A stretch of DNA of 64,000 bases from a virus. The notes beneath the pieces were generated by a model. The model made no database searches, was not told the origin of the DNA, and saw nothing but the letters and a program-made list of their open reading frames with translations. This document shows, piece after piece, positions 1 to 64,000 of this stretch. The stretch spans positions 1 to 64,000 of the IMG/VR virus record IMGVR_UViG_3300009182_000056; one strand, given 5' to 3'. The position numbers and the translations under genes are program-made. Every line of letters begins with the position of its first letter. Position 1 is the first letter of the stretch.

Positions 1-1
1 A

Positions 2-1984
2 CTAGGTGGAAACACAGCCGTTGACTTTGTATCGGCTGTTAGTTCTGCTGATATTCCTTATGTAAGTGCTAGTATTGCTAGCACAGGCGCTATTGTAATG
101 ACACATAGTGCTGGCGGCGACATTGAACTTACTAATGTAACTGGCACTCCTGTAACAGATGCTGGATTTATTCCAGGAACAACTTTCTTAGTTCGTCAGC
201 GTTATATCGATGGTGTTCCTATCGGTAGTTTATTGAGTAACTGGGTAGGTAGTCCAACATTTACATATACAGCATCAGATGTTGCTCCAGATCAAAACCC
301 AACCGATGGCACATATTGGTATTATAGTGATCCTACCCAAGTGGATATTATGATCCAAGATAACGGTGTATGGCAAGGTTATCAAAATGTAACTTCAGAT
401 AGTCGTGGTTACGATTTAACACAGACAAATGCTACTGGTCCTATTATCAGCGCCACAGCTCCAACTACACAAACTGATCAAGCAGAAAGTCCGTTGGTTT
501 ATGGAGATTTATGGCTTAACACAAGTGATTTAGAAAATTATCCGTTGTTATATCGTTGGCAGAGTGTCGACGGAGTCGACCAGTGGGTACAAATTGTCAA
601 TACAGATCAAACACAATCTAGCGGTATTCTGTTTGCTGACGCTCGTTGGGCTCCAAATGGCACAACAGATCCAGTGTCTGCGGCATTACCAACGATTGAA
701 AGTCTATTAACAAGTAACTACTTAGATCCAGATGCGCCAAACGCATTACTATATCCAACAGGTATACTGTTATGGAATACTCGCCGTTCTGGATTTAATG
801 TTAAAACATATCAATCAAATTATTTTAACAATCAAAGTTATCCAACATATGAGTGGGACGACGCTACATCATACACCATTGGCGAATATGTACAATATAA
901 TAATTCAGTGTATGCGTGTATTAATAATAATACCAATCAACAGCCCGACACAGCAACAACTTATTGGGCACCACAAGATGTAACTAGTACATGGTTAAGT
1001 GCTACAGGTAGTCGTCCAGATGGTGCTCCTTATATGGGTCGTCAATCTCAGCGTATACTAATTGTCGAGGCAATGAAAGCTGCTGTTGATACTAATACAC
1101 AGATTCGTGAGGAGCAAAACTCTTATAACTTAATAGCGGCCACTGGTTATCCAGAGTTAGCTCCTAATTTAGAAGCATTAAACAATGAAATTAATAACGT
1201 AGCATTTGCTATTATTGATACACCATTGCGTTTGACTCCTGAAGATGTAGCTAAGTGGGCCAGCGATAATAATGGATTGGGCTTGCCTACAGGCGATGGC
1301 AATTTAGCTGCTGGCGATCCGTATGGAGCAACATTCTATCCAAGTTGTCGTACTACTGATCTTAGTGGGAATTTTTGTGTAACTTATCCAAGCCATATGA
1401 TGATTCGTACTATCATTCGCAGCGATGAAGTCGCTTATCCTTGGTTAGCTCCAGCAGGAACACGACGCGGTTTAGTTGATAATGCACAACAATTAGGCTA
1501 CTTAAATGGTATCACTGGTGTATTTGAAACATTGAGTGTTGGCCAATCATTGCGTGATGTACTGTACTCAAATCAAATTAATCCAATTACCTATATTCCA
1601 GGCGTTGGTATTACTAACTTTGGTAATAAGACATTACAAGCAACGGCAACAGCATTGGATCGTATTAACGTGGCTCGTTTAATATGCTTTATCCGTGCTA
1701 GACTTGAAGCAATTGGCAAGCAGTATTTGTTTGAACCAAATGATCAAATTACCCGTACAGGAATCAGCAATTCAATCACAAGTTTAATGATTGATTTAGT
1801 ATCTAAACGCGGTATTTACGATTATTTGGTAGTATGTGATAGTACAAACAATACACCAACAACAATCGATCAAAATCAGTTATGGGTTGATATTGCTATT
1901 GAGCCAGTGAAAGCTGTGGAATTCATTTATATTCCTCTGCGTATTGAAAATACTGGAGCGATTGCGGCGCAGGCTGCTGCTTAA
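2..1984 (+). CDS. Contractile tail sheath protein (T4 gp18-like), 5' truncated by window edge
   Basis: The reading frame is open from base 2, so the gene starts before the window; the first internal ATG at 98 is not the real start. The last 250 residues carry the typical sheath C-terminal domain: segments such as YPWLAPAGTRRG, LRDVLYSNQINPI and FIRARLEAIGKQYLFEPND, which in T4 gp18 build the sheath ring and the interlocking arms. The protein polymerises around the tail tube and contracts on infection. The N-terminal part is unusual. Around bases 847-975 there is a W-x-Y-G-Y-Y-P-W pattern (ATSYTIGEYVQYNNSVYAC, then YWAPQ) resembling carbohydrate-binding modules of the CBM5/12 type, probably exposed on the sheath surface. 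A hairpin and a late-type promoter follow, before the tube gene. Confidence 0.93.
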   Translation, partial: LGGNTAVDFVSAVSSADIPYVSASIASTGAIVMTHSAGGDIELTNVTGTPVTDAGFIPGTTFLVRQRYIDGVPIGSLLSNWVGSPTFTYTASDVAPDQNPTDGTYWYYSDPTQVDIMIQDNGVWQGYQNVTSDSRGYDLTQTNATGPIISATAPTTQTDQAESPLVYGDLWLNTSDLENYPLLYRWQSVDGVDQWVQIVNTDQTQSSGILFADARWAPNGTTDPVSAALPTIESLLTSNYLDPDAPNALLYPTGILLWNTRRSGFNVKTYQSNYFNNQSYPTYEWDDATSYTIGEYVQYNNSVYACINNNTNQQPDTATTYWAPQDVTSTWLSATGSRPDGAPYMGRQSQRILIVEAMKAAVDTNTQIREEQNSYNLIAATGYPELAPNLEALNNEINNVAFAIIDTPLRLTPEDVAKWASDNNGLGLPTGDGNLAAGDPYGATFYPSCRTTDLSGNFCVTYPSHMMIRTIIRSDEVAYPWLAPAGTRRGLVDNAQQLGYLNGITGVFETLSVGQSLRDVLYSNQINPITYIPGVGITNFGNKTLQATATALDRINVARLICFIRARLEAIGKQYLFEPNDQITRTGISNSITSLMIDLVSKRGIYDYLVVCDSTNNTPTTIDQNQLWVDIAIEPVKAVEFIYIPLRIENTGAIAAQAAA

Positions 1985-1986
1985 AG

Positions 1987-2015
1987 AAAGTTGGGTAATT
2001 TTTTTACCCAACTTT
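1987..2015 (+). terminator. Hairpin after the sheath gene, terminator-like
   Basis: A perfect 12-bp stem (AAAGTTGGGTAA / TTACCCAACTTT) closes a five-T loop, 2 nt after the sheath stop. No T-run follows the stem, so it may be a weak terminator or an mRNA-stabilising or processing hairpin separating the sheath and tube transcripts. Confidence 0.5.
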
Positions 2016-2020
2016 ATTAA

Positions 2021-2029
2021 CTAAATAAA
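2021..2029 (+). promoter_or_regulatory. Late-type promoter box (CTAAATAAA)
   Basis: A TAAATA box sits 21 nt before the tube gene start, resembling the T4 late promoter core TATAAATA. It lies just after the sheath hairpin, which fits separate late transcription of the tube gene. Confidence 0.4.
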
Positions 2030-2048
2030 GTATATCGGAGATTAACAA

Positions 2049-2708
2049 ATGGCAACATCCTCATTAACTAACATGACAGTCCCGCTAGGGGCAGACGGTC
2101 AAAGCGCATCAACACAGGGCTTATTAATGCCTAAACTGGCGTATCGCTTCCGTGTTTTCTTTTCAAACTTTGGTGTAAGTACACCTACAACAGAGTTGAC
2201 AAAACAAGTCATGAAGTTTGATCGTCCACACGTACAATTTGAAGAAATCAAATTACCAATTTATAACAGTACTGTTAAACTTGCTGGTAAGCACTCGTGG
2301 ACTGATGTTACTTGCGACTTGCGTGATGATGCTCAAGGAAATGTAAGCAAATTAGTAGGAGAGCAGTTACAGAAGCAATTAGATTTTATGGAGCAAAGTT
2401 CTGCGGCTGCTGGTATTGACTACAAGTTTACAATACAACTACAAATATTAGACGGCGGTAATGCGAATAATGAACCTACTGTGTTAGAAGAATGGCAAAT
2501 TCTTGGTGCCTACTTAAAAGATGTTAATTACAATTCTATGGATTATAATACATCCGATCAAGTTAAGATTGGATTAACAATTACCTATGATAATGCCATC
2601 CAAGTCAATGGAGCAGGTGTTCCAACAGGCGTAGGACAAGCTGTAGCCTACGCAGGCGGCCAATCTTTAGGTCAAGCTACCGGCGCAGCTTCAGTACCTA
2701 ACGTTTAA
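2049..2708 (+). CDS. Tail tube protein (T4 gp19-like)
   Basis: A 219-residue protein placed directly after the sheath, the standard gp18-gp19 order of T4-like phages. The start of the fold (PKLAYRFRVFFSNFG, residues ~28-42) and the middle (HVQFEEIKLPIYNSTVKLAG) match the tail-tube beta-barrel family; the tube hexamers line the DNA channel. The C-terminal 30 residues are Gly/Ala-rich and probably disordered. It has its own upstream late-type box. A second tube-fold gene starts 11 nt downstream. Confidence 0.85.
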   Translation: MATSSLTNMTVPLGADGQSASTQGLLMPKLAYRFRVFFSNFGVSTPTTELTKQVMKFDRPHVQFEEIKLPIYNSTVKLAGKHSWTDVTCDLRDDAQGNVSKLVGEQLQKQLDFMEQSSAAAGIDYKFTIQLQILDGGNANNEPTVLEEWQILGAYLKDVNYNSMDYNTSDQVKIGLTITYDNAIQVNGAGVPTGVGQAVAYAGGQSLGQATGAASVPNV

Positions 2709-2718
2709 TTAATTAATC

Positions 2719-3891
2719 ATGGGTACCGGCTTTTTCGGCCAGGGCGGCGATCTACTACAAGCATTCGGTCAAGGCATTGTTGCATTACCTGGCGTAAAAG
2801 ATTACTCACACGCAGCTAAAACATTTGAGACCAACGGCTATCAATTATCACCCCGACTCAAATTTTTATATCATGTCTTTTTTAATATTAATACTGGACA
2901 AATTCCTCAGCTTCAAGCGGCCTATGGTTCTGGCACAGTAGAAACTATTGGCATGATGGTTAAAAGTATTGACTTACCTAAATTTAAAGTCGACACAACA
3001 GTAATGAATCAGTATAATCGTAAAAGAGTTATACAAAGTAAAATGCGCTACGAACCAAGTCGTATTACAATGCATGACGACCAATCTGATTTAATTCGTA
3101 ATCTGTGGTACAATTATTACACATATTATTATAAAGATCCAAGTCAGAAATATCAAAGTGTACCTAACACATCTGGTACATTAGGCATGTTACAATCGAT
3201 GAGTAATGGATTTAACTATAATGCCAATGACATTTATAGCCAAGTATTACAAAGTGCTGACTGGGGTTTTATCGGAGAAAGTTATTCCGATGGTACTAAT
3301 ACTGGTACTACTAGTTCCGGCAAGCCACCATTTTTCCGTGATATTACTATCTACGGATTGAGTCAAAAGAAATATGCCGCATGGACATTAATTAATCCTA
3401 TTATTAGTCAGTGGAACAGCGATAGTTACGATTATTCAGAAGGTGGCGGCACAATGAAAAATGATGTCACAATTGAATATGAAACTGTGAAATATTATTC
3501 AGGCGCTATTGGCAGCCAGCATCCATCCAGCAAGGTTCCAGGCTTTTCTGATCCAGCACACTATGATATTGTGCCTTCTGGTATTACTCGACCAGGTGGC
3601 ACACGCTCAGTATTTGGACAAGGCGGATTGTTAGATGCTGTTGGCGGCACTGCAGAAGATTTACAAGCTCTTGCTAGTGGCCAGGGCGGATTACAAAATG
3701 TTATTGGAGCTGTACAAAAAGCTGGCACAGCATATAATACATTTAAAAATCAAAATATTAATAAAATTTTACAACCAGAATTACAAAAAGCTGGAGTGCA
3801 AGTAGCCCAACAATTAGTGCCACAAGCAGTAAATTCAGTTAACGGATTTGTGTTTCCGAGAGCTCCGATAGTTCCACCTACTGTCCGATGA
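2719..3891 (+). CDS. Second tail-tube-fold protein (gp19/gp54-like)
   Basis: 390 residues. Residues ~43-55 (LSPRLKFLYHVFF) and ~80-100 (GMMVKSIDLPKFKVDTTVM) repeat the pattern of the preceding tube protein, and ~220-265 (DITIYGLSQKK, VTIEYETVKYYSG) give the closing strands of the same barrel. At almost twice the length of gp19, it is more like T4 gp54, the baseplate protein that nucleates the tube, than a major tube subunit. The C-terminal ~110 residues are low-complexity with repeated GQGG segments (FGQGGLLDAVGG, SGQGGLQNVIG). It sits 11 nt after gp19 and 6 nt before the next gene. The initiator role is inferred; a minor tube or terminator protein is also possible. Confidence 0.65.
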   Translation: MGTGFFGQGGDLLQAFGQGIVALPGVKDYSHAAKTFETNGYQLSPRLKFLYHVFFNINTGQIPQLQAAYGSGTVETIGMMVKSIDLPKFKVDTTVMNQYNRKRVIQSKMRYEPSRITMHDDQSDLIRNLWYNYYTYYYKDPSQKYQSVPNTSGTLGMLQSMSNGFNYNANDIYSQVLQSADWGFIGESYSDGTNTGTTSSGKPPFFRDITIYGLSQKKYAAWTLINPIISQWNSDSYDYSEGGGTMKNDVTIEYETVKYYSGAIGSQHPSSKVPGFSDPAHYDIVPSGITRPGGTRSVFGQGGLLDAVGGTAEDLQALASGQGGLQNVIGAVQKAGTAYNTFKNQNINKILQPELQKAGVQVAQQLVPQAVNSVNGFVFPRAPIVPPTVR

Positions 3892-3897
3892 TAAATT

Positions 3898-4257
3898 ATG
3901 GCTAATATTAATAATACTAATCCTAACATAGATGCGACTGTGCAAATTTTTGATAGATTTTATTCTTATCAACAATCTGTTTCCGGGGTAGAATACGACG
4001 CTGTACATAGTTATTTGTTAAGTGTTTTTAAAACAGAAAAACAAGCAGGCAACTTCACATCAACAATGTTTAGAATGTCTGACGCTTCAGGAATTCCAGT
4101 TATGGAATTATTACAATCCCTACAAGGACTAGCTAAACCGCAGATTACTTTAACTTTTGCATATTATTTAAACACCTTTCAAAGCCCTGCTACTATGTTG
4201 GGACTTCAGCAACAAGTAATTCCTAATTACTACGTTGCCCATAACATCAAACAGTAA
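3898..4257 (+). CDS. Conserved T4-like structural-cluster protein, unknown
   Basis: 119 residues, no signal peptide or membrane segment. It begins with a polar stretch and has a helical middle (YDAVHSYLLSVFKTEKQAG). It lies between the tube-fold genes and the gp4-type nuclease in a tight late cluster (6-nt gaps on either side), so a virion or assembly role is likely. I do not recognise a named family with confidence. Confidence 0.6.
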   Translation: MANINNTNPNIDATVQIFDRFYSYQQSVSGVEYDAVHSYLLSVFKTEKQAGNFTSTMFRMSDASGIPVMELLQSLQGLAKPQITLTFAYYLNTFQSPATMLGLQQQVIPNYYVAHNIKQ

Positions 4258-4262
4258 TTATC

Positions 4263-4694
4263 ATGGCTAACTTTCGCCAAGGCTTCTATGAAGTAAAAAA
4301 TTCTTCAAAATATGTTGGCAATGGTAAACCAAAGTTTCGCTCTGGTTGGGAGATGACTTTTATGATGTTTCTCGACTCTAACGATAACGTTATAAACTGG
4401 GCCAGCGAGCCTGTAAGAATTCCTTATCGCAATCCTCTGACTGGCAAAATGACTATGTATGTTCCAGATTTTATTGTAACTTACCGTGGTCCAAAAGAAA
4501 CAGTAAGAGCTGAATTGATCGAGATTAAACCTAAAAAACAAAGTTTAATTGAAAGTAAGATGAAGGATCGGGACAAAGCTATAGTAGCTGTCAACTATGC
4601 TAAGTGGCATGCTGCTACACTATGGGCCAAGCAAAACGGGCTTACTTTTAGAGTTATTACAGAAGAAGATATCTTTAGGCAGGGTAAGAAGTAA
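4263..4694 (+). CDS. Head completion nuclease (T4 gp4/gp50-like, TnsA-like fold)
   Basis: 143 residues, close to the 150 of T4 gp4. A PD-(D/E)XK core is visible: an acidic residue in RSGWEMTF (~27-34), PDF at ~63-65 (MYVPDFIVTY) and E-x-K in ELIEIKPKKQ (~82-91). T4 gp4 is needed to finish packaged heads before tails attach, probably by trimming or protecting the DNA end. The context between tail tube and terminase genes supports this. Start ATG is 6 nt after the preceding stop. Confidence 0.8.
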   Translation: MANFRQGFYEVKNSSKYVGNGKPKFRSGWEMTFMMFLDSNDNVINWASEPVRIPYRNPLTGKMTMYVPDFIVTYRGPKETVRAELIEIKPKKQSLIESKMKDRDKAIVAVNYAKWHAATLWAKQNGLTFRVITEEDIFRQGKK

Positions 4695-4715
4695 TCTACC
4701 CCAGCCAAAATACTG

Positions 4716-4721
4716 TAAATA
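4716..4721 (+). promoter_or_regulatory. Late-type promoter box (TAAATA)
   Basis: The box lies in ACTGTAAATAACAGT, so it is flanked by a 5-bp inverted repeat, and it ends only 5 nt before the ATG of the next gene. With T4-like spacing the transcript would start at or next to the ATG, leaving no room for a ribosome binding site. Confidence 0.4.
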
Positions 4722-4726
4722 ACAGT

Positions 4727-5227
4727 ATGACTAAAAAATTAGAAAATTTATTTGGTTTTGATCAGCTTGAAGATCCACAGGATATTCCTGTTGTTGAAAA
4801 TATGACCCAAGAAGAGACTCGTCATGCTATTGTAGAGCTAGACGAAAAAATAGATAAAATTGACCATGCTTTGCCTGCTATTCGTGACTTGGCTGCGAGC
4901 GACAAAGAACTTGACGAAATAGCCGATTTAGCCAAACAAAGTTATCAAGATTTATCAGATCTTGGTATGAACGTGGACAGTAGATTTAGTGCCGAATTAT
5001 TTGCTGTAGCCAGTAATATGTTGGGGCATGCTCTAACTGCTAAAACTACTAAACTGAATAAAAAATTAAAAATGATTGACTTACAACTTAAAAAGTTAAA
5101 GTTAGATCAAGATGCTGCTAAGAAAGCTGGGGATTTAAACAGTATTCCTACAGCCGAAGGACAGGTACTAACTCGTAACGACCTCTTAGAACGCTTACTT
5201 AGCGATAGAGCACAAAAAGACAATTAG
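4727..5227 (+). CDS. Probable small terminase subunit (gp16-like)
   Basis: 166 residues (T4 gp16 has 164). The N-terminus is acidic with a short NLFGFDQLEDP segment. Residues ~60-125 are strongly helical with a DSRFSAELFAVASNMLGHALTA core followed by a Lys-rich helix, the same order as the DNA-recognising coiled-coil core of T4 gp16. It stands in the late cluster shared with the large terminase. It would set packaging initiation and stimulate the gp17 ATPase. Family assignment rests on length, layout and pattern, so it is moderate. Confidence 0.55.
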   Translation: MTKKLENLFGFDQLEDPQDIPVVENMTQEETRHAIVELDEKIDKIDHALPAIRDLAASDKELDEIADLAKQSYQDLSDLGMNVDSRFSAELFAVASNMLGHALTAKTTKLNKKLKMIDLQLKKLKLDQDAAKKAGDLNSIPTAEGQVLTRNDLLERLLSDRAQKDN

Positions 5228-5235
5228 TATAAATA
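5228..5235 (+). promoter_or_regulatory. T4-type late promoter TATAAATA
   Basis: An exact copy of the T4 late promoter core lies 17 nt before the ATG at 5253, immediately after the preceding stop. It has the right orientation for late transcription of the internal-protein candidate downstream. Confidence 0.6.
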
Positions 5236-5252
5236 TAATATAGGAAACAATC

Positions 5253-5861
5253 ATGAAAAATTTTAAAGATTACTTAGCAGAAAGCGAAAGAACCTACAAC
5301 TATCGTATTAAAATAGTTGGTGATTTGCCCCAGGGATTTTACAATTCCCTCAAAGGTAAATTAGATCAGTTTGATCCCGTAAAGATTGGAGCCGAAAAAA
5401 GCACTCCGATCCAGGCCAAGCCAGCTGATTTTCCAGCATGTGAAAACGAAAAAGTTACTAGTATCGATGTAGAATTTCGTTACCCAGCTATCGAGCCACA
5501 GATCAAACAAATCGCTCGTTTACTTGGCTTAGATGAAAATAAAATTATTATGCAAACATCTGTTTACGGAGATAACGAAGCTGATTATAAAGCAAAACTT
5601 GAAGCACAAGCTGATCCAGTTTTAACAGCACCATATCCAGCAGATGATGCCAAACAAAAAGAATTGATTAAAGATTATTCAGCTGATCCATATGACCATG
5701 CTGTATTAAAAAATTCTTATCGCAGTAACTTTACCGTTGCCGGCGGCAGTCCAAAGCCTGCTGAAACAACAAATGATTTGCCCATGGGCGATGATAGTCC
5801 AATGACACACGCAGAGAAGCGTCCACGCAAGCCAGCAACTGGCGCACAACCAAGAGGATGA
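5253..5861 (+). CDS. Internal head protein candidate with capsid-targeting N-terminus
   Basis: 202 residues. The first 11 residues, MKNFKDYLAES, match position by position the capsid-targeting sequence of T4 internal proteins (MKTYQEFIAEA), ending in an L-x-E site of the kind cut by the T4 prohead protease gp21. This predicts loading into the prohead core and removal of the leader. The rest has a folded middle (YRIKIVGDLPQGFYNSL; VTSIDVEFRYPAIEPQI) and a basic, Pro-rich tail (HAEKRPRKPATGAQPRG). It follows an exact late promoter and has an AGGAAA-type ribosome site. The function after injection is unknown. Confidence 0.6.
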   Translation: MKNFKDYLAESERTYNYRIKIVGDLPQGFYNSLKGKLDQFDPVKIGAEKSTPIQAKPADFPACENEKVTSIDVEFRYPAIEPQIKQIARLLGLDENKIIMQTSVYGDNEADYKAKLEAQADPVLTAPYPADDAKQKELIKDYSADPYDHAVLKNSYRSNFTVAGGSPKPAETTNDLPMGDDSPMTHAEKRPRKPATGAQPRG

Positions 5862-5865
5862 TAAG

Positions 5866-6417
5866 ATGAGCACAACCATATTTAGAAAATATATTGATCT
5901 TATCAATGAGGTCCAACAACTTAATGAACTTAGCCCAGATTTATTGCGTAGAGCATCCGATGCCGCTGGTGCTAAAAGAACAAGTCTAGCTGGCCCAGAA
6001 AACAAAGCCGCTAGACAAAAAGCAAGTGGCCAAGAGGAAAAGTTTTATCAAGGTCAAATAGATAGATCTAATGCTAATCCCGCAGCAGGAACACAAGCAA
6101 CAGCAAACGCTTACATTGAAAAATTAAAACAAAATGGGTGGAATCAGATTACTGATCCTCAACAGATAGCACAGGCAGCCGCACGTCTTGGCTGGGACAA
6201 ATATAGCCAACCTCCGCAAGGAGTAACATGGTTTACTCACCCGCAAAACGGAGAGTCTGCATACATTGATCCTAAAAATGGTCAACTTGTTCGCTCTGGA
6301 AATGGGCAACAGCGAATAGGTCAGTCATTTGGGAATGCCAAAGCTATGCATCCACAAGCAAGTGATAGCGCAAAGTGGAATGCAAATAACCCAAACCAAA
6401 ATGTTTTTAAACCATAA
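5866..6417 (+). CDS. Putative virion-associated protein, unknown
   Basis: 183 residues, hydrophilic, Gln/Asn/Ala-rich. The N-terminus (FRKYIDLINEVQQLNELSPDLL) has two I/L-N-E tripeptides that could be gp21-type cleavage sites and the segment LNELSPDLLRRASDAA. A related segment, LDELSPDTLKSYVKKAS, occurs in the large protein at 12933-15236. A compact folded part is seen around residues 85-145 (KLGWDKYSQPPQG..., FTHPQNGESAYIDPKNGQLV). Start is preceded by GAGGATGATAAG, 4 nt after the upstream stop. Probably co-expressed with its neighbours as a prohead core or internal component. Confidence 0.5.
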   Translation: MSTTIFRKYIDLINEVQQLNELSPDLLRRASDAAGAKRTSLAGPENKAARQKASGQEEKFYQGQIDRSNANPAAGTQATANAYIEKLKQNGWNQITDPQQIAQAAARLGWDKYSQPPQGVTWFTHPQNGESAYIDPKNGQLVRSGNGQQRIGQSFGNAKAMHPQASDSAKWNANNPNQNVFKP

Positions 6418-6435
6418 TATTATATAGGATCTGAA

Positions 6436-9339
6436 ATGAACAATTTTTTTTACAACTTAAACAAAACACTGGCTAGCATTGGCAATGAACAAGAACAAAT
6501 TGCTAAGGAAGTAGCCAAGGCAGCTGAGAAGTCCCCAGTTCGTAAATCTCTCGAAGAGTCCTTACGCAGTGACATGAAGGCCCTAATGGAAGATGGCACA
6601 GGCGGAATGAACTTTAGTGGCTCAGGCTCATTAGAAGAAAAAGCTGGCTACTCTGCTAAAAAAGCAGCCGCTGGCAAAGACATCGGTAAGCCTGGCAAGA
6701 ATTTTTCTAAGATTGCTAAAGATGCTGCTGAGCGTTACGGTAGTAAAGAGCGTGGCGAGAAAGTTGCTGGCGCAGTATTGAATAAATTACGACACGCTAA
6801 GGAAGATGTTACCGACGAAGGCAATGAATTTTCAGGCGCACTAGCTAATGCTAAAAAAGATCACAAGAGTGAATTCAAAGTAGATGGTAAAACATATCCA
6901 GTACAAGAAGCCGATATGGAAGAAAGTGCTTTACAGGCCTATTTAGGTAACAAAAAATATGGCAAGCAAGGCATGGATGCTCTACGCAAAGCTGGTCGCG
7001 AGCACGCCGGTAAAGACAAAATGGATCAGATTCGCAATCGCTATGACAAGATGGACGAAACTGAAATGGAATGTGATACACCTACTCCAAGTAAAGGCAT
7101 TCCAGGCAATGTTCCTGTTAAAGGAAAAATGGATCGCTTAAAAGGCAAGCGCGACTATTATGAAACTGAAGAAGCTGACGACAGCGATGAAGATATCATG
7201 GATTATCTAAATCGTAAATTAGCTCAACACGATAAAGAGCAAGCTAAGGAAGATGCTGTATCTAAACCATATAACGGTTCTAAAGGTGATGCTGACGCAT
7301 ACAATGGTATGGAATTTGAAGGCGCTGCAATGCCACCGCCTGATGTTCCGCAGGCCGCAATTATAGCACCGTCACCAGATGCAAAATATCAAGTACAAAA
7401 ACCACAAGCTCCACAAGCAAAGACAGATATGTCTAAAATTCCTAATGACATACTACAAAAAGCAGTTGACGGTGGATACCCTGACGCAAATCCAGCATTA
7501 ATTGCGGCGGCTAAAGCAGAACTAGCAAACAGAATGAGCGGCGCAAGCAGTTACAATCCAACTGTACATAATCCTACAGTTAAAGAAGTAAGCAAGAACG
7601 GTCCGCATGGCAAACCAGGTTGGTTAATTGACGCACAGAAAAAAGCAGAAGGCGAAATTGATGAGACAATGACCCGTCAACATTTCCAACACACAGCAGA
7701 TTTGTTAAAGCATATCGAAGATCCAGCCAAGCGCATGGAACTTGCTAAACACCACGCAGGTATTTTTAAATCATCTAATCCACGATTCAATCATGAAAAA
7801 TTCATGAAGGCTTGTAATTGCGACGAAGGCATTGCTGGTCAAGCAGCTGGCACAATCGCTGGAGGGGCAATTGGCGGACCAATTGGTGCTGCTATTGGCG
7901 GCGCTATTGGTAATAATCTAACAAACGAAGAAGACTTTGAAGAAGGAATGCTTGGCTCAGTAGCTGGTGCTATTGGCGGTCCACTAGTTGGAGCGGCAAC
8001 CAATGCCATTACTGATGAAGGCTATGCTGAGATGGATGCTTGGTTAAAGCAACGTGAAAAAGAAAAAGGTACTGGTAAGTTTGACAAACGCAAAGTAAGT
8101 ACAGGTACTGTATATACACGCAGATTTGCTGACGAGCCAGAAGATGACACAGATGCGCCAATTAGTAAAGGTGGCAATCCTGCTGTTAAGCGTGGGCGCG
8201 GCCGTCCAGCGGGCACCAAAGGTGCTACTGGCTCACGAGGACCTACAGGCAAGAGTAAATTAATGTCTAAAGATGCTATCGGAGAAGAAAATGTTGATGA
8301 AGTTTGTCATCATTGTGGCCAGGCAATTCAAGAAAAAGCAGTTAGCAAAAAGCAACAACGTTTTATGGGCATGGTTCACGCCGCACAAAAAGGTGAAAAG
8401 CCAGCTAGTAAAGAAGTAGCTAAGACTGCTAAAGGCATGAAGAAAACAGATGCTGAGGATTTTGCTAGCACTAAGCACAAAGGTTTGCCAGAAAAAGTTA
8501 AATCTAAAAAAACTGAAGAAGGCAAAGGCGACGGTAATCTAGCTAATAACGCTAAACCATACGACAAAGTTACACGCGGTGATGTTATTGCTGGTCGGTT
8601 AGGTAAAGACGAAGAAGGCGGCAAGAAGAAAGTTAAAAAAGAAGAAAAAGTTGATGAAACAACAACTTCTGGTAGTGTAGCAACTGCTTCTGGAGCTCCT
8701 AAGTCTAGCAAAGGCGGCATGAAATTTGGTGGCGGCATTTATGATTCATGGAATCGCCAATATGAAACTTTATTAGCAGAAAGTGTTAATGTTAATACAA
8801 CAACAACTAAAAATGAAGAAAATCCAGACCAAGACCACGAAAGCATTACAATCACAGTAGACGGTGATGATGTTAGTCGTTTTAAACAGTTATTACAGTC
8901 TATGGGTATAACACAAAATCATAACCACGGTCGCGAAACACATTCAACAGAGCCATGCGGTTCTTGCGGTGGTATCCCTTGCCAATGTGAAGAATTAGCC
9001 GACGAAGGTGTTTTAGGTACTCTTGGCGGCGCAGCAATTGGTGGAGCATTAGGCGGACCTGTTGGTGCTGCTGTTGGTGCTGTCGGCGGACAAGAATTAA
9101 CTAAAGGTGGTTCTGGAATCATCGAAGCCGATGCTCCAGTTTCACAAAATGAGCCAGACTATCCTAGTAATCAAGAAGAAACAGATAACGCACTACAGTA
9201 CAGTGGTGGGTTGAATCGTAAAAAATCAACCGGGCAAACTACTATTCCGGTGGTTGCTAGTCAAGAAGATCGTCTACACTCCATGGAAGAGTCAGTTGAT
9301 TCATTCTTAAGTCTATACAAAGCATTTAAAACAAAATAA
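6436..9339 (+). CDS. Large modular virion protein with glycine zippers and Cys clusters
   Basis: 967 residues, very polar and Lys/Glu-rich. Modules in order: a basic segment near residue 75 (YSAKKAAAGKDIGKPGKNF, RYGSKERGEKVAGAV) seen repeatedly in phage virion proteins; acidic linkers; a folded helical part near 410-460; three Gly/Ala zippers near 475-500, 508-530 and 860-890 (e.g. AGGAIGGPIGAAIGGAIG) that could insert in membranes; and Cys clusters at ~CNCDEG, CHHCGQ and PCGSCGGIPCQC that could bind metal. A GDGNLANNAKPYDKVTRGD segment near 705 is another recurring phage module. It may be an injected or internal head protein. No enzyme domain is recognised. Confidence 0.55.
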   Translation: MNNFFYNLNKTLASIGNEQEQIAKEVAKAAEKSPVRKSLEESLRSDMKALMEDGTGGMNFSGSGSLEEKAGYSAKKAAAGKDIGKPGKNFSKIAKDAAERYGSKERGEKVAGAVLNKLRHAKEDVTDEGNEFSGALANAKKDHKSEFKVDGKTYPVQEADMEESALQAYLGNKKYGKQGMDALRKAGREHAGKDKMDQIRNRYDKMDETEMECDTPTPSKGIPGNVPVKGKMDRLKGKRDYYETEEADDSDEDIMDYLNRKLAQHDKEQAKEDAVSKPYNGSKGDADAYNGMEFEGAAMPPPDVPQAAIIAPSPDAKYQVQKPQAPQAKTDMSKIPNDILQKAVDGGYPDANPALIAAAKAELANRMSGASSYNPTVHNPTVKEVSKNGPHGKPGWLIDAQKKAEGEIDETMTRQHFQHTADLLKHIEDPAKRMELAKHHAGIFKSSNPRFNHEKFMKACNCDEGIAGQAAGTIAGGAIGGPIGAAIGGAIGNNLTNEEDFEEGMLGSVAGAIGGPLVGAATNAITDEGYAEMDAWLKQREKEKGTGKFDKRKVSTGTVYTRRFADEPEDDTDAPISKGGNPAVKRGRGRPAGTKGATGSRGPTGKSKLMSKDAIGEENVDEVCHHCGQAIQEKAVSKKQQRFMGMVHAAQKGEKPASKEVAKTAKGMKKTDAEDFASTKHKGLPEKVKSKKTEEGKGDGNLANNAKPYDKVTRGDVIAGRLGKDEEGGKKKVKKEEKVDETTTSGSVATASGAPKSSKGGMKFGGGIYDSWNRQYETLLAESVNVNTTTTKNEENPDQDHESITITVDGDDVSRFKQLLQSMGITQNHNHGRETHSTEPCGSCGGIPCQCEELADEGVLGTLGGAAIGGALGGPVGAAVGAVGGQELTKGGSGIIEADAPVSQNEPDYPSNQEETDNALQYSGGLNRKKSTGQTTIPVVASQEDRLHSMEESVDSFLSLYKAFKTK

Positions 9340-9352
9340 GGAATTAAAGTAA

Positions 9353-9850
9353 ATGAGTCAAGCCAACGTCACAGCCGGAGCATTTAGTAATGCCACTTGG
9401 TACACAGATAAAGCAGAAATTGCAACAGGAACTAATTCTGTTACATATAATGTTTATGCTGTAGCACTTACGCCGTACACATACACCACTGAAATTACTA
9501 CAACTAATACTAGTGCAGTAGTAACAACAGCTGGAACAATCTCAGTTCCGGTAGGCGCTGGCATTACTGGCACAGGTATTCCTGGTGGTGCCACTGTAAC
9601 AGCATACAGTCCCGGAGTAAGTATTACTTTAAGTGCTAATGCTACTGCCAATGGAACAGTAACAGCAACCGTTACTCCGGCACCAGTGGGTAACTTATAT
9701 TCAGCTAATCCAATAATCCCTGCTAATAGTCGCGAACAAATTTATGTCGGTGCTGGCAACAAACTTACTATCATTGGTGGTAATTCAACAGCACAAGAAA
9801 TTGGCACCGCAAGTTCAGCACTATACGGAGTTAACGCTCTTAATCCTTAA
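9353..9850 (+). CDS. Small Thr/Ala/Gly-rich virion (decoration-like) protein
   Basis: 165 residues, Thr/Val/Ala/Gly-rich beta composition without signal peptide or Cys. The central part (GTISVPVGAGITGTGIPGG, VTAYSPGVSITLSANATANG) looks like a beta-sandwich or beta-prism, as in phage head-decoration or tail proteins. Its composition resembles the 146-residue protein at 31807. AAGGA lies 11 nt before the start. The virion role is inferred from composition and the late cluster. Confidence 0.5.
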   Translation: MSQANVTAGAFSNATWYTDKAEIATGTNSVTYNVYAVALTPYTYTTEITTTNTSAVVTTAGTISVPVGAGITGTGIPGGATVTAYSPGVSITLSANATANGTVTATVTPAPVGNLYSANPIIPANSREQIYVGAGNKLTIIGGNSTAQEIGTASSALYGVNALNP

Positions 9851-9852
9851 TT

Positions 9853-10227
9853 ATGAGAGCTAACGAGTTTATTTCTGAAAGCTATAAAGGGCACGGCAAA
9901 CTTCATCCAGAGCAACAAGCTACCATGCCTCGCGCTCATAGATTTGCTGGTACCGCAGACCGCGTTTATGATTTAAATCGCGCTATGATGGCTGTGGCTT
10001 GCTCCGATGGAAAATCATTTCCACATCACGGATCTGATGCAGAAAGTTGGGTTGGGCGAAATAATCTGGCTAATCCTTTTACCGATGAAGAACATAAAAT
10101 GCTACATCATGCTTACGATGCTATTGGTATTGAAATTAATGATGCTGTAAGTCATCCTAATACAGAGCCAGACAATGTACATAAACACAGTCCAATGACC
10201 GGATTTAAAGGCTATAAAAGAAAATGA
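9853..10227 (+). CDS. Small internal head protein candidate
   Basis: 124 residues. The N-terminus MRANEFISES resembles the T4 capsid-targeting leader, with an I-S-E cleavage-type site after residue 9. The rest is His-rich and helical (NRAMMAVACSDGKSFPHH) and ends in the basic SPMTGFKGYKRK. The next gene begins and ends in almost the same way (MRAREFITEE; SPVKAFKGYPR) and overlaps this one by 4 nt, so the two look like diverged paralogues encoded as a pair. Not recognised beyond that. Confidence 0.5.
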   Translation: MRANEFISESYKGHGKLHPEQQATMPRAHRFAGTADRVYDLNRAMMAVACSDGKSFPHHGSDAESWVGRNNLANPFTDEEHKMLHHAYDAIGIEINDAVSHPNTEPDNVHKHSPMTGFKGYKRK

Positions 10228-10610
10228 GAGCTCGTGAGTTTATCACTGAAGAACGAGTATTGCCGCCTGAGCAAGCAGATCCAATGCGTCAGACTTTTAT
10301 ACTTCCTGGATTAACTTCCAGTGATCCATATCTAACTTATAGATTTGGCGTGGCCATGGCCCGTGCTAGAAGCGATGCTGTTAAAGATGACGTTAATCCT
10401 TACATATTACCGTGGGATGCAGAAGAAGTGTTTGGCGAATATGCCGTAGTAGCCGGCATAAACGGTACTGTAGATCCAATTATTGACAAGGCATTAGCAA
10501 TGACCGGTATTGGTGGCGGCAAAAAAGCCATTGGATCGTTAACGAGCCAAGAGCCACCGTCGGTAGATAAAACAAGTCCAGTAAAAGCATTCAAAGGCTA
10601 CCCAAGATGA
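10224..10610 (+). CDS. Small internal head protein candidate, paralogue of the preceding gene
   Basis: 128 residues. It opens with MRAREFITEER (I-T-E cleavage-type site) and ends with SPVKAFKGYPR, mirroring the preceding gene. The middle (YRFGVAMARARSDAVKDD) aligns loosely with the NRAMMAVACSDGK part of the neighbour. The ATGA overlaps at both ends imply translational coupling with the upstream partner and with the nuclease gene downstream. Confidence 0.5.
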   Translation: MRAREFITEERVLPPEQADPMRQTFILPGLTSSDPYLTYRFGVAMARARSDAVKDDVNPYILPWDAEEVFGEYAVVAGINGTVDPIIDKALAMTGIGGGKKAIGSLTSQEPPSVDKTSPVKAFKGYPR

Positions 10611-11308
10611 AAAAATTATTAGTAGTATTGTTATTTGTACCCTTAGCTGCTCTAGCACAAATAGCGAAAGAGTGCCCACAGTTTACGGTCAATGGTACTC
10701 CTTTATATCCAGCCAAGTTAGGCGATCAGGAAATTTGTCATACCAACTATGCTGTTATACACAAGTGCGATGTCAAAGGTCCTATAGCTGTATTTGAACA
10801 CTTAACTAAAGATAAAATTACTGGCGGATTTAAACGTCAAGATGACTTTAGACCTGACCCAAGAGTGTTTCCACAATGCCAGTCTACCCTCAAAGACTAT
10901 GCTGGACAACCATATGACCGAGGACATATGAGTCCTGCTGGTAACAATACACAGAGTAAAGAAATAATGAGTGAAAGTTTTTTCTTGAGTAACATGGTGC
11001 CACAAGTTCCTAATAACAATCGCGGCATCTGGAAACAATTAGAAACTTGGGAACGAGATTGGGCACTAGACGGAGGTGATTTTTATATTATCTCTGGTCC
11101 TGTTTTTATGCCCCATTATAAAGTAATTGGCAATGGCGTAGGTGTTCCTGATGGTTTATACAAGATTATCATCGAGCGTACATCGGGCAAAGTTATGGCC
11201 TACATGATGCCTAATGCTCCACTTCCTGTAGCAGATTTACCTAAATATCAAACAACTATGACGGCGGTTGAACAAGCAACTGGCATACAGTTTAATCTAG
11301 GCAAATAA
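10607..11308 (+). CDS. Secreted DNA/RNA non-specific endonuclease (NUC1/EndoG family)
   Basis: 233 residues. Residues 1-17 form a signal peptide (KKLLVVLLFVPLAALA, cut after AQ). The NUC1 active-site motif DRGHMSPAGNN lies at 104-114 with the general-base His at 107 and metal-binding Asn in the following helix (SNMVPQVPNNNRG). About half a dozen Cys fit an exported, disulphide-bonded enzyme. Family members cut DNA and RNA without sequence preference using one divalent metal. It overlaps the preceding gene by 4 nt and precedes the large terminase. An exported nuclease in a late operon could destroy extracellular or entering DNA or help release at lysis; the role is inferred. Confidence 0.88.
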   Translation: MKKLLVVLLFVPLAALAQIAKECPQFTVNGTPLYPAKLGDQEICHTNYAVIHKCDVKGPIAVFEHLTKDKITGGFKRQDDFRPDPRVFPQCQSTLKDYAGQPYDRGHMSPAGNNTQSKEIMSESFFLSNMVPQVPNNNRGIWKQLETWERDWALDGGDFYIISGPVFMPHYKVIGNGVGVPDGLYKIIIERTSGKVMAYMMPNAPLPVADLPKYQTTMTAVEQATGIQFNLGK

Positions 11309-11333
11309 AACTAGCCCAGTGCGGCCATCCAAT

Positions 11334-11340
11334 TAAATAC
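11334..11340 (+). promoter_or_regulatory. Late-type promoter box TAAATAC before the large terminase
   Basis: The box ends 4 nt before the terminase ATG, with no Shine-Dalgarno sequence between them. A late transcript begun here would be leaderless or nearly so. Confidence 0.4.
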
Positions 11341-11344
11341 AAGT

Positions 11345-12907
11345 ATGGCCTTTGACCAAAGCTCGCTAGCTAAAACTCCCTATAAAAAACAAGTTTGGAC
11401 TGAACAACAGCTCAAAGAATTTGCTCTTTGTGCTGATCCAGTAACCGGCCCTGCGTACTTTATGGATAACTTTTTCTATATCCAGCATCCGGTTAGAGGA
11501 AAAATGCAGTATCATCCATACGAATATCAAGAACGATTAATTACTACGTATCACAATTATCGTTTTAGTATTTCCATGATGCCACGACAAACTGGTAAGT
11601 CGACCAGTGCCGCGGGATACTTGCTATGGTATGCTATGTTTGTACCAGACTCCACAGTTCTTATTGCCGCACACAAGTATGATGGTTCTCAAGAGATTAT
11701 GACTCGTGTGCGTTATGCTTATGAAATGTGTCCTGATCATATTCGTGCTGGGGCAACAAATTATAACAAAGGTTCAATAGAATTTGAAAACGGCTCACGC
11801 ATTATGTCAGCCACAACCACAGAAAACACGGGTCGTGGTATGAGTATATCACTACTATATTGCGATGAGTTCGCCTTCGTTCGTCCCTCTGTGGCACAGG
11901 AATTCTGGACTTCTATCTCCCCAACACTAGCAACTGGTGGTAAATGTATTATCACTTCTACCCCTAACTCAGACGAAGATCAGTTTGCGTTATTGTGGAA
12001 AGGTGCGAATAAAATGGAAGATTCACACGGTAATCCGCAAGAAGTAGGTATTAATGGTTTCCGTGCTTTTCGTAGTTTTTGGCGGGAACATCCCGACCGC
12101 GATGAAGCCTGGGCTGCGGCACAACGAGCACAATTAGGTGAAGATCGATTCCGTCGTGAGATGGATTGTGAATTTATTATTAATGATGAGACGCTGATCG
12201 CGCCGGCTAAACTCATAGACTTAGAAGGTATTGAGCCAGTATACAGAACAGCTCAGGTACGCTGGTACAAACAACCTGAACCTGGTAAGATGTATTGTGT
12301 TGGGTTAGATCCTAGTTTAGGAACAGGCGGCGACCCAAGTGCTATACAAATTTTTGAAGCCAATACTACTGAACAAATAGGAGAGTGGAAACACAATCGT
12401 ACCCCTATTCCTGAGCAAATCCGCATACTGGCCGACATTGTAAAATACATTTATAGTTTTGTTAAAGATGAACAGTCAATTTACTTCTCTGTTGAGAATA
12501 ATACCATTGGAGAAGCTGCTCTTATCTCTATAGAACAATTTGGTGAAGAGAATATCAAGGGCTATTTCCTGTCGGACCCTACTCGAGGAGCCGGCCGATA
12601 TCGGAAAGGTTTCAATACTAGCCCTAAAAATAAACTCACAGCTTGTGCTAAAATGAAAACCCTAATCGAAACAGGTAAGATGAAATTGCGTAGCCGTCCG
12701 CTGATCTCTGAATTAAAAACCTTTGTAGCCAACGGAGTTAGTTACGCAGCAAAACCAGGTAGTACAGATGACTTAGTCATGGCGGCTTTGCTAGTTACCC
12801 GTATGATGATACTGTTACAAACATATCACCCAGAAATGGACACGCAAATGCGAGATTTTGGGGAAAGTATCACTCCGCCGTTGCCCTTTATTTCAACAAT
12901 GTATTAA
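11345..12907 (+). CDS. Terminase large subunit (T4 gp17-like)
   Basis: 520 residues. The N-terminal ATPase has Walker A (MPRQTGKST, ~79-87) and Walker B (LLYCDEFAF with D174/E175), then an STPNS coupling motif near 205. The C-terminal RNase H-like nuclease has CVGLDPSLGTGGD near 318-330 (first metal Asp at 322), YFSVENN and DDLVMAALL. It cuts concatemeric DNA and pumps it into the prohead. T4 gp17 is ~610 residues, so this is a compact version. The gene probably starts at this ATG from the late box just upstream, since no ribosome binding site is visible. Confidence 0.95.
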   Translation: MAFDQSSLAKTPYKKQVWTEQQLKEFALCADPVTGPAYFMDNFFYIQHPVRGKMQYHPYEYQERLITTYHNYRFSISMMPRQTGKSTSAAGYLLWYAMFVPDSTVLIAAHKYDGSQEIMTRVRYAYEMCPDHIRAGATNYNKGSIEFENGSRIMSATTTENTGRGMSISLLYCDEFAFVRPSVAQEFWTSISPTLATGGKCIITSTPNSDEDQFALLWKGANKMEDSHGNPQEVGINGFRAFRSFWREHPDRDEAWAAAQRAQLGEDRFRREMDCEFIINDETLIAPAKLIDLEGIEPVYRTAQVRWYKQPEPGKMYCVGLDPSLGTGGDPSAIQIFEANTTEQIGEWKHNRTPIPEQIRILADIVKYIYSFVKDEQSIYFSVENNTIGEAALISIEQFGEENIKGYFLSDPTRGAGRYRKGFNTSPKNKLTACAKMKTLIETGKMKLRSRPLISELKTFVANGVSYAAKPGSTDDLVMAALLVTRMMILLQTYHPEMDTQMRDFGESITPPLPFISTMY

Positions 12908-12919
12908 ATTAAAAATAGC

Positions 12920-12925
12920 TAAATA
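12920..12925 (+). promoter_or_regulatory. Late-type promoter box (TAAATA)
   Basis: In GCTAAATAATATACT, 7 nt before the next ATG. There is again no ribosome binding site, so the predicted late mRNA would start at or beside the ATG. Confidence 0.35.
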
Positions 12926-12932
12926 ATATACT

Positions 12933-15236
12933 ATGTCACAAAACAACGCTAACCAGAAGCTAAATGACTTGCTTATCAGCAAGAATTTCGACCCGCAGTC
13001 ATTAAATAATCAGGGCAAACCAGCCTCCTCTCCCGAAGAAGCAGATTTATTTTCTTTTGATTACAAAGGTGAATCAGGACAAGACTACGGCACCGTAGTC
13101 ATCATGCTCAATGATGAAAATGACTTGAATGTTTACTTTGGCGATAATATTGGTAAAAGCATGGAAGGCAATGATAAAAAGGGATGGTTTGATTTCCTAT
13201 ATCAGCTCCGTATGTTTGCCAAGAGAAATTTATTCAGTTTTACATTACAAAATTTAAACAAATTAAAATATAGTATGCAGGGTCAAGCGGCAATTAGTGA
13301 AGGATTGTTTGAATCATGGCAGGGTAAAAAAGATTTATCTTGGAATGCCGATGCTACACAAGCTCGACTAATGATTAAACACAAACGCAATATAGGCGAA
13401 GGCGAAGCTCGTTTTCGTAATATACAATCGTTGTTTATTGAAACAGCTGACGGCGAAAGATTTAAATTGCCATTTACAAAATTATCTGCTGGCCGTGCTA
13501 TGTTGGAACATGTACGACAAGGCGGTAAACCTTATGACATTCGGGGTAATCATATTGTCACTATTCTTGAAGAAATGAATTTGTTGAGTCGTTTCCGCCG
13601 CGCTAATCAAGGTAAAATCTTTGAAGGTGAAACACAACAATTAGTAGAACAAGCTACACATTATTACGAAACATTACAAAGTAATTTAAAGAGTTTAGGT
13701 ACAAAAGTTGGATACACAAAATATTTTGAATCGTGGGATCCAGCGGCATTAACTGATGAAGATGTCATCATTGAAGATTTGCGTCATATGTTTGTAGAAC
13801 AAAACATTGATTCAAGAATTGAACAAGCATTACCGTTATTGGCAAAATTACAACAGGAATACAACATGAAAGAAGCTAACATATTTGAAAATTGGACAAA
13901 CCTTATTCTCGAAGGTACATGGGCGATTCCCGATACTAAAGAAAAACAAACAGCTTTAGTAACATTGCTCAGTCAAGAATTGCCAGTTGGTGCCGATGCT
14001 ACTAACGCAACAGAATTGTTATATGATTTGCTGGGCGATGATGAATTGTTTGACCGTTTAGAAGAATTAGCCGAGCAAGACGCCAATGCTGATGCTCGCG
14101 AAATTATTCTTAATCGTTTAGAAGAATTAAAAGATAATCCAGATATTGCACAAGTTATTGGCCACTTAAAGACTCCAACACCAGATAGTCAAGAACCAGT
14201 TGACGAATCTTTTGAAGATGATGCTAGTCCAGTAGAGTCCGCTATTATTAATCGTATTATGATGGATCATCCACTTTTATTAGCTAAATTCGGTCCAGAA
14301 GCTGTTATGACTGCCGCTAGAGACCAAGCTGAATGGGTTGGTGATGTTGATGAAATCGGCAGTAGTGATGTAAGCGGTTGGATTAAAAATGTTGTTAGAG
14401 ATTTGGCAAGTACTACTCAAGAATTAGACGAACTAAGTCCAGATACATTAAAGAGCTATGTTAAGAAAGCAAGTTCAGATCGTGCCATGCGTAACTTTGA
14501 CCAAGGTGTAGACATGGGCGTTTCATATGGCGCCCGCGAACCAAAATTTGATAAAGAAAATGATCATAAAGACACATTACGCCGTCGAGGCATTCACAAA
14601 GCTGTAGATCGTTTAGAAGAAGGCGACATGAAAGACTGGTTATGGAACGAAGCCGAACGCTTAGACAAAGATGCTTTTATTAGTAATGCCGACGAATACG
14701 GTATGACCCCAGAAGAAGCCGCCGAGTGGTGGGATAGTATCAATGGAGAAATTGAAGAAGGCATCACCGGTGCCTTAGCTGGCGGCGCTTTGGGTGGCTA
14801 CGCAACTAAATCAGTTAAAGGAACAATGCTTGGAGCTAAATTAGGTAGTAAAGCACAAGATTATTTTACCAAAAAAGATAAAAAAATAGACGAAACTGAT
14901 CACAGTAGTATCGTTGACCAGATGACTAAAACACAAGCCGAAATTGAAAAAATTGTTCGTTCGGGTGGTCGTGTAGCAATGAATGATCCGTTAACTAGAA
15001 AGTTAAAAATGCTCAAAAACAAATTACATAAATCTAAAGAAGTTAATGAAAACACAGCGTTAACTGGCCCATATGGGCATTCCGGTAAACTAGCACCAGT
15101 GGAAGGCACTGACGAAGATATGATGGCTAGAATCAAATTCTTAGCCGGCATTAGAGAAAATGATACTACTACAGATGGGCAGGAAGATTCAAATTTAACC
15201 GCTATGAAATCTGTCAGTTCTATTTTCATTAGATAA
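12933..15236 (+). CDS. Large virion-associated protein with glycine zipper, unknown function
   Basis: 767 residues, acidic and mostly helical. The first ~330 residues appear folded (FSFDYKGESGQDYGTVVIML; RFRNIQSLFIETADGE) and resemble a family I know only as conserved phage hypothetical. From ~400 it becomes acidic and linker-like. LDELSPDTLKSYVKKAS near 501-517 is related to the segment in the 5866-6417 protein, and a Gly/Ala zipper near 610-640 (ITGALAGGALGGYA) matches those in the 967-residue protein. These shared modules link the three as a set of probable core or injected proteins. It lies between terminase and gp32. Confidence 0.55.
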   Translation: MSQNNANQKLNDLLISKNFDPQSLNNQGKPASSPEEADLFSFDYKGESGQDYGTVVIMLNDENDLNVYFGDNIGKSMEGNDKKGWFDFLYQLRMFAKRNLFSFTLQNLNKLKYSMQGQAAISEGLFESWQGKKDLSWNADATQARLMIKHKRNIGEGEARFRNIQSLFIETADGERFKLPFTKLSAGRAMLEHVRQGGKPYDIRGNHIVTILEEMNLLSRFRRANQGKIFEGETQQLVEQATHYYETLQSNLKSLGTKVGYTKYFESWDPAALTDEDVIIEDLRHMFVEQNIDSRIEQALPLLAKLQQEYNMKEANIFENWTNLILEGTWAIPDTKEKQTALVTLLSQELPVGADATNATELLYDLLGDDELFDRLEELAEQDANADAREIILNRLEELKDNPDIAQVIGHLKTPTPDSQEPVDESFEDDASPVESAIINRIMMDHPLLLAKFGPEAVMTAARDQAEWVGDVDEIGSSDVSGWIKNVVRDLASTTQELDELSPDTLKSYVKKASSDRAMRNFDQGVDMGVSYGAREPKFDKENDHKDTLRRRGIHKAVDRLEEGDMKDWLWNEAERLDKDAFISNADEYGMTPEEAAEWWDSINGEIEEGITGALAGGALGGYATKSVKGTMLGAKLGSKAQDYFTKKDKKIDETDHSSIVDQMTKTQAEIEKIVRSGGRVAMNDPLTRKLKMLKNKLHKSKEVNENTALTGPYGHSGKLAPVEGTDEDMMARIKFLAGIRENDTTTDGQEDSNLTAMKSVSSIFIR

Positions 15237-15393
15237 ATAAGTGTTAGAAAGCAGTAATCGGCAACATTAGTAAGGCAACTTAACCAGTTTAGTAGTAAAC
15301 ACAGACAGTCCTGTGTATAATAAAGACTGTAGGCAACTTTAATCTAGTAACATAGATAGGCATCACATTTTATAACTTGAAAGGCAACTTAAA
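15237..15393 (+). promoter_or_regulatory. gp32 leader with repeated GGCAAC elements
   Basis: This 157-nt gene-free stretch contains GGCAAC at 15260, 15274, 15332 and 15383; the last three extend to AGGCAACTT, and the last overlaps the ribosome site of gp32. A TATAAT at 15316-15321 lies inside an inverted repeat (ACAGTC 15305-15310 / GACTGT 15325-15330), with no good -35. T4 gp32 represses its own translation by binding its leader; these repeats are a candidate for similar control (inference). Confidence 0.45.
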
Positions 15394-16386
15394 ATGGCAT
15401 CATTATCAGAAATCAGAGCCCGCTTACAAGCGGCAGAAGGTAACAAACAGGGCGGCAACTCACAAGGCGATTCAGCGATTTATCCACATTGGTCAATCGA
15501 CGAAGGTCAAAATGCTACACTCCGCTTCCTCCCAGACGGTAATACAAAAAACACATTCTTTTGGCAAGAGCGAGCAATGATTCGTTTACCATTTAATGGC
15601 GTTAAGGGAGAATTAGAATCCAAACAAGTACAAGTCCGTGTTCCATGCGTGGAAATGTGGGGCGAGACTTGTCCAATCTTGTCAGAAGTTCGTACATGGT
15701 TTAAAGATCCAGCATTAGAAGACATGGGTCGTAAGTACTGGAAAAAGCGTGATTATATTTTCCAAGGCTTTGTTCGTGAGAATCCATTAACCGATGACAA
15801 GGCTCCAGAAAATCCAATTCGTCGTTTTATTATTGGTCCACAAATTTTCACACTTATTAAAGGTGCGTTGATGGATCCAGAGTTGGAAGAATTGCCAACA
15901 GACTATCTCAAAGGTTTAGACTTCCGTATTAGCAAAGGTTCCAAAGGTGGCTTTGCTGACTATAGTGGTTCTAAATGGGCCCGTAAAGAATCAGCACTTA
16001 CAGAAGCTGAACAAGCGGCTATCGAAGCACATGGTTTGTATGACTTATCAACATTCTTGCCTAAAAAACCAGGCGATGTTGAACTCAAGGTTATCAAAGA
16101 AATGTTTGAAGCTTCGGTTGATGGTCAGAGTTATGACACAGAGCGTTGGGGTCAATACTTCCGTCCAGCAGGTGTTAACGCACCCGCAGGTGGATCAGCA
16201 CCAGCAACTCAAGTAGAGGATACTCCTGCTCCGGCGGCCAAAGCAACACCGACTCCTGTGAGTAGTTTTGATGATGAAGATGATACTCCTGTAGCTAGTG
16301 CTCCTGTATCTACTTCAGCACCAGCGGCAACATCTGATAAAGCACAAGACATCCTTGCGATGATTCGTGCTCGTCAAAAAGCCTAA
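15394..16386 (+). CDS. Single-stranded DNA binding protein (T4 gp32-like)
   Basis: 330 residues (T4 gp32: 301). An N-terminal basic region (MASLSEIRARLQAAEGNK) would support cooperative self-assembly. The OB-fold core runs from ~30 to 240 (ATLRFLPDG, QVQVRVPCVEMW, YIFQGFVREN, FRISKGSKGGFADY). The C-terminal tail is Ala/Pro-rich and acidic (SSFDDEDDTPVAS), the usual docking tail for replication partners. Only two Cys (PCVEMWGETCPI) remain where T4 has the zinc ligands, so zinc binding may be altered. It coats ssDNA in replication and recombination and lies directly before uvsX. Confidence 0.9.
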   Translation: MASLSEIRARLQAAEGNKQGGNSQGDSAIYPHWSIDEGQNATLRFLPDGNTKNTFFWQERAMIRLPFNGVKGELESKQVQVRVPCVEMWGETCPILSEVRTWFKDPALEDMGRKYWKKRDYIFQGFVRENPLTDDKAPENPIRRFIIGPQIFTLIKGALMDPELEELPTDYLKGLDFRISKGSKGGFADYSGSKWARKESALTEAEQAAIEAHGLYDLSTFLPKKPGDVELKVIKEMFEASVDGQSYDTERWGQYFRPAGVNAPAGGSAPATQVEDTPAPAAKATPTPVSSFDDEDDTPVASAPVSTSAPAATSDKAQDILAMIRARQKA

Positions 16387-16399
16387 GCATTAAGCCAAA

Positions 16400-16433
16400 A
16401 TAATAGCATAAGAGGCAACTTTTATGCTATTAT
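16400..16433 (+). terminator. Perfect 12-bp hairpin between gp32 and uvsX
   Basis: ATAATAGCATAA / TTATGCTATTAT forms a perfect stem. The 10-nt loop (GAGGCAACTT) contains the same GGCAAC element repeated in the gp32 leader. There is no U-run immediately after it. It may attenuate, or protect the gp32 mRNA 3' end, and may be a protein-binding site. Confidence 0.5.
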
Positions 16434-16459
16434 ATCTACTATAACTCAAAGGAATAATA

Positions 16460-17518
16460 ATGGCAAAGCCATACGACTTCAGTAAATTCCGTAAGGACAT
16501 TACAAAATCTATTGACGGAATGTCAATTGGATTCAACGATCCAACAGATTGGGTTAGTACAGGCAACTTTGCTTTGAACTATCTTATCTCTGGAGATTTT
16601 AATAAAGGTATTCCGCTAGGCAAAGTAACAGTATTTGCTGGCGAATCTGGCGCAGGTAAGTCATACATCTGCTCTGGAAATATTGTTAAGAACGCACAAG
16701 ACCAGGGTATTTTTGTTGTATTAATTGATACAGAAAATGCTCTTGATGAATTATGGTTACACAACCTTGGCGTCGACACAAGCGAAAGTAAATTGCTCAA
16801 ACTCAACATGGCTATGATTGACGATGTAGCAAAAACTATTTCAACATTTATGCAGGACTACAAATCACTACCCGACGGTGAGCGTCCAAAAGTATTGTTT
16901 GTAGTTGACTCCTTGGGTATGTTATTAACGCCAACTGATGTCAATCAGTTTGAAGCTGGCGATATGAAAGGTGACATGGGTCGTAAACCTAAGGCACTTA
17001 CAGCACTAGTTCGAAACTCAGTAAACTTTTTTGGTAGTTATAATGTTGGCATGGTATGTACTAACCATACCTACGCTAGTCAAGATATGTTTGACCCCGA
17101 CGATAAAATCTCTGGCGGTCAAGGTTTTATTTATGCGTCAAGTATTGTTGTTGCTATGAAAAAAATGAAACTCAAAGAAGACGAGGATGGCAACAAGATT
17201 AGTGATGTTATGGGTATTCGTGCTGGTTGTAAAGTTATGAAAACCCGTTATGCTAAACCGTTTGAAGGAATGCAGATTAAGATTCCGTATGAAACAGGTA
17301 TGAATCCGTATAGTGGTATGGTAGACTTAGCTGAAAAGCGTGGCTTACTTAAAAAAGAAGGCAACAGTTTGGCATTTGTCAGTAGCGATGGCGAAGTTAT
17401 CAAACAATTCCGTAAAAAATGGGAAGCCAATGAAGATGGTTGTCTTGATAAAATTATGCTAGACTTCGGAAAACAGCAAGAAACAGTAAGTACTGATGAC
17501 ACACCAACGGAGGAATAA
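16460..17518 (+). CDS. uvsX: UvsX recombinase (RecA family)
   Basis: 352 residues. Walker A GESGAGKS lies at 61-68, Walker B in VLFVVDSLGML near 145-155, and the DNA-contacting loop area follows (TNHTYASQDM, KISGGQGFIYASS). UvsX forms a filament on ssDNA and drives strand exchange and recombination-dependent replication together with gp32, UvsY and UvsW, all encoded nearby. A good GGAATAATA ribosome site precedes the ATG. The gene ends 2 nt before the next start. Confidence 0.95.
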   Translation: MAKPYDFSKFRKDITKSIDGMSIGFNDPTDWVSTGNFALNYLISGDFNKGIPLGKVTVFAGESGAGKSYICSGNIVKNAQDQGIFVVLIDTENALDELWLHNLGVDTSESKLLKLNMAMIDDVAKTISTFMQDYKSLPDGERPKVLFVVDSLGMLLTPTDVNQFEAGDMKGDMGRKPKALTALVRNSVNFFGSYNVGMVCTNHTYASQDMFDPDDKISGGQGFIYASSIVVAMKKMKLKEDEDGNKISDVMGIRAGCKVMKTRYAKPFEGMQIKIPYETGMNPYSGMVDLAEKRGLLKKEGNSLAFVSSDGEVIKQFRKKWEANEDGCLDKIMLDFGKQQETVSTDDTPTEE

Positions 17519-17520
17519 GA

Positions 17521-17778
17521 ATGTCAGTAGATTTAGCAAGAGAAATTTATAACGAACTAAAGCGTTTTGTAAACACAGTAGACAAAGACGAAGCTGCTGA
17601 AACACTGGTAGCAGTTTTAATCGACAACGACATCGATGCTGATGATATCAAAGACACTTTTAAGACCGAAACAGAAGTTAAACGGGCACTTACAAGCTAC
17701 CTAAAAGATCATCAAGATGACGAAGAGGAAGACGACGAAGAAGACTTTGAATACGATGACGAGGAAGACGACTATTAA
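17521..17778 (+). CDS. Small acidic protein between uvsX and uvsY
   Basis: 85 residues. A helical N-terminal half (LAREIYNELKRFVNTVDKDEAAE) is followed by an extremely acidic tail of about 25 residues (DDEEEDDEEDFEYDDEEDDY). Such tails can mimic DNA or dock onto ssDNA-binding proteins. Its stop overlaps the uvsY start by 1 nt, so it is coupled to the recombination operon. Function unknown. Confidence 0.6.
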   Translation: MSVDLAREIYNELKRFVNTVDKDEAAETLVAVLIDNDIDADDIKDTFKTETEVKRALTSYLKDHQDDEEEDDEEDFEYDDEEDDY

Positions 17779-18230
17779 TGTGGTATAGCCGTGTAACAGC
17801 CGACTTGAGTGCAATCCCAGATTTTATTGCACACTACGAAACTGAACTCGAACATGCTAAAATGGAATGCCGAGTAGGTGGTATGGTTGAAAAGAACATT
17901 ACCAACTTACCTGGTATTACCGAACATAGATTTAATCAACTTCAAGAAATTGAAGCTGTTTTAAATTATCTTAACATTCAACTTAGAAAAATTCGTCGTA
18001 AACATTTTCAAAAATATCTCGAAGGATATGCTCGTGCTTTAACTAGTCGTGATGCGGAAAAATATGTTGATGGAGAAGATGAAGTTATTGATTTTGAAAC
18101 ATTAATCAATGAAGTGGCCTTATTACGCAATCGCTACTTAGGTATTATGAAAGCAATGGAATCTAAAAACTTTATGCTAGGGCATATTGTTAGACTTAGA
18201 GCCGCCGGAATGGAAGATATACAGGTATAA
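17778..18230 (+). CDS. uvsY: UvsY recombination mediator
   Basis: 150 residues (T4 UvsY: 137). The C-terminal part (LINEVALLRNRYLGIMKAMESKNFMLGH, IVRLRAAGMED) follows T4 UvsY, where the equivalent helices make the ring that binds ssDNA and loads UvsX. The middle is basic (RKIRRKHFQKYLEGYARAL). It loads UvsX onto gp32-coated DNA. The start overlaps the preceding stop (TAATG), and the methyltransferase start follows 1 nt after its stop. Confidence 0.85.
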   Translation: MWYSRVTADLSAIPDFIAHYETELEHAKMECRVGGMVEKNITNLPGITEHRFNQLQEIEAVLNYLNIQLRKIRRKHFQKYLEGYARALTSRDAEKYVDGEDEVIDFETLINEVALLRNRYLGIMKAMESKNFMLGHIVRLRAAGMEDIQV

Positions 18231-18231
18231 C

Positions 18232-18984
18232 ATGTTTAAAAACGCAGACGAATCACATCAACATAGTTTACAAATTCTTAATCAGTTAGGAAACTATGAA
18301 GATTTTATGTTATCAATTAAAAATCTTGCCGATATAGGATGTGGATCTGGTAAAGATTTAGAATGGTGGGCCACCCGTACAGCTAGTGATGATCGAGCTA
18401 CCCCACTTAATATCTCGTGTCAAGGTATAGATATTATGGATAGTTTAGCAGTGGCTAAAAAATATCCTAATATTACATACCAACGAGCAGACTTTGAAAC
18501 TACACTGCATACGCCTCCGGATAAATTTGATGTACTTTGGTGTCATGATACTTTTCAATATGCCGTTAATCCAATTCAAACATTAATTAATTGGAGAACT
18601 ATCACTAGCAATGGTGCTATGTTAGCCTTAGCTGTTCCGCAAACTACTAATGTACGTCACAAAGATTTAGATTTTAGTCAGAAAGATGGCTGCTATTATC
18701 ACCATACTATAGTCAGTCTTATTCATATGTTGGCCTTAACAGGGTGGGATTGTCGTGCTGGATTCTTTAAAGTAGATCCAATTGATAACTGGATTTATGC
18801 TGTAGTATATAAAAGCAATCAAGAGCCTAGAGATCTTAAAACTACTCGCTGGTATGATTTGGCTGACGCAAAATTATTGCCTGATTCTGCCGAAAAATCA
18901 GTTATGGCCCGGGGCTTTTTACACCAACGAGATTTAGTATTGCCCTGGTTGGATAAGAGTTTACAGTGGCTCGGAGCCCAATGA
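18232..18984 (+). CDS. Class I SAM-dependent methyltransferase
   Basis: 250 residues from the ATG right after uvsY; an upstream in-frame start inside uvsY is less likely. The SAM-binding motif I is DIGCGSGKDLEWW (~36-48), motif II is GIDIMDS, and a D-x-L-W-C-H-D segment (FDVLWCHDTFQ) is where motif IV sits. The substrate cannot be told from sequence; small-molecule or lipid-type methylases (UbiE-like) share this layout. It is the last gene before a strong terminator. Confidence 0.7.
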   Translation: MFKNADESHQHSLQILNQLGNYEDFMLSIKNLADIGCGSGKDLEWWATRTASDDRATPLNISCQGIDIMDSLAVAKKYPNITYQRADFETTLHTPPDKFDVLWCHDTFQYAVNPIQTLINWRTITSNGAMLALAVPQTTNVRHKDLDFSQKDGCYYHHTIVSLIHMLALTGWDCRAGFFKVDPIDNWIYAVVYKSNQEPRDLKTTRWYDLADAKLLPDSAEKSVMARGFLHQRDLVLPWLDKSLQWLGAQ

Positions 18985-19003
18985 TAAGTTAGTACTCACT
19001 TAC

Positions 19004-19031
19004 AAACCCCTAAACACAGGGGTTTTATTTT
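19004..19031 (+). terminator. Rho-independent terminator after the uvsX-uvsY operon
   Basis: AAACCCCT / AGGGGTTT (8-bp stem, 6-nt loop) followed by TATTTT. It closes the gp32-methyltransferase transcription unit just before a new promoter. Confidence 0.85.
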
Positions 19032-19033
19032 GG

Positions 19034-19062
19034 TTGACAACAAATTTATATTTTGCTATACT
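19034..19062 (+). promoter_or_regulatory. Consensus sigma70-type promoter
   Basis: TTGACA (19034-19039), 17-nt spacer, TATACT (19057-19062). It directs transcription of the small gene at 19091. Confidence 0.85.
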
Positions 19063-19090
19063 CGTATTATAGTAACAAAAATAATTAAAC

Positions 19091-19261
19091 ATGAACGAAA
19101 TTTATAACGTAACTTATTCAGCGTATCACCCAGGTAGTACTGAAGTGATTAGTGAAGGCACTATGCCAATTCATGCTACTTCATTTTATCTAGCCGAACA
19201 AACTGTTAAGGTTATGTTTTCGGGCGCAGAAGTTATTATTCGCTATACAAATAAACAGTAG
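19091..19261 (+). CDS. Small protein, 56 residues, unknown
   Basis: The peptide starts MNEIYNVTYSAYHPGS and ends IIRYTNKQ; it looks like a small beta-rich single domain. It stands alone between two strong promoters, about 29 nt after the -10 of the first, with no clear ribosome site. Probably an early gene of unknown function. Confidence 0.5.
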   Translation: MNEIYNVTYSAYHPGSTEVISEGTMPIHATSFYLAEQTVKVMFSGAEVIIRYTNKQ

Positions 19262-19290
19262 TTGACAATTAAATCGTTATACCATATAAT
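19262..19290 (+). promoter_or_regulatory. Consensus sigma70-type promoter for the AAA+ gene
   Basis: TTGACA (19262-19267), 17-nt spacer, TATAAT (19285-19290): a perfect consensus. The gene starts at 19325 behind an AAGGAGC ribosome site. Confidence 0.9.
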
Positions 19291-19324
19291 AGTATTATTA
19301 ACAATATAGTTAAGGAGCTAAAAG

Positions 19325-20350
19325 ATGTCTACAATTTTAATTAAAAATGGTGTATATCGTAATCAACCTGTAAACAATGTTTCATTTACATTAGTTAAAG
19401 GTTATCAAACTGGAGCCAAAGGAGGCTATGTGACTGTAAAATCTGAAGGCTTTTTTGGTGAAGAATACGACGATGTTCGTATTAAAGTAAGTTCAATTGA
19501 AGACTTAGAGTTTGTAACTGAATCTGTTCCTGTTGGTGAATTTGTTGCGCCAATTGTAACCAAACCTGCTACAGAATCGGATGATGAAGTTATGGATCGT
19601 ATTGAACAACGATTTGAAATTTTACATCAAATGACTCGTGCTACAATTTCAGGAGATGTCCGAGCTATGATTGTAGTTGGCCCTCCAGGAGTAGGTAAGT
19701 CATACGGTGTAGAATTTGAACTTGAGAAGTCAGGATTATTTGACAAAATCTCAGGTAAAAAAATTAAGTATGAAGTAGTCAAAGGGGCGATGACTCCAAT
19801 TGGTTTATACTGTACTTTATATCGCCACAGTGACGCTAACAACGTTTTGGTATTTGACGATTGTGACTCTGTGTTCCAAGATGAATTGGCGCTAAACATT
19901 CTTAAAGCCGCATTGGACTCTGGCAAGAAGCGTAAAATTCACTGGAATTCAGATAGTGCTATGTTGCGCCGCGAGGGTGTTCCAGATATGTTTGACTTCA
20001 AAGGTGGTTGTATTTTTATTACCAACTTAAAGTTTGACAATCTTAAATCTAAGAAAATGCAGGACCATTTAGAAGCATTACAAAGTCGTTGTCACTTTTT
20101 GGACTTGACATTGAATACAATGCGTGACAAGTTTTTGCGTATTAAACAAATTTTCCGCCAAGGTCAGTTGTTTAAGGATTATGATTTTAGTCCAGAGCAA
20201 GGTGAAGAAATCCTAGCATTTATGGATACCAATAAAGATAAATTGCGTGAAATGTCCTTGCGTATGGCTCTTAAATTGGCAGACTTAACCAAAGTATCGC
20301 AAGAAAATTGGAAGGCTTTGGCGGCTAGTACTTGTATGAAGAATAGCTAA
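19325..20350 (+). CDS. AAA+ family ATPase
   Basis: 341 residues. The N-terminal ~80 residues are a beta-rich recognition domain. Walker A is GPPGVGKS (~120-127), Walker B VLVFDDCDS (~175-183), and a sensor-like CIFITNLKF segment lies near 235. Similar ATPases are common in large T4-like phages but their target is unknown to me; remodelling of a replication, transcription or host complex is possible. It is strongly transcribed from a perfect promoter and ends in a multi-hairpin terminator region, so it is a single-gene operon. Confidence 0.75.
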   Translation: MSTILIKNGVYRNQPVNNVSFTLVKGYQTGAKGGYVTVKSEGFFGEEYDDVRIKVSSIEDLEFVTESVPVGEFVAPIVTKPATESDDEVMDRIEQRFEILHQMTRATISGDVRAMIVVGPPGVGKSYGVEFELEKSGLFDKISGKKIKYEVVKGAMTPIGLYCTLYRHSDANNVLVFDDCDSVFQDELALNILKAALDSGKKRKIHWNSDSAMLRREGVPDMFDFKGGCIFITNLKFDNLKSKKMQDHLEALQSRCHFLDLTLNTMRDKFLRIKQIFRQGQLFKDYDFSPEQGEEILAFMDTNKDKLREMSLRMALKLADLTKVSQENWKALAASTCMKNS

Positions 20351-20356
20351 AAATTT

Positions 20357-20414
20357 TACTTACTTTATAACTCAAGGTAAGTACAAGGTAGCTCCTGGGC
20401 TAGGAAACTAGCCC
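20357..20414 (+). other. Structured 3' region: two hairpins
   Basis: TACTTAC/GTAAGTA (20357-20363 / 20377-20383) and GGGCTAG-GAAA-CTAGCCC (20397-20414, GNRA tetraloop) stand in front of the terminator hairpin. Three successive stems are more than a simple terminator needs. This may be a stable 3' UTR or a small RNA. Confidence 0.45.
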
Positions 20415-20421
20415 GTTTTAT

Positions 20422-20452
20422 CAGGCACCCATAAAACGGTGCCTGTTTTTTT
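20422..20452 (+). terminator. Strong Rho-independent terminator
   Basis: CAGGCACC / GGTGCCTG stem with an 8-nt loop, followed directly by seven Ts. Confidence 0.92.
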
Positions 20453-20480
20453 GCTCTTTGCATACTAAGTATGCTATAAT
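20451..20480 (+). promoter_or_regulatory. uvsW promoter with an internal 15-nt palindrome
   Basis: A perfect TATAAT (20475-20480) lies with a weak -35 (TTGCTC, 20451-20456, spacer 18). Between the boxes is GCATACTAAGTATGC (20460-20474), a perfect 7-bp inverted repeat. Its position in the spacer is where a repressor or activator would control RNA polymerase. Confidence 0.6.
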
Positions 20481-20488
20481 AAGTGATA

Positions 20489-21946
20489 ATGCGAACAGCT
20501 ATAATAACAATCCGTGATGAGGTTAATATCAAAATAGAAGGTCTGGAATTGGATGCCAGACGGAAACTAGTAAACACATTTAAGTATGATGTGCCTGGTG
20601 CTAGATATTTGCCCGCAGTTAGACTGGGACGATGGGACGGCAAAGTTTCCTATTTTCAATTGGGTGGGTCAACTTATGTAAACTTACTTCCTGAAATTAT
20701 TCCTATACTGGATAGTTATAACTATGATATTGAGCTCAATGATCTTCGTGATTATTCTACTAATTTTGATTTTGAACGAGTAACCGAAGAAACCTTTAGT
20801 CATATTAATTGGGGCAAAGATCATCCTATGGAGGGCCAGCCAATTAAATTGCGCGACTATCAAGTTGAAATTATCAATAACTTTTTAGAAAATCCGCAAA
20901 GCATACAGGAAATCGCCACAGGCGCAGGTAAAACAATTATGACCGCGGCACTAAGTCAACGATGCGAAGCTCACGGCAGGACCATTGTAATTGTACCTAA
21001 TAAAAGTTTAGTAACACAAACAGAAAAAGATTATCGTGGCTTAGGTTTAGATGTTGGAGTTTACTTTGGAGATAGAAAAGAGTGGGGCAAGAAACATACT
21101 ATTTGTACTTGGCAATCTCTAAACATACTTCTTAAAAATACTAAAAATGGAGCAGATGTTACAATACATGACTTTATCGAAGATGTGGTTTGTATTATGG
21201 TCGACGAAGTACATATGGCCAAAGCTGATGCTTTAAAAACATTACTCACAGGAGTAATGAGTCGAATTCCTATTCGCTGGGGTCTAACTGGAACTGTGCC
21301 TAAAGAGCCATATGAGTTTCAGGCATTGAAGTGTAGTTTAGGCCCGGTTATCAATCAACTATCAGCCAGTGAACTTCAAGATCGCGGAGTACTAGCACAA
21401 TGTCATGTTAATATTGTACAATTAATTGACCATGCTGAGTTTTCTAATTATCAATCTGAACTTAAATTTTTACTAGAAGAACCCGATAGACTTGATACCA
21501 TAGCACAATTAGTTGACAAAGTTAATGCCACAGGCAATACATTGGTATTAGTGGATCGTGTAGCAGCAGGACACGCTATTGTAGAAAGACTAGGAGACAA
21601 AGCAGTATTTGTCAGCGGAGCAACTAAAGGAACTAAACGAGATGAAGAATACGCAGAAGTGGCAACAGCTACTGGAAAAGTTATTGTTGCTACTTATGGT
21701 GTCGCTGCTGTGGGGATTAACATACCTCGTATTTTCAATCTTGTTCTTGTGGAGCCAGGCAAAAGTTTCGTCCGTGTCATACAAAGTATTGGTCGTGGCA
21801 TCAGGAAAGCTGAGGATAAAGACTTCGTCCAAATCTGGGACGTGACTAGCACTTGTAAATTTGCCAAAAGACACCTAACCAAACGCAAACAGTTCTACAA
21901 AGAAGCAAACTACCCATTTACTCAAGAAAAATTAGAGTGGAAATAG
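20489..21946 (+). CDS. uvsW: UvsW-like DNA helicase (superfamily 2)
   Basis: 485 residues from ATG 20489 (a GTG six bases earlier is possible). The N-terminal ~110 residues are a UvsW-type DNA-binding domain (ARYLPAVRLGRWDGKVSYF). Walker A is ATGAGKT, motif II is VDEVHMAKA, motif III is GLTGT and motif VI is IGRGIRKAED. T4 UvsW unwinds R-loops and branched DNA, switching origin-dependent replication to recombination-dependent replication. There is no ribosome site: the ATG follows the -10 box by 8 nt, so the mRNA is predicted to be almost leaderless. Confidence 0.93.
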   Translation: MRTAIITIRDEVNIKIEGLELDARRKLVNTFKYDVPGARYLPAVRLGRWDGKVSYFQLGGSTYVNLLPEIIPILDSYNYDIELNDLRDYSTNFDFERVTEETFSHINWGKDHPMEGQPIKLRDYQVEIINNFLENPQSIQEIATGAGKTIMTAALSQRCEAHGRTIVIVPNKSLVTQTEKDYRGLGLDVGVYFGDRKEWGKKHTICTWQSLNILLKNTKNGADVTIHDFIEDVVCIMVDEVHMAKADALKTLLTGVMSRIPIRWGLTGTVPKEPYEFQALKCSLGPVINQLSASELQDRGVLAQCHVNIVQLIDHAEFSNYQSELKFLLEEPDRLDTIAQLVDKVNATGNTLVLVDRVAAGHAIVERLGDKAVFVSGATKGTKRDEEYAEVATATGKVIVATYGVAAVGINIPRIFNLVLVEPGKSFVRVIQSIGRGIRKAEDKDFVQIWDVTSTCKFAKRHLTKRKQFYKEANYPFTQEKLEWK

Positions 21947-21974
21947 TTGACAAACCCAAATATGATGTTACAAT
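21947..21974 (+). promoter_or_regulatory. Sigma70-type promoter, leaderless
   Basis: TTGACA (21947-21952), 16-nt spacer, TACAAT (21969-21974). The -35 begins in the last codons of uvsW and the next ATG begins 7 nt after the -10, at the expected +1. Confidence 0.8.
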
Positions 21975-21980
21975 AATACT

Positions 21981-22481
21981 ATGCGAATATTAACTTTAGA
22001 CAACGAACCATACGACTTAGATCATCTTCCCGAAGAAATAGATGATATGCGATTTAGTATTTTAGATAACTCCAATCCACAAGATCCAGATTATCACTAC
22101 ATTCCATTAATCTTTTTAGAAAGTTTTAATGCTCCTGCGTTAGTGTTAAAAATTGGTGAACATAAAGTTCGTATGCCTGTTGATTGGCAACTATTAATCG
22201 GTGAACCAGACTTTGGTGACTTAGAAGTTATACCATTATCAGCACTTAATGATCGCGGGTTTAAAGCATTTCAGTTTAATCCAATCACAAGTTTTAGACC
22301 AAGTTTTCTTGATGTAGAAATTTTAGATGTGTATCAGGATGTAGCGTGGTATGCCCCTAAACTTAAAAACGGACAGATGTTATGTGTTCCTTTAAGTGAC
22401 GGCAAAGAACCGGAATGTGTATATTTTGTCAAAGATATCAGTCGTACTTGCGAAGTAGTAGATTATAATAAGGCATTTTAA
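21981..22481 (+). CDS. Conserved T4-like hypothetical protein
   Basis: 166 residues, acidic, mixed alpha/beta (MRILTLDNEPYDLDHLPEE; VYFVKDISRTCEVVDY). No motif is recognised. It is read from its own promoter as a predicted leaderless mRNA and leads a run of five closely spaced or overlapping genes (to 24422) that ends with the PolIII-alpha-like protein, so a replication accessory role is plausible. Confidence 0.6.
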   Translation: MRILTLDNEPYDLDHLPEEIDDMRFSILDNSNPQDPDYHYIPLIFLESFNAPALVLKIGEHKVRMPVDWQLLIGEPDFGDLEVIPLSALNDRGFKAFQFNPITSFRPSFLDVEILDVYQDVAWYAPKLKNGQMLCVPLSDGKEPECVYFVKDISRTCEVVDYNKAF

Positions 22482-22484
22482 TTC

Positions 22485-22931
22485 ATGGACAAATTAAGCA
22501 TCAGCAACGAAATGACACAGTTTGATCGTAAGAATCGAGACTTTTACGACAGCTTGACTGACGAAGAGCGTAAAAAGTTTTCTACATTTCTAATGATTAG
22601 ATATGGTAGTAGTGTAAGTGGTGGCAGAGATTTACAGGAATTTTATCTTATTTCTGCTAACGAAAGACTTAATAAGAATTTCTTCTCCTTACACAAGCAT
22701 CCTAAACTACAATGGCTAATGGCAACAACTGTAAGTCCTGGTATGGGAACATTTAGGCATAATTGGATAGCAACAAAGAAAAAAGAACCCAGCTCAAGTA
22801 GTATTAAAAAACAAATAGCGGAATGGTACCCACAATTAAAAAACGATGAAGTAGAGCTAATGGCAAGAATTAATACTAAAAAAGAGATAGACGCACATAT
22901 GAAACAATTAGGACAGGAGAGTAAAAAATGA
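22485..22931 (+). CDS. Conserved T4-like hypothetical protein
   Basis: 148 residues, helical and basic (NRDFYDSLTDEERKKFSTFLM; KHPKLQWLMATTVSPG; KKKEPSSSSIKKQIAEWYP). No motif is recognised. It lies 3 nt after the previous gene and overlaps the next by 4 nt. The charge suggests nucleic-acid or replisome contact (inference). Confidence 0.6.
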   Translation: MDKLSISNEMTQFDRKNRDFYDSLTDEERKKFSTFLMIRYGSSVSGGRDLQEFYLISANERLNKNFFSLHKHPKLQWLMATTVSPGMGTFRHNWIATKKKEPSSSSIKKQIAEWYPQLKNDEVELMARINTKKEIDAHMKQLGQESKK

Positions 22932-23164
22932 TTTGGTTTTTTTCAAAACAATCTAACCCAGCAGAGCCAGATTTCAATCAAGTAGAATATATTGATACAG
23001 ACGGCACAGTATATAGATATAAGCCGGTAAAACATATTACAGCCAACGAAGTCGCTAGGCTTTTACCGTTGTTTTTAAATCCCAATACTACAGCAGCAGA
23101 TTCAATTGCTTACATTAAAAAAGAAAATTTAGAACGAAACTTTGTTATTAACCCAGAAGAATGA
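22928..23164 (+). CDS. Small hypothetical protein
   Basis: 78 residues. A short beta-rich start (YIDTDGTVYRYKPVKHIT) is followed by two helices. It overlaps both neighbours by 4 nt (ATGA), showing translational coupling within the block. Confidence 0.55.
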   Translation: MIWFFSKQSNPAEPDFNQVEYIDTDGTVYRYKPVKHITANEVARLLPLFLNPNTTAADSIAYIKKENLERNFVINPEE

Positions 23165-23835
23165 GTTATACTTGCCAGTATTGTAAGAAGAATTTTATCA
23201 AAGAATCTTCTTTGACTGTGCATTCTTGCGAGCCCAGGAGGCGTAGACAAGAAAAAGATGAAGCTGGAGTTAGATTAGGATTTAATTCTTATATAAAATT
23301 TTACGAATTAACCCAAGGATCAGCTAAGTTAAAAACCTATGATGATTTTTGTGAAAGTCCTTACTACAAAGCCTTTGTAAAATTTGGCAGATATTGTGTA
23401 AACACAAAAGTTATTAATCCGGCTCGCTTTACAGAATGGGTACTAAAGCAAAATAAAAAATTAGACTACTGGTGTAGTGATAAACTCTATGAAGAATATT
23501 TATTATTCTATCTTAAAGTAGAACGAATGGAAGATGCGTTGGCCCGTGGTATAGAACACGCACTAACATGGGCCGAAGAAAAGGAAGCGCCGTCGCAAGA
23601 TTATCTGCGTTATGGTAATCACAATGTTATAACAAGTTCTATAGTCAACGGCCGTATTAGTCCGTGGATATTATATAATTGTGAATCGGGGCAGAGATTT
23701 TTATCTGAAATGAGTACAGAACATCAAGCAATGGTGTGGACATATATAGATCCTGATGTATGGACAAAAAAATTAAAAGACGATCCAGCTAATCGTATTG
23801 AAGCACAAGAATTATTACAAAAGGCAGGATGGTAA
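23161..23835 (+). CDS. Zinc-finger protein, conserved in T4-like phages
   Basis: 224 residues. The N-terminus has a C2H2-like finger (YTCQYCKKNFIKESSLTVHSC: C-x2-C, then H and C). A long helical domain follows (YIKFYELTQGSAKLKTYDDF; KLDYWCSDKLYEEYL; RISPWILYNCESGQRF). I recall homologues next to the same neighbours in cyanophage-like T4 relatives, with unknown function. It overlaps the PolIII-alpha-like gene by 7 nt, so the pair may work together as a DNA-binding and catalytic unit (inference). Confidence 0.65.
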   Translation: MSYTCQYCKKNFIKESSLTVHSCEPRRRRQEKDEAGVRLGFNSYIKFYELTQGSAKLKTYDDFCESPYYKAFVKFGRYCVNTKVINPARFTEWVLKQNKKLDYWCSDKLYEEYLLFYLKVERMEDALARGIEHALTWAEEKEAPSQDYLRYGNHNVITSSIVNGRISPWILYNCESGQRFLSEMSTEHQAMVWTYIDPDVWTKKLKDDPANRIEAQELLQKAGW

Positions 23836-24422
23836 TGTCAGCAGATATTGATATCGATTTGGCCGATAGAGAACAAGTATTAAAACTTATTCAGGCTATA
23901 CCCGCACGACAATTACATCAAGGGCAAGTTCGCAAGCATAATTCGGGTGTTTATGTTACTGACATTCCTTATGATCCAATTAACCAATGTGCGGCTATTA
24001 CATACGAAGAAGCAGAACAACGCAATTATTTTAAAATTGATTTATTAAATATGTCAGTTTATCAACTAATTAAAAATCCAGAACACTATGAAGAAATATT
24101 AAAGAAAGAGCCACCTTGGAAAAGACTGTGGACTGATATTGAGTGGACTAAACAACTAGCCCATATAGGTAACTATACTGATTTATTAATAAAAATGAAG
24201 CCCGATTCAATTCCAAGGATGGCGGCCTTTATTGCTATTATTAGACCAGGCAAAGCGCATTTACAAAATTGTACTTGGGAAACTGTATTTGAATCTGTAT
24301 GGGATGGCAACGACACTAAGGGGTTTATTTTTAAACATTCGCATTCAATAAGTTATGCGGCTTTAGTAGCCTTGCATATGAATTTATTGGACGAAATCAG
24401 TCCATTCGCCGAACTAAAGTAA
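23829..24422 (+). CDS. Minimal PolIII-alpha (DnaE)-like protein
   Basis: 197 residues. Five DnaE palm/fingers motifs occur in the same order as in E. coli PolIII alpha: ADIDIDLADREQV (5-17; DnaE PDFDVDF), KHNSGVYV (36-43; KHAGGVVI), YFKIDLLNMS (67-76; VKFDFLGL), FIAIIRPGK (134-142; VALFRPGP) and FKHSHSISYAALV (168-180; FNKSHSAAYALV). The residues matching the three catalytic Asp (D8, D10, D71) are present. DnaE is about 1160 residues, so nearly everything else is gone: PHP, thumb, beta-binding and OB domains. It could be a small polymerase, terminal transferase or inactive decoy. ATG 23835 is an alternative start. The 3' end overlaps the opposing gene by 26 nt. Confidence 0.7.
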   Translation: MVMSADIDIDLADREQVLKLIQAIPARQLHQGQVRKHNSGVYVTDIPYDPINQCAAITYEEAEQRNYFKIDLLNMSVYQLIKNPEHYEEILKKEPPWKRLWTDIEWTKQLAHIGNYTDLLIKMKPDSIPRMAAFIAIIRPGKAHLQNCTWETVFESVWDGNDTKGFIFKHSHSISYAALVALHMNLLDEISPFAELK

Positions 24423-24774
24423 TACTCTTACGCTTGGATTTTTTTCGGGCCATTTCTGCTAAACTACAAACTGGGCCGTGTAAAACTTCGAGGTCTTTGT
24501 TAATAAAAGTACGCAAATAAATTCTAAATGGGTCCCAATCTTGTTTTAAAAAGATATTAATAGGGATGGATCTGTTACTTTCCCACCACCAAGTATTGGC
24601 TAATTCTAAGAATAGTTTTTTTGCTTCTAAATCAGTTATACTTCCGAAGTCATAGATAGTAGTAATGACATCATCGCGATTTTGTATAATCCCTACATAT
24701 TCTTGGGAGGCATAGACACACAGCGTTATAAACGGGTATTTGTCGGTTAATTTTGTGAAGATTTCTGCGTTCAT
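24397..24774 (-). CDS. Conserved hypothetical protein, minus strand
   Basis: 125 residues with a short alpha/beta fold (YPFITLCVYASQEYVGIIQN; VITTIYDFGSI) and a basic C-terminus (ARKKSKRKSITLVRR). It converges on the PolIII-alpha-like gene with a 26-nt overlap. On the minus strand a TAAATA box (24798-24803) lies 23 nt before its ATG, so late transcription is possible. It is one of only three minus-strand genes here. Confidence 0.6.
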   Translation of the reverse strand: MNAEIFTKLTDKYPFITLCVYASQEYVGIIQNRDDVITTIYDFGSITDLEAKKLFLELANTWWWESNRSIPINIFLKQDWDPFRIYLRTFINKDLEVLHGPVCSLAEMARKKSKRKSITLVRRMD

Positions 24775-24822
24775 CTATTAATAGTTATCATTTGGAATAT
24801 TTATGGTTTAAAAATATCTCGT

Positions 24823-24838
24823 TAAATATCGGTAAATA
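24823..24838 (+). promoter_or_regulatory. Two tandem late-type boxes
   Basis: TAAATA at 24823-24828 and 24833-24838, ten bases apart, before the virion gene at 24845. No ribosome site follows. Confidence 0.4.
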
Positions 24839-24844
24839 TTGTGT

Positions 24845-25993
24845 ATGTATTCAACCACCGCTTACCTTTATCAGCAACGAACACAGGTACTCTTGATAGA
24901 TTCAAGCGGGCAATTCTTCACAGCAAGGTACGACCCAGTGTACGCTAAACGACTAACCCTAAATTTAGGAGTAGATAATGTCCTCCTGTTTTCCTTTGTC
25001 AATCAGGACGAAAAGCCCGTTAATGTAAACGGTAGCACCTTTACATTCCGGATCACAAACACAGCAGGAACCGTGCTATTATTACAAGCACCTATGACGA
25101 TTCTTAACGCAGCAACCGGCCAAGTTAAAGTTTCCATTCCTGCGGAAGATACCTTAGAATTAATTGCTCAGCCGGCAAGTTATTCTATCAGCGTACAAAG
25201 TGGTATATTAAATCAAGCAGTATTTACTAATGCCCAGGCTGGTGCCCGTGCCCCGATTGATTTGGTAAATTCAGTATTTCCACGATTTGTACCAAGTGTT
25301 CCACTTACAATTCCTACTACCAGCCTAAGCTCACAGACAAGTTTTGACGGAGCAGGATACGAACAATATCCGGGGTGGGCTGGTAACTGGTATTACGGGG
25401 GTAATGGTAGTTGGTATAATAACAACTATCAAAATACAGAATTCTATTCAAGTTTTATTGAGCCAAAAAATTATATCACAACAATTCAAATGGATTTGAT
25501 TGGATACACTGGAACAATTAAGGCTCAGTTCGCTCAAAACTACGAAAGTATTTGGTACAACATTACAGAATCAACAACCTACTACAACGAAACAAGAACA
25601 ATTTATATGAATGTAGCTGGTTGGTACCCATTGTTAAGACTATGTTTTAACAACAGTCTTTTCTCCACTCCAAATCCCCCAGGTGTGCCTGCGTCTGCTT
25701 ATGCGGTATGTAACGAAGGAGTGCTTACTGATGTCGTTATACAAAATGGCGGATACGGTTATTTGGCTCCGCCACAAGTTGATATTGTAGGCAACGGTGC
25801 TGGCGCCAGAGTTACTTCTGTAATCGATGTTAACGGAACTGTCACTGGTTTTAATATTATTAATGGCGGATCTGGATATTGGCCAATACCTTCGGGCGGT
25901 GTTAATCCAGCAGCTTATCCGGTCCCGCCAGCCCAGCAAGGCGCTTTCCCGATCATTTCAACTGGCTATATTACCAATATACTCTACCGTTAA
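24845..25993 (+). CDS. Virion structural protein with BppU-like N-terminal domain
   Basis: 382 residues from ATG 24845. The N-terminal ~120 residues (LTLNLGVDNVLLFSF, GSTFTFRITNTAGTVLL, GQVKVSIPAEDT) match the beta-sandwich of baseplate upper proteins that attach receptor-binding parts. A Tyr/Asn/Gly-rich middle (YYGGNGSWYNNNYQNTEF) is followed by an Ig-like part and a GGYGYLAPPQV / GGSGYWPIP repeat common in phage fibre-associated proteins. It is probably a baseplate or fibre-linked protein, read from its own late promoter. Confidence 0.65.
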   Translation: MYSTTAYLYQQRTQVLLIDSSGQFFTARYDPVYAKRLTLNLGVDNVLLFSFVNQDEKPVNVNGSTFTFRITNTAGTVLLLQAPMTILNAATGQVKVSIPAEDTLELIAQPASYSISVQSGILNQAVFTNAQAGARAPIDLVNSVFPRFVPSVPLTIPTTSLSSQTSFDGAGYEQYPGWAGNWYYGGNGSWYNNNYQNTEFYSSFIEPKNYITTIQMDLIGYTGTIKAQFAQNYESIWYNITESTTYYNETRTIYMNVAGWYPLLRLCFNNSLFSTPNPPGVPASAYAVCNEGVLTDVVIQNGGYGYLAPPQVDIVGNGAGARVTSVIDVNGTVTGFNIINGGSGYWPIPSGGVNPAAYPVPPAQQGAFPIISTGYITNILYR

Positions 25994-25996
25994 TTG

Positions 25997-26025
25997 TTGA
26001 TTTTAGTGTTTTAATCTGCTATAAT
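25997..26025 (+). promoter_or_regulatory. Sigma70-type promoter for primase, leaderless
   Basis: TTGATT (25997-26002), 17-nt spacer, TATAAT (26020-26025). The primase ATG begins exactly 7 nt after the -10 box, at the predicted +1. Confidence 0.85.
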
Positions 26026-26031
26026 TGTAGC

Positions 26032-27012
26032 ATGATTGATGTGATTTCTTTTCTTCCTAGTAAACGAAAACATACTAGCTCGGGCTGGATATCATTTAAC
26101 GCACCTTGTTGTATTCATAGAGGCAATACTCAAGACAAACGACAGCGCGGCGGACTCAAACCTAACGCTGAAAACGGTTGGAGTTATCATTGTTTTAATT
26201 GTGGTTATACTGCTAGTTTTATTTTAGGTCGTAGCTTATCATTCAAAGCTCGAACACTATTAAAGTGGTTGGGTGTAGATCAGCAGAGTATTGAACAAAT
26301 TAATATCGAAAGTCTACGACATCGAACTATGAATGGTTTGATAGAAAATCAAAAAACTAAGATTAAAGCAGTCGAATTTGAAGAGCGAGATTTGCCAGCT
26401 GATTTGGAACTTATAAACCTTGACAATCCTGACCATTTCCCGTATATTGAATACTTAGAAGGTAGATGTATTGATTGTGTGAGCTATCCATATATGGTAA
26501 GTCCGCAAGCTGAGGGAAGATCAAGCAAACGCATTGTAATACCATTTACACACAAAGGTGTAATAGTAGGAAATACTTCTAGATTTATCGATGGCAGACA
26601 ACCTAAATTTATATCAGACACACAACAAGGTTATGTATTTGGAGTCGATTTACAGAAAGATAGTTGGGAACATCTAATCGTAGTAGAAGGAGTATTTGAC
26701 GCACTTGCTATTAATGGCCTGGCGGTATTACATAATGATATTAACGATACACAAGTCCAGGTAATTAAAAGTTTAGGAAAGAATATAACAGTGGTGCCAG
26801 ACCAGGACCAAGCTGGAATAGCATTAGTAAATAAGGCAATAGAATTAGGATGGGGTGTTAGTATCCCCGAATGGCCTGGCGGTGTCAAAGACGTAAATGA
26901 TGCTGTAATTCGTATGGGCAAGGTTGCAACTTTACTAACTATATTAAATGCCAGAGAAACTAACAAATACAAAATTGAAATAAAAAGGAAGCAACTTGTT
27001 AAAAGACTATAG
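26032..27012 (+). CDS. DNA primase (T4 gp61-like)
   Basis: 326 residues (T4 gp61: 342). A zinc-binding module has CCIHR at 26-30 and CFNCGY at 54-59. The TOPRIM core has VVEGVFDALAI and VVPDQDQAGIALV with the acidic metal ligands. It makes RNA primers for lagging-strand synthesis with the gp41-type helicase, whose start codon lies inside this gene's last 17 bases. The mRNA is predicted to be leaderless. Confidence 0.92.
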   Translation: MIDVISFLPSKRKHTSSGWISFNAPCCIHRGNTQDKRQRGGLKPNAENGWSYHCFNCGYTASFILGRSLSFKARTLLKWLGVDQQSIEQINIESLRHRTMNGLIENQKTKIKAVEFEERDLPADLELINLDNPDHFPYIEYLEGRCIDCVSYPYMVSPQAEGRSSKRIVIPFTHKGVIVGNTSRFIDGRQPKFISDTQQGYVFGVDLQKDSWEHLIVVEGVFDALAINGLAVLHNDINDTQVQVIKSLGKNITVVPDQDQAGIALVNKAIELGWGVSIPEWPGGVKDVNDAVIRMGKVATLLTILNARETNKYKIEIKRKQLVKRL

Positions 27013-28399
27013 TATTGAAGTACAAAAATTATTTTTAGAAATGATGCTCAGCGATGCTGAATCATTTGTTCGTGTTCAAAATATCTACAACCCAGAAAAC
27101 TTTGATCGTAGTTTACGAACGACCGCAGATTTTATTAAAACTCACTACGAAGAACACGGTTCACTTCCTGTATTAGCGCAGATTAATGCGGCGACAGGAT
27201 CTAAATTAGAAGCCCTACCAGATTTGCCAGATGGTAATTTAGATTGGTTCATGGAAGAGTTTGAAGGTTTTACTAAAAAAGAAGAACTAAGTAGAGCAAT
27301 TCTCAAGTCATATGATATGCTAGACAAGGGAGAGTTTGCGCCAGTAGAAAAATTAATCAAAGATGCGGTACAGATTAGTTTGTTAAAAGACATGGGCACA
27401 GATTATTTTGCCGATCCCAGGGGTCGAAATGACAAGTATTTTAATAGTGGTGGGCAAGTAAGTACAGGCTGGCCAAGTTTAGATAGAATATTATATGGTG
27501 GATTCAGTCGCGGAGAACTTAATATTTTTGCTGGGGGCTCGGGCTCGGGAAAATCTTTAGTTATGATGAATATTGCTATTAGCTGGTTGGAACAAGGACT
27601 AAGCGGAGCATATATAAGTTTAGAACTTAGTGAAGAACTAGTTGGATTGCGTACTGATGCTATGCTGTCCAGTATGTCAACTAAAGACATTCGTAAAGAT
27701 TTAGAAACAGCTGAATTAAAAATTAAAATGTTTGGCAAAAAAGCTGGACAATATCGAGTAAAATCATTGCCAGCACAAAGTAACATTAATGATGTGCGTT
27801 CATATTTAAAAGAAGTACAAGTACAAACAGGAATTAAAGTTGATTTTATTATGGTTGATTATTTAGATTTATTAATGCCAGCTAGCGTTAAAGTTAACCC
27901 AAATGATCAGTTTATTAAAGACAAGTATGTGGCGGAAGAATTGCGTAACTTAGCGCAAGAATTGGGGATATTATTGGTTACCGCATCGCAGTTAAATCGC
28001 GGAGCAGTTGAAGAGATTGAATTCGATCATAGTCATATTGCTGGTGGTATTTCTAAGATTAATACCGCAGATAATGTATTTGGTATCTTTACAAGTCGTG
28101 CTATGAAAGAGCGTGGACGCTATCAATTACAATGTATGAAAACTCGTACAAGTAACGGGACAGGGCAAAAGGTAGAATTAGACTATAATGTTGAAACCAT
28201 GCGTATTACTGATTTACCTGAAGATGCTGCTCCTGTAAATTCATTCAAAAAATCTAACATTTACGACAGTATAAAAACACAAAGTAAGGTTAGTAGTGGT
28301 GAAACTATTGACGCTGGTACGGGTGAAATTGGAAAAATTACGGCAGAAGTACAAAGTAGCAAATTAAAGGCATTATTGGGGCAAATTAAACAGAATTAA
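26996..28399 (+). CDS. Replicative DNA helicase (T4 gp41-like, DnaB family)
   Basis: 467 residues starting at TTG 26996 behind an AAAAGGAAGC ribosome site. The N-terminal helical domain (to ~150) is followed by a RecA-like motor: Walker A GGSGSGKS near 180-187, Walker B VDFIMVDYLDLL, DnaB motif H3 near TASQLNRGA and an arginine finger region TSRAMKERGRYQ. The ring translocates 5'-3' on the lagging strand. The 17-nt overlap with primase fits the primosome partnership. Confidence 0.94.
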   Translation: MLKDYSIEVQKLFLEMMLSDAESFVRVQNIYNPENFDRSLRTTADFIKTHYEEHGSLPVLAQINAATGSKLEALPDLPDGNLDWFMEEFEGFTKKEELSRAILKSYDMLDKGEFAPVEKLIKDAVQISLLKDMGTDYFADPRGRNDKYFNSGGQVSTGWPSLDRILYGGFSRGELNIFAGGSGSGKSLVMMNIAISWLEQGLSGAYISLELSEELVGLRTDAMLSSMSTKDIRKDLETAELKIKMFGKKAGQYRVKSLPAQSNINDVRSYLKEVQVQTGIKVDFIMVDYLDLLMPASVKVNPNDQFIKDKYVAEELRNLAQELGILLVTASQLNRGAVEEIEFDHSHIAGGISKINTADNVFGIFTSRAMKERGRYQLQCMKTRTSNGTGQKVELDYNVETMRITDLPEDAAPVNSFKKSNIYDSIKTQSKVSSGETIDAGTGEIGKITAEVQSSKLKALLGQIKQN

Positions 28400-28451
28400 A
28401 AGCCAGACTATAATTTAAATTGTAATAAATAATAAAAAGGTTCTGGCAATT

Positions 28452-28700
28452 ATGCAAAAGAAAACCCGCAGTTTATTAGAAGAATTAGATAGTATGTATA
28501 TCGAGCGTGATCAGCGTCATGTTATCGAAAATCGTGCCTCTAATATCATTTCTTCAGCTATTCGTTTATTGGAACAAATTGACGAAAACTATCCACCAGA
28601 GCAAGCAGAGAACCTTACCCGTAAATTAATTAATGCGATTAAACTCCGTAATCCAGAAAAATTTACTCGCACAGTAAGGAAGACCGATGCAAATTCATGA
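28452..28700 (+). CDS. Small helical hypothetical protein
   Basis: 82 residues, almost entirely helical and charged (TRSLLEELDSMYIERDQR; ASNIISSAIRLLEQIDENY). Its leader has a GCCAGA/TCTGGC inverted repeat and a late-type TAAATA (28426-28431). It overlaps the next gene by 14 nt. Unknown; conserved in related phages as far as I recall. Confidence 0.55.
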   Translation: MQKKTRSLLEELDSMYIERDQRHVIENRASNIISSAIRLLEQIDENYPPEQAENLTRKLINAIKLRNPEKFTRTVRKTDANS

Positions 28701-29784
28701 AATAACTAAGCGCCAGCGTATAGACGAAGGTTTATTGGGTGATGTAAAAAATGCTATTACTAGAAAAGCTACGGCTGTTTATAAAGATAAAACACAAGCT
28801 ATTAAAGACAAAGTAGCGGCTGTAAAAAACATTCCAACCCAAGCTAAACAAGACTATCTTGGCGGTGTAAAAGCTGCTAAAAGATCAGGCGAAGATAATA
28901 ATCTAATGGCAAGAATGGCTGGTGTTGGTAACATTTTTACCAAAGCAGGCGACCGCTGGCAGGAAAAACAATGGGATAAAACACAGGATACAAGAAATAG
29001 TCAAGCCGCTGATGCGGCTAAAATCTTGGCTAGAAAAGGTTTTAAAGTTGATACTACAACTCCGGCCGCCAGAGCACAAACTCCTACTAGAGTTAAACAA
29101 CAAAAACTTGCTCAACTACAACAGGCATTTGATCAAGAATTTGAACTTATGCCAAATGCGGCTCAAATGCATGCTCAGCAACAAGCAGCAAAAGCAGAAA
29201 AAGCAGCAAAAGCCTATGCTCCAAAAACACAACAAAATATAGCGGCACAAAATAAACAAATGAGTCCACAGTCAGGAATTAAAGAAGCACAAGTTGATCC
29301 AAATAAACTGGCCACTATGAAAGCAAGGGCGAAAGCTCCTGGTGTTACCCAACCAAACAATGACACAACAAAAAAAGATATCGCTACTGAATTTCCAGGC
29401 TGGATAAGGCAAAAAATACCAGGATTGGATAAAGCCCCGCCTGAAGTTACAACAAAATTAAACGGCATTTTTTCACAAATGAAAATACAAGCAGGAAAAA
29501 ATCCTAAAGCAGTTGATCAAGCATTTCAACAATATGCTGATTTAGCATTATCTTCTGTAGCGCCGGCTCAAGATCAGCAAAGACAGCAAGGGCAACAAGC
29601 TCAAGGTGGAGCAGATCCTAGCGCAGGATATGCCCGCAATGGTATTGCCAACTCCATAGGATTAGACTCATCGGCTGTTGCTGCTCTCCAACAGCGTATT
29701 ATACAAAATAAAGAACCACTTAGATCCACAGATACTGGTTCTCCTACTGTAAATAAATTAATACAGGCGCTGTTAAAGAAATGA
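28687..29784 (+). CDS. Internal/virion protein candidate, low complexity
   Basis: 365 residues, Lys/Ala/Gln-rich and largely helical. The start MQIHEITKRQRIDEGLL includes an I-D-E site of the gp21 type after residue 14. Repeats of Q/A/K (AQQQAAKAEKAAKAYAPK) fill the middle. The only compact part, ~220-345, has the TEFPGWIRQKIPGLD and SIGLDSSAVAALQQR segments. It probably is a prohead core or injected protein. It overlaps the downstream fusion gene by 4 nt. Confidence 0.5.
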   Translation: MQIHEITKRQRIDEGLLGDVKNAITRKATAVYKDKTQAIKDKVAAVKNIPTQAKQDYLGGVKAAKRSGEDNNLMARMAGVGNIFTKAGDRWQEKQWDKTQDTRNSQAADAAKILARKGFKVDTTTPAARAQTPTRVKQQKLAQLQQAFDQEFELMPNAAQMHAQQQAAKAEKAAKAYAPKTQQNIAAQNKQMSPQSGIKEAQVDPNKLATMKARAKAPGVTQPNNDTTKKDIATEFPGWIRQKIPGLDKAPPEVTTKLNGIFSQMKIQAGKNPKAVDQAFQQYADLALSSVAPAQDQQRQQGQQAQGGADPSAGYARNGIANSIGLDSSAVAALQQRIIQNKEPLRSTDTGSPTVNKLIQALLKK

Positions 29785-31730
29785 GCTTACTTAAAGAAGG
29801 CGGCAATGTTTTCAAGAACGATGATAAACAAGCTCTGACCCAAAGAATCAATCAAACTGATGTAGCTATTACAGTTGATTGGTTAGAACAATTAACTGAC
29901 CTCGATTTGCGCGGCGAGATAGATCCTGATACTGGCTATCCAGAACGCTGGTTAGGGAGCTCAGGTAAGAAATCTACATCGGGAGATCTTGATTTAGCTG
30001 TCAATGCTAACGAAATCACCCAGCAACAATTAGTAGCAGAGCTGACCCAATGGTGTAATAGTCATAAATTAGATCCAAAAGAATATGTTAAGAACGCAGG
30101 CGGCCAAGTACACTTTAAAACGCCAATAGGCGGTAATCCAGACAAAGGCTATGTACAGACAGATTTTATGTTTATGAAAGATATGGGCGTAGGTCAGTTC
30201 TTTTTACAAGCATCACCTAATTCAAAATTTTCAGGTCAAGATAGAGCAGTGGTAGTAAATTCACTAGCTAAAGCATTTGGTTATAAATTAGACATGCGTC
30301 GTGGTATTATCGATCGTGCTAATGAAGAAGTAGTTGAAACGGATCCTGACAAGATCGCTAAATTATTACTCAGTCCCGGAGCGACAAAGAAAGATCTTAC
30401 CTCCGTGGAAAACATTGTCCAGGCATTAGAAAAAGACCCTAAAAAAGATGAAAAATTAGCAGATGCTAGAACACATTTCCAAAAAGTTGGCGTCCCATTT
30501 TTTGAAAATACAAGCACAGAACTTTATACAGAAGTACATTTTTTAGCTCGCTTGCGTGATCGTATTGTTAATCAAGGCATGGAAAAATTAATCGAAAATA
30601 CAGAAGTACAAGGTGGCAAAGCCAAAGGCATCGAACACATCGAAGATTTAGTATTTAGAAAAGGAACCGCAGGTATTAAGGAAGCACTTGCGGTCATTGA
30701 ACATCTTAAAGATAACACAAAATCATCTGTTACAGTTAAGTGGGATGGCAAACCTGCGGTAGTGTTTGGGCGCGAACCTAATGGAACTTTTGTGCTAACC
30801 GATGTAGCCGGGTTTGGTGCTGTAGGCTATAATGGTATGTTTACTAGTCCAAAACAAATCACACAACATTTAGCTAATCGCGATAACGAAGCAAAAGCCC
30901 AAGGCAAGTCAGCTAATCGGGTGGCTCAGCTAGCCCCCATATATCAAACATTATGGCCCATGCTTGAAGCCGCAACTCCGAAAGATTTTAAAGGTTATAT
31001 CCAGGGCGATTTGTTGTATATTGCAACTCCTCCAGAAGTATCAGGCGCTTTTGTATTCAAACCTAATACAGTGGAGTATAATATTCCAGCTAGTTCTAAA
31101 TTAGGCGAAGAAATTGCCGAAAGCCATGTGGGGATCGCTATACACACTTATTATAAAGAACAAGGCGCTGGTAAAGAACCATTAAGCAAGGTTGATCTAA
31201 ATACAGTTCCAGGTTTGTTATTAATTGAACCTATAGCCCCGCAAGAAAATGTTAAGCCTACAGATAGTAGTTTAGTTAAGCAATTGAAGAGTTTGGTAAG
31301 CAGTAGCGGAACAGCTATTAATACTCTGTTTAGCCCTGCTGAATTACGCCAATTACAAATTAGTGATTTACCAAGACTATGCGTTGACTATATTAATAGT
31401 TTAGTCAAAGATGATTCTGTAGCAGACTTTGATCCCAATACATTGTTACCAGGATTTGGCAAATGGTTACAGTCTAAAGTGACTCCCCGCAAATACAACA
31501 ACATTGTGGAATACTTACAAAGTCCTCGTAGTAACATGGACGGTATGAGTGCGGCGTTTACAGCCTTTGTATTGCTACACAATATCAAGATGGATATGCT
31601 ACAGCAGCTAGACCGTCAACACCCTGGGCAAGAAGGCTGGGTAATCGCTCACCCAGGTGGAATTACTAAATTTGTTAATAGATTTGGCTTTTCCCGGGCA
31701 AATGCGGCCCAGAATGCCCCACAATCCTAA
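29781..31730 (+). CDS. Nucleotidyltransferase-ligase fusion protein
   Basis: 649 residues with two catalytic-looking domains. N-terminal: a Pol-beta-type nucleotidyltransferase motif (LGSSGKKSTSGDLDLAV: G59-S60, D69/D71) with a third Asp at 128 in VQTDFMF. C-terminal: a covalent nucleotidyltransferase (RNA/DNA ligase) core with VKWDGKP at 319-325 (candidate lysine K320), GYIQGDLLY as a motif III-like segment and EGWVI ... TKFVNR as motifs IV/V. Together this suggests both adding to and joining nucleic-acid ends, perhaps repairing host-cleaved RNA (inference). It lies in a late region next to virion candidates, so packaging in the head is conceivable. Confidence 0.65.
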   Translation: MSLLKEGGNVFKNDDKQALTQRINQTDVAITVDWLEQLTDLDLRGEIDPDTGYPERWLGSSGKKSTSGDLDLAVNANEITQQQLVAELTQWCNSHKLDPKEYVKNAGGQVHFKTPIGGNPDKGYVQTDFMFMKDMGVGQFFLQASPNSKFSGQDRAVVVNSLAKAFGYKLDMRRGIIDRANEEVVETDPDKIAKLLLSPGATKKDLTSVENIVQALEKDPKKDEKLADARTHFQKVGVPFFENTSTELYTEVHFLARLRDRIVNQGMEKLIENTEVQGGKAKGIEHIEDLVFRKGTAGIKEALAVIEHLKDNTKSSVTVKWDGKPAVVFGREPNGTFVLTDVAGFGAVGYNGMFTSPKQITQHLANRDNEAKAQGKSANRVAQLAPIYQTLWPMLEAATPKDFKGYIQGDLLYIATPPEVSGAFVFKPNTVEYNIPASSKLGEEIAESHVGIAIHTYYKEQGAGKEPLSKVDLNTVPGLLLIEPIAPQENVKPTDSSLVKQLKSLVSSSGTAINTLFSPAELRQLQISDLPRLCVDYINSLVKDDSVADFDPNTLLPGFGKWLQSKVTPRKYNNIVEYLQSPRSNMDGMSAAFTAFVLLHNIKMDMLQQLDRQHPGQEGWVIAHPGGITKFVNRFGFSRANAAQNAPQS

Positions 31731-31759
31731 TCCAACTCCTTAATTTTTTACCAAAAGAC

Positions 31760-31766
31760 TAAATAC
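31760..31766 (+). promoter_or_regulatory. Late-type promoter box TAAATAC
   Basis: GACTAAATACACG, 40 nt before the virion gene at 31807, which has an AAAAGGAGAA ribosome site. The gene-free spacing supports a genuine promoter. Confidence 0.5.
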
Positions 31767-31806
31767 ACGTAGGACCTTTGAGTCCACATATAAAAGGAGA
31801 ATTAAA

Positions 31807-32247
31807 ATGGCATCAATTCCATTAGTATCAGGTGGTTCACAACCAGTATTCGCTATTGACACAAACAATGGCCCACAATTAGCAGCAAACGTAACCTACA
31901 CACCAGTAGGCACACCAACAAACTTCATGGGCCCAGCTCTTGACTTTTTTGGTATTGACTTAGGTGCTGATCCTTCAGCGCAAGCAGGTGTTAACGGCGC
32001 AATCCAGTATGTTTTGCAAAATATTCAGCAAACAAGTACTGTAGCAATTTATCAAGTTGCCGCAACTGCTAACGTTACAAACATGAGTATTGCTCTGTAT
32101 CCAGTTGGTGCTTACACCGCGGCTACACTCCAAGCATCTATCCGCACATTGGGTGCTAACGTTGGTGGCACAGGTTACGACGCTACTGGCGCAACTGTAA
32201 CAAATGTTGGTTTCCGTTTGGCTTCTACAGCTACAACAGCAAGCTAA
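31807..32247 (+). CDS. Probable abundant virion protein
   Basis: 146 residues, Ala/Thr/Val/Gly-rich and beta-type, no Cys (PLVSGGSQPVFAIDTNNG; VAIYQVAATANVTNMSIAL). A late box, a strong ribosome site and a dedicated terminator make it a stand-alone, highly expressed unit, as expected for a decoration or tail protein. No family is recognised. Confidence 0.6.
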   Translation: MASIPLVSGGSQPVFAIDTNNGPQLAANVTYTPVGTPTNFMGPALDFFGIDLGADPSAQAGVNGAIQYVLQNIQQTSTVAIYQVAATANVTNMSIALYPVGAYTAATLQASIRTLGANVGGTGYDATGATVTNVGFRLASTATTAS

Positions 32248-32274
32248 TTTTAAAGTTTACTTTAAAATATCAAG

Positions 32275-32299
32275 AAAGCACCGCAAGGTGCTTTTTTGT
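32275..32299 (+). terminator. Rho-independent terminator with GCAA tetraloop
   Basis: AAAGCACC-GCAA-GGTGCTTT followed by a T-run. A second perfect hairpin (TTTTAAAGT / ACTTTAAAA) lies just before it. Confidence 0.88.
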
Positions 32300-32397
32300 T
32301 GACTGGATTTTCTAAACATAAGTAAACATGCTCGTGTAGCAATCTTGTCCTGCATAGGGCGGGACTTGAACGACACACACATACACAGGAGAAAAAC

Positions 32398-32625
32398 ATG
32401 AGCAAAACACCTTACGAGATCCGTCTCGAACTTCTCAAAATGGCTAACGAGATTCTCGCAACGCCAGTCTTCCAAACACGCCAAGCATTAAGCGAAGAAT
32501 ACCATTCCAAGCTAAACGATGCTAATCGTGGTACGCTTCCTTATCCAACCATGCCAGACTTTCCGTCCAGCACGGATATTGTTAGCAAGGCAGAAGAACT
32601 TAAAAAGTTTATAGACCAAGCGTAA
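32398..32625 (+). CDS. Small conserved T4-like protein
   Basis: 75 residues, helical (SKTPYEIRLELLKMANEIL), with a Pro-rich middle (LPYPTMPDFPSS) and a helical end. Its start has an AGGAGAAAAAC ribosome site, and the gene is flanked by two terminators, so it is a monocistronic unit. I recall similar short proteins in cyanophage-type T4 relatives; function unknown. Confidence 0.6.
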   Translation: MSKTPYEIRLELLKMANEILATPVFQTRQALSEEYHSKLNDANRGTLPYPTMPDFPSSTDIVSKAEELKKFIDQA

Positions 32626-32627
32626 TT

Positions 32628-32652
32628 AAAAAGCCCCGAAAGGGGCTTTTTT
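32628..32652 (+). terminator. Rho-independent terminator with GAAA tetraloop
   Basis: AAAAAGCCCC-GAAA-GGGGCTTTTT: 10-bp stem with U-tail, directly after the stop of the 75-residue gene. Confidence 0.93.
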
Positions 32653-32673
32653 GTTGGGCTGCTGATTATAGGT

Positions 32674-32679
32674 TAAATA
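32674..32679 (+). promoter_or_regulatory. Possible late-type box
   Basis: TAAATA in GGTTAAATATACC, 10 nt before the ATG at 32690 and just after a terminator. No ribosome site follows. Confidence 0.35.
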
Positions 32680-32689
32680 TACCTATATT

Positions 32690-32944
32690 ATGACAATCAA
32701 TAAAATTACCGAAGTTACCATATTTGAAAGCCCCGATGGCGGTCGCACAGTTTACGCTCGACACCCTGGGAGTAGTACAAGAGAATTATATAGTCGCGAT
32801 CCCAAATTAGTTGAAGAAGAAAATGAATTAAAACAACAAGAGCGTTGGCAATATATTTTAGCGGCTAGAAAAAACAATTCAGCAATAGACAACCTTTGCG
32901 AACAAGCGGAAATTTTATATGAATTGTCCAAAAAGGCATTGTGA
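32690..32944 (+). CDS. Small hypothetical protein
   Basis: 84 residues: beta-type start (TEVTIFESPDGGRTVYARHPG) then a charged helix (LVEEENELKQQERWQYILAARK). It opens a four-gene run to 34145 with 4-nt overlaps or short gaps. Unknown. Confidence 0.55.
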   Translation: MTINKITEVTIFESPDGGRTVYARHPGSSTRELYSRDPKLVEEENELKQQERWQYILAARKNNSAIDNLCEQAEILYELSKKAL

Positions 32945-33351
32945 AATTTATTTGTAAAACCTTCTTTGATATTACAGCCACAGGTGTAACAGGGCATTAT
33001 AAATCTTCCCGAGTACCATTTCGAGATTTAAATGGTACTAATATCGAAAATGAAATATCATGGAATCGTGCTAGAAATCAACAGAGAAATTGGGAGACTA
33101 TAACTCAACTAATAAGTCTACGAACACAAATTTCAGAATTACAAAATCCTAAAAAAGATAAAAATACATGGAGTTTTGAATTTGAATCTGAGACTCCATA
33201 TGCGTTTGGCTCCCAAGAGAACCCTACAGAATTGTTATTATCTGACTCAGCAGGTGTTCCAATGCTAGTAGGATTAGGAAATATTAAAAATTTAGCACCA
33301 TTATTAGTTGTGTCGGGCACTGATCAAAATATATGGTTTGACATATTATAA
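32941..33351 (+). CDS. Hypothetical protein
   Basis: 136 residues; starts at GTG 32941 overlapping the previous stop by 4 nt. Mixed fold (FICKTFFDITATGVTGHYK; WSFEFESETPYAFGS). Unknown. Confidence 0.5.
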   Translation: MKFICKTFFDITATGVTGHYKSSRVPFRDLNGTNIENEISWNRARNQQRNWETITQLISLRTQISELQNPKKDKNTWSFEFESETPYAFGSQENPTELLLSDSAGVPMLVGLGNIKNLAPLLVVSGTDQNIWFDIL

Positions 33352-33381
33352 TAAATATATGATACTAAAATAGGATAGAAT

Positions 33382-33648
33382 ATGAGCGTCGAAGCCACTG
33401 AAATTGAAAAAAAGAGTCTAGAAGCTCATGTGGAGCTCTGCGCCGAACGCTACAATGCGTTGGAAGATAAAATGACAGCCATGGGTGAGAACATCTCACA
33501 TCTTTGTGTCATGGTCCAGGATGTTAAAGCTAGTGTGAGTAAATTAAATGAAAAAAATACAGATAGACTTATCAGTTGGGGCATTGGTATTATTGGTTGT
33601 TTAGGTGCTTCAACTGTCTACCTTATAACACACTACGTTCTCAAATGA
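33382..33648 (+). CDS. Small coiled-coil protein with C-terminal membrane anchor
   Basis: 88 residues. A helical, heptad-like N-terminal part (LEAHVELCAERYNALEDKM) is followed by one transmembrane helix at ~66-86 (WGIGIIGCLGASTVYLITHY). The layout is like XhlA-type membrane anchors found near lysis genes and like small anchored proteins of cyanophages. A lysis-helper role is possible but not shown. ATGA overlap with the next gene. Confidence 0.55.
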   Translation: MSVEATEIEKKSLEAHVELCAERYNALEDKMTAMGENISHLCVMVQDVKASVSKLNEKNTDRLISWGIGIIGCLGASTVYLITHYVLK

Positions 33649-34145
33649 TTGACAATACCCAGGAACTCACCAAATTATTTCGTAAAGAATTTCCAGATTT
33701 ATCTGCTAATCTCATATGGAAAAATGATGCCGGCGAATACGAAGTATTTGAACGTTATGTAATATCTCCAGAAAAACATGGATATCGAGTATATTGTTCA
33801 GCTACAGATGTAGGGTTCTTTAGTACTACAAAAACAGCATTAAGCTGGTGTATAGCTGACAAATACACATATTATAATTTAGCCCGGGATATACTGACAT
33901 TAGACAATAAATTAAGCTCATTAGTTTCAGATATATCCACAAGAGCCAACCTAGCAGACCGTAGTAAACAGCCCTTATTTCGTGAAACTATAGAAACCAA
34001 GCTAGAAACCAAGATTATACACAAAAAACAGGTGGAGCAGGAATTAACCAAATGCGTCAATTATGCTAAATACTGTCAACAACGAGGATTTAATAATGAA
34101 ACTGTTCGAACTGGCCGCACCCAAGCCATCAAAGCAAGCCGCTAA
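33645..34145 (+). CDS. Conserved T4-like hypothetical protein
   Basis: 166 residues from ATG 33645, which overlaps the preceding stop; an earlier in-frame ATG at 33576 lies within that gene. Segments such as YEVFERYVISPEKHGYRVYCSATD and ADKYTYYNLARDILTLDNKL resemble a conserved cyanophage family of unknown function. The C-terminus is basic and Gln-rich and overlaps the next gene and its promoter. Confidence 0.6.
   Translation: MIDNTQELTKLFRKEFPDLSANLIWKNDAGEYEVFERYVISPEKHGYRVYCSATDVGFFSTTKTALSWCIADKYTYYNLARDILTLDNKLSSLVSDISTRANLADRSKQPLFRETIETKLETKIIHKKQVEQELTKCVNYAKYCQQRGFNNETVRTGRTQAIKASR
34067..34073 (+). promoter_or_regulatory. Late-type promoter box TAAATAC inside the upstream gene's end
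   Basis: GCTAAATACTGTC lies 22 nt before the ATG at 34096. The same TAAATACTGT string recurs before the tail fibre gene at 37214. Confidence 0.5.
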
Positions 34146-35055
34146 GGTATTTGAGAGTTATTTCGGTGACTCTATTAATGTAGACGTTATGTCCGCAAAA
34201 CAAGCCCGTATGATGTTAAACAAAGTACGCAAGCTGGTAAACGAACATCGTCAAACATCAGCTTTTCATCACAGCGAAAAGAACCCAGCTTATTTGAAGT
34301 TGATGATGATGGAAAGAGTATTAACTACTAAAGTTAATGAAACTCCTACTGTGGCTGTTGGTTCAACTGCTGGCGCTGACCAAAATCAAAAAGATTCCAC
34401 ATCCGGTATGCCTCCAACTAATCCTACTGTAGCTGCCGGCGATGCTGCTAAGAAACAACAACAGCAAGCCCAAGTCAATACCATTAGTGATCCTAAACTT
34501 AAATCTGCTATGCAAAAAGCTACGCAAGGTCAATCACTAAATCCAGCTGATCAACAATTGGTTGCTCAAGCTGCTCTACAAACAGAAAGCAAACAATTGA
34601 GACATAGTTTATATAAGATTCTTCGTGAATCAGAAGTACAACAAGCACAAGTTGTGTTAGCCGCACAGGACATGGTAGACAATGTTCAAAAAATGAGCGA
34701 AGAAATTTCAAGTATGCAGTTTAAAGATTTGCCAGCACTATGCGATCAAATCAAAAATCAAATTGGTGTTGACCAAGCAATGCAGTTCAACACAGATGCG
34801 ACTGCCGCTCTTGCTGGACTGTTACAGAACCTACAAGGGGCTAGACAACAATTAGACCAAGCTCTTGGTGTTGTTACTGGTCAAGCTGCTCCTAGTATTC
34901 CTGGCCAAGAAGAAATGGATGCTGACCTAGGTGCTGAGATGGGTGCCGATGTTGGTGCTGATTTAGGTGTCGAGATGGGTGCCGAAGAACTTCCACCAGA
35001 AGAACCAGAAGCTCCTGAAATGGGTGGCGCAGGCTTAGGTCGCGCTAAACGCTAA
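34096..35055 (+). CDS. Putative prohead core/virion protein
   Basis: 319 residues from ATG 34096, chosen because GAGGA lies 8 nt upstream and an earlier in-frame ATG (34063) lies inside the promoter. The N-terminal 75 residues look folded (KLFELAAPKPSKQAAKVFESYFGD; NKVRKLVNEHRQTSAFHH). The rest is Gln/Ala-rich helix, ending in an acidic tandem repeat of (D/E)-x-GAEMGAD-type units (~283-305). Acidic, helical, low-complexity proteins in this position are typical of scaffolding or core proteins. Not assigned to gp22. Confidence 0.5.
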   Translation: MKLFELAAPKPSKQAAKVFESYFGDSINVDVMSAKQARMMLNKVRKLVNEHRQTSAFHHSEKNPAYLKLMMMERVLTTKVNETPTVAVGSTAGADQNQKDSTSGMPPTNPTVAAGDAAKKQQQQAQVNTISDPKLKSAMQKATQGQSLNPADQQLVAQAALQTESKQLRHSLYKILRESEVQQAQVVLAAQDMVDNVQKMSEEISSMQFKDLPALCDQIKNQIGVDQAMQFNTDATAALAGLLQNLQGARQQLDQALGVVTGQAAPSIPGQEEMDADLGAEMGADVGADLGVEMGAEELPPEEPEAPEMGGAGLGRAKR

Positions 35056-35409
35056 ATGTTAATCTTTGAAGTAGAAAATCCAGAAACCGTCGACTCCGGT
35101 AAGCTCATGTCATTGACTCAATTCCTTGCCGGCCGTGCCGGAGACACTGATTCAAAGAAACAAATTTCCACACAGGCATTTATTGATTTAGCACAAAGTC
35201 TCGGAGTTAATGTTACTACCGATACATTGGGTGATTTAATTGCCAAAGATCCTCTGAAGAATGTACTACTCCCATACGAACCAAATTCAGGGGTAGTTAA
35301 ATTTAAAGGCAATGACGAGCCCGGTGAACAGCCAATGGACACTGATCAAGCAGAAAAAGTAGTAAGTTCAAACGCCAAAGCCGCTATGAAACGCGGATTA
35401 TCTAAATAA
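35056..35409 (+). CDS. Hypothetical protein coupled to the preceding virion gene
   Basis: 117 residues, starting directly after the previous stop. It is a small alpha/beta protein (GKLMSLTQFLAGRAGDTDSK; FIDLAQSLGVNVTTDTLGDLI) with a short acidic C-terminus. It contains a helix-turn-helix-like stretch but no clear DNA-binding signature. Late expression is inferred from the shared promoter. Confidence 0.5.
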   Translation: MLIFEVENPETVDSGKLMSLTQFLAGRAGDTDSKKQISTQAFIDLAQSLGVNVTTDTLGDLIAKDPLKNVLLPYEPNSGVVKFKGNDEPGEQPMDTDQAEKVVSSNAKAAMKRGLSK

Positions 35410-35427
35410 ATCAATGCTATACAGTAG

Positions 35428-35456
35428 TTGACAAACAATTCGAAACTAAGTACAAT
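35428..35456 (+). promoter_or_regulatory. Sigma70-type promoter of the iscU-iscA operon
   Basis: TTGACA (35428-35433), 17-nt spacer, TACAAT (35451-35456). It drives the periplasmic protein gene and the two Fe-S genes; AAAGGAGAG precedes the first start. Confidence 0.88.
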
Positions 35457-35485
35457 TAAGTTAGTATCATAAAAGGAGAGTCAAA

Positions 35486-35770
35486 ATGAAAAAGATTCTA
35501 GTAATAGTATTATTAGCATTATCAACCACTTCGATGGCGCACGGGTATCACGGCGGATATTATTATAATAATAATCAGTGGGTAGGCCCTGCGGTAGCTG
35601 GAGTAGTAATCGGCGGTTTGGCCGCAAGAGCATATTACACACCTCCTCCAGTTTATGTTCAGCAACCGCAGGTAATTTACATTCAGCAATCTATTCCTCC
35701 TGGATATGTTCAACAACAGATTTTAGATGCTAATTGTAATTGTTATCGTACAGTACTGGTACCACAATAA
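35486..35770 (+). CDS. Exported Gly/Tyr/Pro-rich small protein
   Basis: 94 residues. It has a signal peptide (KKILVIVLLALSTTSMA, cleavage before HG), a Gly/Tyr/Asn-rich start (HGYHGGYYYNNNQW), a Gly-zipper-like hydrophobic stretch (GPAVAGVVIGGLAARA), a Pro/Tyr/Val/Gln-rich part and CNC near the C-terminus. It probably resides in the periplasm or outer envelope. The link with iscU, whose ATG overlaps its stop by 1 nt, is unexplained. Confidence 0.65.
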   Translation: MKKILVIVLLALSTTSMAHGYHGGYYYNNNQWVGPAVAGVVIGGLAARAYYTPPPVYVQQPQVIYIQQSIPPGYVQQQILDANCNCYRTVLVPQ

Positions 35771-36144
35771 TGGCTTACTCAGATAAGGTAATCGATCACT
35801 ATGAAAATCCAAGAAATGTTGGTAAGATGGATGCCACTGATAGCAGTATCGGCACCGGTGTTGTCGGTGCACCTGCTTGCGGTGATGTCATGCGTTTACA
35901 AATAAAGGTAGAAGATGGAATTATTACGGACGCCAAGTTCAAAACGTATGGCTGTGGGTCGGCGATCGCTTCGAGCTCACTTGTCACGGAGTGGGTCAAG
36001 GGCAAAACGCTGGAGCAGGCTGGATCAATTAAGAATGCTGAAATTGCAGAGGAACTCTGTCTCCCGCCGGTTAAGATTCATTGTTCAATCCTTGCGGAAG
36101 ACGCTATTAAGGCGGCAATAGAAGATTACATAAAAAAACAATGA
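35770..36144 (+). CDS. iscU: Fe-S cluster scaffold IscU
   Basis: 124 residues (E. coli: 128) and near-identical to bacterial IscU over long stretches. All functional residues are present: Cys37 and Asp39 in GAPACGD, Cys62 in YGCGSA, Cys105 in IHCS, and the LPPVK chaperone (HscA) recognition motif at 98-102. It should therefore work with host IscS, HscA and HscB to assemble [2Fe-2S] clusters. Part of the gene (35941-36060) is about 52% G+C against ~38% around it, which suggests recent capture from a host. The start is the ATG overlapping the previous stop; the frame extends upstream but with no better start. Confidence 0.96.
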   Translation: MAYSDKVIDHYENPRNVGKMDATDSSIGTGVVGAPACGDVMRLQIKVEDGIITDAKFKTYGCGSAIASSSLVTEWVKGKTLEQAGSIKNAEIAEELCLPPVKIHCSILAEDAIKAAIEDYIKKQ

Positions 36145-36461
36145 TTACTGTTACAGATACAGCCGCTAAAAAAATTAAAACCAATATAGAAAAACGAGGC
36201 AAAGGCATTGCCGTCCGTATAGGTGTTAGAACCACCGGATGTTCGGGCCTTGCTTATATAATGGAATATGTAGACGAGCTTACTATCGATGATATTTTGC
36301 TTTCAGATAATGGCGCTGTAATTGTAGTGGATCCAAAATCTTTACCTATGGTAGCTGGTATCACCGTAGATTATGTTAGACAAGGTCTTAACGAAGGTTT
36401 TGAATTTATCAACCCATTGGAAAAAGACCGTTGCGGATGCGGCGAGTCCTTTCGGATATAA
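36141..36461 (+). CDS. iscA: Fe-S assembly A-type protein (IscA)
   Basis: 106 residues (E. coli IscA: 107). The three conserved cysteines are present: Cys34 (TTGCSG), Cys98 and Cys100 (CGCGES). GLNEGFEFINP closely follows E. coli. It accepts clusters or iron from the scaffold and passes clusters to targets such as [4Fe-4S] enzymes. It overlaps iscU by 4 nt, so the two are coupled. No phage iscS or chaperone is nearby, so host partners are implied. Confidence 0.94.
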   Translation: MITVTDTAAKKIKTNIEKRGKGIAVRIGVRTTGCSGLAYIMEYVDELTIDDILLSDNGAVIVVDPKSLPMVAGITVDYVRQGLNEGFEFINPLEKDRCGCGESFRI

Positions 36462-36466
36462 CAAGG

Positions 36467-36495
36467 TTGACAACCTCATAGTAGGTTGCTATACT
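36467..36495 (+). promoter_or_regulatory. Sigma70-type promoter, near-leaderless
   Basis: TTGACA (36467-36472), 17-nt spacer, TATACT (36490-36495). The exonuclease ATG lies 8 nt after the -10. Confidence 0.85.
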
Positions 36496-36502
36496 AGATA
36501 CA

Positions 36503-37216
36503 ATGTACAATCCAAAATTTGCGTATCACGAATTATCCCGCACAAGCGAAGAAGGTCGCCGCTTATATCTTACTCCAGATGGTAAAAAGGTTCCTAGTGT
36601 AACTACAATTCTTAGTGCCACTGAACCAAAAGAGAAAAAAGAAGCACTACAAAACTGGCGCAAGCGAGTTGGTGTAGACAAAGCTCAAGCAATTACTACA
36701 GAAGCCGCTAATCGTGGTACACGCATGCACACGTACCTAGAGCGTTATATTAAAGAAGGCGCCATGCCAGATAAAGGCTCAAACCCGTTTGGATGGGCAA
36801 GCCACGCTATGGCCGAAACTGTTATCCGAGATGGTCTTAAAAATGTTGATGAATTGTGGGGGGTAGAAATTCCATTATTTTTTCCTAGTTTATATGCGGG
36901 TACCACCGATGGGTGTGGCATTCACATGGGCGACGAAAGTATTATTGATTATAAACAAACTAATAAACCTAAAAAAGCTGAATGGATTCAAGATTATTAT
37001 CTTCAGCTGGTAGCATACGCATTAGCGCATAATGAGGTTTACAAAACTAACATTCGCAAAGGCGTAGTGTTGATGTGTGTTAAACCTGAAACTGACTTAA
37101 TGGGCAATTTGATTACAGACCCGCAATATCAAGAATTTACACTAGAACCCAGCGATTTTGACTACTGGGAGCAAGAGTGGTGGAAACGATTGGAGCTCTA
37201 CTACACGATTAGCTAA
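36503..37216 (+). CDS. PD-(D/E)XK exonuclease (MGME1/Cas4-like)
   Basis: 237 residues. Motifs in order: RGTRMHTYLE (~73-82), EIPLFFPS with the acidic residue, YAGTTDGCG (~133-141, catalytic Asp), IIDYKQTNK (~149-157, D-x-K) and QDYYLQLVAYALAHN (~165-179, the Q-x3-Y helix of RecB-type nucleases). It probably degrades or trims ssDNA ends during recombination or repair. The mRNA is predicted to start 0-1 nt before the ATG. A late box for the next gene overlaps its stop. Confidence 0.82.
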   Translation: MYNPKFAYHELSRTSEEGRRLYLTPDGKKVPSVTTILSATEPKEKKEALQNWRKRVGVDKAQAITTEAANRGTRMHTYLERYIKEGAMPDKGSNPFGWASHAMAETVIRDGLKNVDELWGVEIPLFFPSLYAGTTDGCGIHMGDESIIDYKQTNKPKKAEWIQDYYLQLVAYALAHNEVYKTNIRKGVVLMCVKPETDLMGNLITDPQYQEFTLEPSDFDYWEQEWWKRLELYYTIS

Positions 37217-37220
37217 ATAC
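37214..37220 (+). promoter_or_regulatory. Late-type promoter box TAAATAC for the tail fibre gene
   Basis: GCTAAATACTGTA, 22 nt before the fibre ATG; AAGGA follows at a normal ribosome-site distance. The same string occurs at 34067. Confidence 0.5.
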
Positions 37221-37242
37221 TGTATAATAAGGAATACAGTAA

Positions 37243-38829
37243 ATGGCTATTGTCCAAATCTCACAGATTACTAACCGCTTAGGTTTAAACACAGATTTAC
37301 CCCAATTAGCGGGTGCTGAATTAGGCTGGTCCACTGATACTCGTCAGCTTTACATCGGTAACGGTACTTTAGAGCAAGGCGCTCCTGTTATCGGAAATAC
37401 TGAAATTTTAACAGAATTTTCAGATATTTTAAATTTGGCAACGGCATATACCTATAAAGGGACGGCTGCAGGATATACTGTACAAACAGGTCCAGCACCT
37501 GGAACTCCAATTACATTAAGTTTACAGAATTGGCTCGATCAGTTTGCTACAGTAAAAGATTTTGGTGCTAAAGGCGATGGCCTAACCGATGATACTGACG
37601 CAATTAATCGTGCGTTAAATCAGTTATATTGCCAACAAAATAATGTGCAAATTCGCCGTTCATTATTTTTTCCAGCTGGAAAATATATTGTAAGCGATAC
37701 TATCGATATTCCTCCATATGCTACACTATATGGTGAAGGCCCAGAAAATTCTATTATACAAATGATCGATGGCGGTGCTGGAACTTGTGTAGCACAAACA
37801 GCAGATAGCTTGCAACAAACTGGTGTTAACATAGGTAGTGGCGGAGCAACTCCTCCCACCGACATTAATATTATTAACATGGCTTTTCAGAGTTTAGATG
37901 ATTCAAAAAATATATTTTTAGTTGAATCAGCTACCAATTGCGAATTTCAAGGTGTAAGTTTTATAGGTCCTGGGACTACTAGTAGTTTAATCAATGACGC
38001 TTTAAACACTAGTGGAGTGCTAGTTGGCAGTTCTATGTTAACTACTAATAATATTTTACTCAACGGCTGTAGATTTAATGGTACCACTTATGGGGTCAGC
38101 TCTAACGACCAAATGAAAGGTGTAACCATTGCTAATTCTAATTTTAATATTTTATTCGAAGGGGTAGCATTAGGCACTGGAATTCTTATTGGCAGTGGCC
38201 CAACCGGAACCCGCATTACAAATAATGTATTTGACAACATATACGATGCTGGTATTACTTTTGGGAACATTAGCCTTAATGCTACTGGTTATAATATTTT
38301 CTACGATGTTGGTAATCAGTTCAACGGAGTCGCAAACCCGTACTCGCCAGTAATTATATTTGACGGCAACAATAATGCTAGTATTGGTGATATGTTTGAG
38401 CGTACAGATGCTTATGCTGAAATTCATCCAAGAGTTGATTTAAACGGGACACAAAGCATTGCTTCTACTAACGGTAGTCAATTACAATTAGGCGCTTATA
38501 CTAGACAATCAGGAATAACCACTACACTATTAGATAACCAATCGTCGGCTCAGACAATCTTTACAGTAAGTCCTTTGACTTCTCGGGCGTTTGTTGTTAA
38601 CTATACAATAATTCGTACCGAAGGTTATCGCACTGGTAGTTTAATTGTAACATCCATGGGGACTTCGACTACGGTTCAATACATGGATGATTATGTTGAA
38701 AGTGAAATTACTGGTATTAATTTGAGTGTGATCCAAATTGCCGAAGGCGATGTTATGTCAATTCAATATACTTCAACATCGACAGGCGAGGCGGCCCAGA
38801 TGCGTTATTCTATTTCTTATCTTAATTAA
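37243..38829 (+). CDS. Tail fibre/tailspike with pectate-lyase-type beta-helix
   Basis: 528 residues. The N-terminal ~60 residues form a short attachment domain (MAIVQISQITNRLGLN; AGAELGWSTDTRQLYIGNG). From ~105, TVKDFGAKGDGLTDDTDAI is the hallmark start of the Pectate_lyase_3 right-handed beta-helix, which continues to ~400 as Asn/Gly/Ile-rich coils. The C-terminal ~120 residues are a separate beta domain. Such spikes bind and often cleave host surface polysaccharide. Catalytic residues cannot be assigned by eye. Confidence 0.82.
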   Translation: MAIVQISQITNRLGLNTDLPQLAGAELGWSTDTRQLYIGNGTLEQGAPVIGNTEILTEFSDILNLATAYTYKGTAAGYTVQTGPAPGTPITLSLQNWLDQFATVKDFGAKGDGLTDDTDAINRALNQLYCQQNNVQIRRSLFFPAGKYIVSDTIDIPPYATLYGEGPENSIIQMIDGGAGTCVAQTADSLQQTGVNIGSGGATPPTDINIINMAFQSLDDSKNIFLVESATNCEFQGVSFIGPGTTSSLINDALNTSGVLVGSSMLTTNNILLNGCRFNGTTYGVSSNDQMKGVTIANSNFNILFEGVALGTGILIGSGPTGTRITNNVFDNIYDAGITFGNISLNATGYNIFYDVGNQFNGVANPYSPVIIFDGNNNASIGDMFERTDAYAEIHPRVDLNGTQSIASTNGSQLQLGAYTRQSGITTTLLDNQSSAQTIFTVSPLTSRAFVVNYTIIRTEGYRTGSLIVTSMGTSTTVQYMDDYVESEITGINLSVIQIAEGDVMSIQYTSTSTGEAAQMRYSISYLN

Positions 38830-39239
38830 TGTGGCAAAAAAACTTTGTCGATAGGTTAGAAGCCTGGGCAGAACTACGCACTCAAGCTCAGGAACTATCT
38901 TTGGAAGAAGCTCTCCAACTTGTCAATAGTTGGTGGCACCAATCTCCATGGCAACCGTATTACTTACATTGGGATGATCAGCCAAAATGGCCGGATCCAT
39001 GGCAACTTTTGAATGATAATGTCTATTGTGATCTTGCTCGCGGGCTCGGAATACTATATACTGTAAGTATGTTGAACCATAAAGATTTGACATCGTATGA
39101 GCTGGTTTTGACTGAGGATGGCCGTAATTTAGTCTTGATTAACAAAGTAAAATATACACTTAATTGGGACGATATAGTCTTAGTAAATACTCCACTAGTT
39201 GGTAAAGCAAAAAAACGATTTATCAACGCTACCATATAA
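38829..39239 (+). CDS. Conserved T4-like hypothetical protein
   Basis: 136 residues, Trp-rich (NSWWHQSPWQPYYLHWDDQ; WPDPWQLLNDN), resembling a conserved cyanophage protein of unknown function. The ATG overlaps the fibre stop by 1 nt. It may be a fibre-associated chaperone or virion part; this is only from position. Confidence 0.6.
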   Translation: MWQKNFVDRLEAWAELRTQAQELSLEEALQLVNSWWHQSPWQPYYLHWDDQPKWPDPWQLLNDNVYCDLARGLGILYTVSMLNHKDLTSYELVLTEDGRNLVLINKVKYTLNWDDIVLVNTPLVGKAKKRFINATI

Positions 39240-39280
39240 TAGAAGTATAAGTAGTAAACAAATAATAAAACGAGAGTTAG

Positions 39281-41599
39281 ATGACGCAAATTACAGTAGT
39301 TAAAAGAAGCGGCGCAAAAGAGCCACTACACATTGACAAGTGGCAGGCACAGGTTGCTAAAGTATGTCAAGGTATTGCTGATGTAAGTCAGTCAATGATT
39401 GAAATCAAAGCACAATTACATTTTTATGATGGTATCACAACAAAAGAAATTGACGGAATTACTTTACGAGCTATTGTAGATCTTATTGATATTGAAAGTA
39501 ATCCAGACATTGGTCATACTAACTATCAATTTGTGGCAGGCAAACAACGATTAAGCATGTTGCGTAAAGATGTATATGGTTCCTACGAACCTCCACATTT
39601 ATACGAAATTGTAAAAAGGAATGTAGCTACTGGCCTTTATACTCCAGAACTTCTTGAATGGTACACAGAAGACGACTGGAACAAGATGAATGATATGCTC
39701 GACCACGAGAAAGACGAAGGATACAGTTATGCAGCTATTGAACAACTTATTGAAAAATATTTGGTACGAAACCGAGCTACAAAAGAAATTTATGAAACTC
39801 CGCAAATTAGATACATTATTGCGGCAGCTACAGTCTTTCATAAAGAAGAGCCGAATAGCGCAAGAATGCGTTACATTAAAGAATATTATACAGCGGCATC
39901 CGATGGTTTGTTTACTCTTGCTACACCTGTCTTGGCTGGGCTTGGCACTCTTACTAAACAGTTTTCTAGTTGTGTGCTTATCCGCAGTGACGACAATCTG
40001 GATAGCATATTTGCTTCTGGAGAGATGATGGCCAAGTATGCCGCTAAAAGAGCCGGCATAGGTTTAGAAATAGGTCGGTTACGACCATTAGGCAGTCCTA
40101 TCCGTGGCGGTGAAGTTATGCATACTGGCATGGTACCTTTCCTTAAAAAATGGTTTGGTGATTTAAGAAGTTGTTCGCAAGGAGGAATTCGCAATGCTTC
40201 TGCTACTGTGTTTTATCCAATTTGGCACTATCAGTTTGACGATCTTATTGTACTCAAGAACAATCAAGGAACTGATGAAACCCGTGTAAGATTTATGGAC
40301 TATGGTGTTGTAATGTCTGCTTTCTTTTGGAGACGTTTTAAGAATAAAGAAAATATTACATTCTTTGATCCTAATGAGGTACCTGACTTATACGAAGCAT
40401 TTTATCAAAATACAGAACTATTCGAAGAGCTGTACGTGAAATATGAAAAGCGTAAGGACTTACGCAAAAAAATAATGAACGCCGAAGATGTATTCAAAGG
40501 CGGCATATTAAAAGAGCGCACTGACACAGGCCGTATCTATCTTGTGTTTATTGACAATGTTCAGAGTCAAGGTCCGTTTGATCCTGAATTCCATACCATT
40601 TACCAGAGTAACCTTTGTTGTGAAATACTTCTTCCTACTAAATCCTTTAAACGTCTGGATGACAGCGATGGTCGTATCGCTCTTTGTACGTTGGGCTCCA
40701 TCAATTGGGGAGCTTTCCGTAATCCAGAAGACATGCGGCGTGCTTGTCGTATACTCCAGCGTAGCCTGTGTAATATTTTGGACTACCAAGATTTTCTTTC
40801 CATTCAGTCACAGTTAAGCAATGATGAAATACAGCCCTTAGGCATTGGCATCACTAACTTAGCCTACTGGCATGCCAAACGTAGTTTGAAGTATGGCGAG
40901 AAAGATGCTCTTGCTGAAGTTAAATCTTGGATGGAACATCAAGCCTACTACTTAACAGAAGCCACAGTGGAACTTGCTAAAGAACGCGGTCCTTGCTTAC
41001 ATTCAGATAAAACACGCTATGGGCAAGGTACATTCCCTTGGGAACTTCGTGCCAAGGCAGTCAACGAGTTAGCTGATTTTACTCCTGAACTCGACTGGGA
41101 AACCCTTCGTGTCAATATGAAAGAGTACGGAGTACGCAATGGGACATTAATGGCTGTAGCCCCAGTAGAATCAAGTAGTGTTGTTATTAATAGTACAAAT
41201 GGAATTGAATTGCCAATGAGTTTAATTACTGTTAAAGAAAGTAAAGCAGGAAGTTTAATTCAAGTAGCGCCCGAGTATAATAAATTAAAGAATAAATATC
41301 AATTGATGTGGGAACAGAAGGATTGCGATGGTTATCTTAAGACTGCCAGTGTATTAGCCGCTTATGTAGACCAGAGTATCTCAACTAACACTTTCTATAA
41401 TCCTGCTCACTTTCCAGATAGAAAAGTACCAACTACATTAATTGCTAAAAATTTAATGTCAGCACATAGGTGGGGATTAAAAACTTTCTACTATAGTTTG
41501 ATCAACAAACAAGGTAGTAAAGGTCAAGACGAAGTAGAAGAAAAATTAGAAGTGATAGATTTTGACGATCAAGAAGATTGTGAAGCTTGTAAATTATAG
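39281..41599 (+). CDS. nrdA: Ribonucleotide reductase class Ia, large subunit
   Basis: 772 residues. An N-terminal ATP-cone (~1-90; TVVKRSGAKEPLHIDKWQ) gives dATP feedback. Catalytic residues are visible: the first redox Cys in FSSCVLIR, N-L-C-C-E (radical Cys and Glu), the second redox Cys in ALCTLGS, and a C-terminal C-E-A-C shuttle. It reduces NDPs to dNDPs with the small subunit encoded at 43929-45029; a glutaredoxin follows. The two subunit genes are separated by 2.3 kb of secreted-protein genes. Confidence 0.97.
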   Translation: MTQITVVKRSGAKEPLHIDKWQAQVAKVCQGIADVSQSMIEIKAQLHFYDGITTKEIDGITLRAIVDLIDIESNPDIGHTNYQFVAGKQRLSMLRKDVYGSYEPPHLYEIVKRNVATGLYTPELLEWYTEDDWNKMNDMLDHEKDEGYSYAAIEQLIEKYLVRNRATKEIYETPQIRYIIAAATVFHKEEPNSARMRYIKEYYTAASDGLFTLATPVLAGLGTLTKQFSSCVLIRSDDNLDSIFASGEMMAKYAAKRAGIGLEIGRLRPLGSPIRGGEVMHTGMVPFLKKWFGDLRSCSQGGIRNASATVFYPIWHYQFDDLIVLKNNQGTDETRVRFMDYGVVMSAFFWRRFKNKENITFFDPNEVPDLYEAFYQNTELFEELYVKYEKRKDLRKKIMNAEDVFKGGILKERTDTGRIYLVFIDNVQSQGPFDPEFHTIYQSNLCCEILLPTKSFKRLDDSDGRIALCTLGSINWGAFRNPEDMRRACRILQRSLCNILDYQDFLSIQSQLSNDEIQPLGIGITNLAYWHAKRSLKYGEKDALAEVKSWMEHQAYYLTEATVELAKERGPCLHSDKTRYGQGTFPWELRAKAVNELADFTPELDWETLRVNMKEYGVRNGTLMAVAPVESSSVVINSTNGIELPMSLITVKESKAGSLIQVAPEYNKLKNKYQLMWEQKDCDGYLKTASVLAAYVDQSISTNTFYNPAHFPDRKVPTTLIAKNLMSAHRWGLKTFYYSLINKQGSKGQDEVEEKLEVIDFDDQEDCEACKL

Positions 41600-41608
41600 A
41601 AAGAAAAA

Positions 41609-42220
41609 ATGAAAAAAATATTATTAGTATTAGTTGGGGTAGTAGTATTGGCGCTAGCAGCATACGCCTTATATACAAAATTTAGTATTTCCGATAAAGC
41701 ACAATCAAAGTCTACATCTGGATTAACAGTATGTGATGGTAAGTATGCCCTATGCGCCGCATCAACTTGTAAGGTTACAGGCAAGATGATTACTGGTAAT
41801 AATGGCACTCCTTATCCCGAGGTAGAATGTCGTTGCCCTATTCTCGAAGGTCGTGCTATTGCTGATACCAAAGCTGGTAACATGGCAGGTAGTTGTACGC
41901 CAACAGATAGTCAACATGTATGGAGTTTATTTGCTCCTAAGTTATACTATCCACAGGAAGCTAGTAACTTTAGTAACAAGCCAAAAGACATGAAAGCCAC
42001 AGTTCAAAAATGTGATGCAAGTTTGAATCTAGGTGACAAAGCCAGTAACTGTTTCAGTTGGAATTGTAAGATCGGTGCCGATGGTATAGCTATATGTTCA
42101 TGCCCTACAGGACAAGTGGCCGCCGCTACTACATTCTTAACCGAAGCTGGGCAAGGTAATCCAGATGCTTGTAGTCAGTACCCTGTAAGTTTACCGATAC
42201 AAAACCCACCAGGTAATTAA
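41609..42220 (+). CDS. Exported Cys-rich protein, unknown
   Basis: 203 residues. The N-terminal hydrophobic helix (KKILLVLVGVVVLALAAYALY) acts as a signal anchor. The exported part has about a dozen Cys in C-x-C and spaced pairs (LTVCDGKYALCAASTCK; EVECRCPIL; CFSWNCK; ICSCPTGQ), fitting disulphides in the periplasm. No family is recognised. It starts the three-gene secreted insert between nrdA and nrdB. Confidence 0.6.
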   Translation: MKKILLVLVGVVVLALAAYALYTKFSISDKAQSKSTSGLTVCDGKYALCAASTCKVTGKMITGNNGTPYPEVECRCPILEGRAIADTKAGNMAGSCTPTDSQHVWSLFAPKLYYPQEASNFSNKPKDMKATVQKCDASLNLGDKASNCFSWNCKIGADGIAICSCPTGQVAAATTFLTEAGQGNPDACSQYPVSLPIQNPPGN

Positions 42221-42231
42221 AGGAAAATAAA

Positions 42232-42597
42232 ATGAAATTCAAATTACTTATTGTGCTGGCTTTTTTAATCCCAGCATTTGGATTTGCACAGTCTACACAA
42301 AACAACGGTAAGGCCGCTGTAAAAGATAATGGCAATACTAGCCTCCGGGGCTCGTATGGCAATACTGATCTACAAGGTTCGTATGGCAATACTGATATCA
42401 AAGGATCCTATGGTAATACTGATCTACAAGGATCATACGGTAATACCGATATCAAGGGCTCGTATGGTAACACCAATCTACAAGGCTCGTACGGTAATAC
42501 CAGTAATACTGTCAGCATTGGCGGTAATGGAAACAACGGCAACGCACCAACAAAAATAATAATCAATCTTACCATAGAGATGCCGACCGCAAAATAA
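42232..42597 (+). CDS. Secreted tandem-repeat protein (GSYGNT repeats)
   Basis: 121 residues. A signal peptide (KFKLLIVLAFLIPAFGFA) is followed by about six copies of a 9-residue repeat, GSYGNTD(L/I)(Q/K), and an Asn/Gly-rich end. The short, regular polar repeat suggests a beta-solenoid or amyloid-like extracellular fibre (inference). It shares an identical 20-nt translation-start region with the next gene. Confidence 0.7.
   Translation: MKFKLLIVLAFLIPAFGFAQSTQNNGKAAVKDNGNTSLRGSYGNTDLQGSYGNTDIKGSYGNTDLQGSYGNTDIKGSYGNTNLQGSYGNTSNTVSIGGNGNNGNAPTKIIINLTIEMPTAK
42349..42501 (+). repeat. 27-bp tandem coding repeats (six copies, last partial)
   Basis: Units start at 42349, 42376, 42403, 42430, 42457 and 42484. 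D-L-Q and D-I-K endings alternate over most of the array, giving a 54-bp super-period, so the array probably grew by duplication of a two-unit block. Third-position differences show that the repeats are not brand new. Confidence 0.9.
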
Positions 42598-42614
42598 AAT
42601 TAAAGGAAAATAAA

Positions 42615-43694
42615 ATGATTAAAAATATATTAGCAGTAATGATACTCGGTATCACAGTAATAAGTGGTGCTCGAGCAGAAGATGCGCCAACAACTTTGTT
42701 AAGCTCGGGGACCATAAGCCCTTATCAAGCTCATCGTAACGGACTATTCATGGCAGCAGATTTTCTTGCGGCAGTTCCCGGCAATACACGATTTGAACTA
42801 AGCACCCAACCGTGGATGGATACTTCAAACAACACCGTTGTTATCGCAAAGATGCCATTTGTAAGCGGTACCAAATATGCTAAAGATTACGCAAAAGAAG
42901 GTAGTGTGTTTGCTATTACCGAAGATAGTCGGTATCGTTATTTTGTAGGTAATGGATTACCCAACACCGCAATGGGCGACTTTCCTGTACAACCTGGCAC
43001 TCCTGCCTACAAGTTTTATCAAGAAGCTCCAGGCGGACATGATTTTAGAACAGGTATTCCTGGTCATGATTATTCAAGTGCCGCGGCAATTGGTATCAGC
43101 CCTTATGAGTTGAATATTCAACTACCTAAAATTCCCAAGCTAAGTGCTACGCCTAATCCCATAGCCGCATTGCCAATTGGCGTTACACTTACTGGCACAG
43201 TATGGCACGCTGAGATTGCCAACGCCAGTGCCACAGCATGGTATCCACCTGCTTCAATCTTGCCAATTGACCAATGCTGGGGACATCCTTATGCTCAACA
43301 ATATCACTTACATGGTTATAGCTGGAAGTGTTTTCCCAACCAAGGAACCGAAGGCCACTCACCCTTGTTTGGCTATGCTCTAGACGGATTTGGTGTCTAT
43401 GGTCCCAGAGGCGATGACAGCAAAATGGTTACCAATGCTCAACTGGACGAATGTCATGGACACACCCATCCAGTACAGTGGGATGGCAAGATGCAGAATA
43501 TCTATCACTATCACTTGAACCGTGAATTTCCATATGCCATTGGTTGTTTTAGAGGCGAAGTCAACTATGATCAAGCCCTGGGGTCGGCCGACATGAACGC
43601 ACACAAAAAACCTCATGGAGTACCAAGCAAGAATGGACACGAGAATCACGGGCCAAAAGGTATTATTGCGATTCCGATTGGATCATTCCAATGA
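42615..43694 (+). CDS. Secreted YHYH-domain protein
   Basis: 359 residues. A signal peptide (KNILAVMILGITVISGARA) precedes a domain with the YHYH-family hallmark: HSPLFGYALDGFGVYGP, LDECHGHTHPVQWDG and IYHYHLNREFPYAIGCFRG, rich in His and Cys and likely metal-binding. YHYH proteins are exported proteins of bacteria with no settled function. This is a cellular-type gene not expected in a phage core. It overlaps the next gene by 4 nt. Confidence 0.82.
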   Translation: MIKNILAVMILGITVISGARAEDAPTTLLSSGTISPYQAHRNGLFMAADFLAAVPGNTRFELSTQPWMDTSNNTVVIAKMPFVSGTKYAKDYAKEGSVFAITEDSRYRYFVGNGLPNTAMGDFPVQPGTPAYKFYQEAPGGHDFRTGIPGHDYSSAAAIGISPYELNIQLPKIPKLSATPNPIAALPIGVTLTGTVWHAEIANASATAWYPPASILPIDQCWGHPYAQQYHLHGYSWKCFPNQGTEGHSPLFGYALDGFGVYGPRGDDSKMVTNAQLDECHGHTHPVQWDGKMQNIYHYHLNREFPYAIGCFRGEVNYDQALGSADMNAHKKPHGVPSKNGHENHGPKGIIAIPIGSFQ

Positions 43695-43960
43695 AAATAT
43701 CCTCAAAGGAAGATATAACTGATATAGAATTTGTTACCAACGAAGGACAGGTTCTTAAAAGTTTAGATCAACATTTAAGAGAGTGGTTGATAATAAGAAA
43801 TCTTAATCCAGATTTTTATATTGAAGACGAAGCAAAAGAAATAATACTAGCCTCATTACAAGATGAGAATTTTGAGTCAGCGTATATTGACGAAGAAGAA
43901 GGATTAGTAATAGAATTTAAAGAAGACGATGAGCCAACAACAATACAACCTAACAACTAA
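43691..43960 (+). CDS. Small acidic hypothetical protein
   Basis: 89 residues, helical and acidic (SLDQHLREWLIIRNLNPD; YIEDEAKEIILASLQDENF). It overlaps the YHYH gene by 4 nt and the nrdB start by 32 nt, so it is translationally linked to both. Confidence 0.5.
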   Translation: MKISSKEDITDIEFVTNEGQVLKSLDQHLREWLIIRNLNPDFYIEDEAKEIILASLQDENFESAYIDEEEGLVIEFKEDDEPTTIQPNN

Positions 43961-45029
43961 AACAGATTATCTTAATCGTAAGATGTTCTTGGACCCAGCA
44001 GGGCCTGTAACTATCCAACGATTTGAAGAAGTCAAATACAATAAAATTGTAAAATTTGAACAAGAAGCCCGCGGATTCTTTTGGGTGCCCGAGGAAATTT
44101 CGCTAACCAAAGATGCTAACGATTTTAAAGAATCTAGTGATACGGTACGACATATCTTTACCAGTAATTTGCTTAGACAAACTGCTCTTGATAGTTTACA
44201 AGGTCGCGGTCCAACACAGGTATTTACACCTGTAGTGTCTATACCCGAACTAGAAGCACTAATGTATAACTGGGGATTCTTTGAAACAAATATACACAGT
44301 CGTAGTTATAGCCATATTATACGCAACATCTATAATGTACCTAAAGACATTTTTAATACTATCCATGATACACAAGAAATTGTTGGTATGGCTTCTTCAA
44401 TTGGAAAATATTATGATAGATTACATATGACCAATTGTCGAAAAGAATTATTAGGAAAGGTTGATGAGCAAGAACATATCAATGCTATTTGGCTAGCACT
44501 CAATGCCAGTTATGGATTAGAAGCTTTCCGCTTTATGGTATCATTTGCTACAAGTTTAGCCATGGTTGAGAATCGCATCTTTATTGGTAACGGCAATATT
44601 ATTAGTTTAATTTTACAGGATGAAATACTACATAAGGATTGGACAGCTTGGCTAATCAATCAAGTAGTCAAAGAGGATCCTCGATTTGCACAAGCTAAAG
44701 TAGAGTGTGAGCAAGAAGTATATGCTATGTACTTAGATGTCATACGGGAAGAAAAACAATGGGCTGATTATCTATTTCAAAAAGGCCCAGTGATTGGTCT
44801 TAATGCGGCAATACTTAAAGATTTTGTTGACTACACAGCCGTTGGTGCTCTTAAAGAAATTGGTATTAAATATCAGTCTCCTGCTCCTAAGACAACGCCT
44901 ATTCCATGGTTTAATAAACATGTCAATGTAAGTAATAAACAAACAGCACTCCAAGAATCAGAATCGACTAACTATGTTATTGGTGTGATGAGTGATGTGC
45001 TGGATTACGACCAGTTACCAAATTTATAA
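43929..45029 (+). CDS. nrdB: Ribonucleotide reductase class Ia, small subunit
   Basis: 366 residues (E. coli: 376). The di-iron and radical site is intact: FFETNIHSRSYSHIIRNI carries the Glu, His and the radical Tyr at E. coli spacing, and DEILH supplies a later ligand. The C-terminus (YVIGVMSDVLDYDQLPNL) is the peptide that docks to NrdA. The start is the ATG at 43929, which gives an N-terminus like E. coli NrdB. A phage-encoded IscU/IscA pair nearby is not required for this Fe-O enzyme. Confidence 0.96.
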   Translation: MSQQQYNLTTKTDYLNRKMFLDPAGPVTIQRFEEVKYNKIVKFEQEARGFFWVPEEISLTKDANDFKESSDTVRHIFTSNLLRQTALDSLQGRGPTQVFTPVVSIPELEALMYNWGFFETNIHSRSYSHIIRNIYNVPKDIFNTIHDTQEIVGMASSIGKYYDRLHMTNCRKELLGKVDEQEHINAIWLALNASYGLEAFRFMVSFATSLAMVENRIFIGNGNIISLILQDEILHKDWTAWLINQVVKEDPRFAQAKVECEQEVYAMYLDVIREEKQWADYLFQKGPVIGLNAAILKDFVDYTAVGALKEIGIKYQSPAPKTTPIPWFNKHVNVSNKQTALQESESTNYVIGVMSDVLDYDQLPNL

Positions 45030-45045
45030 TAATAAGGAGAATAAT

Positions 45046-45270
45046 ATGAAAGCCATTGTATGGTCAAAAAACGCCTGCCCTTTTTGCGTTCAAGCAAAAG
45101 CATTACTAGAATCAAAAGGTATTGAATTCGAAGAACGCAATGTTCAAGAAGATTGGACAAAAGAGCAGTTGTTAGAAGCGGTTCCTGCCGCAAGAACTTT
45201 ACCACAGATCTTCTTGGACGATAACTATATTGGCGGGTTTACAGAACTTCGCAAACATTTCCAAGGATAA
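45046..45270 (+). CDS. Glutaredoxin
   Basis: 74 residues from ATG 45046, preceded by AAGGAG (an upstream in-frame start lies inside nrdB). CPFC at 11-14 is the redox site; TLPQIFLDDNYIGGFTEL gives the cis-Pro and glutathione-binding Gly-Gly. It supplies electrons to the ribonucleotide reductase encoded directly upstream. Confidence 0.93.
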   Translation: MKAIVWSKNACPFCVQAKALLESKGIEFEERNVQEDWTKEQLLEAVPAARTLPQIFLDDNYIGGFTELRKHFQG

Positions 45271-45271
45271 T

Positions 45272-45574
45272 ATGATAGTAGAAAAAGACAAGGTTTACAC
45301 ATTTAAATTAACTAACGCAGATGAAATCGTTGCCAAAGTAGTAGATATCACGGACGATACCTATGTAGTTTCACAGCCTTTAAGTGCTGTGCCTACAGAA
45401 AAAGGTATCCAATTAATATATACTGTGTTTACAGGCGATCCTAAGGAAAATGCTACTATAAATAAAACAGCAGTAGCAATGATTTGTTCAACTCGTGAAG
45501 AAGTTGGCGATCATTATCTCGAAGCTACAACAGGTCTCAAGCCAGTCCGCAAGCCTTCGATCATAATGGGATAA
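45272..45574 (+). CDS. Small Sm-fold-like conserved protein
   Basis: 100 residues from ATG 45272, 1 nt after the glutaredoxin stop. The first half (VYTFKLTNADEIVAKVVDI, TDDTYVVSQPLSAV) has the strand pattern of Sm/LSm-like beta barrels and resembles a widespread phage family. RNA binding is possible but the fold call is by pattern only. It lies 1 nt before the PAAR gene. Confidence 0.55.
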   Translation: MIVEKDKVYTFKLTNADEIVAKVVDITDDTYVVSQPLSAVPTEKGIQLIYTVFTGDPKENATINKTAVAMICSTREEVGDHYLEATTGLKPVRKPSIIMG

Positions 45575-45575
45575 A

Positions 45576-45857
45576 ATGGGCAGACAAATAGTTCGTGTGG
45601 GCGATATAAATAGTGGCGGCGGAAAAGTAATATCCGGCGACTCTACTGTACGACTGAACGGGCTAGACGTTGCTGTAGAAGGATCGCCAGTAACTCCGCA
45701 TCCGCACCCTAAAGGTGCTGTCCAGCACGACCATGCTCATTGTGTGGCCTCCGAACAAACTATTACAGTCCAAGGTAAACGAATAATATTTGTAGGAGAT
45801 GTTGACACATGTGGTCATAGCCGCATTCAAGGCAGTCCTAATGTAGGAGGAAGTTAA
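45576..45857 (+). CDS. PAAR-domain baseplate spike tip (T4 gp5.4-like)
   Basis: 93 residues. Repeated PAAR features: RVGDINSGGGKVISGD, LNGLDVAVEGSPVTPHPH, QGKRIIFVGDVDTCGH. The conserved His and Cys side chains coordinate the metal that sharpens the cone. It caps the central spike of the contractile tail. The two following genes, overlapping each other by 4 nt, are probably baseplate proteins. Confidence 0.92.
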   Translation: MGRQIVRVGDINSGGGKVISGDSTVRLNGLDVAVEGSPVTPHPHPKGAVQHDHAHCVASEQTITVQGKRIIFVGDVDTCGHSRIQGSPNVGGS

Positions 45858-45858
45858 T

Positions 45859-46827
45859 ATGGCCAGCGTCCTAACTCCCTTTCAAATTACGGCCACTGCT
45901 AATTTATTGTACAATCAAGGATTGAGTGTTAATGCTGTATTTGTATCAAATATAGAAACCTACGAAAATCTTCCATATGTATCGGCATTAAAACAAGCTA
46001 TAACAACTTCTACAACAGCAAATTTATCAGCAAATACATTAAGTCAATTATACACGCTTGGCACAAATACTTGCCCAGCACTTAGCGATAGCATTCCGTC
46101 AACTAGCACAACACAGCCTGCTAATACATTGTTTACAACTTTATTATCGCAAACAGCCAATTCGTACATTTCATCTAACACAGGAAAAGATGTCACAGTA
46201 TTTTGTCAAGGATTTAGTGCGCTTTCTGGATATAATGGCGTAACAAATAATTTTATTAATTCAGCTGTCAACAGTCAGACATATTTGGGCGGTATTTTTC
46301 CAGGCAACAATAGTTTAGTGTCGGGTGGTATTACAGATGTCAATACCTGCACTGCTCTGTGGGGTAGCGATTTAAAAGCATTAGGTGGCCTAATTAATTT
46401 AAGTAATTTGGCTGAACTTGGAACACCACTGGCACTTATTAAACAACTAGCATCTATTGGTGGTATTACACCTGATTTATCAATAGCATTTGCTAATGCG
46501 GGTGTTAATCAAGATACTGTAGTGAAATTTATTTCTGCTAACCTAACAGCAACAGATGTTGATCAAAAAGCAATGTATAATGCTATGACTCAAATTACTG
46601 GAACAGTATTAACTCAGGTATTAACATTATTAGGAGTTACAACTCCTAATATTAACACCATGGCCGATTTATTAAATCCATATAAAATATTTCCTAATAG
46701 TTTTCAATCATTAACAGTGACAGGCGTGAACGGAGTAACTCAAAATATCTATATTGATTCTGCTGGAACAGTTAATTCTACTGTAAAACAATTTTTGCCT
46801 AAAGTGGCACTAAACACATTATCATGA
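45859..46827 (+). CDS. Probable baseplate/virion structural protein
   Basis: 322 residues, Thr/Asn/Ser/Leu-rich, without Cys-rich or catalytic motifs. The C-terminal DLLNPYKIFPNSFQSLTV segment resembles structural proteins of marine T4-like phages as I recall them. It starts 1 nt after the PAAR gene, so a role near the spike is likely. Confidence 0.6.
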   Translation: MASVLTPFQITATANLLYNQGLSVNAVFVSNIETYENLPYVSALKQAITTSTTANLSANTLSQLYTLGTNTCPALSDSIPSTSTTQPANTLFTTLLSQTANSYISSNTGKDVTVFCQGFSALSGYNGVTNNFINSAVNSQTYLGGIFPGNNSLVSGGITDVNTCTALWGSDLKALGGLINLSNLAELGTPLALIKQLASIGGITPDLSIAFANAGVNQDTVVKFISANLTATDVDQKAMYNAMTQITGTVLTQVLTLLGVTTPNINTMADLLNPYKIFPNSFQSLTVTGVNGVTQNIYIDSAGTVNSTVKQFLPKVALNTLS

Positions 46828-47777
46828 CAGCCTTAGATAGATTAAGCCAAATTATTCCCCCAGATATAGCCTTAGCTAATAAAGCACTATCTGTATCTAT
46901 GTTACAGATTACTGGCATAGCATCTATGAAACTTCCAGCGTTTGCTAATACAGTATCTAATGTTCAAACAACATATGGATTACCGTTAATTACCAATGCT
47001 ACTTCAGCAGTACCACCTAATTCAGCTAATGCTATTATTAATAAACTTGGTGTTGGCACTAGTAACAATGGTACTATTACTATTGCTGATGCCATGGGAA
47101 CAATAGCTGGTGTTGTGTCAGCCAATGCTCTAGCTAACACCATTGAAATTACAAGCACTATGAATTTAAGTAATTTAGCTAATATCTATATCAATATGAC
47201 TGCCACAGCCAATGGAAGTTATGGAGATATTACTTCGGGGCCTATTGTTATTCCGTCCGGCCCTGCTAACGGCACGTATGACAATCTCAATGCCGCATTT
47301 AATGGACAAGAAATTTCAGGTAACATAGGCGGTATTGGACTTATTCCAGCAACAACATCAAATGTTATCCCAACTATTGTATCCACTTATCCAAGCCAAA
47401 CAGCTAATTTAAATTCTAATTGGTCTAATATGGCCGCACAAATAAATCTTGAAAAATCAATACAAGCAAGTGCCGATATTGTTTTTGCAAATTTAATGCC
47501 AAATAGTACATCGTCGATTTATAGTTTTGTATTCTCACTACCAACATACGGCCAAGATACGACTGTTGGTGGTACCTCTCAATTTCTTGAAGCAGTAGCA
47601 GATAAAACTACTATTGGTGGAGAAGCAATTATTGCCACACTAAGACAAGGGCAGTCTAACATCAGTTCATCGGCGATTAAGCCAAGTATAAATGTACCAG
47701 CCAATCCAAATCCACCCCCTGCCCAAGCAACTTTGTTACCGGCACAACCCCCATATCCGCCACCAACTACAACATAG
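46824..47777 (+). CDS. Probable baseplate/virion structural protein
   Basis: 317 residues, Ala/Asn/Thr-rich. It overlaps the preceding gene by 4 nt. Helical segments (ALANKALSVSMLQITGIASMK) and a Pro-rich C-terminus (PANPNPPPAQATLLPAQPPY) are seen. Probably the partner of the preceding protein in the baseplate; no family is recognised. Confidence 0.6.
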   Translation: MTALDRLSQIIPPDIALANKALSVSMLQITGIASMKLPAFANTVSNVQTTYGLPLITNATSAVPPNSANAIINKLGVGTSNNGTITIADAMGTIAGVVSANALANTIEITSTMNLSNLANIYINMTATANGSYGDITSGPIVIPSGPANGTYDNLNAAFNGQEISGNIGGIGLIPATTSNVIPTIVSTYPSQTANLNSNWSNMAAQINLEKSIQASADIVFANLMPNSTSSIYSFVFSLPTYGQDTTVGGTSQFLEAVADKTTIGGEAIIATLRQGQSNISSSAIKPSINVPANPNPPPAQATLLPAQPPYPPPTTT

Positions 47778-47810
47778 AAAAACTTTGTTGTGAAAATACA
47801 ACATCAATAG

Positions 47811-47839
47811 TTGACGAAAAATTTGAATGATCATACAAT
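47811..47839 (+). promoter_or_regulatory. Sigma70-type promoter for the endolysin, leaderless
   Basis: TTGACG (47811-47816), 17-nt spacer, TACAAT (47834-47839). The endolysin ATG lies 7 nt after the -10 box at the predicted +1. Confidence 0.8.
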
Positions 47840-47845
47840 GTATGA

Positions 47846-48373
47846 ATGTCAAATAAAACTCTAACTATCATAGCTTGCATACTTCTTGGGTTAATCCTAC
47901 TTCGAGCTGAAATACGCATGGATAAGATAGAAGACAAATTAGACGATGTAATTCAAACTAAGTTCGTAGTTAAACATACACCTAAAGATGTTGAATGTTT
48001 AACAAAAAATATTTACTACGAAGCTGGAGTAGAAAATCGTACTGGCAAATATGCCGTAGCTCATGTAACCCTTAATCGTGTAAAATCTGGATACTGGGGC
48101 AATGATGTATGTAAAGTAGTCTACGCTAAAAAACAATTTAGTTGGACTCTAAAAGCTAAATTGCCTACACCAAATAAAGATGTATGGGAAGAATCTAAAG
48201 CTATTGCTATAGAAGTTTTAAAAGGTGCCAGAGTTCGAGGCGTAGCCAACAGTTTATATTATCACGCAGATTATATCAAACAACCCTATTGGGTTGACAC
48301 TACCGAATATGTTCTAACCATTGGTCGACATTTATTTTATAACCGTGCTAAAAACTCAGGAGTTTATATATGA
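47846..48373 (+). CDS. Cell-wall hydrolase (SleB/Hydrolase_2) with N-terminal membrane segment: endolysin
   Basis: 175 residues. Residues 5-20 (TLTIIACILLGLILLR) form a membrane or signal-anchor-release segment. The SleB core has ECLTKNIYYEAGVENRTG with the catalytic-type Glu, VAHVTLNRVKSG, QFSWTL and YHADYIKQPYW ... GRHLFYNR. It would cleave peptidoglycan at lysis; the anchor allows export without a classical holin. Unusually it is read from a consensus early-type promoter and predicted to be leaderless. Confidence 0.82.
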   Translation: MSNKTLTIIACILLGLILLRAEIRMDKIEDKLDDVIQTKFVVKHTPKDVECLTKNIYYEAGVENRTGKYAVAHVTLNRVKSGYWGNDVCKVVYAKKQFSWTLKAKLPTPNKDVWEESKAIAIEVLKGARVRGVANSLYYHADYIKQPYWVDTTEYVLTIGRHLFYNRAKNSGVYI

Positions 48374-48576
48374 AATGGGCATTAATATTTTGGGCTACTA
48401 ATCCCACAAATTTTACCGTACATTCGGTTTACTTGGTACAAGATAATTGTTTGGCAAAACAAGCATATTACCAAGAAAAATTTACCAGTATGAAAGCTGA
48501 ATGTAAACCGGCCAAAGAAGTCAAGCTAGGAGCCCCTACAACTATTACAGTTAAACAGGTTACAGTACCCGGTTGA
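48370..48576 (+). CDS. Small hypothetical protein coupled to the endolysin
   Basis: 68 residues with a hydrophobic start (KWALIFWATNPTNFTVHS) and two Cys. ATGA overlap with the endolysin. Position suggests a lysis accessory, but no lipobox or clear transmembrane helix supports a spanin call. Confidence 0.5.
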   Translation: MKWALIFWATNPTNFTVHSVYLVQDNCLAKQAYYQEKFTSMKAECKPAKEVKLGAPTTITVKQVTVPG

Positions 48577-48601
48577 CAATTAATTCCAATTTCGCTATAA
48601 T
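48573..48601 (+). promoter_or_regulatory. Consensus sigma70-type promoter
   Basis: TTGACA (48573-48578), 17-nt spacer, TATAAT (48596-48601), overlapping the preceding stop. It shares TTGACAATTAATTC with the promoter at 59105. Confidence 0.9.
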
Positions 48602-48631
48602 ACTTGTATAGTTAATAAAAGGAGCAATATT

Positions 48632-49009
48632 ATGATGTTCGTTATTCGTACACAGTTTATGGAAAATTACGGTGCCCATGATTGGGACGGTAAAGGCGAG
48701 TGCCCGCAGTATTGGAAATTTAAAGGCGGTAGCGAATACAAAATCACAGGCGTAGACGTTACTGCCGATCCACAAGACTATATTAATCTTGCCAATGTTG
48801 AATTTAGCTGTGAAGGCGCTCGCGAATACATCTTAGGCTACTCATTTGAGTCAGACGACTATTTGTCTGATTTTGAGAAATCACAGTTAGAGTATGACGG
48901 TCATATTGCTTATCCTGAGCCATACTTGAGCTGGGATGAAATGGAAGCTCAAGTAATGAGCACTAGCACTGAAATGGTGTTTAACCGTGAAGCTAAGGAA
49001 TTGGCATAA
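48632..49009 (+). CDS. Hypothetical protein, unknown
   Basis: 125 residues, acidic, Trp/Tyr-rich (FMENYGAHDWDGKGECPQYW; EPYLSWDEMEAQVM). GGAG lies 7 nt before the ATG. It leads an early operon of at least five overlapping genes reaching the DNA ligase. Unknown function. Confidence 0.55.
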   Translation: MMFVIRTQFMENYGAHDWDGKGECPQYWKFKGGSEYKITGVDVTADPQDYINLANVEFSCEGAREYILGYSFESDDYLSDFEKSQLEYDGHIAYPEPYLSWDEMEAQVMSTSTEMVFNREAKELA

Positions 49010-49209
49010 TGGAAAAGAAAAGACAAATGAGTCGCGATAAATTTACTAATATCGTACGACAGACATTAAGTCGTAAAGATATTATGACGTTTGTATCAGG
49101 ACTACACGACATCCAGATGGACATGATTGAGACTACAGTAATGGCTAAAGAGCGTCAGGGTTTTCCTGAAGCTAATATGGTAATAAAACATATCATGGAG
49201 AAGAAATGA
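49009..49209 (+). CDS. Small hypothetical protein
   Basis: 66 residues, helical and basic (KKRQMSRDKFTNIVRQTLS). The start overlaps the previous stop by 1 nt and its end overlaps the next gene by 4 nt. Unknown. Confidence 0.5.
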   Translation: MEKKRQMSRDKFTNIVRQTLSRKDIMTFVSGLHDIQMDMIETTVMAKERQGFPEANMVIKHIMEKK

Positions 49210-49493
49210 ACTTTTCATTTATCGGTTGGTGTAAGGAAGAAAACCACGATAAAGTATGGGGAGCCATTGAACTCAGTACCGCTAGATATGTTACATTTTG
49301 GGGTCGTCGTGGAAAAAAATTACAAACTAAATCGCTGGTTGTAAGCTCTTATGAATTAAGAAAATTAATCAATCAAAAAACAGCTAAAGGATATATTAGT
49401 GTTGACAAAAATAATTTAGATCGAGTATATCCTGAGTTTGAAAAAGATTTAGAACAAACTGCCATGTGGTCAATGCTAAAGGGAACAATATGA
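49206..49493 (+). CDS. WGR-like small protein
   Basis: 95 residues. HDKVWGAIELSTARYVTFWGRRGKK contains an F-W-G-R-R-G core typical of WGR domains, which bind nucleic acid ends in PARPs and occur as small stand-alone bacterial proteins. It lies just upstream of DNA ligase, so a role in DNA-end handling is reasonable (inference). Confidence 0.6.
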   Translation: MNFSFIGWCKEENHDKVWGAIELSTARYVTFWGRRGKKLQTKSLVVSSYELRKLINQKTAKGYISVDKNNLDRVYPEFEKDLEQTAMWSMLKGTI

Positions 49494-49660
49494 AACAAGG
49501 ATCCTTTCGTCATTGGTGTACTGAAAAATGGTACGAGCATCTAGATGAAATGTTGTCTTATGGGCAAAAATCAGATATAACAAATAGCGCAGAATATTTT
49601 AACAAATATAAATTTTGGTTAAAGCGGGAATATAAACATCAAGAAGGACAAAGTAAATAA
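49490..49660 (+). CDS. Small hypothetical protein
   Basis: 56 residues from ATG 49490 (ATGA overlap with the WGR-like gene), aromatic and charged (KQGSFRHWCTEKWYEHLDEM). Ends 1 nt before the ligase start. Unknown. Confidence 0.5.
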   Translation: MKQGSFRHWCTEKWYEHLDEMLSYGQKSDITNSAEYFNKYKFWLKREYKHQEGQSK

Positions 49661-49661
49661 T

Positions 49662-51047
49662 ATGAGTATGACCCCAGACTTTGAGTCTAAACAATTTGAA
49701 GGAATTAAATTGGCGGCAGACTGGATCCGTGACCTAAAAAGCAGCGATAGCCGTTTACACAAAGAATCAGTTATTGAAAAAGCATTAATGGCAGCCAAAC
49801 TTGGCTCAACCAATGCCCAATGTTTCTTGTTTAATTGTTATCAAGCATACAATCCTTACTATGTGTTTGGAGTAAAGAAAGTACCCGAAACAGAAGGCTT
49901 GGCTCATATGCCTAATCCGTGGCCTAAGTTCTGGGCCATGCTAGAAGGTCTACGCACTCGCAGTCTTACTGGGCATAATGCTAAGACAGCAATTGAGTTT
50001 ATGAGTGAACAATTTGATAGTGAAGAATGGAATAATTTATGTCGTCCTGTATTAATCAAAGACCTACGATGTGGCATTACTGAGCGCACACTTAATAAAG
50101 TATTGGGCAAAACTGAATGGGCTATTCCGGTATTTGAATGCCAACTTGCTACTGATTCTAATAAACATTTAGGCAAAATGAAAGGCGTTAAACGTCTTGA
50201 ACAAAAATTAGATGGCGTTCGTGTGCTAGCAATCGTAACTAAATTTAATGTTAATTTATACAGTCGCAACGGAAAACCATTTGAAAACTTTCCACACATT
50301 ATCAAATCGTTGGAAGATAATAGGAATAAATTTGCTAAACTTTTTTCTAAATATAAATCAGGTTTTGTATTAGACGGAGAAGTTATTGGCGCAAGTTTTC
50401 AAGCATTAATGAAACAAGCCCAGCGTAAATCTAATGTAGAAACTAGTGACATGGTTTATTCTGTGTTTGATATTATTCCATTAGATGACTTTGAACGCGG
50501 GTTTTGGAACGCTCAACAACACAAGCGTCTAGATATCTTAGAAGAATACCGTAGTGTGTTTGAAGATAATACAGACTGTATTCGTATTATGGATGGCATT
50601 GAAGTTGACCTTAGTATCAGCGAAGGGCATGATATTTTACGCCGTTATGCCAATGACGCAGTTGTGGCTGGGTTCGAAGGCATCATGATTAAAGATGTTG
50701 ATGCCCCGTACGAATGTAAGCGCAGTACTTTCTGGATGAAATGGAAACCGGTAATTACCGTAGACTTGAATATTGTTGGCTACGAGGAAGGTACAGGCCG
50801 TAATGCTGGCAGACTTGGCGCATTTATTTGTGAAGGTGTGGATGATGATAGAAACATTAGGGTCAATGTTGGTAGTGGGCTTAGTGATGACGATAGGGTT
50901 AGTTATTGGGACAATGCTGATCAGCTTATCGGTGATGTCGTTGAAGTGGCTGCTGATGCGGTTACACAAAATCAAGACGGTACCTACAGTTTAAGGTTCC
51001 CACGGTTTGTTCGATTCCGTGGATTTGAACCAGGTGAAAAATTATAA
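49662..51047 (+). CDS. ATP-dependent DNA ligase (T4 gp30-like)
   Basis: 461 residues (T4: 487). The N-terminal DNA-binding domain is followed by motif I EQKLDGVRV (nucleophile K182), motif III VLDGEVIG, motif IV EGIMIKD and motif V WMKWKP; the OB domain ends the protein. It seals nicks in replication and repair. A second in-frame ATG at 49668 is equally possible. Confidence 0.95.
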   Translation: MSMTPDFESKQFEGIKLAADWIRDLKSSDSRLHKESVIEKALMAAKLGSTNAQCFLFNCYQAYNPYYVFGVKKVPETEGLAHMPNPWPKFWAMLEGLRTRSLTGHNAKTAIEFMSEQFDSEEWNNLCRPVLIKDLRCGITERTLNKVLGKTEWAIPVFECQLATDSNKHLGKMKGVKRLEQKLDGVRVLAIVTKFNVNLYSRNGKPFENFPHIIKSLEDNRNKFAKLFSKYKSGFVLDGEVIGASFQALMKQAQRKSNVETSDMVYSVFDIIPLDDFERGFWNAQQHKRLDILEEYRSVFEDNTDCIRIMDGIEVDLSISEGHDILRRYANDAVVAGFEGIMIKDVDAPYECKRSTFWMKWKPVITVDLNIVGYEEGTGRNAGRLGAFICEGVDDDRNIRVNVGSGLSDDDRVSYWDNADQLIGDVVEVAADAVTQNQDGTYSLRFPRFVRFRGFEPGEKL

Positions 51048-51059
51048 AAGGAAAATAAA

Positions 51060-51227
51060 ATGGCTGTCAAATCTTGGTACTTAACTATTGTAGAAACCGG
51101 AACAAACAAAAAAATACTGGACAAAATGTTCTTCACCGCTCCCGAAATGAATAAATTTATTAAGGCAGAGGAACTAGTAGAAAAATATCCAAAGCCACAA
51201 TATTATATGGTTAAGGAAAATTACTGA
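51060..51227 (+). CDS. Small hypothetical protein, 55 residues
   Basis: A small alpha/beta peptide (AVKSWYLTIVETGTNKK; LVEKYPKPQYYMVKENY). Its start region, AAAGGAAAATAAAATG, is identical to those at 42232 and 42615. The stop overlaps the next start (TGATG). Confidence 0.5.
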   Translation: MAVKSWYLTIVETGTNKKILDKMFFTAPEMNKFIKAEELVEKYPKPQYYMVKENY

Positions 51228-51475
51228 TGAAAATAAAACGCAGAAAATTTAATATTTTTGAACAAATGGAATTGGCTTACGCTGATTCAACAACCTCTGG
51301 GCCAGTAGAAGAATATATTCTAACCCCTGATGAATTTTATGAATTCACACTAGATGCTAAAAATCGGCCAGGTACTAGTTTTCGAAAAGTATCTGGGCGA
51401 CCTAATGATACACTAGGTGGAGATTGGTATTTTCGCGGCGCATTAGTAAGTGCAAACGGCAAAATAAAAAGTTGA
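51227..51475 (+). CDS. Small hypothetical protein
   Basis: 82 residues. Basic start (KIKRRKFNIFEQMELAYA), then a beta-type end with SGRPNDTLGGDWYFRGALV. Unknown. Confidence 0.5.
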   Translation: MKIKRRKFNIFEQMELAYADSTTSGPVEEYILTPDEFYEFTLDAKNRPGTSFRKVSGRPNDTLGGDWYFRGALVSANGKIKS

Positions 51476-51500
51476 TTTAATGCCTTGACGATTGTATAAT
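51472..51500 (+). promoter_or_regulatory. Sigma70-type promoter
   Basis: TTGATT (51472-51477), 17-nt spacer, TATAAT (51495-51500), starting in the preceding stop region; TAGGGAGAA precedes the small gene at 51524. Confidence 0.7.
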
Positions 51501-51523
51501 ATGTAATCGTTAGGGAGAATTTA

Positions 51524-51628
51524 ATGGAACTGATATGGATAATGGAAGCGTTGCTTACTACAGCAGCAGCCTTTTTGCTGATTTACATAGTAGTGTGGTT
51601 TACTTCTCGATTTAACAAGGACGAATAA
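51524..51628 (+). CDS. Single-pass membrane microprotein, 34 residues
   Basis: One transmembrane helix (WIMEALLTTAAAFLLIYIVV) then a charged tail (TSRFNKDE). A GGGAGAA ribosome site and a promoter support expression. Its stop overlaps the next start by 1 nt. Confidence 0.55.
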   Translation: MELIWIMEALLTTAAAFLLIYIVVWFTSRFNKDE

Positions 51629-51819
51629 TGATGCCCAGAATTGAAGTCGCAGGACAATGTGGATGCGGCCGTAGCCCGACTGGTAAGTGTTGCGGTTGGC
51701 ATGCCCTTACCGAAGAAGCATATAAAGCTAAAAAAGATGAATACGACTTAGCTGAATATCAAAAACAGGCAGCCGCTATTTGGTCTGATAGTTGTACTAG
51801 CGGAAGATCTGAACTTTGA
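51628..51819 (+). CDS. Small Cys/His protein with CDGSH-like motif
   Basis: 63 residues. QCGCGRSPTGKCCGWHAL reads C-x-C-x2-S-x4-C-x3-H, close to the CDGSH [2Fe-2S] signature (C-x-C-x2-S/T-x3-P-x-C-D-G-x-H) but one residue shorter, without the Pro, and with C-G-W instead of D-G-x. A zinc site is an alternative. A helical tail follows. It overlaps the next gene by 4 nt. Confidence 0.5.
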   Translation: MMPRIEVAGQCGCGRSPTGKCCGWHALTEEAYKAKKDEYDLAEYQKQAAAIWSDSCTSGRSEL

Positions 51820-52037
51820 ATCCAATTAAATTATTAACTCAAACTGTTGACAGCCTTTGGTTATGGACTTACGGGTTGGTTGCCGGGTGGGGTCTTACTG
51901 TTACTTTGATTGTAGTAGCACTAATTTTTCTTTTGATCCGCACTATTAATCTCCAAAAAAGGATTAATACTTTAGAATCACGATTAGTTCATGCCGAACG
52001 CGACTATAATATTACACTTAGTAAATGGCAGAAGTAA
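51816..52037 (+). CDS. Small membrane protein with coiled-coil tail
   Basis: 73 residues from TTG 51816 (overlaps the previous stop). One strong transmembrane helix (WGLTVTLIVVALIFLLIRTI) is followed by a heptad-like tail (LQKRINTLESRLVHAERDY). It overlaps the next gene by 13 nt. Unknown. Confidence 0.5.
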   Translation: MNPIKLLTQTVDSLWLWTYGLVAGWGLTVTLIVVALIFLLIRTINLQKRINTLESRLVHAERDYNITLSKWQK

Positions 52038-52426
52038 ACCCAACTCACGAAGAACTTATCAAACATCTTCGCGGTGTACAACGCATTGTAATCAATTCAA
52101 CATACGGCGGATTTAGTCTTAGTCGAACGGGCGAATTGCTTTATTTAGAACTTGCCGGTATTGCTTATACATTGGAACCTCAAAAAGACCGAGATACCCA
52201 AATTCGGTTAGGTGATAAAATTATAGCTAATGGTGTGGAATTTTCTAACCGCAGTATTGCTAGAAATGATCCAGCATTAGTCACTACAGTTTGCCGTTTA
52301 GGTAGCAAAGCCAACGGTGATTATGCTAAACTTAAGGTTGTAGAAATCCCCGCAGATGTAGACTGGTATATTGAAGAATACGATGGTAAAGAATGGGTAG
52401 CAGAAAAACATAGAACTTGGCACTAA
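52025..52426 (+). CDS. Conserved phage hypothetical protein
   Basis: 133 residues, beta-rich (RIVINSTYGGFSLSRTGELLY; DVDWYIEEYDGKEWVAEKH). Similar proteins occur in many large phages as I recall; function unknown. Its stop merges with a TAAATA box before the next gene. Confidence 0.55.
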   Translation: MAEVNPTHEELIKHLRGVQRIVINSTYGGFSLSRTGELLYLELAGIAYTLEPQKDRDTQIRLGDKIIANGVEFSNRSIARNDPALVTTVCRLGSKANGDYAKLKVVEIPADVDWYIEEYDGKEWVAEKHRTWH

Positions 52427-52433
52427 ATATTAT

Positions 52434-54113
52434 ATGATCTTTGGATACTTAACACTCATTACAGCCCTGATAATTTCATTATCATCAGCGGTTTACTCTA
52501 TACTTGGCTTAACAGCTATTTTTGCCGCGGCTTTTTGGCCTATTGTAGTACTCGGCGGCAGTTTAGAAATCGGAAAAATTATTTCCACACTTTGGTTACA
52601 CAAATATTGGGATAAAGCTGAACTACAATATAAAGTTTATCTGTCCTTGGCTGTGGCTATCCTTATGGTATTAACCAGTATGGGTGTCTTTGGATTCTTA
52701 TCTAAAGCCCACTTAGACCAAGCCGTTCCGAGTGGAGATATACAAGCCCAAGTTCAAATATTTGATGACAAGATTCAAACACAAAAAGACAATATTAAAA
52801 CAGCTCGTGCGGCCCTAACACAGATGGATACGGCTGTGGACCAAACTATGGGCCGTAGTCAAGATGAAAAAGGCGCCGACAAGGCAGTGGCTATTCGTCG
52901 TAGCCAAGCTCGCGAACGCACAGCATTACAAAATGATATTACCAAAGCACAAACAGAGATTACAAAACTACAAGAGCAACGAGCTCCTATTGCTAGTCAA
53001 GCTCGACAAGTAGAAGCCGAAGTTGGTCCTATTAAATATATTGCCGCACTGATCTACGGTGACAACCCTGATGCTAATATTTTAGAAAAATCAGTGCGAT
53101 GGGTTATTATTCTTATTGTTATTGTGTTTGATCCATTAGCACTTACACTATTACTAGCCGCTACTAAAACTTTTGAATGGGAACGAGGCATTAATATTTT
53201 TGAACCTAAAACTAAAAAAGAAGATAACAAAGAATTGAAAGAAGAAGAATCTATAAAATCTTGGTTCGATCGTGCCAAAGATCGAGCCCGCTTTTGGGAC
53301 AAACAAGAAAAATCTAAGCCTACTGATGTCATAGATGAAAGTCAATTTTGGATAAGAGAGGTAGAAGATGTCGAGCCTGTAGTAGATCAGCATACAGATA
53401 TATCTCCCGAAGAGTATCATCGTGCTATGGGATTATTTGATACTGGTCCGAGTGACACTAAAGACACTTACCTACCTATGGACCCTAGTGCTCCGGGTTG
53501 GATGTTTACTAAGCCTAGCCCAGTACCTCTTACAACCGAAAAACCGGTTGAGGAAGTAACACTTGTCGAAGAACCGGTTGAAGAAGAAATAATTGTTGAA
53601 GAACCAACAGACATTGAACCGTATGGTAGCGATTTAGAAAAACATGCTATGCGAGTTTGGAAATCACAAAATCCAGATAGTACATATAAACAATATCTAG
53701 ATGATTTAAGAAATAGCATGATAACCGAATTACCTTGGAAACATTCCGACCACTTAGAAACACTTACTTTAAGTGACGGCGAAATAGCACATTTAAAAGC
53801 AATGAATTTACAAGCTGATAACGAACCAAATACTGGCGAAGTTCAGGGGTTTGGTATAGAATTTCCTAAGTCAACTAAAAAAGGAGATATGTTTTTAAGA
53901 GTTGATAACTTACCAAGTCAGCTATACAAATACAATGGTGTACAGTGGATAAAAGTAAATAAAAATTTAAGTGATAGTTACATTTACGATGATGCTTATA
54001 TCGACCATCTTATTGAAAAAATTGGATCAGGTGAATATGATCCTGACTTATTAAGCGATATCGAGCGTGAACGTATTTCTGAGAAACTTAAAAATTCTAT
54101 TGACTTAGGCTAA
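52434..54113 (+). CDS. Membrane protein with coiled-coil and acidic cytoplasmic tail
   Basis: 559 residues. Three transmembrane helices lie in the first ~90 (ITALIISLSSAVYSILGLTA; AAFWPIVVLGGSLEIGK; VYLSLAVAILMVLTSMGVF). A coiled coil runs from ~100 to 195 (IQTQKDNIKTARAALTQMDT), and a fourth helix is near 222-240 (WVIILIVIVFDPLALTLLL). A long acidic tail follows with a Val/Glu/Pro repeat (VEEVTLVEEPVEEEIIVEEP). A relative is conserved in T4-like cyanophages. It might anchor replication or block superinfection; no evidence separates these. 1 nt before clpX. Confidence 0.6.
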   Translation: MIFGYLTLITALIISLSSAVYSILGLTAIFAAAFWPIVVLGGSLEIGKIISTLWLHKYWDKAELQYKVYLSLAVAILMVLTSMGVFGFLSKAHLDQAVPSGDIQAQVQIFDDKIQTQKDNIKTARAALTQMDTAVDQTMGRSQDEKGADKAVAIRRSQARERTALQNDITKAQTEITKLQEQRAPIASQARQVEAEVGPIKYIAALIYGDNPDANILEKSVRWVIILIVIVFDPLALTLLLAATKTFEWERGINIFEPKTKKEDNKELKEEESIKSWFDRAKDRARFWDKQEKSKPTDVIDESQFWIREVEDVEPVVDQHTDISPEEYHRAMGLFDTGPSDTKDTYLPMDPSAPGWMFTKPSPVPLTTEKPVEEVTLVEEPVEEEIIVEEPTDIEPYGSDLEKHAMRVWKSQNPDSTYKQYLDDLRNSMITELPWKHSDHLETLTLSDGEIAHLKAMNLQADNEPNTGEVQGFGIEFPKSTKKGDMFLRVDNLPSQLYKYNGVQWIKVNKNLSDSYIYDDAYIDHLIEKIGSGEYDPDLLSDIERERISEKLKNSIDLG

Positions 54114-54114
54114 C

Positions 54115-55305
54115 ATGGCAGAAAAAATTGAACATTGTTCTTTTTGTGCTAAACATAAAAGTTCTGTTAATAGATTAATAGTCGGGCACGAAGTCGCAAT
54201 ATGTAGCGAATGTGTAGAATTATGCGATAAATTAATAAAAAATAAAAAAAATAACACTAAACAATCGCCCGCAGTAGATATTCCCGATCCTCGAGACATC
54301 AAAGAATATCTTGATGAATATGTAGTAGGGCAGGAAGAAGCCAAAATAGTTTTGGCTGTTGCTATTACGAATCATTATAAACGAATAAGCAGTCCTGAAA
54401 ACGAAGTAGTCAAATCAAACATACTCATGATTGGGCCTACAGGTACTGGTAAAACATTATTAGCTAAAACCGTGGCAGAATATTTAAATGTTCCGTTTGC
54501 TGTGGCCGACGCTACTACATTAACGGAAGCAGGGTATGTTGGCGACGACGTTGATTCTGTTATAACTCGATTATATCAAAATGCCGATAATGATGTAGAA
54601 CGCACACAAAGAGGAATTATATTTCTAGATGAAATTGATAAGATTGCTCGCAAAAGCGAAAGTGCTACAGTAAGCCGAGATGTTTCGGGTGAAGGTGTAC
54701 AACAGGCTCTACTTAAATTAGTCGAAGGTACTAAAGTTAAAATAAATCCTATAGGTGGCAGAAAATCTGATGCTAGTATAGAAATCGACACTACAAATAT
54801 ATTATTCATAGCAGGCGGAGCATTTGTCGGCCTTGAAAAGATTGTTAAAAATCGAATACAAGGAACAGCTATGGGGTTTGGTGCCCAACTTACTACAGAA
54901 GTAATAATAGATTATGAAATAGTATCACCCGATGATTTAGTCAAGTATGGTATGATTCCTGAATTTATAGGACGCTTTAGTTCATCAGTAAGTCTACATG
55001 GATTAACTAAAAAACAACTTATTAGCATTTTAACCGAAGTTAAACATAACTTTGTAGAACAATATCAATGGTTGTTTAACCAAGATGGAGTAGAACTGTC
55101 ATTCGAAGACGAATCGTTAAATCTTATAGCCGAACGCACACTTAAAACTAAGACTGGGGCTCGTGGGCTACACTCTGAATTAGAACGTATATTATTACCC
55201 CATATGTACGATTTGCCACGCTATCGCAAGCAAAGTATCTCAACAGTCGCAATCACTTCAAAACTAGTAAATACTCCTACAACACTCGCACAGGAGAATG
55301 AATGA
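54115..55305 (+). CDS. clpX: ClpX unfoldase
   Basis: 396 residues (E. coli: 424). The zinc domain is intact (CSFCAKHK ... CSECVELC). Walker A is GPTGTGKT, the pore-1 loop GYVGDD, Walker [10 protein letters not shown] and sensor 2 TGARGL. The ClpP-docking IGF loop is present as MGF (TAMGFGAQL), so ClpP binding is likely kept. The RKH pore loop that helps recognise ssrA-tagged proteins reads R-K-S and the following segment is two residues shorter, so substrate choice may differ. No clpP is in the window; host ClpP would be used. Its stop overlaps bS21 by 4 nt. Confidence 0.95.
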
Positions 55306-55523
55306 GTTTTTACGGCAATAGCGTACTAGTTAAAGATGGCAATGTAGAAAAGGCCCTCAGAAAGTTCAAGAAAAAAGTACAGGAATCTGGCTTGCTCGAT
55401 GAACTTCGCGCCCGCGAAACTTACGAAAAGCCTACTACCAAACGCAAGCGCATGAAGGGAGCAGCCAAAGCCCGTTGGCGTAAAAAACTCCGCGACCAGA
55501 AACTTCCAAAAAAGATGTATTAA
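55302..55523 (+). CDS. rpsU: Ribosomal protein bS21
   Basis: 73 residues. [22 protein letters not shown], the [10 protein letters not shown] motif and the basic C-terminus ending LPKKMY are bS21, with the ending typical of Betaproteobacteria. bS21 exchanges on the 30S subunit and affects start-site choice, so a phage copy could bias initiation toward phage mRNAs (inference), possibly including the leaderless ones here. ATGA overlap couples it to clpX. Confidence 0.95.
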
Positions 55524-55565
55524 TTTCTCCAAATTATATTTGTATATAATGATTTTGTAGTATAA

Positions 55566-55572
55566 TAAATAC
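55566..55572 (+). promoter_or_regulatory. Late-type promoter box TAAATAC for hsp20
   Basis: TAATAAATACTAG, 58 nt before the hsp20 ATG. A TATAAT at 55545-55550 without a good -35 could be an additional start. With T4-like spacing the RNA begins near 55578, at the first leader hairpin. Confidence 0.5.
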
Positions 55573-55574
55573 TA

Positions 55575-55624
55575 GTACGAATGCCGCAGTTTGGGTTCGT
55601 ATATGTCACTTGCTAAACAAAGGA
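55575..55624 (+). promoter_or_regulatory. ROSE-like RNA thermometer in the hsp20 leader
   Basis: Hairpin 1 pairs TACGAA (55576-55581) with TTCGTA (55596-55601). Hairpin 2 pairs CTTGCT (55609-55614) with AGGAG (55621-55625) across the loop AAACAA. U-U-G-C-U opposite the A-G-G-A ribosome site, with one unpaired G, is the signature of ROSE elements that melt on heating and control small heat-shock genes. The ATG follows at 55631. Confidence 0.6.
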
Positions 55625-55630
55625 GAAAAA

Positions 55631-56077
55631 ATGACAAAAATCACAACCATGGATCTTAATCCATTCTATCGCAATGCTATCGGCATTGATAATCTGTTTA
55701 ATCGCATTGTTAATCAAATCGATCATCATGGCAACGACGCAACACATTACCCGCCCTATAACATCATTAAAACTGGTGAAGAAGCTTTTGAAGTACAGAT
55801 AGCTATCGCAGGGTTTAATGAAGGGGAAGTTAATGTTGAAGTTCGCGATAATAATTTAATTGTATCGGGCGAAAAGTTAGACAAAGAATTACCAGACGGT
55901 CACGAATATACCCACAAAGGCATTAGTGCCCGTAATTTTTTGCGTACTTTTAGTTTAGCCGATTATGTTGAAGTAATTAGTGCTATGTCTAAAAACGGTA
56001 TTTTAAGTGTTCAACTAGAACGCAAAGTTCCGGAAACAATGAAGCCAAAGACTATTGCTATTACTTACGAATCGTAA
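55631..56077 (+). CDS. Small heat-shock protein Hsp20 (IbpA-like)
   Basis: 148 residues from ATG 55631 behind AGGAG; an in-frame TTG 21 nt upstream lies in the RNA hairpin. The N-terminus (TTMDLNPFYRNAIGIDNLF) and the start of the alpha-crystallin domain (YPPYNIIKTGEEAFEVQIAIAGF) are IbpA-type, and the C-terminal KPKTIAI carries an I-x-I-like motif for oligomers. It holds unfolding proteins, a useful service during massive capsid synthesis. With clpX and clpS it forms a proteostasis group. Confidence 0.93.
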   Translation: MTKITTMDLNPFYRNAIGIDNLFNRIVNQIDHHGNDATHYPPYNIIKTGEEAFEVQIAIAGFNEGEVNVEVRDNNLIVSGEKLDKELPDGHEYTHKGISARNFLRTFSLADYVEVISAMSKNGILSVQLERKVPETMKPKTIAITYES

Positions 56078-56085
56078 TACAATAG

Positions 56086-56114
56086 TAAATACAGTACGGG
56101 GGCATACTGCCCCC
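56086..56114 (+). promoter_or_regulatory. Late-type box TAAATAC followed by a GC-rich 5' hairpin
   Basis: TAAATAC (56086-56092) is followed after 5 nt by GGGGGCA-TAC-TGCCCCC (56098-56114), a perfect 7-bp stem. With T4 late spacing the transcript would start right at the hairpin, giving a capped-like stable 5' end on the clpS mRNA. Confidence 0.5.
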
Positions 56115-56134
56115 TGCTTACAAAAGGATCGAGA

Positions 56135-56443
56135 ATGTCACAAGCAGATGTAGTATCACAAATACACGTTAATAACGAACTCACAGAGCCACCGATGTTT
56201 AAAGTTATCTATCTAAACGATAATGGAACTACTATGGAATTTGTTATTGAGACTCTAATGAATTTCTTTGATTACAATACCGATACTGCGGTAAAAATTA
56301 CACAAGACATCCACGAAGCAGGATCAGCAGTGGTAGCAGTATTGCCATATGAGATTGCTGAACAAAAAGGAATCGAAGTCACATTATGTGCCCGTTCAGT
56401 GAACATGCCTTTACAAGTTAAACTAGAACCCGAGACAGTTTAA
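56135..56443 (+). CDS. clpS: ClpS adaptor
   Basis: 102 residues. PPMFKVIYLNDNGTTMEFVIE matches the ClpS core; N28/D29 correspond to the E. coli Asn34/Asp35 of the N-degron pocket, and H60 (QDIHEAG) to His66. The N-terminal extension that works on ClpA is present. ClpS delivers N-end-rule substrates to ClpAP, not ClpXP, so this phage could adjust both Clp unfoldases. It converges on the phosphoesterase with a 4-nt overlap. Confidence 0.93.
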   Translation: MSQADVVSQIHVNNELTEPPMFKVIYLNDNGTTMEFVIETLMNFFDYNTDTAVKITQDIHEAGSAVVAVLPYEIAEQKGIEVTLCARSVNMPLQVKLEPETV

Positions 56444-57228
56444 ATAGTTATAGTAATTCTTTTTGGATAGTAAGCAGCTTGTGCGTAAGGAGTGTCTCCT
56501 CTACCGCGAGGATTGCTTACATATCTAACTCCATCAATCACTGTGTCAACAGGTCTGTGATAGTGACCAAAACACCAAGTATTGATTTTAGATTCTAAGT
56601 CTTCTCTTAACGCACTTCTCATATGGCTGTTGCCCATGGAGTTATAGCGCCATGTATGGATCAATTCTAGATCGTGTTGTATAATTTCTGGATGCGGTAC
56701 AGTATGGGTAACCATAACAATAGCTTTGACATCATTGTGGGTTTGTAATTTTTGAACTCCATTGACCATATAACCAACGTCATTATATCCTACGCCGATT
56801 ATATTTGTAGCCGCTGCTTCTGTTATCTTTTGTGCATCCATTACCCATTGAATCGACTGATCTAATTCCATATTAGGATCTAAATCATAACTCCACCAAC
56901 CATTGGTTCCTAAAATAGCAACGCCATTGATAATAACTACATTGTCCTGTAGATAAACAACGTTACTCATAGGTTTAATTAGTTCATGTAGTTCAACATA
57001 ACTTTGTCCTAACTCCTCAGCATAGTCCTTATGCTCATCATTGCCATCTATGTAAAAGACCCCTTGATAGACCTCACTCAGGCGCTCTAAAGTATCAATT
57101 ACTAGTGCTCGGTCTCTAGCTATATCACCAGCTACAATACAATAAGGTGCTGTTGGTTGACCCTCCCAATCAAACGAAGGCCAAGTTTCTCTATGGATGT
57201 CGGAAATTAAATCAAAGTTGAATATCAT
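56440..57228 (-). CDS. Calcineurin-like metallophosphoesterase
   Basis: 262 residues on the minus strand. Metal motifs: ISDIH (8-12), AGDIARD (~33-39), GNDEH (variant of GNHE), VTHTVPH and GHYHRP. It may hydrolyse a nucleotide, RNA or phosphoprotein; relatives occur in many T4-like phages without known substrate. A TAAATAA box lies just before its start on the minus strand. Confidence 0.85.
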   Translation of the reverse strand: MIFNFDLISDIHRETWPSFDWEGQPTAPYCIVAGDIARDRALVIDTLERLSEVYQGVFYIDGNDEHKDYAEELGQSYVELHELIKPMSNVVYLQDNVVIINGVAILGTNGWWSYDLDPNMELDQSIQWVMDAQKITEAAATNIIGVGYNDVGYMVNGVQKLQTHNDVKAIVMVTHTVPHPEIIQHDLELIHTWRYNSMGNSHMRSALREDLESKINTWCFGHYHRPVDTVIDGVRYVSNPRGRGDTPYAQAAYYPKRITITI

Positions 57229-57254
57229 GATAATTATTTAACAGGAGATTGAAA

Positions 57255-57608
57255 TTGAATATTATTTTTGGTACCAACGAAGCAAAACAGTTAAGCGACA
57301 AATACATAGTTCTTGAGCTAGATACGGTAACGATTCGGGGTAGCACTCCTGTTCCGGTGTATTGTCTAGTAGAAAATATGCCATTAGATGAACTACCAAA
57401 AGCTGAAAAATTTAAAGAATTACACGCAGATTTAATAGAGAACTATCGTGAGCGTAATTGGGATTTTTGCCTACAAGCTCTTGAACATCTAACAGGCTTC
57501 TGGGGTAAACAAGTTGATTCTTTCTATGAGATATTAAACGCTCGTATCAATGGGTATAAGGAAAATGAACCCGACGAATCTTGGACTCCGGTAGTACCAA
57601 AAAACTAG
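57255..57608 (+). CDS. Conserved T4-like hypothetical protein
   Basis: 117 residues. The TTG at 57255 is chosen because AGGAGA ends 6 nt before it; a TTG at 57249 would touch the ribosome site. LNIIFGTNEAKQLSDKYIVLELD and YRERNWDFCLQALEHLTGFWG closely resemble a conserved cyanophage family of unknown role. It is divergent from the phosphoesterase. Confidence 0.65.
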   Translation: MNIIFGTNEAKQLSDKYIVLELDTVTIRGSTPVPVYCLVENMPLDELPKAEKFKELHADLIENYRERNWDFCLQALEHLTGFWGKQVDSFYEILNARINGYKENEPDESWTPVVPKN

Positions 57609-57633
57609 TACTTAACTACCAATAACTTTTCAT

Positions 57634-57640
57634 TAAATAC
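57634..57640 (+). promoter_or_regulatory. Late-type promoter box TAAATAC
   Basis: CATTAAATACTATT, 29 nt before the ATG at 57670; AGGGAAGAAG serves as ribosome site. Confidence 0.45.
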
Positions 57641-57669
57641 TATTATAATAAAAATAATAGGGAAGAAGC

Positions 57670-58107
57670 ATGGATCCAGTAGCCGGAGCAAAGGCAGCGG
57701 CCAGCACACTAAAAGGAGCACAAACTGCAGGTAAAGAATTAGGATCTGTGGTGGCCTCACAACAGTCTGACATGGAAGCTTCTGTACAGCAACAACATAA
57801 GGCCCGTATTCAAACCAAACTAGCACAAGACCGTCGTGCTGCCATGTTGGAAGTTCGTGCTGTAGAAAAATATGAACAACAAAAGGCACACGATAGAGAG
57901 ATAGAAAAACTCAAACAAGATACCATACGCAAGTATGGAAAAGATGCCTGGGTAGAAGTAGAAGCCCTAAAAGCAAAACTACAAAAAGAAAAAGAAGCAG
58001 AAGACAAACTAATAGATAAAGACCGAGATCGTCAAATTCAAGTTTTTTGGTGGTGTTGTACCGCGGCTGCTCTAGTTACATATTTTTTTAAATTGTACAA
58101 ACTATGA
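57670..58107 (+). CDS. Helical protein with C-terminal membrane anchor
   Basis: 145 residues. A long charged helix (QQQHKARIQTKLAQDRRAAM; KLKQDTIRKYGKDAWVEVEA) is followed by a C-terminal transmembrane helix (VFWWCCTAAALVTYFF). The N-terminus is Ala/Gly-rich. Similar proteins occur in T4-like phages. ATGA overlap with a membrane microprotein; possible lysis or envelope role. Confidence 0.55.
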   Translation: MDPVAGAKAAASTLKGAQTAGKELGSVVASQQSDMEASVQQQHKARIQTKLAQDRRAAMLEVRAVEKYEQQKAHDREIEKLKQDTIRKYGKDAWVEVEALKAKLQKEKEAEDKLIDKDRDRQIQVFWWCCTAAALVTYFFKLYKL

Positions 58108-58214
58108 AAATACAACCTTTAGTTTTTATAGCCATATTAATTGCTCTATTAGCGATGATGGTACTAGAATCTGATACTATGCGATCACCTCATCGAGTTA
58201 CTGCAGTACGATAA
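58104..58214 (+). CDS. Membrane microprotein, 36 residues
   Basis: One transmembrane helix (QPLVFIAILIALLAMMVLES) and a short basic tail. 4-nt overlap with the preceding gene. Confidence 0.5.
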   Translation: MKIQPLVFIAILIALLAMMVLESDTMRSPHRVTAVR

Positions 58215-58238
58215 CAATTTTTAGTAAAGGAATCATAT

Positions 58239-58325
58239 ATGAAATTAGCGCCGATAGTTTTTACCCTAGTTCTTGTAGGGTCTCTAGTTATTACAGCGTT
58301 AGAAACTCTAGCTAAAATATCGTAA
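58239..58325 (+). CDS. Membrane microprotein, 28 residues
   Basis: MKLAPIVFTLVLVGSLVITA followed by eight residues: a single membrane helix similar to the preceding microprotein (MKIQPLVFIA), so probably a duplicate. TAAAGGAATC provides a ribosome site. Confidence 0.5.
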   Translation: MKLAPIVFTLVLVGSLVITALETLAKIS

Positions 58326-58330
58326 ACACA

Positions 58331-58513
58331 ATGGCCTCATCCAAAGACTCCGATCGTCCTGTACGCCCACTTTGTATAGTACCTAAATGTGGTCAAGTAT
58401 GTCAAGAATATGCTAAACCTGGTATGTTTGGTGGAGATGCCATGTATTTAAAAACTTGTTCAAGACATAATATGGAAGATTTTGCAAGTGCTAATAATAA
58501 AATACCAAAATAA
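58331..58513 (+). CDS. Small Cys-rich putative zinc protein
   Basis: 60 residues. CIVPKCGQVCQEY and CSRHNMEDF give C-x4-C-x3-C and C-x2-H, plausible zinc ligands. It lies 5 nt after the microprotein gene. Unknown. Confidence 0.5.
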   Translation: MASSKDSDRPVRPLCIVPKCGQVCQEYAKPGMFGGDAMYLKTCSRHNMEDFASANNKIPK

Positions 58514-58547
58514 ACTATTGGTGTTCAATTATTAACTAAGTAACTAT

Positions 58548-59108
58548 ATGAATATTCAATGGGTTTTAGCTAATGATCTTGTGTTAGATCCTACGGCCGA
58601 CATTATGCGTATGAAGCGCGGCGGAGCTTTTTGGGGCTCCTGGAAAACATGGCGAGCATACAATACTGATAATGTTATATGTCATGACATGACCAAAGCC
58701 CAAGAGTTAATCAAACGAGCCTTTCAAGCTACTTGTAACTTTTATATTCCAAATTCAGCATACACTGCATTAAATCGTCCCCAGGGTGTAAGATTATACG
58801 AAGGTGATTTTATGGGACACGATGTTGATAATCAAGATGAATTAGTAGCAATGAATCTAGCGGCCAGCATTTGTGATGTGGTATTGTTGCTTGGGTTTGA
58901 TTGGACTGAAAAAGAAAAGAAAGCGGACAAATTTGAAGAAGTTAAAGCAAGGAATTATCGCGGACTAGTTACTCAAGCAATCAAATCAACTCCCCATGTA
59001 CAATGGATACTCGTTGATCATCCAGGCGCACTTCGTGAAGAATTAGCCGAATTATCAAATATCGGCAACGATACTTTTGATAATGTATTAAAAATCCTAA
59101 ATGATTGA
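58548..59108 (+). CDS. Hypothetical protein, unknown
   Basis: 186 residues, alpha/beta (MNIQWVLANDLVLDPTADI; LAASICDVVLLLGFDWTEKE; HVQWILVDHPGALREELAE). The Rossmann-like alternation with a hydrophobic strand VVLLLGF suggests a nucleotide-binding or hydrolase fold, but no signature is seen. The next gene's promoter overlaps its end. Confidence 0.55.
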   Translation: MNIQWVLANDLVLDPTADIMRMKRGGAFWGSWKTWRAYNTDNVICHDMTKAQELIKRAFQATCNFYIPNSAYTALNRPQGVRLYEGDFMGHDVDNQDELVAMNLAASICDVVLLLGFDWTEKEKKADKFEEVKARNYRGLVTQAIKSTPHVQWILVDHPGALREELAELSNIGNDTFDNVLKILND

Positions 59109-59133
59109 CAATTAATTCATGTTATAGTATTAT
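59105..59133 (+). promoter_or_regulatory. Sigma70-type promoter for the UV endonuclease, leaderless
   Basis: TTGACA (59105-59110), 17-nt spacer, TATTAT (59128-59133). The ATG follows after 6 nt at the predicted +1. Confidence 0.85.
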
Positions 59134-59139
59134 AGTAAC

Positions 59140-60168
59140 ATGACGACTAAGACTATTCCCCGAATTGGCTTTGCTTGTAAATGGATTGATACTCCTGAGC
59201 AAGTAAATGGCATTAAACCTAAAGACGATGCCAAAAAATATAATACAGGTACTACCACCATAACTTGGTTAAATAGACAGTCGAGGGAAGTGGCAGAACA
59301 AAAATTATGGGATTTAATGGTAGGCAATATCGAGGCAACAAGATTATTGGTGGAGCGAGTCAGTGAGCTACCACCAAATCTTCGTATGGTTCGTCTTAGT
59401 AGTGACATCCTGCCTGGCTATACTCATGACGATTATTCTGCCTATTGGATGGACCTTAGTGTTGTTTCATACGCAGAAAAAGAATTTGCAAGAATTGGTG
59501 CTCTTGCTCGTTTACACGATGTTAGACTTAGTTTTCATCCTGGTCAGTTTACTGTGCTGGCAAGCAGTAATCCAGGAATAGTAGAAAGATCAATCGAGGA
59601 GTTTGAATATCATGCTGATATGGCAAAATGGATGGGTTATGGCGTTACCTTCCAAGATTTTAAAATCAATGTCCACATATCAGGTAGAGCCGGTCCCGAA
59701 GGTATTCGCTCTGCCTACAAAAGACTTACCCCCGAAGCAAGAAACTGTATTACAATCGAAAACGAGGAAATAACACATGGGCTCGAACATACTCTTATGC
59801 TTTCTGATATTATTCCTACTGTCTTGGACATTCATCATCACTGGGTCCGCGAGGGCGAGTACATACACCCCCGAAGCGATGATTGTAAAAGAGTTGTTGA
59901 CAGTTGGCGCGGCATTAGGCCTACTCTTCATTATGCTCTTAGTCGCGAAGATTACCTTGTCGGACATGATGCGGCCTGTCCCCCCGACCATAAAACACTT
60001 CTCGAATCCGGGCATAGTAAACAAAAACTAAGAGCGCACTCTGACTTCTATTGGAATAATGCTGCTAACGAGTGGGCATTAAGTTTTTTAGACGACTTTG
60101 ATATCATGTGTGAAAGCAAAGGTAAGAACTTAGCCAGTCGAGCATTGTATGAACAATGGAAAAAGTAG
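59140..60168 (+). CDS. UV-damage endonuclease (UVDE family)
   Basis: 342 residues. TIM-barrel UVDE motifs: RIGFACKWI at the N-terminus, MVRLSSDILPGYTH, LSFHPGQFTVLASSNPG (metal His), IEEFEYHADM, INVHISGRAG, ITIENEE and VLDIHHHW. The enzyme nicks 5' of UV photoproducts. It suits a phage of sunlit water. The mRNA is predicted to be leaderless. Confidence 0.92.
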   Translation: MTTKTIPRIGFACKWIDTPEQVNGIKPKDDAKKYNTGTTTITWLNRQSREVAEQKLWDLMVGNIEATRLLVERVSELPPNLRMVRLSSDILPGYTHDDYSAYWMDLSVVSYAEKEFARIGALARLHDVRLSFHPGQFTVLASSNPGIVERSIEEFEYHADMAKWMGYGVTFQDFKINVHISGRAGPEGIRSAYKRLTPEARNCITIENEEITHGLEHTLMLSDIIPTVLDIHHHWVREGEYIHPRSDDCKRVVDSWRGIRPTLHYALSREDYLVGHDAACPPDHKTLLESGHSKQKLRAHSDFYWNNAANEWALSFLDDFDIMCESKGKNLASRALYEQWKK

Positions 60169-60374
60169 ATACTTGGCCTCCCCCTAATTGGACTGAGGTT
60201 GTAGTAACCTGGGACGAGATATTACAGGGTGGATATTACCATCCAATGATCAATTGGGTAAATGAACAACCAGGCGGTAGATATCATCTACATGGATATA
60301 AGAGTACAGAAGGATTTGCTTTTAGATTTGAAAATCCACGAGATGCAACATATTTTAAATTGAAATGGAAATAG
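60156..60374 (+). CDS. Small hypothetical protein
   Basis: 72 residues, Trp/Pro-rich start (EKVDTWPPPNWTEVVVTWDE). It overlaps the UV endonuclease end by 13 nt. Unknown. Confidence 0.5.
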   Translation: MEKVDTWPPPNWTEVVVTWDEILQGGYYHPMINWVNEQPGGRYHLHGYKSTEGFAFRFENPRDATYFKLKWK

Positions 60375-60375
60375 T

Positions 60376-60666
60376 ATGGAATGGATTACAGTAAGTTGGC
60401 AATATATTAAATCGGACTGGAAAAGTAATAAGGTAAGATTTTGTGCCGAAGTATTTGCGTGGGCTTGCTCTGTGATAAGCGCCATTATATTTGCGGCCAC
60501 GGTACCTGACATTCCAGTAGTGCCACTCTATAGTATTTTTATTGCCGGGTGTTGTGCCAGTGGGTGGGCTTGTTGGACAAGGCGGAGTTTTGGCCTGATG
60601 GCTAACTCCGTGTTCCTAGTCACAATTGATAGCATCGGATTAATCCGATACTTTTTACAGCATTAA
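60376..60666 (+). CDS. Small membrane protein
   Basis: 96 residues with about three transmembrane helices (FAWACSVISAIIFAATV; VPLYSIFIAGCCASGWACW; ANSVFLVTIDSIGLIRYFL). It lies 1 nt after the preceding gene and overlaps the opposite-strand gene by 4 nt. Unknown. Confidence 0.55.
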   Translation: MEWITVSWQYIKSDWKSNKVRFCAEVFAWACSVISAIIFAATVPDIPVVPLYSIFIAGCCASGWACWTRRSFGLMANSVFLVTIDSIGLIRYFLQH

Positions 60667-60857
60667 GCCTTAGTAGCTCGTGGTTTACGAGGCGCTTTTG
60701 ATTTTGCCGTGGTAGTTTTTTTTGCAGTTGGCTTCCTAGTAGGTTTTGCCGCTGGGAATGGTAAAGCTGGTTCGCCAACTGGAGCTTCTACTTTATAAGG
60801 CACTTCCGTTGTTTCTGCTGACTTAGAGCCAAGTAATTTTCTGAGTAATGATAACAT
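60663..60857 (-). CDS. Basic Lys/Ala/Pro-rich protein (histone H1-like tail)
   Basis: 64 residues on the minus strand. A short amphipathic start (LSLLRKLLGSKSAE) precedes a KPTRKPTAKKTTTAKSKAPRK-type tail, as in bacterial H1-like DNA-binding proteins. AAGGAGATT precedes the start and a TAAATAG box lies at 60876-60882 on this strand, suggesting late expression. It may compact DNA. Confidence 0.6.
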   Translation of the reverse strand: MLSLLRKLLGSKSAETTEVPYKVEAPVGEPALPFPAAKPTRKPTAKKTTTAKSKAPRKPRATKA

Positions 60858-60933
60858 AATAAATCTCCTTGTAAACTATTTAGTTCTGTAACCTATGTAA
60901 TAAAACTTTAATTTTATATTGTGCGCCACAACA

Positions 60934-60940
60934 TAAATAC
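60934..60940 (+). promoter_or_regulatory. Late-type promoter box TAAATAC
   Basis: ACATAAATACTCAG, 48 nt before the small gene at 60989. The leader carries an ACCATGATATGGT inverted repeat. Confidence 0.5.
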
Positions 60941-60988
60941 TCAGTAGAAACCATGATATGGTTCTATATATCTAAAAGGAGTCACAAA

Positions 60989-61129
60989 ATGACAAAATTA
61001 TTAAAGGAACTTACCCAGTTCTTTCTAACACAACCGAATGCTTTGGAACAGTTTATTAATTCTAAAGAACCAAAGTCCCACGCCGAAGTTGAGTATTGGA
61101 CAAAGTATTTTGAATTAAGAGGATTTTAA
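60989..61129 (+). CDS. Small protein, 46 residues
   Basis: Helical peptide (TKLLKELTQFFLTQPNALEQ ... EYWTKYFELRGF) behind AAAAGGAGTCAC. Late promoter upstream. Unknown. Confidence 0.5.
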   Translation: MTKLLKELTQFFLTQPNALEQFINSKEPKSHAEVEYWTKYFELRGF

Positions 61130-61130
61130 T

Positions 61131-61247
61131 ATGAAAAAGATTATTAACTCAATTTATGATTTTTTATGTGATTGCGGCAAAGCCAAGTATGCGGCTAATT
61201 TAGCCCGTAACGGCAAAATTAAAGAAGCACAGGCCTGCTACAAATAA
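61131..61247 (+). CDS. Small protein, 38 residues
   Basis: Helical peptide with two Cys (NSIYDFLCDCGKAKYAANLA). It lies 1 nt after the previous stop and 1 nt before the GNAT gene. Unknown. Confidence 0.45.
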   Translation: MKKIINSIYDFLCDCGKAKYAANLARNGKIKEAQACYK

Positions 61248-61248
61248 G

Positions 61249-61803
61249 ATGTTAGCTACCCGTTTTCTCCCTATGCAGGATTTCCATTTATATGGAGACT
61301 GGCTACGGGAGAAATCTCCAGAAACTTTAGCTACCTATTTTGGTATCGCTACAAGCTCTACATTTATTAATAGTTTAATAGATGGTATTTTAAGCAATCC
61401 AGAAGAACATTATTTTTTAATAGCTACCAAAGGCAACAAATGGGTAGGAGTTATCCATATGGCTCGTATATCCGAAAAGGATATGGAGTTTGGTATTATG
61501 GTAGCAGAAGACGAACGCAATCAAGGTATTGCCGACCAGCTTATAGAAGAAGCTATCACTTGGATTCGCAATCGCGGATTTAATACACTATATCTACATT
61601 GTTTGAACCGTAATGCGGTTATGAAACATTTAGCCAATAAGCATGGGTTAATAGTACACGAAGATCACGGCGATGCTGAAGTAGTAACTCATATACCGCC
61701 GCCAAGTATGCTTACATACGCCCAAGAAGCTGTCACAGCTAATAAGAACATATTCTTTTTAAATTTACAGAATCTTTGGGCACCTTATGCTGATTTGGGC
61801 TAA
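61249..61803 (+). CDS. GNAT-family N-acetyltransferase
   Basis: 184 residues. EFGIMVAEDERNQGIADQLIEEA contains the acetyl-CoA binding motif A (R-N-Q-G-I-A in place of R/Q-x2-G-x-G/A) and is followed by the usual beta-strand LYLHCLNRN. The substrate is unknown; the C-terminal ~40 residues are unlike the family. Adjacent to the desaturase. Confidence 0.78.
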   Translation: MLATRFLPMQDFHLYGDWLREKSPETLATYFGIATSSTFINSLIDGILSNPEEHYFLIATKGNKWVGVIHMARISEKDMEFGIMVAEDERNQGIADQLIEEAITWIRNRGFNTLYLHCLNRNAVMKHLANKHGLIVHEDHGDAEVVTHIPPPSMLTYAQEAVTANKNIFFLNLQNLWAPYADLG

Positions 61804-61807
61804 GTAA

Positions 61808-62515
61808 ATGATGTATATTATCTTATCAACCCTGGTGATGGTTCAACTCACTATAGCTTGTGTTACCCTTTACCTACATCGCAGTCAAGCCCACAGAGGA
61901 GTTACATTTCATCCTGTGTTAGCACACTTTATGCGTTTTTGGCTTTGGCTAACAACTGGCATGATTACCGAAGAATGGGTAGCAGTCCATCGTAAGCATC
62001 ATCAAAAGTCGGATCAACCTGGCGACCCACATAGCCCCCAGATCTATGGTATATGGCGTGTGTTGTTTGGTGGTGCGTTACTTTATAAACAAGCCGCTAA
62101 GGATCGCATAATGATCGCACAGTTGAGCACTGGCACACCAGAAGATTGGATTGAACGCCACTTGTACAAAAAGTATAATACACTAGGTATCATGCTCATG
62201 CTGATCATTGATCTATGCCTATTTGGCCTATGGGGCTGGATAGTTTGGGGTGTACAGATGCTTTGGATACCATTTTGGGCGGCCGGAGTTATCAATGGGT
62301 TATCGCATTGGTGGGGTTATCGTAATGTCGATACCAAGGACACCAGTCGCAACCTATGGCCCGTAGCCATATGGATCGGCGGCGAAGAGTTACACAACGG
62401 ACATCATGCAGATGGTGCCAATCCTAAATTTAGCCAACGGTGGTGGGAATTTGATATTGGATGGTTCTATATAACTATTTTAAAATCTCTGGGTCTGGCA
62501 AAGTTGCGTCAATAA
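61808..62515 (+). CDS. Membrane fatty acid desaturase (acyl-CoA delta-9 type)
   Basis: 235 residues. Three His boxes: HRSQAHR (24-30), HRKHH (61-65) and HNGHH (~197-201), plus membrane helices in between. Such enzymes introduce a double bond in acyl chains with a di-iron centre, raising membrane fluidity. Shorter than cellular desaturases (~300), but all boxes are present. It could remodel the host membrane during infection. Start: first of two Met codons. Confidence 0.9.
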   Translation: MMYIILSTLVMVQLTIACVTLYLHRSQAHRGVTFHPVLAHFMRFWLWLTTGMITEEWVAVHRKHHQKSDQPGDPHSPQIYGIWRVLFGGALLYKQAAKDRIMIAQLSTGTPEDWIERHLYKKYNTLGIMLMLIIDLCLFGLWGWIVWGVQMLWIPFWAAGVINGLSHWWGYRNVDTKDTSRNLWPVAIWIGGEELHNGHHADGANPKFSQRWWEFDIGWFYITILKSLGLAKLRQ

Positions 62516-62530
62516 AATCTGCCAAAAAGG

Positions 62531-62570
62531 TTGTAAAAAATGTGCGGTCGCAATATAATTATATAAATAC
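62531..62570 (+). promoter_or_regulatory. Overlapping sigma70-like and late-type promoters
   Basis: TTGTAA (62531-62536), 17-nt spacer, TATAAT (62554-62559), immediately followed by an exact TATAAATA late core (62562-62569). The gene would be read both early and late. The leader to 62639 can form small hairpins (CCGA/TCGG; GCGA/TCGC). Confidence 0.55.
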
Positions 62571-62639
62571 AGTAGAGAACAGTTAGTGCCGAATTGGTCG
62601 GGCTAGCGATGTAACTCGCTTAATTATAGGAGATTTACC

Positions 62640-62903
62640 ATGAAACAATTCGATTTTGAAACAATCAAAGAAGCATTAAACCCAGTCAAATTTATTGATC
62701 AAGCTGAAAAAAATACACAGGCTATTTTGTGCTATGTAGAACCAAAAGAACTCAGCAAGACTTTGGTTGCTTTTACAAGTGACGTTAGTGATTTTGCCCG
62801 TGCTCAAATGGCAACATTTCAATCTATCGTTGAGATTGCTAAAACACAAACTGAAGAATTTACAAAGAGTTTCGAAAAAGTAACTTCAAAAACTAGTAAG
62901 TAA
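62640..62903 (+). CDS. Phasin-like small helical protein
   Basis: 87 residues, all-helical and amphipathic (FIDQAEKNTQAILCYVEPKE; FARAQMATFQSIVEIAKTQT), like short phasins that coat polyhydroxyalkanoate granules. AGGAGATTTACC precedes the ATG. With its own dual promoter and terminator it is a stand-alone, strongly expressed gene. A generic coiled-coil protein is the alternative. Confidence 0.5.
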   Translation: MKQFDFETIKEALNPVKFIDQAEKNTQAILCYVEPKELSKTLVAFTSDVSDFARAQMATFQSIVEIAKTQTEEFTKSFEKVTSKTSK

Positions 62904-62913
62904 TTACTAACAT

Positions 62914-62950
62914 ATCCTATCCGCCTTCATAGAAGCGCACCGCATAGGAT
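62914..62950 (+). other. Nested hairpin 3' of the phasin-like gene
   Basis: ATCCTAT (62914-62920) pairs with ATAGGAT (62944-62950), and inside it CTTC-ATA-GAAG (62925-62935) forms a second stem, extended by flanking C-G pairs. It stands just before a terminator, so it may be a stable 3' end or a small RNA. Confidence 0.45.
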
Positions 62951-62955
62951 CTTCG

Positions 62956-62982
62956 GCCCCTAGTAATAGGGGCTTTCTTTTG
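62956..62982 (+). terminator. Rho-independent terminator
   Basis: GCCCCTA-GTAA-TAGGGGC followed by TTTCTTTT. Confidence 0.9.
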
Positions 62983-63005
62983 GCTAAATTTTGGCTATAA
63001 TATGA

Positions 63006-63034
63006 TTGACTTTAATTCCCAGATCAGTTATACT
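63006..63034 (+). promoter_or_regulatory. Sigma70-type promoter for the lipoprotein pair
   Basis: TTGACT (63006-63011), 17-nt spacer, TATACT (63029-63034); ATG at 63068 with AAGAGGTTAA upstream. Confidence 0.85.
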
Positions 63035-63067
63035 GTTTTATAGTACAACACAACTAAGAGGTTAATT

Positions 63068-63784
63068 ATGAAACAACGCATTTTAGTCTTAGCAATGAGC
63101 GGTATCCTAGTGAGTTTGGTAGGTTGTAGTTCGGCTCCGTCCAAATTAAGCAGCGGGGCAGGTATTGAACCTAGCTCTACTGCAACTACTCCCATAGCAG
63201 ATCAACGCCTAGCAGTAAATGATTATAAGAAACAAGGAGTTAAAATTATTTACAGTCTAAGTGGACAGATGGAAGCTATCGAAGTTACTGGGTATGCGCC
63301 AACATGGGGCGGTTCACACAATTCAGCCCGCGAAGCATTCCGTGTAGCTGAATTAGAAGCCAAAAAATCGCTCAACGATTTCATCAATAAAGAAACTATT
63401 GCTAGTAAAGTATCTGTTGTTATGATTTCAGAAAACTTGGAACACGCACAGGATAATAACAACAATAATTTTTCTTCCAATAAATCTAGCAAGACCGGAA
63501 ATACAGGCACAGCAGATGACTTGGTAGCTGCAGATGACGACCCTAGTGTTAAAGCTGCTGCATCTGGCAATACCGAAGAAAACACAGCGACGCGAAATGC
63601 CGCTATGAAGATTGCTAGCAAGATGAAGACTACTATTATTAATACTAACCAGGGTATCTTATCTGGATTGTACATGAAAGAAGGAACAGTAATCGATGAA
63701 GGCAAGGCTGTAAAGGTTGTTATGCGCTGGGATACAAAACATAATGATATCCGCCTACAAATCGGCCGTATGATGGCAATGTAA
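63068..63784 (+). CDS. Putative outer-membrane lipoprotein
   Basis: 238 residues. A type II signal (ILVLAMSGILVSLVGC) has the lipobox LVGC with Cys20; SS follows, favouring outer-membrane retention. The mature part has EVTGYAPTWGGSHNSAREAFRVAEL and a C-terminal domain (GILSGLYMKEGTVIDEGKA, VKVVMRW), separated by an Asn/Ser/Asp-rich linker. The G-Y ... A-R-E-A-F-x-x-A pattern resembles LPP20-type host lipoproteins. It could alter the host surface, for example superinfection exclusion (inference). 1-nt overlap with the next gene. Confidence 0.6.
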   Translation: MKQRILVLAMSGILVSLVGCSSAPSKLSSGAGIEPSSTATTPIADQRLAVNDYKKQGVKIIYSLSGQMEAIEVTGYAPTWGGSHNSAREAFRVAELEAKKSLNDFINKETIASKVSVVMISENLEHAQDNNNNNFSSNKSSKTGNTGTADDLVAADDDPSVKAAASGNTEENTATRNAAMKIASKMKTTIINTNQGILSGLYMKEGTVIDEGKAVKVVMRWDTKHNDIRLQIGRMMAM

Positions 63785-64000
63785 TGCGACGCTTACTAGC
63801 TATAGTCTTGGTCTTGCTGGCAACAGTAAGCCAAGCCCAGGTTATAACTGGAGCCATGCTGTTACAGATTCCTGTTAGCTCAATACTAACAGCAGGATAT
63901 TGGTTATTTTCTGGCGGTGAAAAAGTCTACTACATCGAAGTCTTAGGAGTAGGTAAGTCTTACGAAGAGTCTAGACTAAATGGTTTTAGATTGGCTGTAG
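63784..64000 (+). CDS. Exported protein, 3' truncated by window edge
   Basis: 72 residues visible. A signal peptide (RRLLAIVLVLLATVSQA) is followed by GEKVYYIEVLGVGKSYEESR, similar in pattern to the preceding lipoprotein (V-x-G ... A/E-x-A). It is coupled to that gene by a 1-nt overlap. The two probably act together in the envelope. It runs past base 64000. Confidence 0.55.
   Translation, partial: MRRLLAIVLVLLATVSQAQVITGAMLLQIPVSSILTAGYWLFSGGEKVYYIEVLGVGKSYEESRLNGFRLAV

Follow-up and report, generated by a model that had tools for sequence, protein, structure and literature searches.

The presence of three short, similar N-termini upstream of the TerL gene of an uncultured phage raises the question of whether the proteins that begin with them are loaded into the phage head and trimmed in the manner of T4 internal proteins. 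A sequence-only reading had pointed to MKNFKDYLAES (gene at 5253), MRANEFISES (9853) and MRAREFITEE (10224), and each of them was found where it had been placed. Results of our analysis indicate that these N-termini are very probably capsid-targeting propeptides that act like the capsid-targeting sequence (CTS) of T4 internal proteins.

Genome context

The window (the whole analysed stretch of 64,000 nucleotides) comes from a 69,187-base IMG/VR virus record, which represents part of the genome of a T4-like jumbo phage. Its nearest named relative by TerL is Pseudomonas phage PA5oct (Arenbergviridae), with 51.6% identity, and viral contigs are full of TerL relatives of up to 100% identity, in records of up to 320 kb. 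The genes follow in the order tail sheath, two tail tubes, 3898, head closure, 4727, 5253, 5866, 6436, 9353, 9853, 10224, nuclease, TerL and 12933, after which come genes assigned as gp32-like and UvsX-like on the basis of N-termini and PA5oct gene order. The nuclease gene (10607-11308), immediately after the leader genes, encodes a DNA/RNA non-specific endonuclease (PF01223) whose N-terminus resembles a signal peptide, and several relatives have similar-looking genes at this place. Elsewhere in the window, neighbouring NifU_N (IscU-like, E 6e-53) and Fe-S_biosyn (IscA-like, E 8e-17) genes at 35740-36461 form an iron-sulphur cluster assembly pair carried by the phage, and a fatty acid desaturase gene (PF00487) is located at 61808-62515.

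The 5253 protein and its leader

In the CTS of T4, residues 4 and 7 are needed for targeting and residues 8 and 10 for processing; Asp at position 10 stops processing while leaving targeting unaffected, and gp21 cleaves after L/I-X-E (PMC9026906). The leaders in the T4 record read MKTYQEFIAEA in ipII and ipIII, MKTFKEFTSTTTPVSTITEA in ipI and MAKINELLRES in gp24, and the corresponding site of gp23 reads FLTEA. The gene at 5253..5861 (+ strand) encodes a putative 202-aa head protein precursor, with the CTS-like leader MKNFKDYLAE (5253..5282, +) and a predicted cut after Glu10. The spacing of this leader is identical to that of MKTYQEFIAEA. The proposed agreement in residue class at each position holds for positions 1, 2, 4 and 6-10, and is loose for T3/N and Q5/K.

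In 65 distinct orthologs of the 5253 protein, Y7, L8 and E10 are each present in 100%, F4 and S11 each in 94%, M1 and K2 are also conserved, and positions 3, 5, 6 and 9 are variable. Since the conserved residues are those that are functional in the T4 CTS, capsid targeting and gp21-type removal of the leader are well supported as predictions. When relatives were picked by body alone, the leader core was kept in 65/65, as compared with about 1% of internal windows. The site is kept in the homologs from Agrobacterium phage Atu_ph07 (MKTLQDYLTES) and Vibrio 2.275 (MKDLNTILTES); in the former (L273:6001-6088), the annotated start lies downstream of the leader and leaves it out. The homologs from PA5oct (MKSFRDYYDAS) and Phosso (MKNFYEYLSSV) retain residues 4 and 7 and have no full [LI]xE, which indicates that cleavage would not be universal.

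The body of the 5253 protein has a weak match to PHROG 14802, a family of virion structural proteins, and the fold search with its AlphaFold model identified a ferredoxin-like, S6-like domain, ahead of which residues 4-10 are modelled, with low confidence, as helical. PA5oct gp282, which aligns to the 5253 protein from residue 1, is annotated as structural with ESI-MS/MS, a flag that comes from GenBank notes and is also attached to some probable non-virion enzymes. The gene occurs once per phage, and its body is conserved, with a mean column identity of about 0.7. This conservation, together with the position of the PA5oct virion protein, suggests a structural role for the body rather than that of a host-specific effector.

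A second family with a leader of the 5253 type, beginning with MKSLKDYLAESE and ending with KARYWSCRAW, was noticed in relatives (L041:3201-3938; also L056, L061, L065 and L212), and no member of it was seen in the window.

The short leaders of the 9853 and 10224 proteins

The two remaining leaders, MRANEFISE (9853..9879, +) and MRAREFITE (10224..10250, +), belong to an MRAxEFIxE type that is one residue shorter than the form of 5253 and T4 and in which F6 is present, with Ala in place of the aromatic residue of T4 position 4. They precede a 124-aa internal-protein-like cargo with the C-terminus SPMTGFKGYKRK (9853..10227, +) and its 128-aa paralog (10224..10610, +). Both belong to a family of 89 sequences (A1), in which five of the eight invariant columns (M1, A3, E5, F6 and E9) lie within the leader.

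The N-terminal placement of the short leader was assessed by scanning viral contigs for DNA coding for RAREFIxE, with no start codon required. Among the matches listed, 77 of 82 sites stand immediately after ATG or GTG, and 67 of 72 distinct sites stand immediately after a start codon when identical proteins are counted once. Across 167 de-duplicated MRA leaders, the information content drops from 4.3 bits at E9 to 0.9 at residue 10 and stays at 0.5-1.2 beyond it; the values at residues 2, 3, 5-7 and 9 are partly set by the collection pattern and those from residue 10 on are free. The 179 collected leaders are encoded by 151 different 21-mers with synonymous codon variation, and this constancy of the peptide over differing DNA argues for selection on the peptide.

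The leader is also found when the relatives are picked by body alone. For 9853, 68 of 72 such relatives have [FYLI][ILVMF]xE within residues 3-12, and in the other four either [IL]xE lies about four residues further on or the start was mis-picked. For 10224, the core is kept in 100 of 110, as compared with about 1% of internal windows; several of the body-alone relatives lacking the core are mis-picked starts. The four proteins in which [IL]xE is displaced by about four residues toward the C-terminus (MRAREFVSTKITE, MRASEFISAQLNE, MRAREFVSARITE and MRAREFVSAVLSE) recall T4 IPI.

The model of the 10224 protein (mean pLDDT 80, pTM 0.50) has a few helices and an unstructured leader, with pLDDT below 50 at residues 1-4, and its fold search gave no PDB match at E<=0.001. 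At the thresholds used, neither protein matched a PHROG and 10224 matched no Pfam family. The tblastn search of named phages gave nothing for either beyond one hit of E=0.5 in a Klebsiella phage, and no MRA-type relatives were seen in named phages.

Head maturation proteins and the capsid N-arm

The sequence-only reading had proposed looking for the gp21 protease in the rest of the genome. Searches of the 69,187-base record found neither gp21 nor gp23, which is uninformative because the record is a fragment. Among related contigs, every one with a full-length gp23 match also has a gp21-type protease: both families (PF03420 and PF07068) are present in six leader-clade records of a first set, and a second set of 25 records added 11 with both. 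In two more records of the first set, a gp23 end fragment was found and the protease is absent, and in the leader-bearing G033 (343 kb) neither was matched.

The capsid proteins themselves may suggest what this protease cuts. In 20 of 20 distinct capsid-protein N-termini of related phages, two of which (LLAE/S and MLRE/S, the slash marking the presumed mature end) were assigned by eye, [LI]xE stands just ahead of the presumed mature end, mostly as YLKE/N; this end was placed by alignment to T4 gp23 with uncertain gap placement. The scan for I-x-E-N-A-x-A-G-[AG]-T returned 63 places, of which six are capsid proteins and about 40 sit 5-6 codons past a start codon, mostly behind MR or MK leaders. 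The residues that follow (SG-[SN]-[IV]-A) match as well between leader peptides and capsid proteins. The capsid-mimic form, MR[AS]xEFIxE/NASAGATSSGSIATV, can be set beside the capsid form YLKE/NASAGSTTSGNIAT. One record, G002, has both the capsid protein YLKE/NASAGSTTSGNIAT and a peptide MRASEFIAE/NASAGGTSSGSIATV. The small basic proteins of L276-L335 have a short leader fused to a copy of the mature capsid N-arm NASAGATSSGSIATV, and this segment is internal in a few other proteins (L276, L278, L299, L302, L305 and L310).

Cargo and fate of the leader proteins

Clustering of the 277 leader-bearing proteins by body gave 15 groups that show no BLAST similarity to each other (E 1e-3), among which some singletons may be chance matches, and at least 10 of the 15 carry the MR-type leader. 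In G002, four consecutive leader genes (266855-270148) are mutually dissimilar. Certain cargoes match enzyme families, namely GNAT (E ~2e-11) in G002 and LysM plus GH19 in L220, and one G002 cargo has a weak RegB match below the cut-off. The capsid gene of L163 is followed, 3.6 kb further downstream, by a leader pair. Between a tail-fibre-like gene and this pair, the record also encodes a 543-aa protein (L163:3311-4942) that has subtilase-like motifs.

The conservation of the leaders, their modularity, their N-terminal placement and the occurrence of gp21, and of gp23 with an [LI]xE site, in leader-bearing relatives together lend good support to the proposed capsid targeting and gp21-type removal for the 5253, 9853 and 10224 proteins, whose packaging and cleavage are strongly indicated by these comparisons. 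In the mechanism that we propose, N-terminal hydrophobic residues at i, i+3 and i+4 (F4-Y7-L8, or A3-F6-I7 in the short form) would attach the new translation product to the prohead core. The gp21-type protease of the phage would then cleave behind the Glu that ends [LI]-x-E, leaving the mature protein inside the head with the DNA. That the proteins dock, are cut and are present in the particle is what we infer; their injection into the host is possible, and the host-takeover or anti-defence role that the sequence-only reading raised for them is hypothetical.

On a wider scale, it is conceivable, with somewhat less than an even chance in our estimation, that such loading extends across the whole clade of uncultured, T4-like jumbo phages. 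Leaders that can be interchanged would then stand on many unrelated proteins, some of which also copy the mature N-terminus of the major capsid protein, and the head would take up small basic peptides along with enzymes, GNAT acetyltransferases for example, together with the genome, perhaps for delivery to the host. A rather less probable reading, which still deserves weight, is that the leaders dock on the prohead core or shell and that the proteins, the 5253 protein above all, serve as ordinary structural components inside the head and are never injected. This reading and the preferred explanation diverge only over what happens to the proteins after assembly. The single 5253 gene per phage, its conserved body and the ESI-MS/MS annotation of its PA5oct counterpart speak in its favour, whereas the 9853/10224-type genes differ among relatives in copy number and subtype (there are three in L013), and the cargoes that match enzymes fit delivery better than structure.

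We consider it improbable that the shared N-terminus reflects ancestry alone, with 9853, 10224 and their relatives forming one paralogous family in which it has no targeting role. The 9853 and 10224 proteins are indeed related over their whole length and have the C-terminal SPVxxFKGY in common. Such ancestry, however, does not account for the same leader ahead of at least 10 dissimilar bodies, for the sharp drop of conservation past the Glu, or for the independent leader of the 5253 family, which has the same functional spacing. As a separate observation on 9853-10610, both MRA proteins and most of their relatives end with SPVxxFKGYxR, which is nearly as conserved as the leader.

The occurrence of the same tags on more than a dozen unrelated proteins in relatives makes targeting leaders a means of listing head contents. 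For the head cargo of uncultured giant phages, perhaps injected ahead of gene expression, a nine-residue signature would allow candidate packaged proteins to be listed from sequence in thousands of contigs. The leader ends that match the likely maturation site of the capsid protein suggest, in turn, the cleavage rule of the protease of this clade.

Chance matches and weaker sites

Chance or low-complexity matching draws on the commonness of [LI]xE alone, which is present within 20 residues of 18% of internal M positions of PA5oct, a level that the sites at 5866 and 28687 do not exceed; for 5253, 9853 and 10224 it is refuted by the enrichment of the full pattern (p = 5e-9) and the ortholog conservation (65/65), and can practically be dismissed. 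The pattern M[KRQNH]x(1-3)[EDQ][FYLIM][ILVMF]xE was found in 19 of 352 N-termini beginning with M[KRQNH] vs. 7 of 1423 internal M[KRQNH] positions (Fisher test, five related records), in 1 of 3327 shadow ORFs and, in the window alone, in 3 of 29 N-termini vs. 0 of 101 internal positions (p = 0.01); since it was composed after the leaders had been seen and the five records, which include close relatives, are not fully independent, these p values give a direction and not an exact probability. The ortholog conservation tests weigh more.

The presence of [LI]xE within 20 residues does not separate the ESI-MS/MS proteins of PA5oct from its other proteins. A start class M[KR][ILTSAN]x[ED][hydrophobic] is present in 7 of 93 ESI-MS/MS proteins vs. 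3 of 351 others (p=0.001, the best of six patterns, uncorrected), and was not counted as a CTS because most of its members have no [LI]xE at the right place.

The related I/L-x-E sites suggested near the starts at 5866 and 28687 proved weak. The rare gene at 5866..6417 (+), between 5253 and 6436, has LINE and QLNE near its start (YIDLINEV..QLNELSP) and is a weak candidate: its sole full relative, L178, keeps LIxE, and L018, which has a 99% identical TerL, lacks the gene at the matching place. At 28687, RQRIDEG of the window reads RQRTDEG in the close relative G001, so the required I/L is not conserved. Neither was retained as a conserved processing site.

The gene at 6436..9339 (+) encodes a 967-aa protein that is likely a core or internal protein, to judge from homolog N-termini and from PA5oct gp281, which occupies the matching position and is annotated as structural by ESI-MS/MS. 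Its conserved N-terminus, FFYxLNK, is unlike a CTS. Of the homologs listed by this common N-terminus, 45 of 46 have [LI]xE in residues 10-40, a Glu-rich region, in most of them within about 30 residues after FFYxLNK, where the window copy reads IAKE.

Comparison with known systems

The head proteins of phiKZ-like phages and SPN3US are likewise loaded into the head and trimmed after Glu by a gp21-related protease. The motif of phiKZ is S/A-X-E, unlike the L/I-X-E after 9-10 residues in the clade described here, and most SPN3US propeptides comprise 111-254 residues, in contrast to 9-10 here (PMC9026906, PMC10052503). Our literature search, with subscription titles mostly outside it, returned no description of such leaders for this clade.

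The similarity to PA5oct concerns gp282, an annotated virion protein with a body homologous to that of the 5253 protein and a gene likewise upstream of TerL. Its leader keeps the two targeting residues (4 and 7) but lacks both processing residues (8 and 10), and gp282 is accordingly predicted to be targeted but uncut. The PA5oct paper (PMC6950013) yielded no virion peptide list.

The closest likeness is to T4 IPI, IPII and IPIII, which share with the 5253 type an N-terminal leader of 10-11 residues with [FY]4, [FY]7, [IL]8 and E10. In both cases one leader stands on unrelated bodies, a gp21-type protease and gp23 occur in the same phage group, and the site is shifted downstream in some members, as in IPI. 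The bodies of 9853 and 10224 showed no relation to T4 internal proteins in family searches (PHROG, Pfam) or in tblastn of named phages. The differences from T4 are that these phages form a divergent jumbo clade, with TerL at most 52% identical to that of named phages, and that this clade has a second leader, MRAxEFIxE, one residue shorter, and many more cargo families. What these sequence comparisons point to is a known T4 device that extends to a divergent clade and carries a wider range of cargo there.
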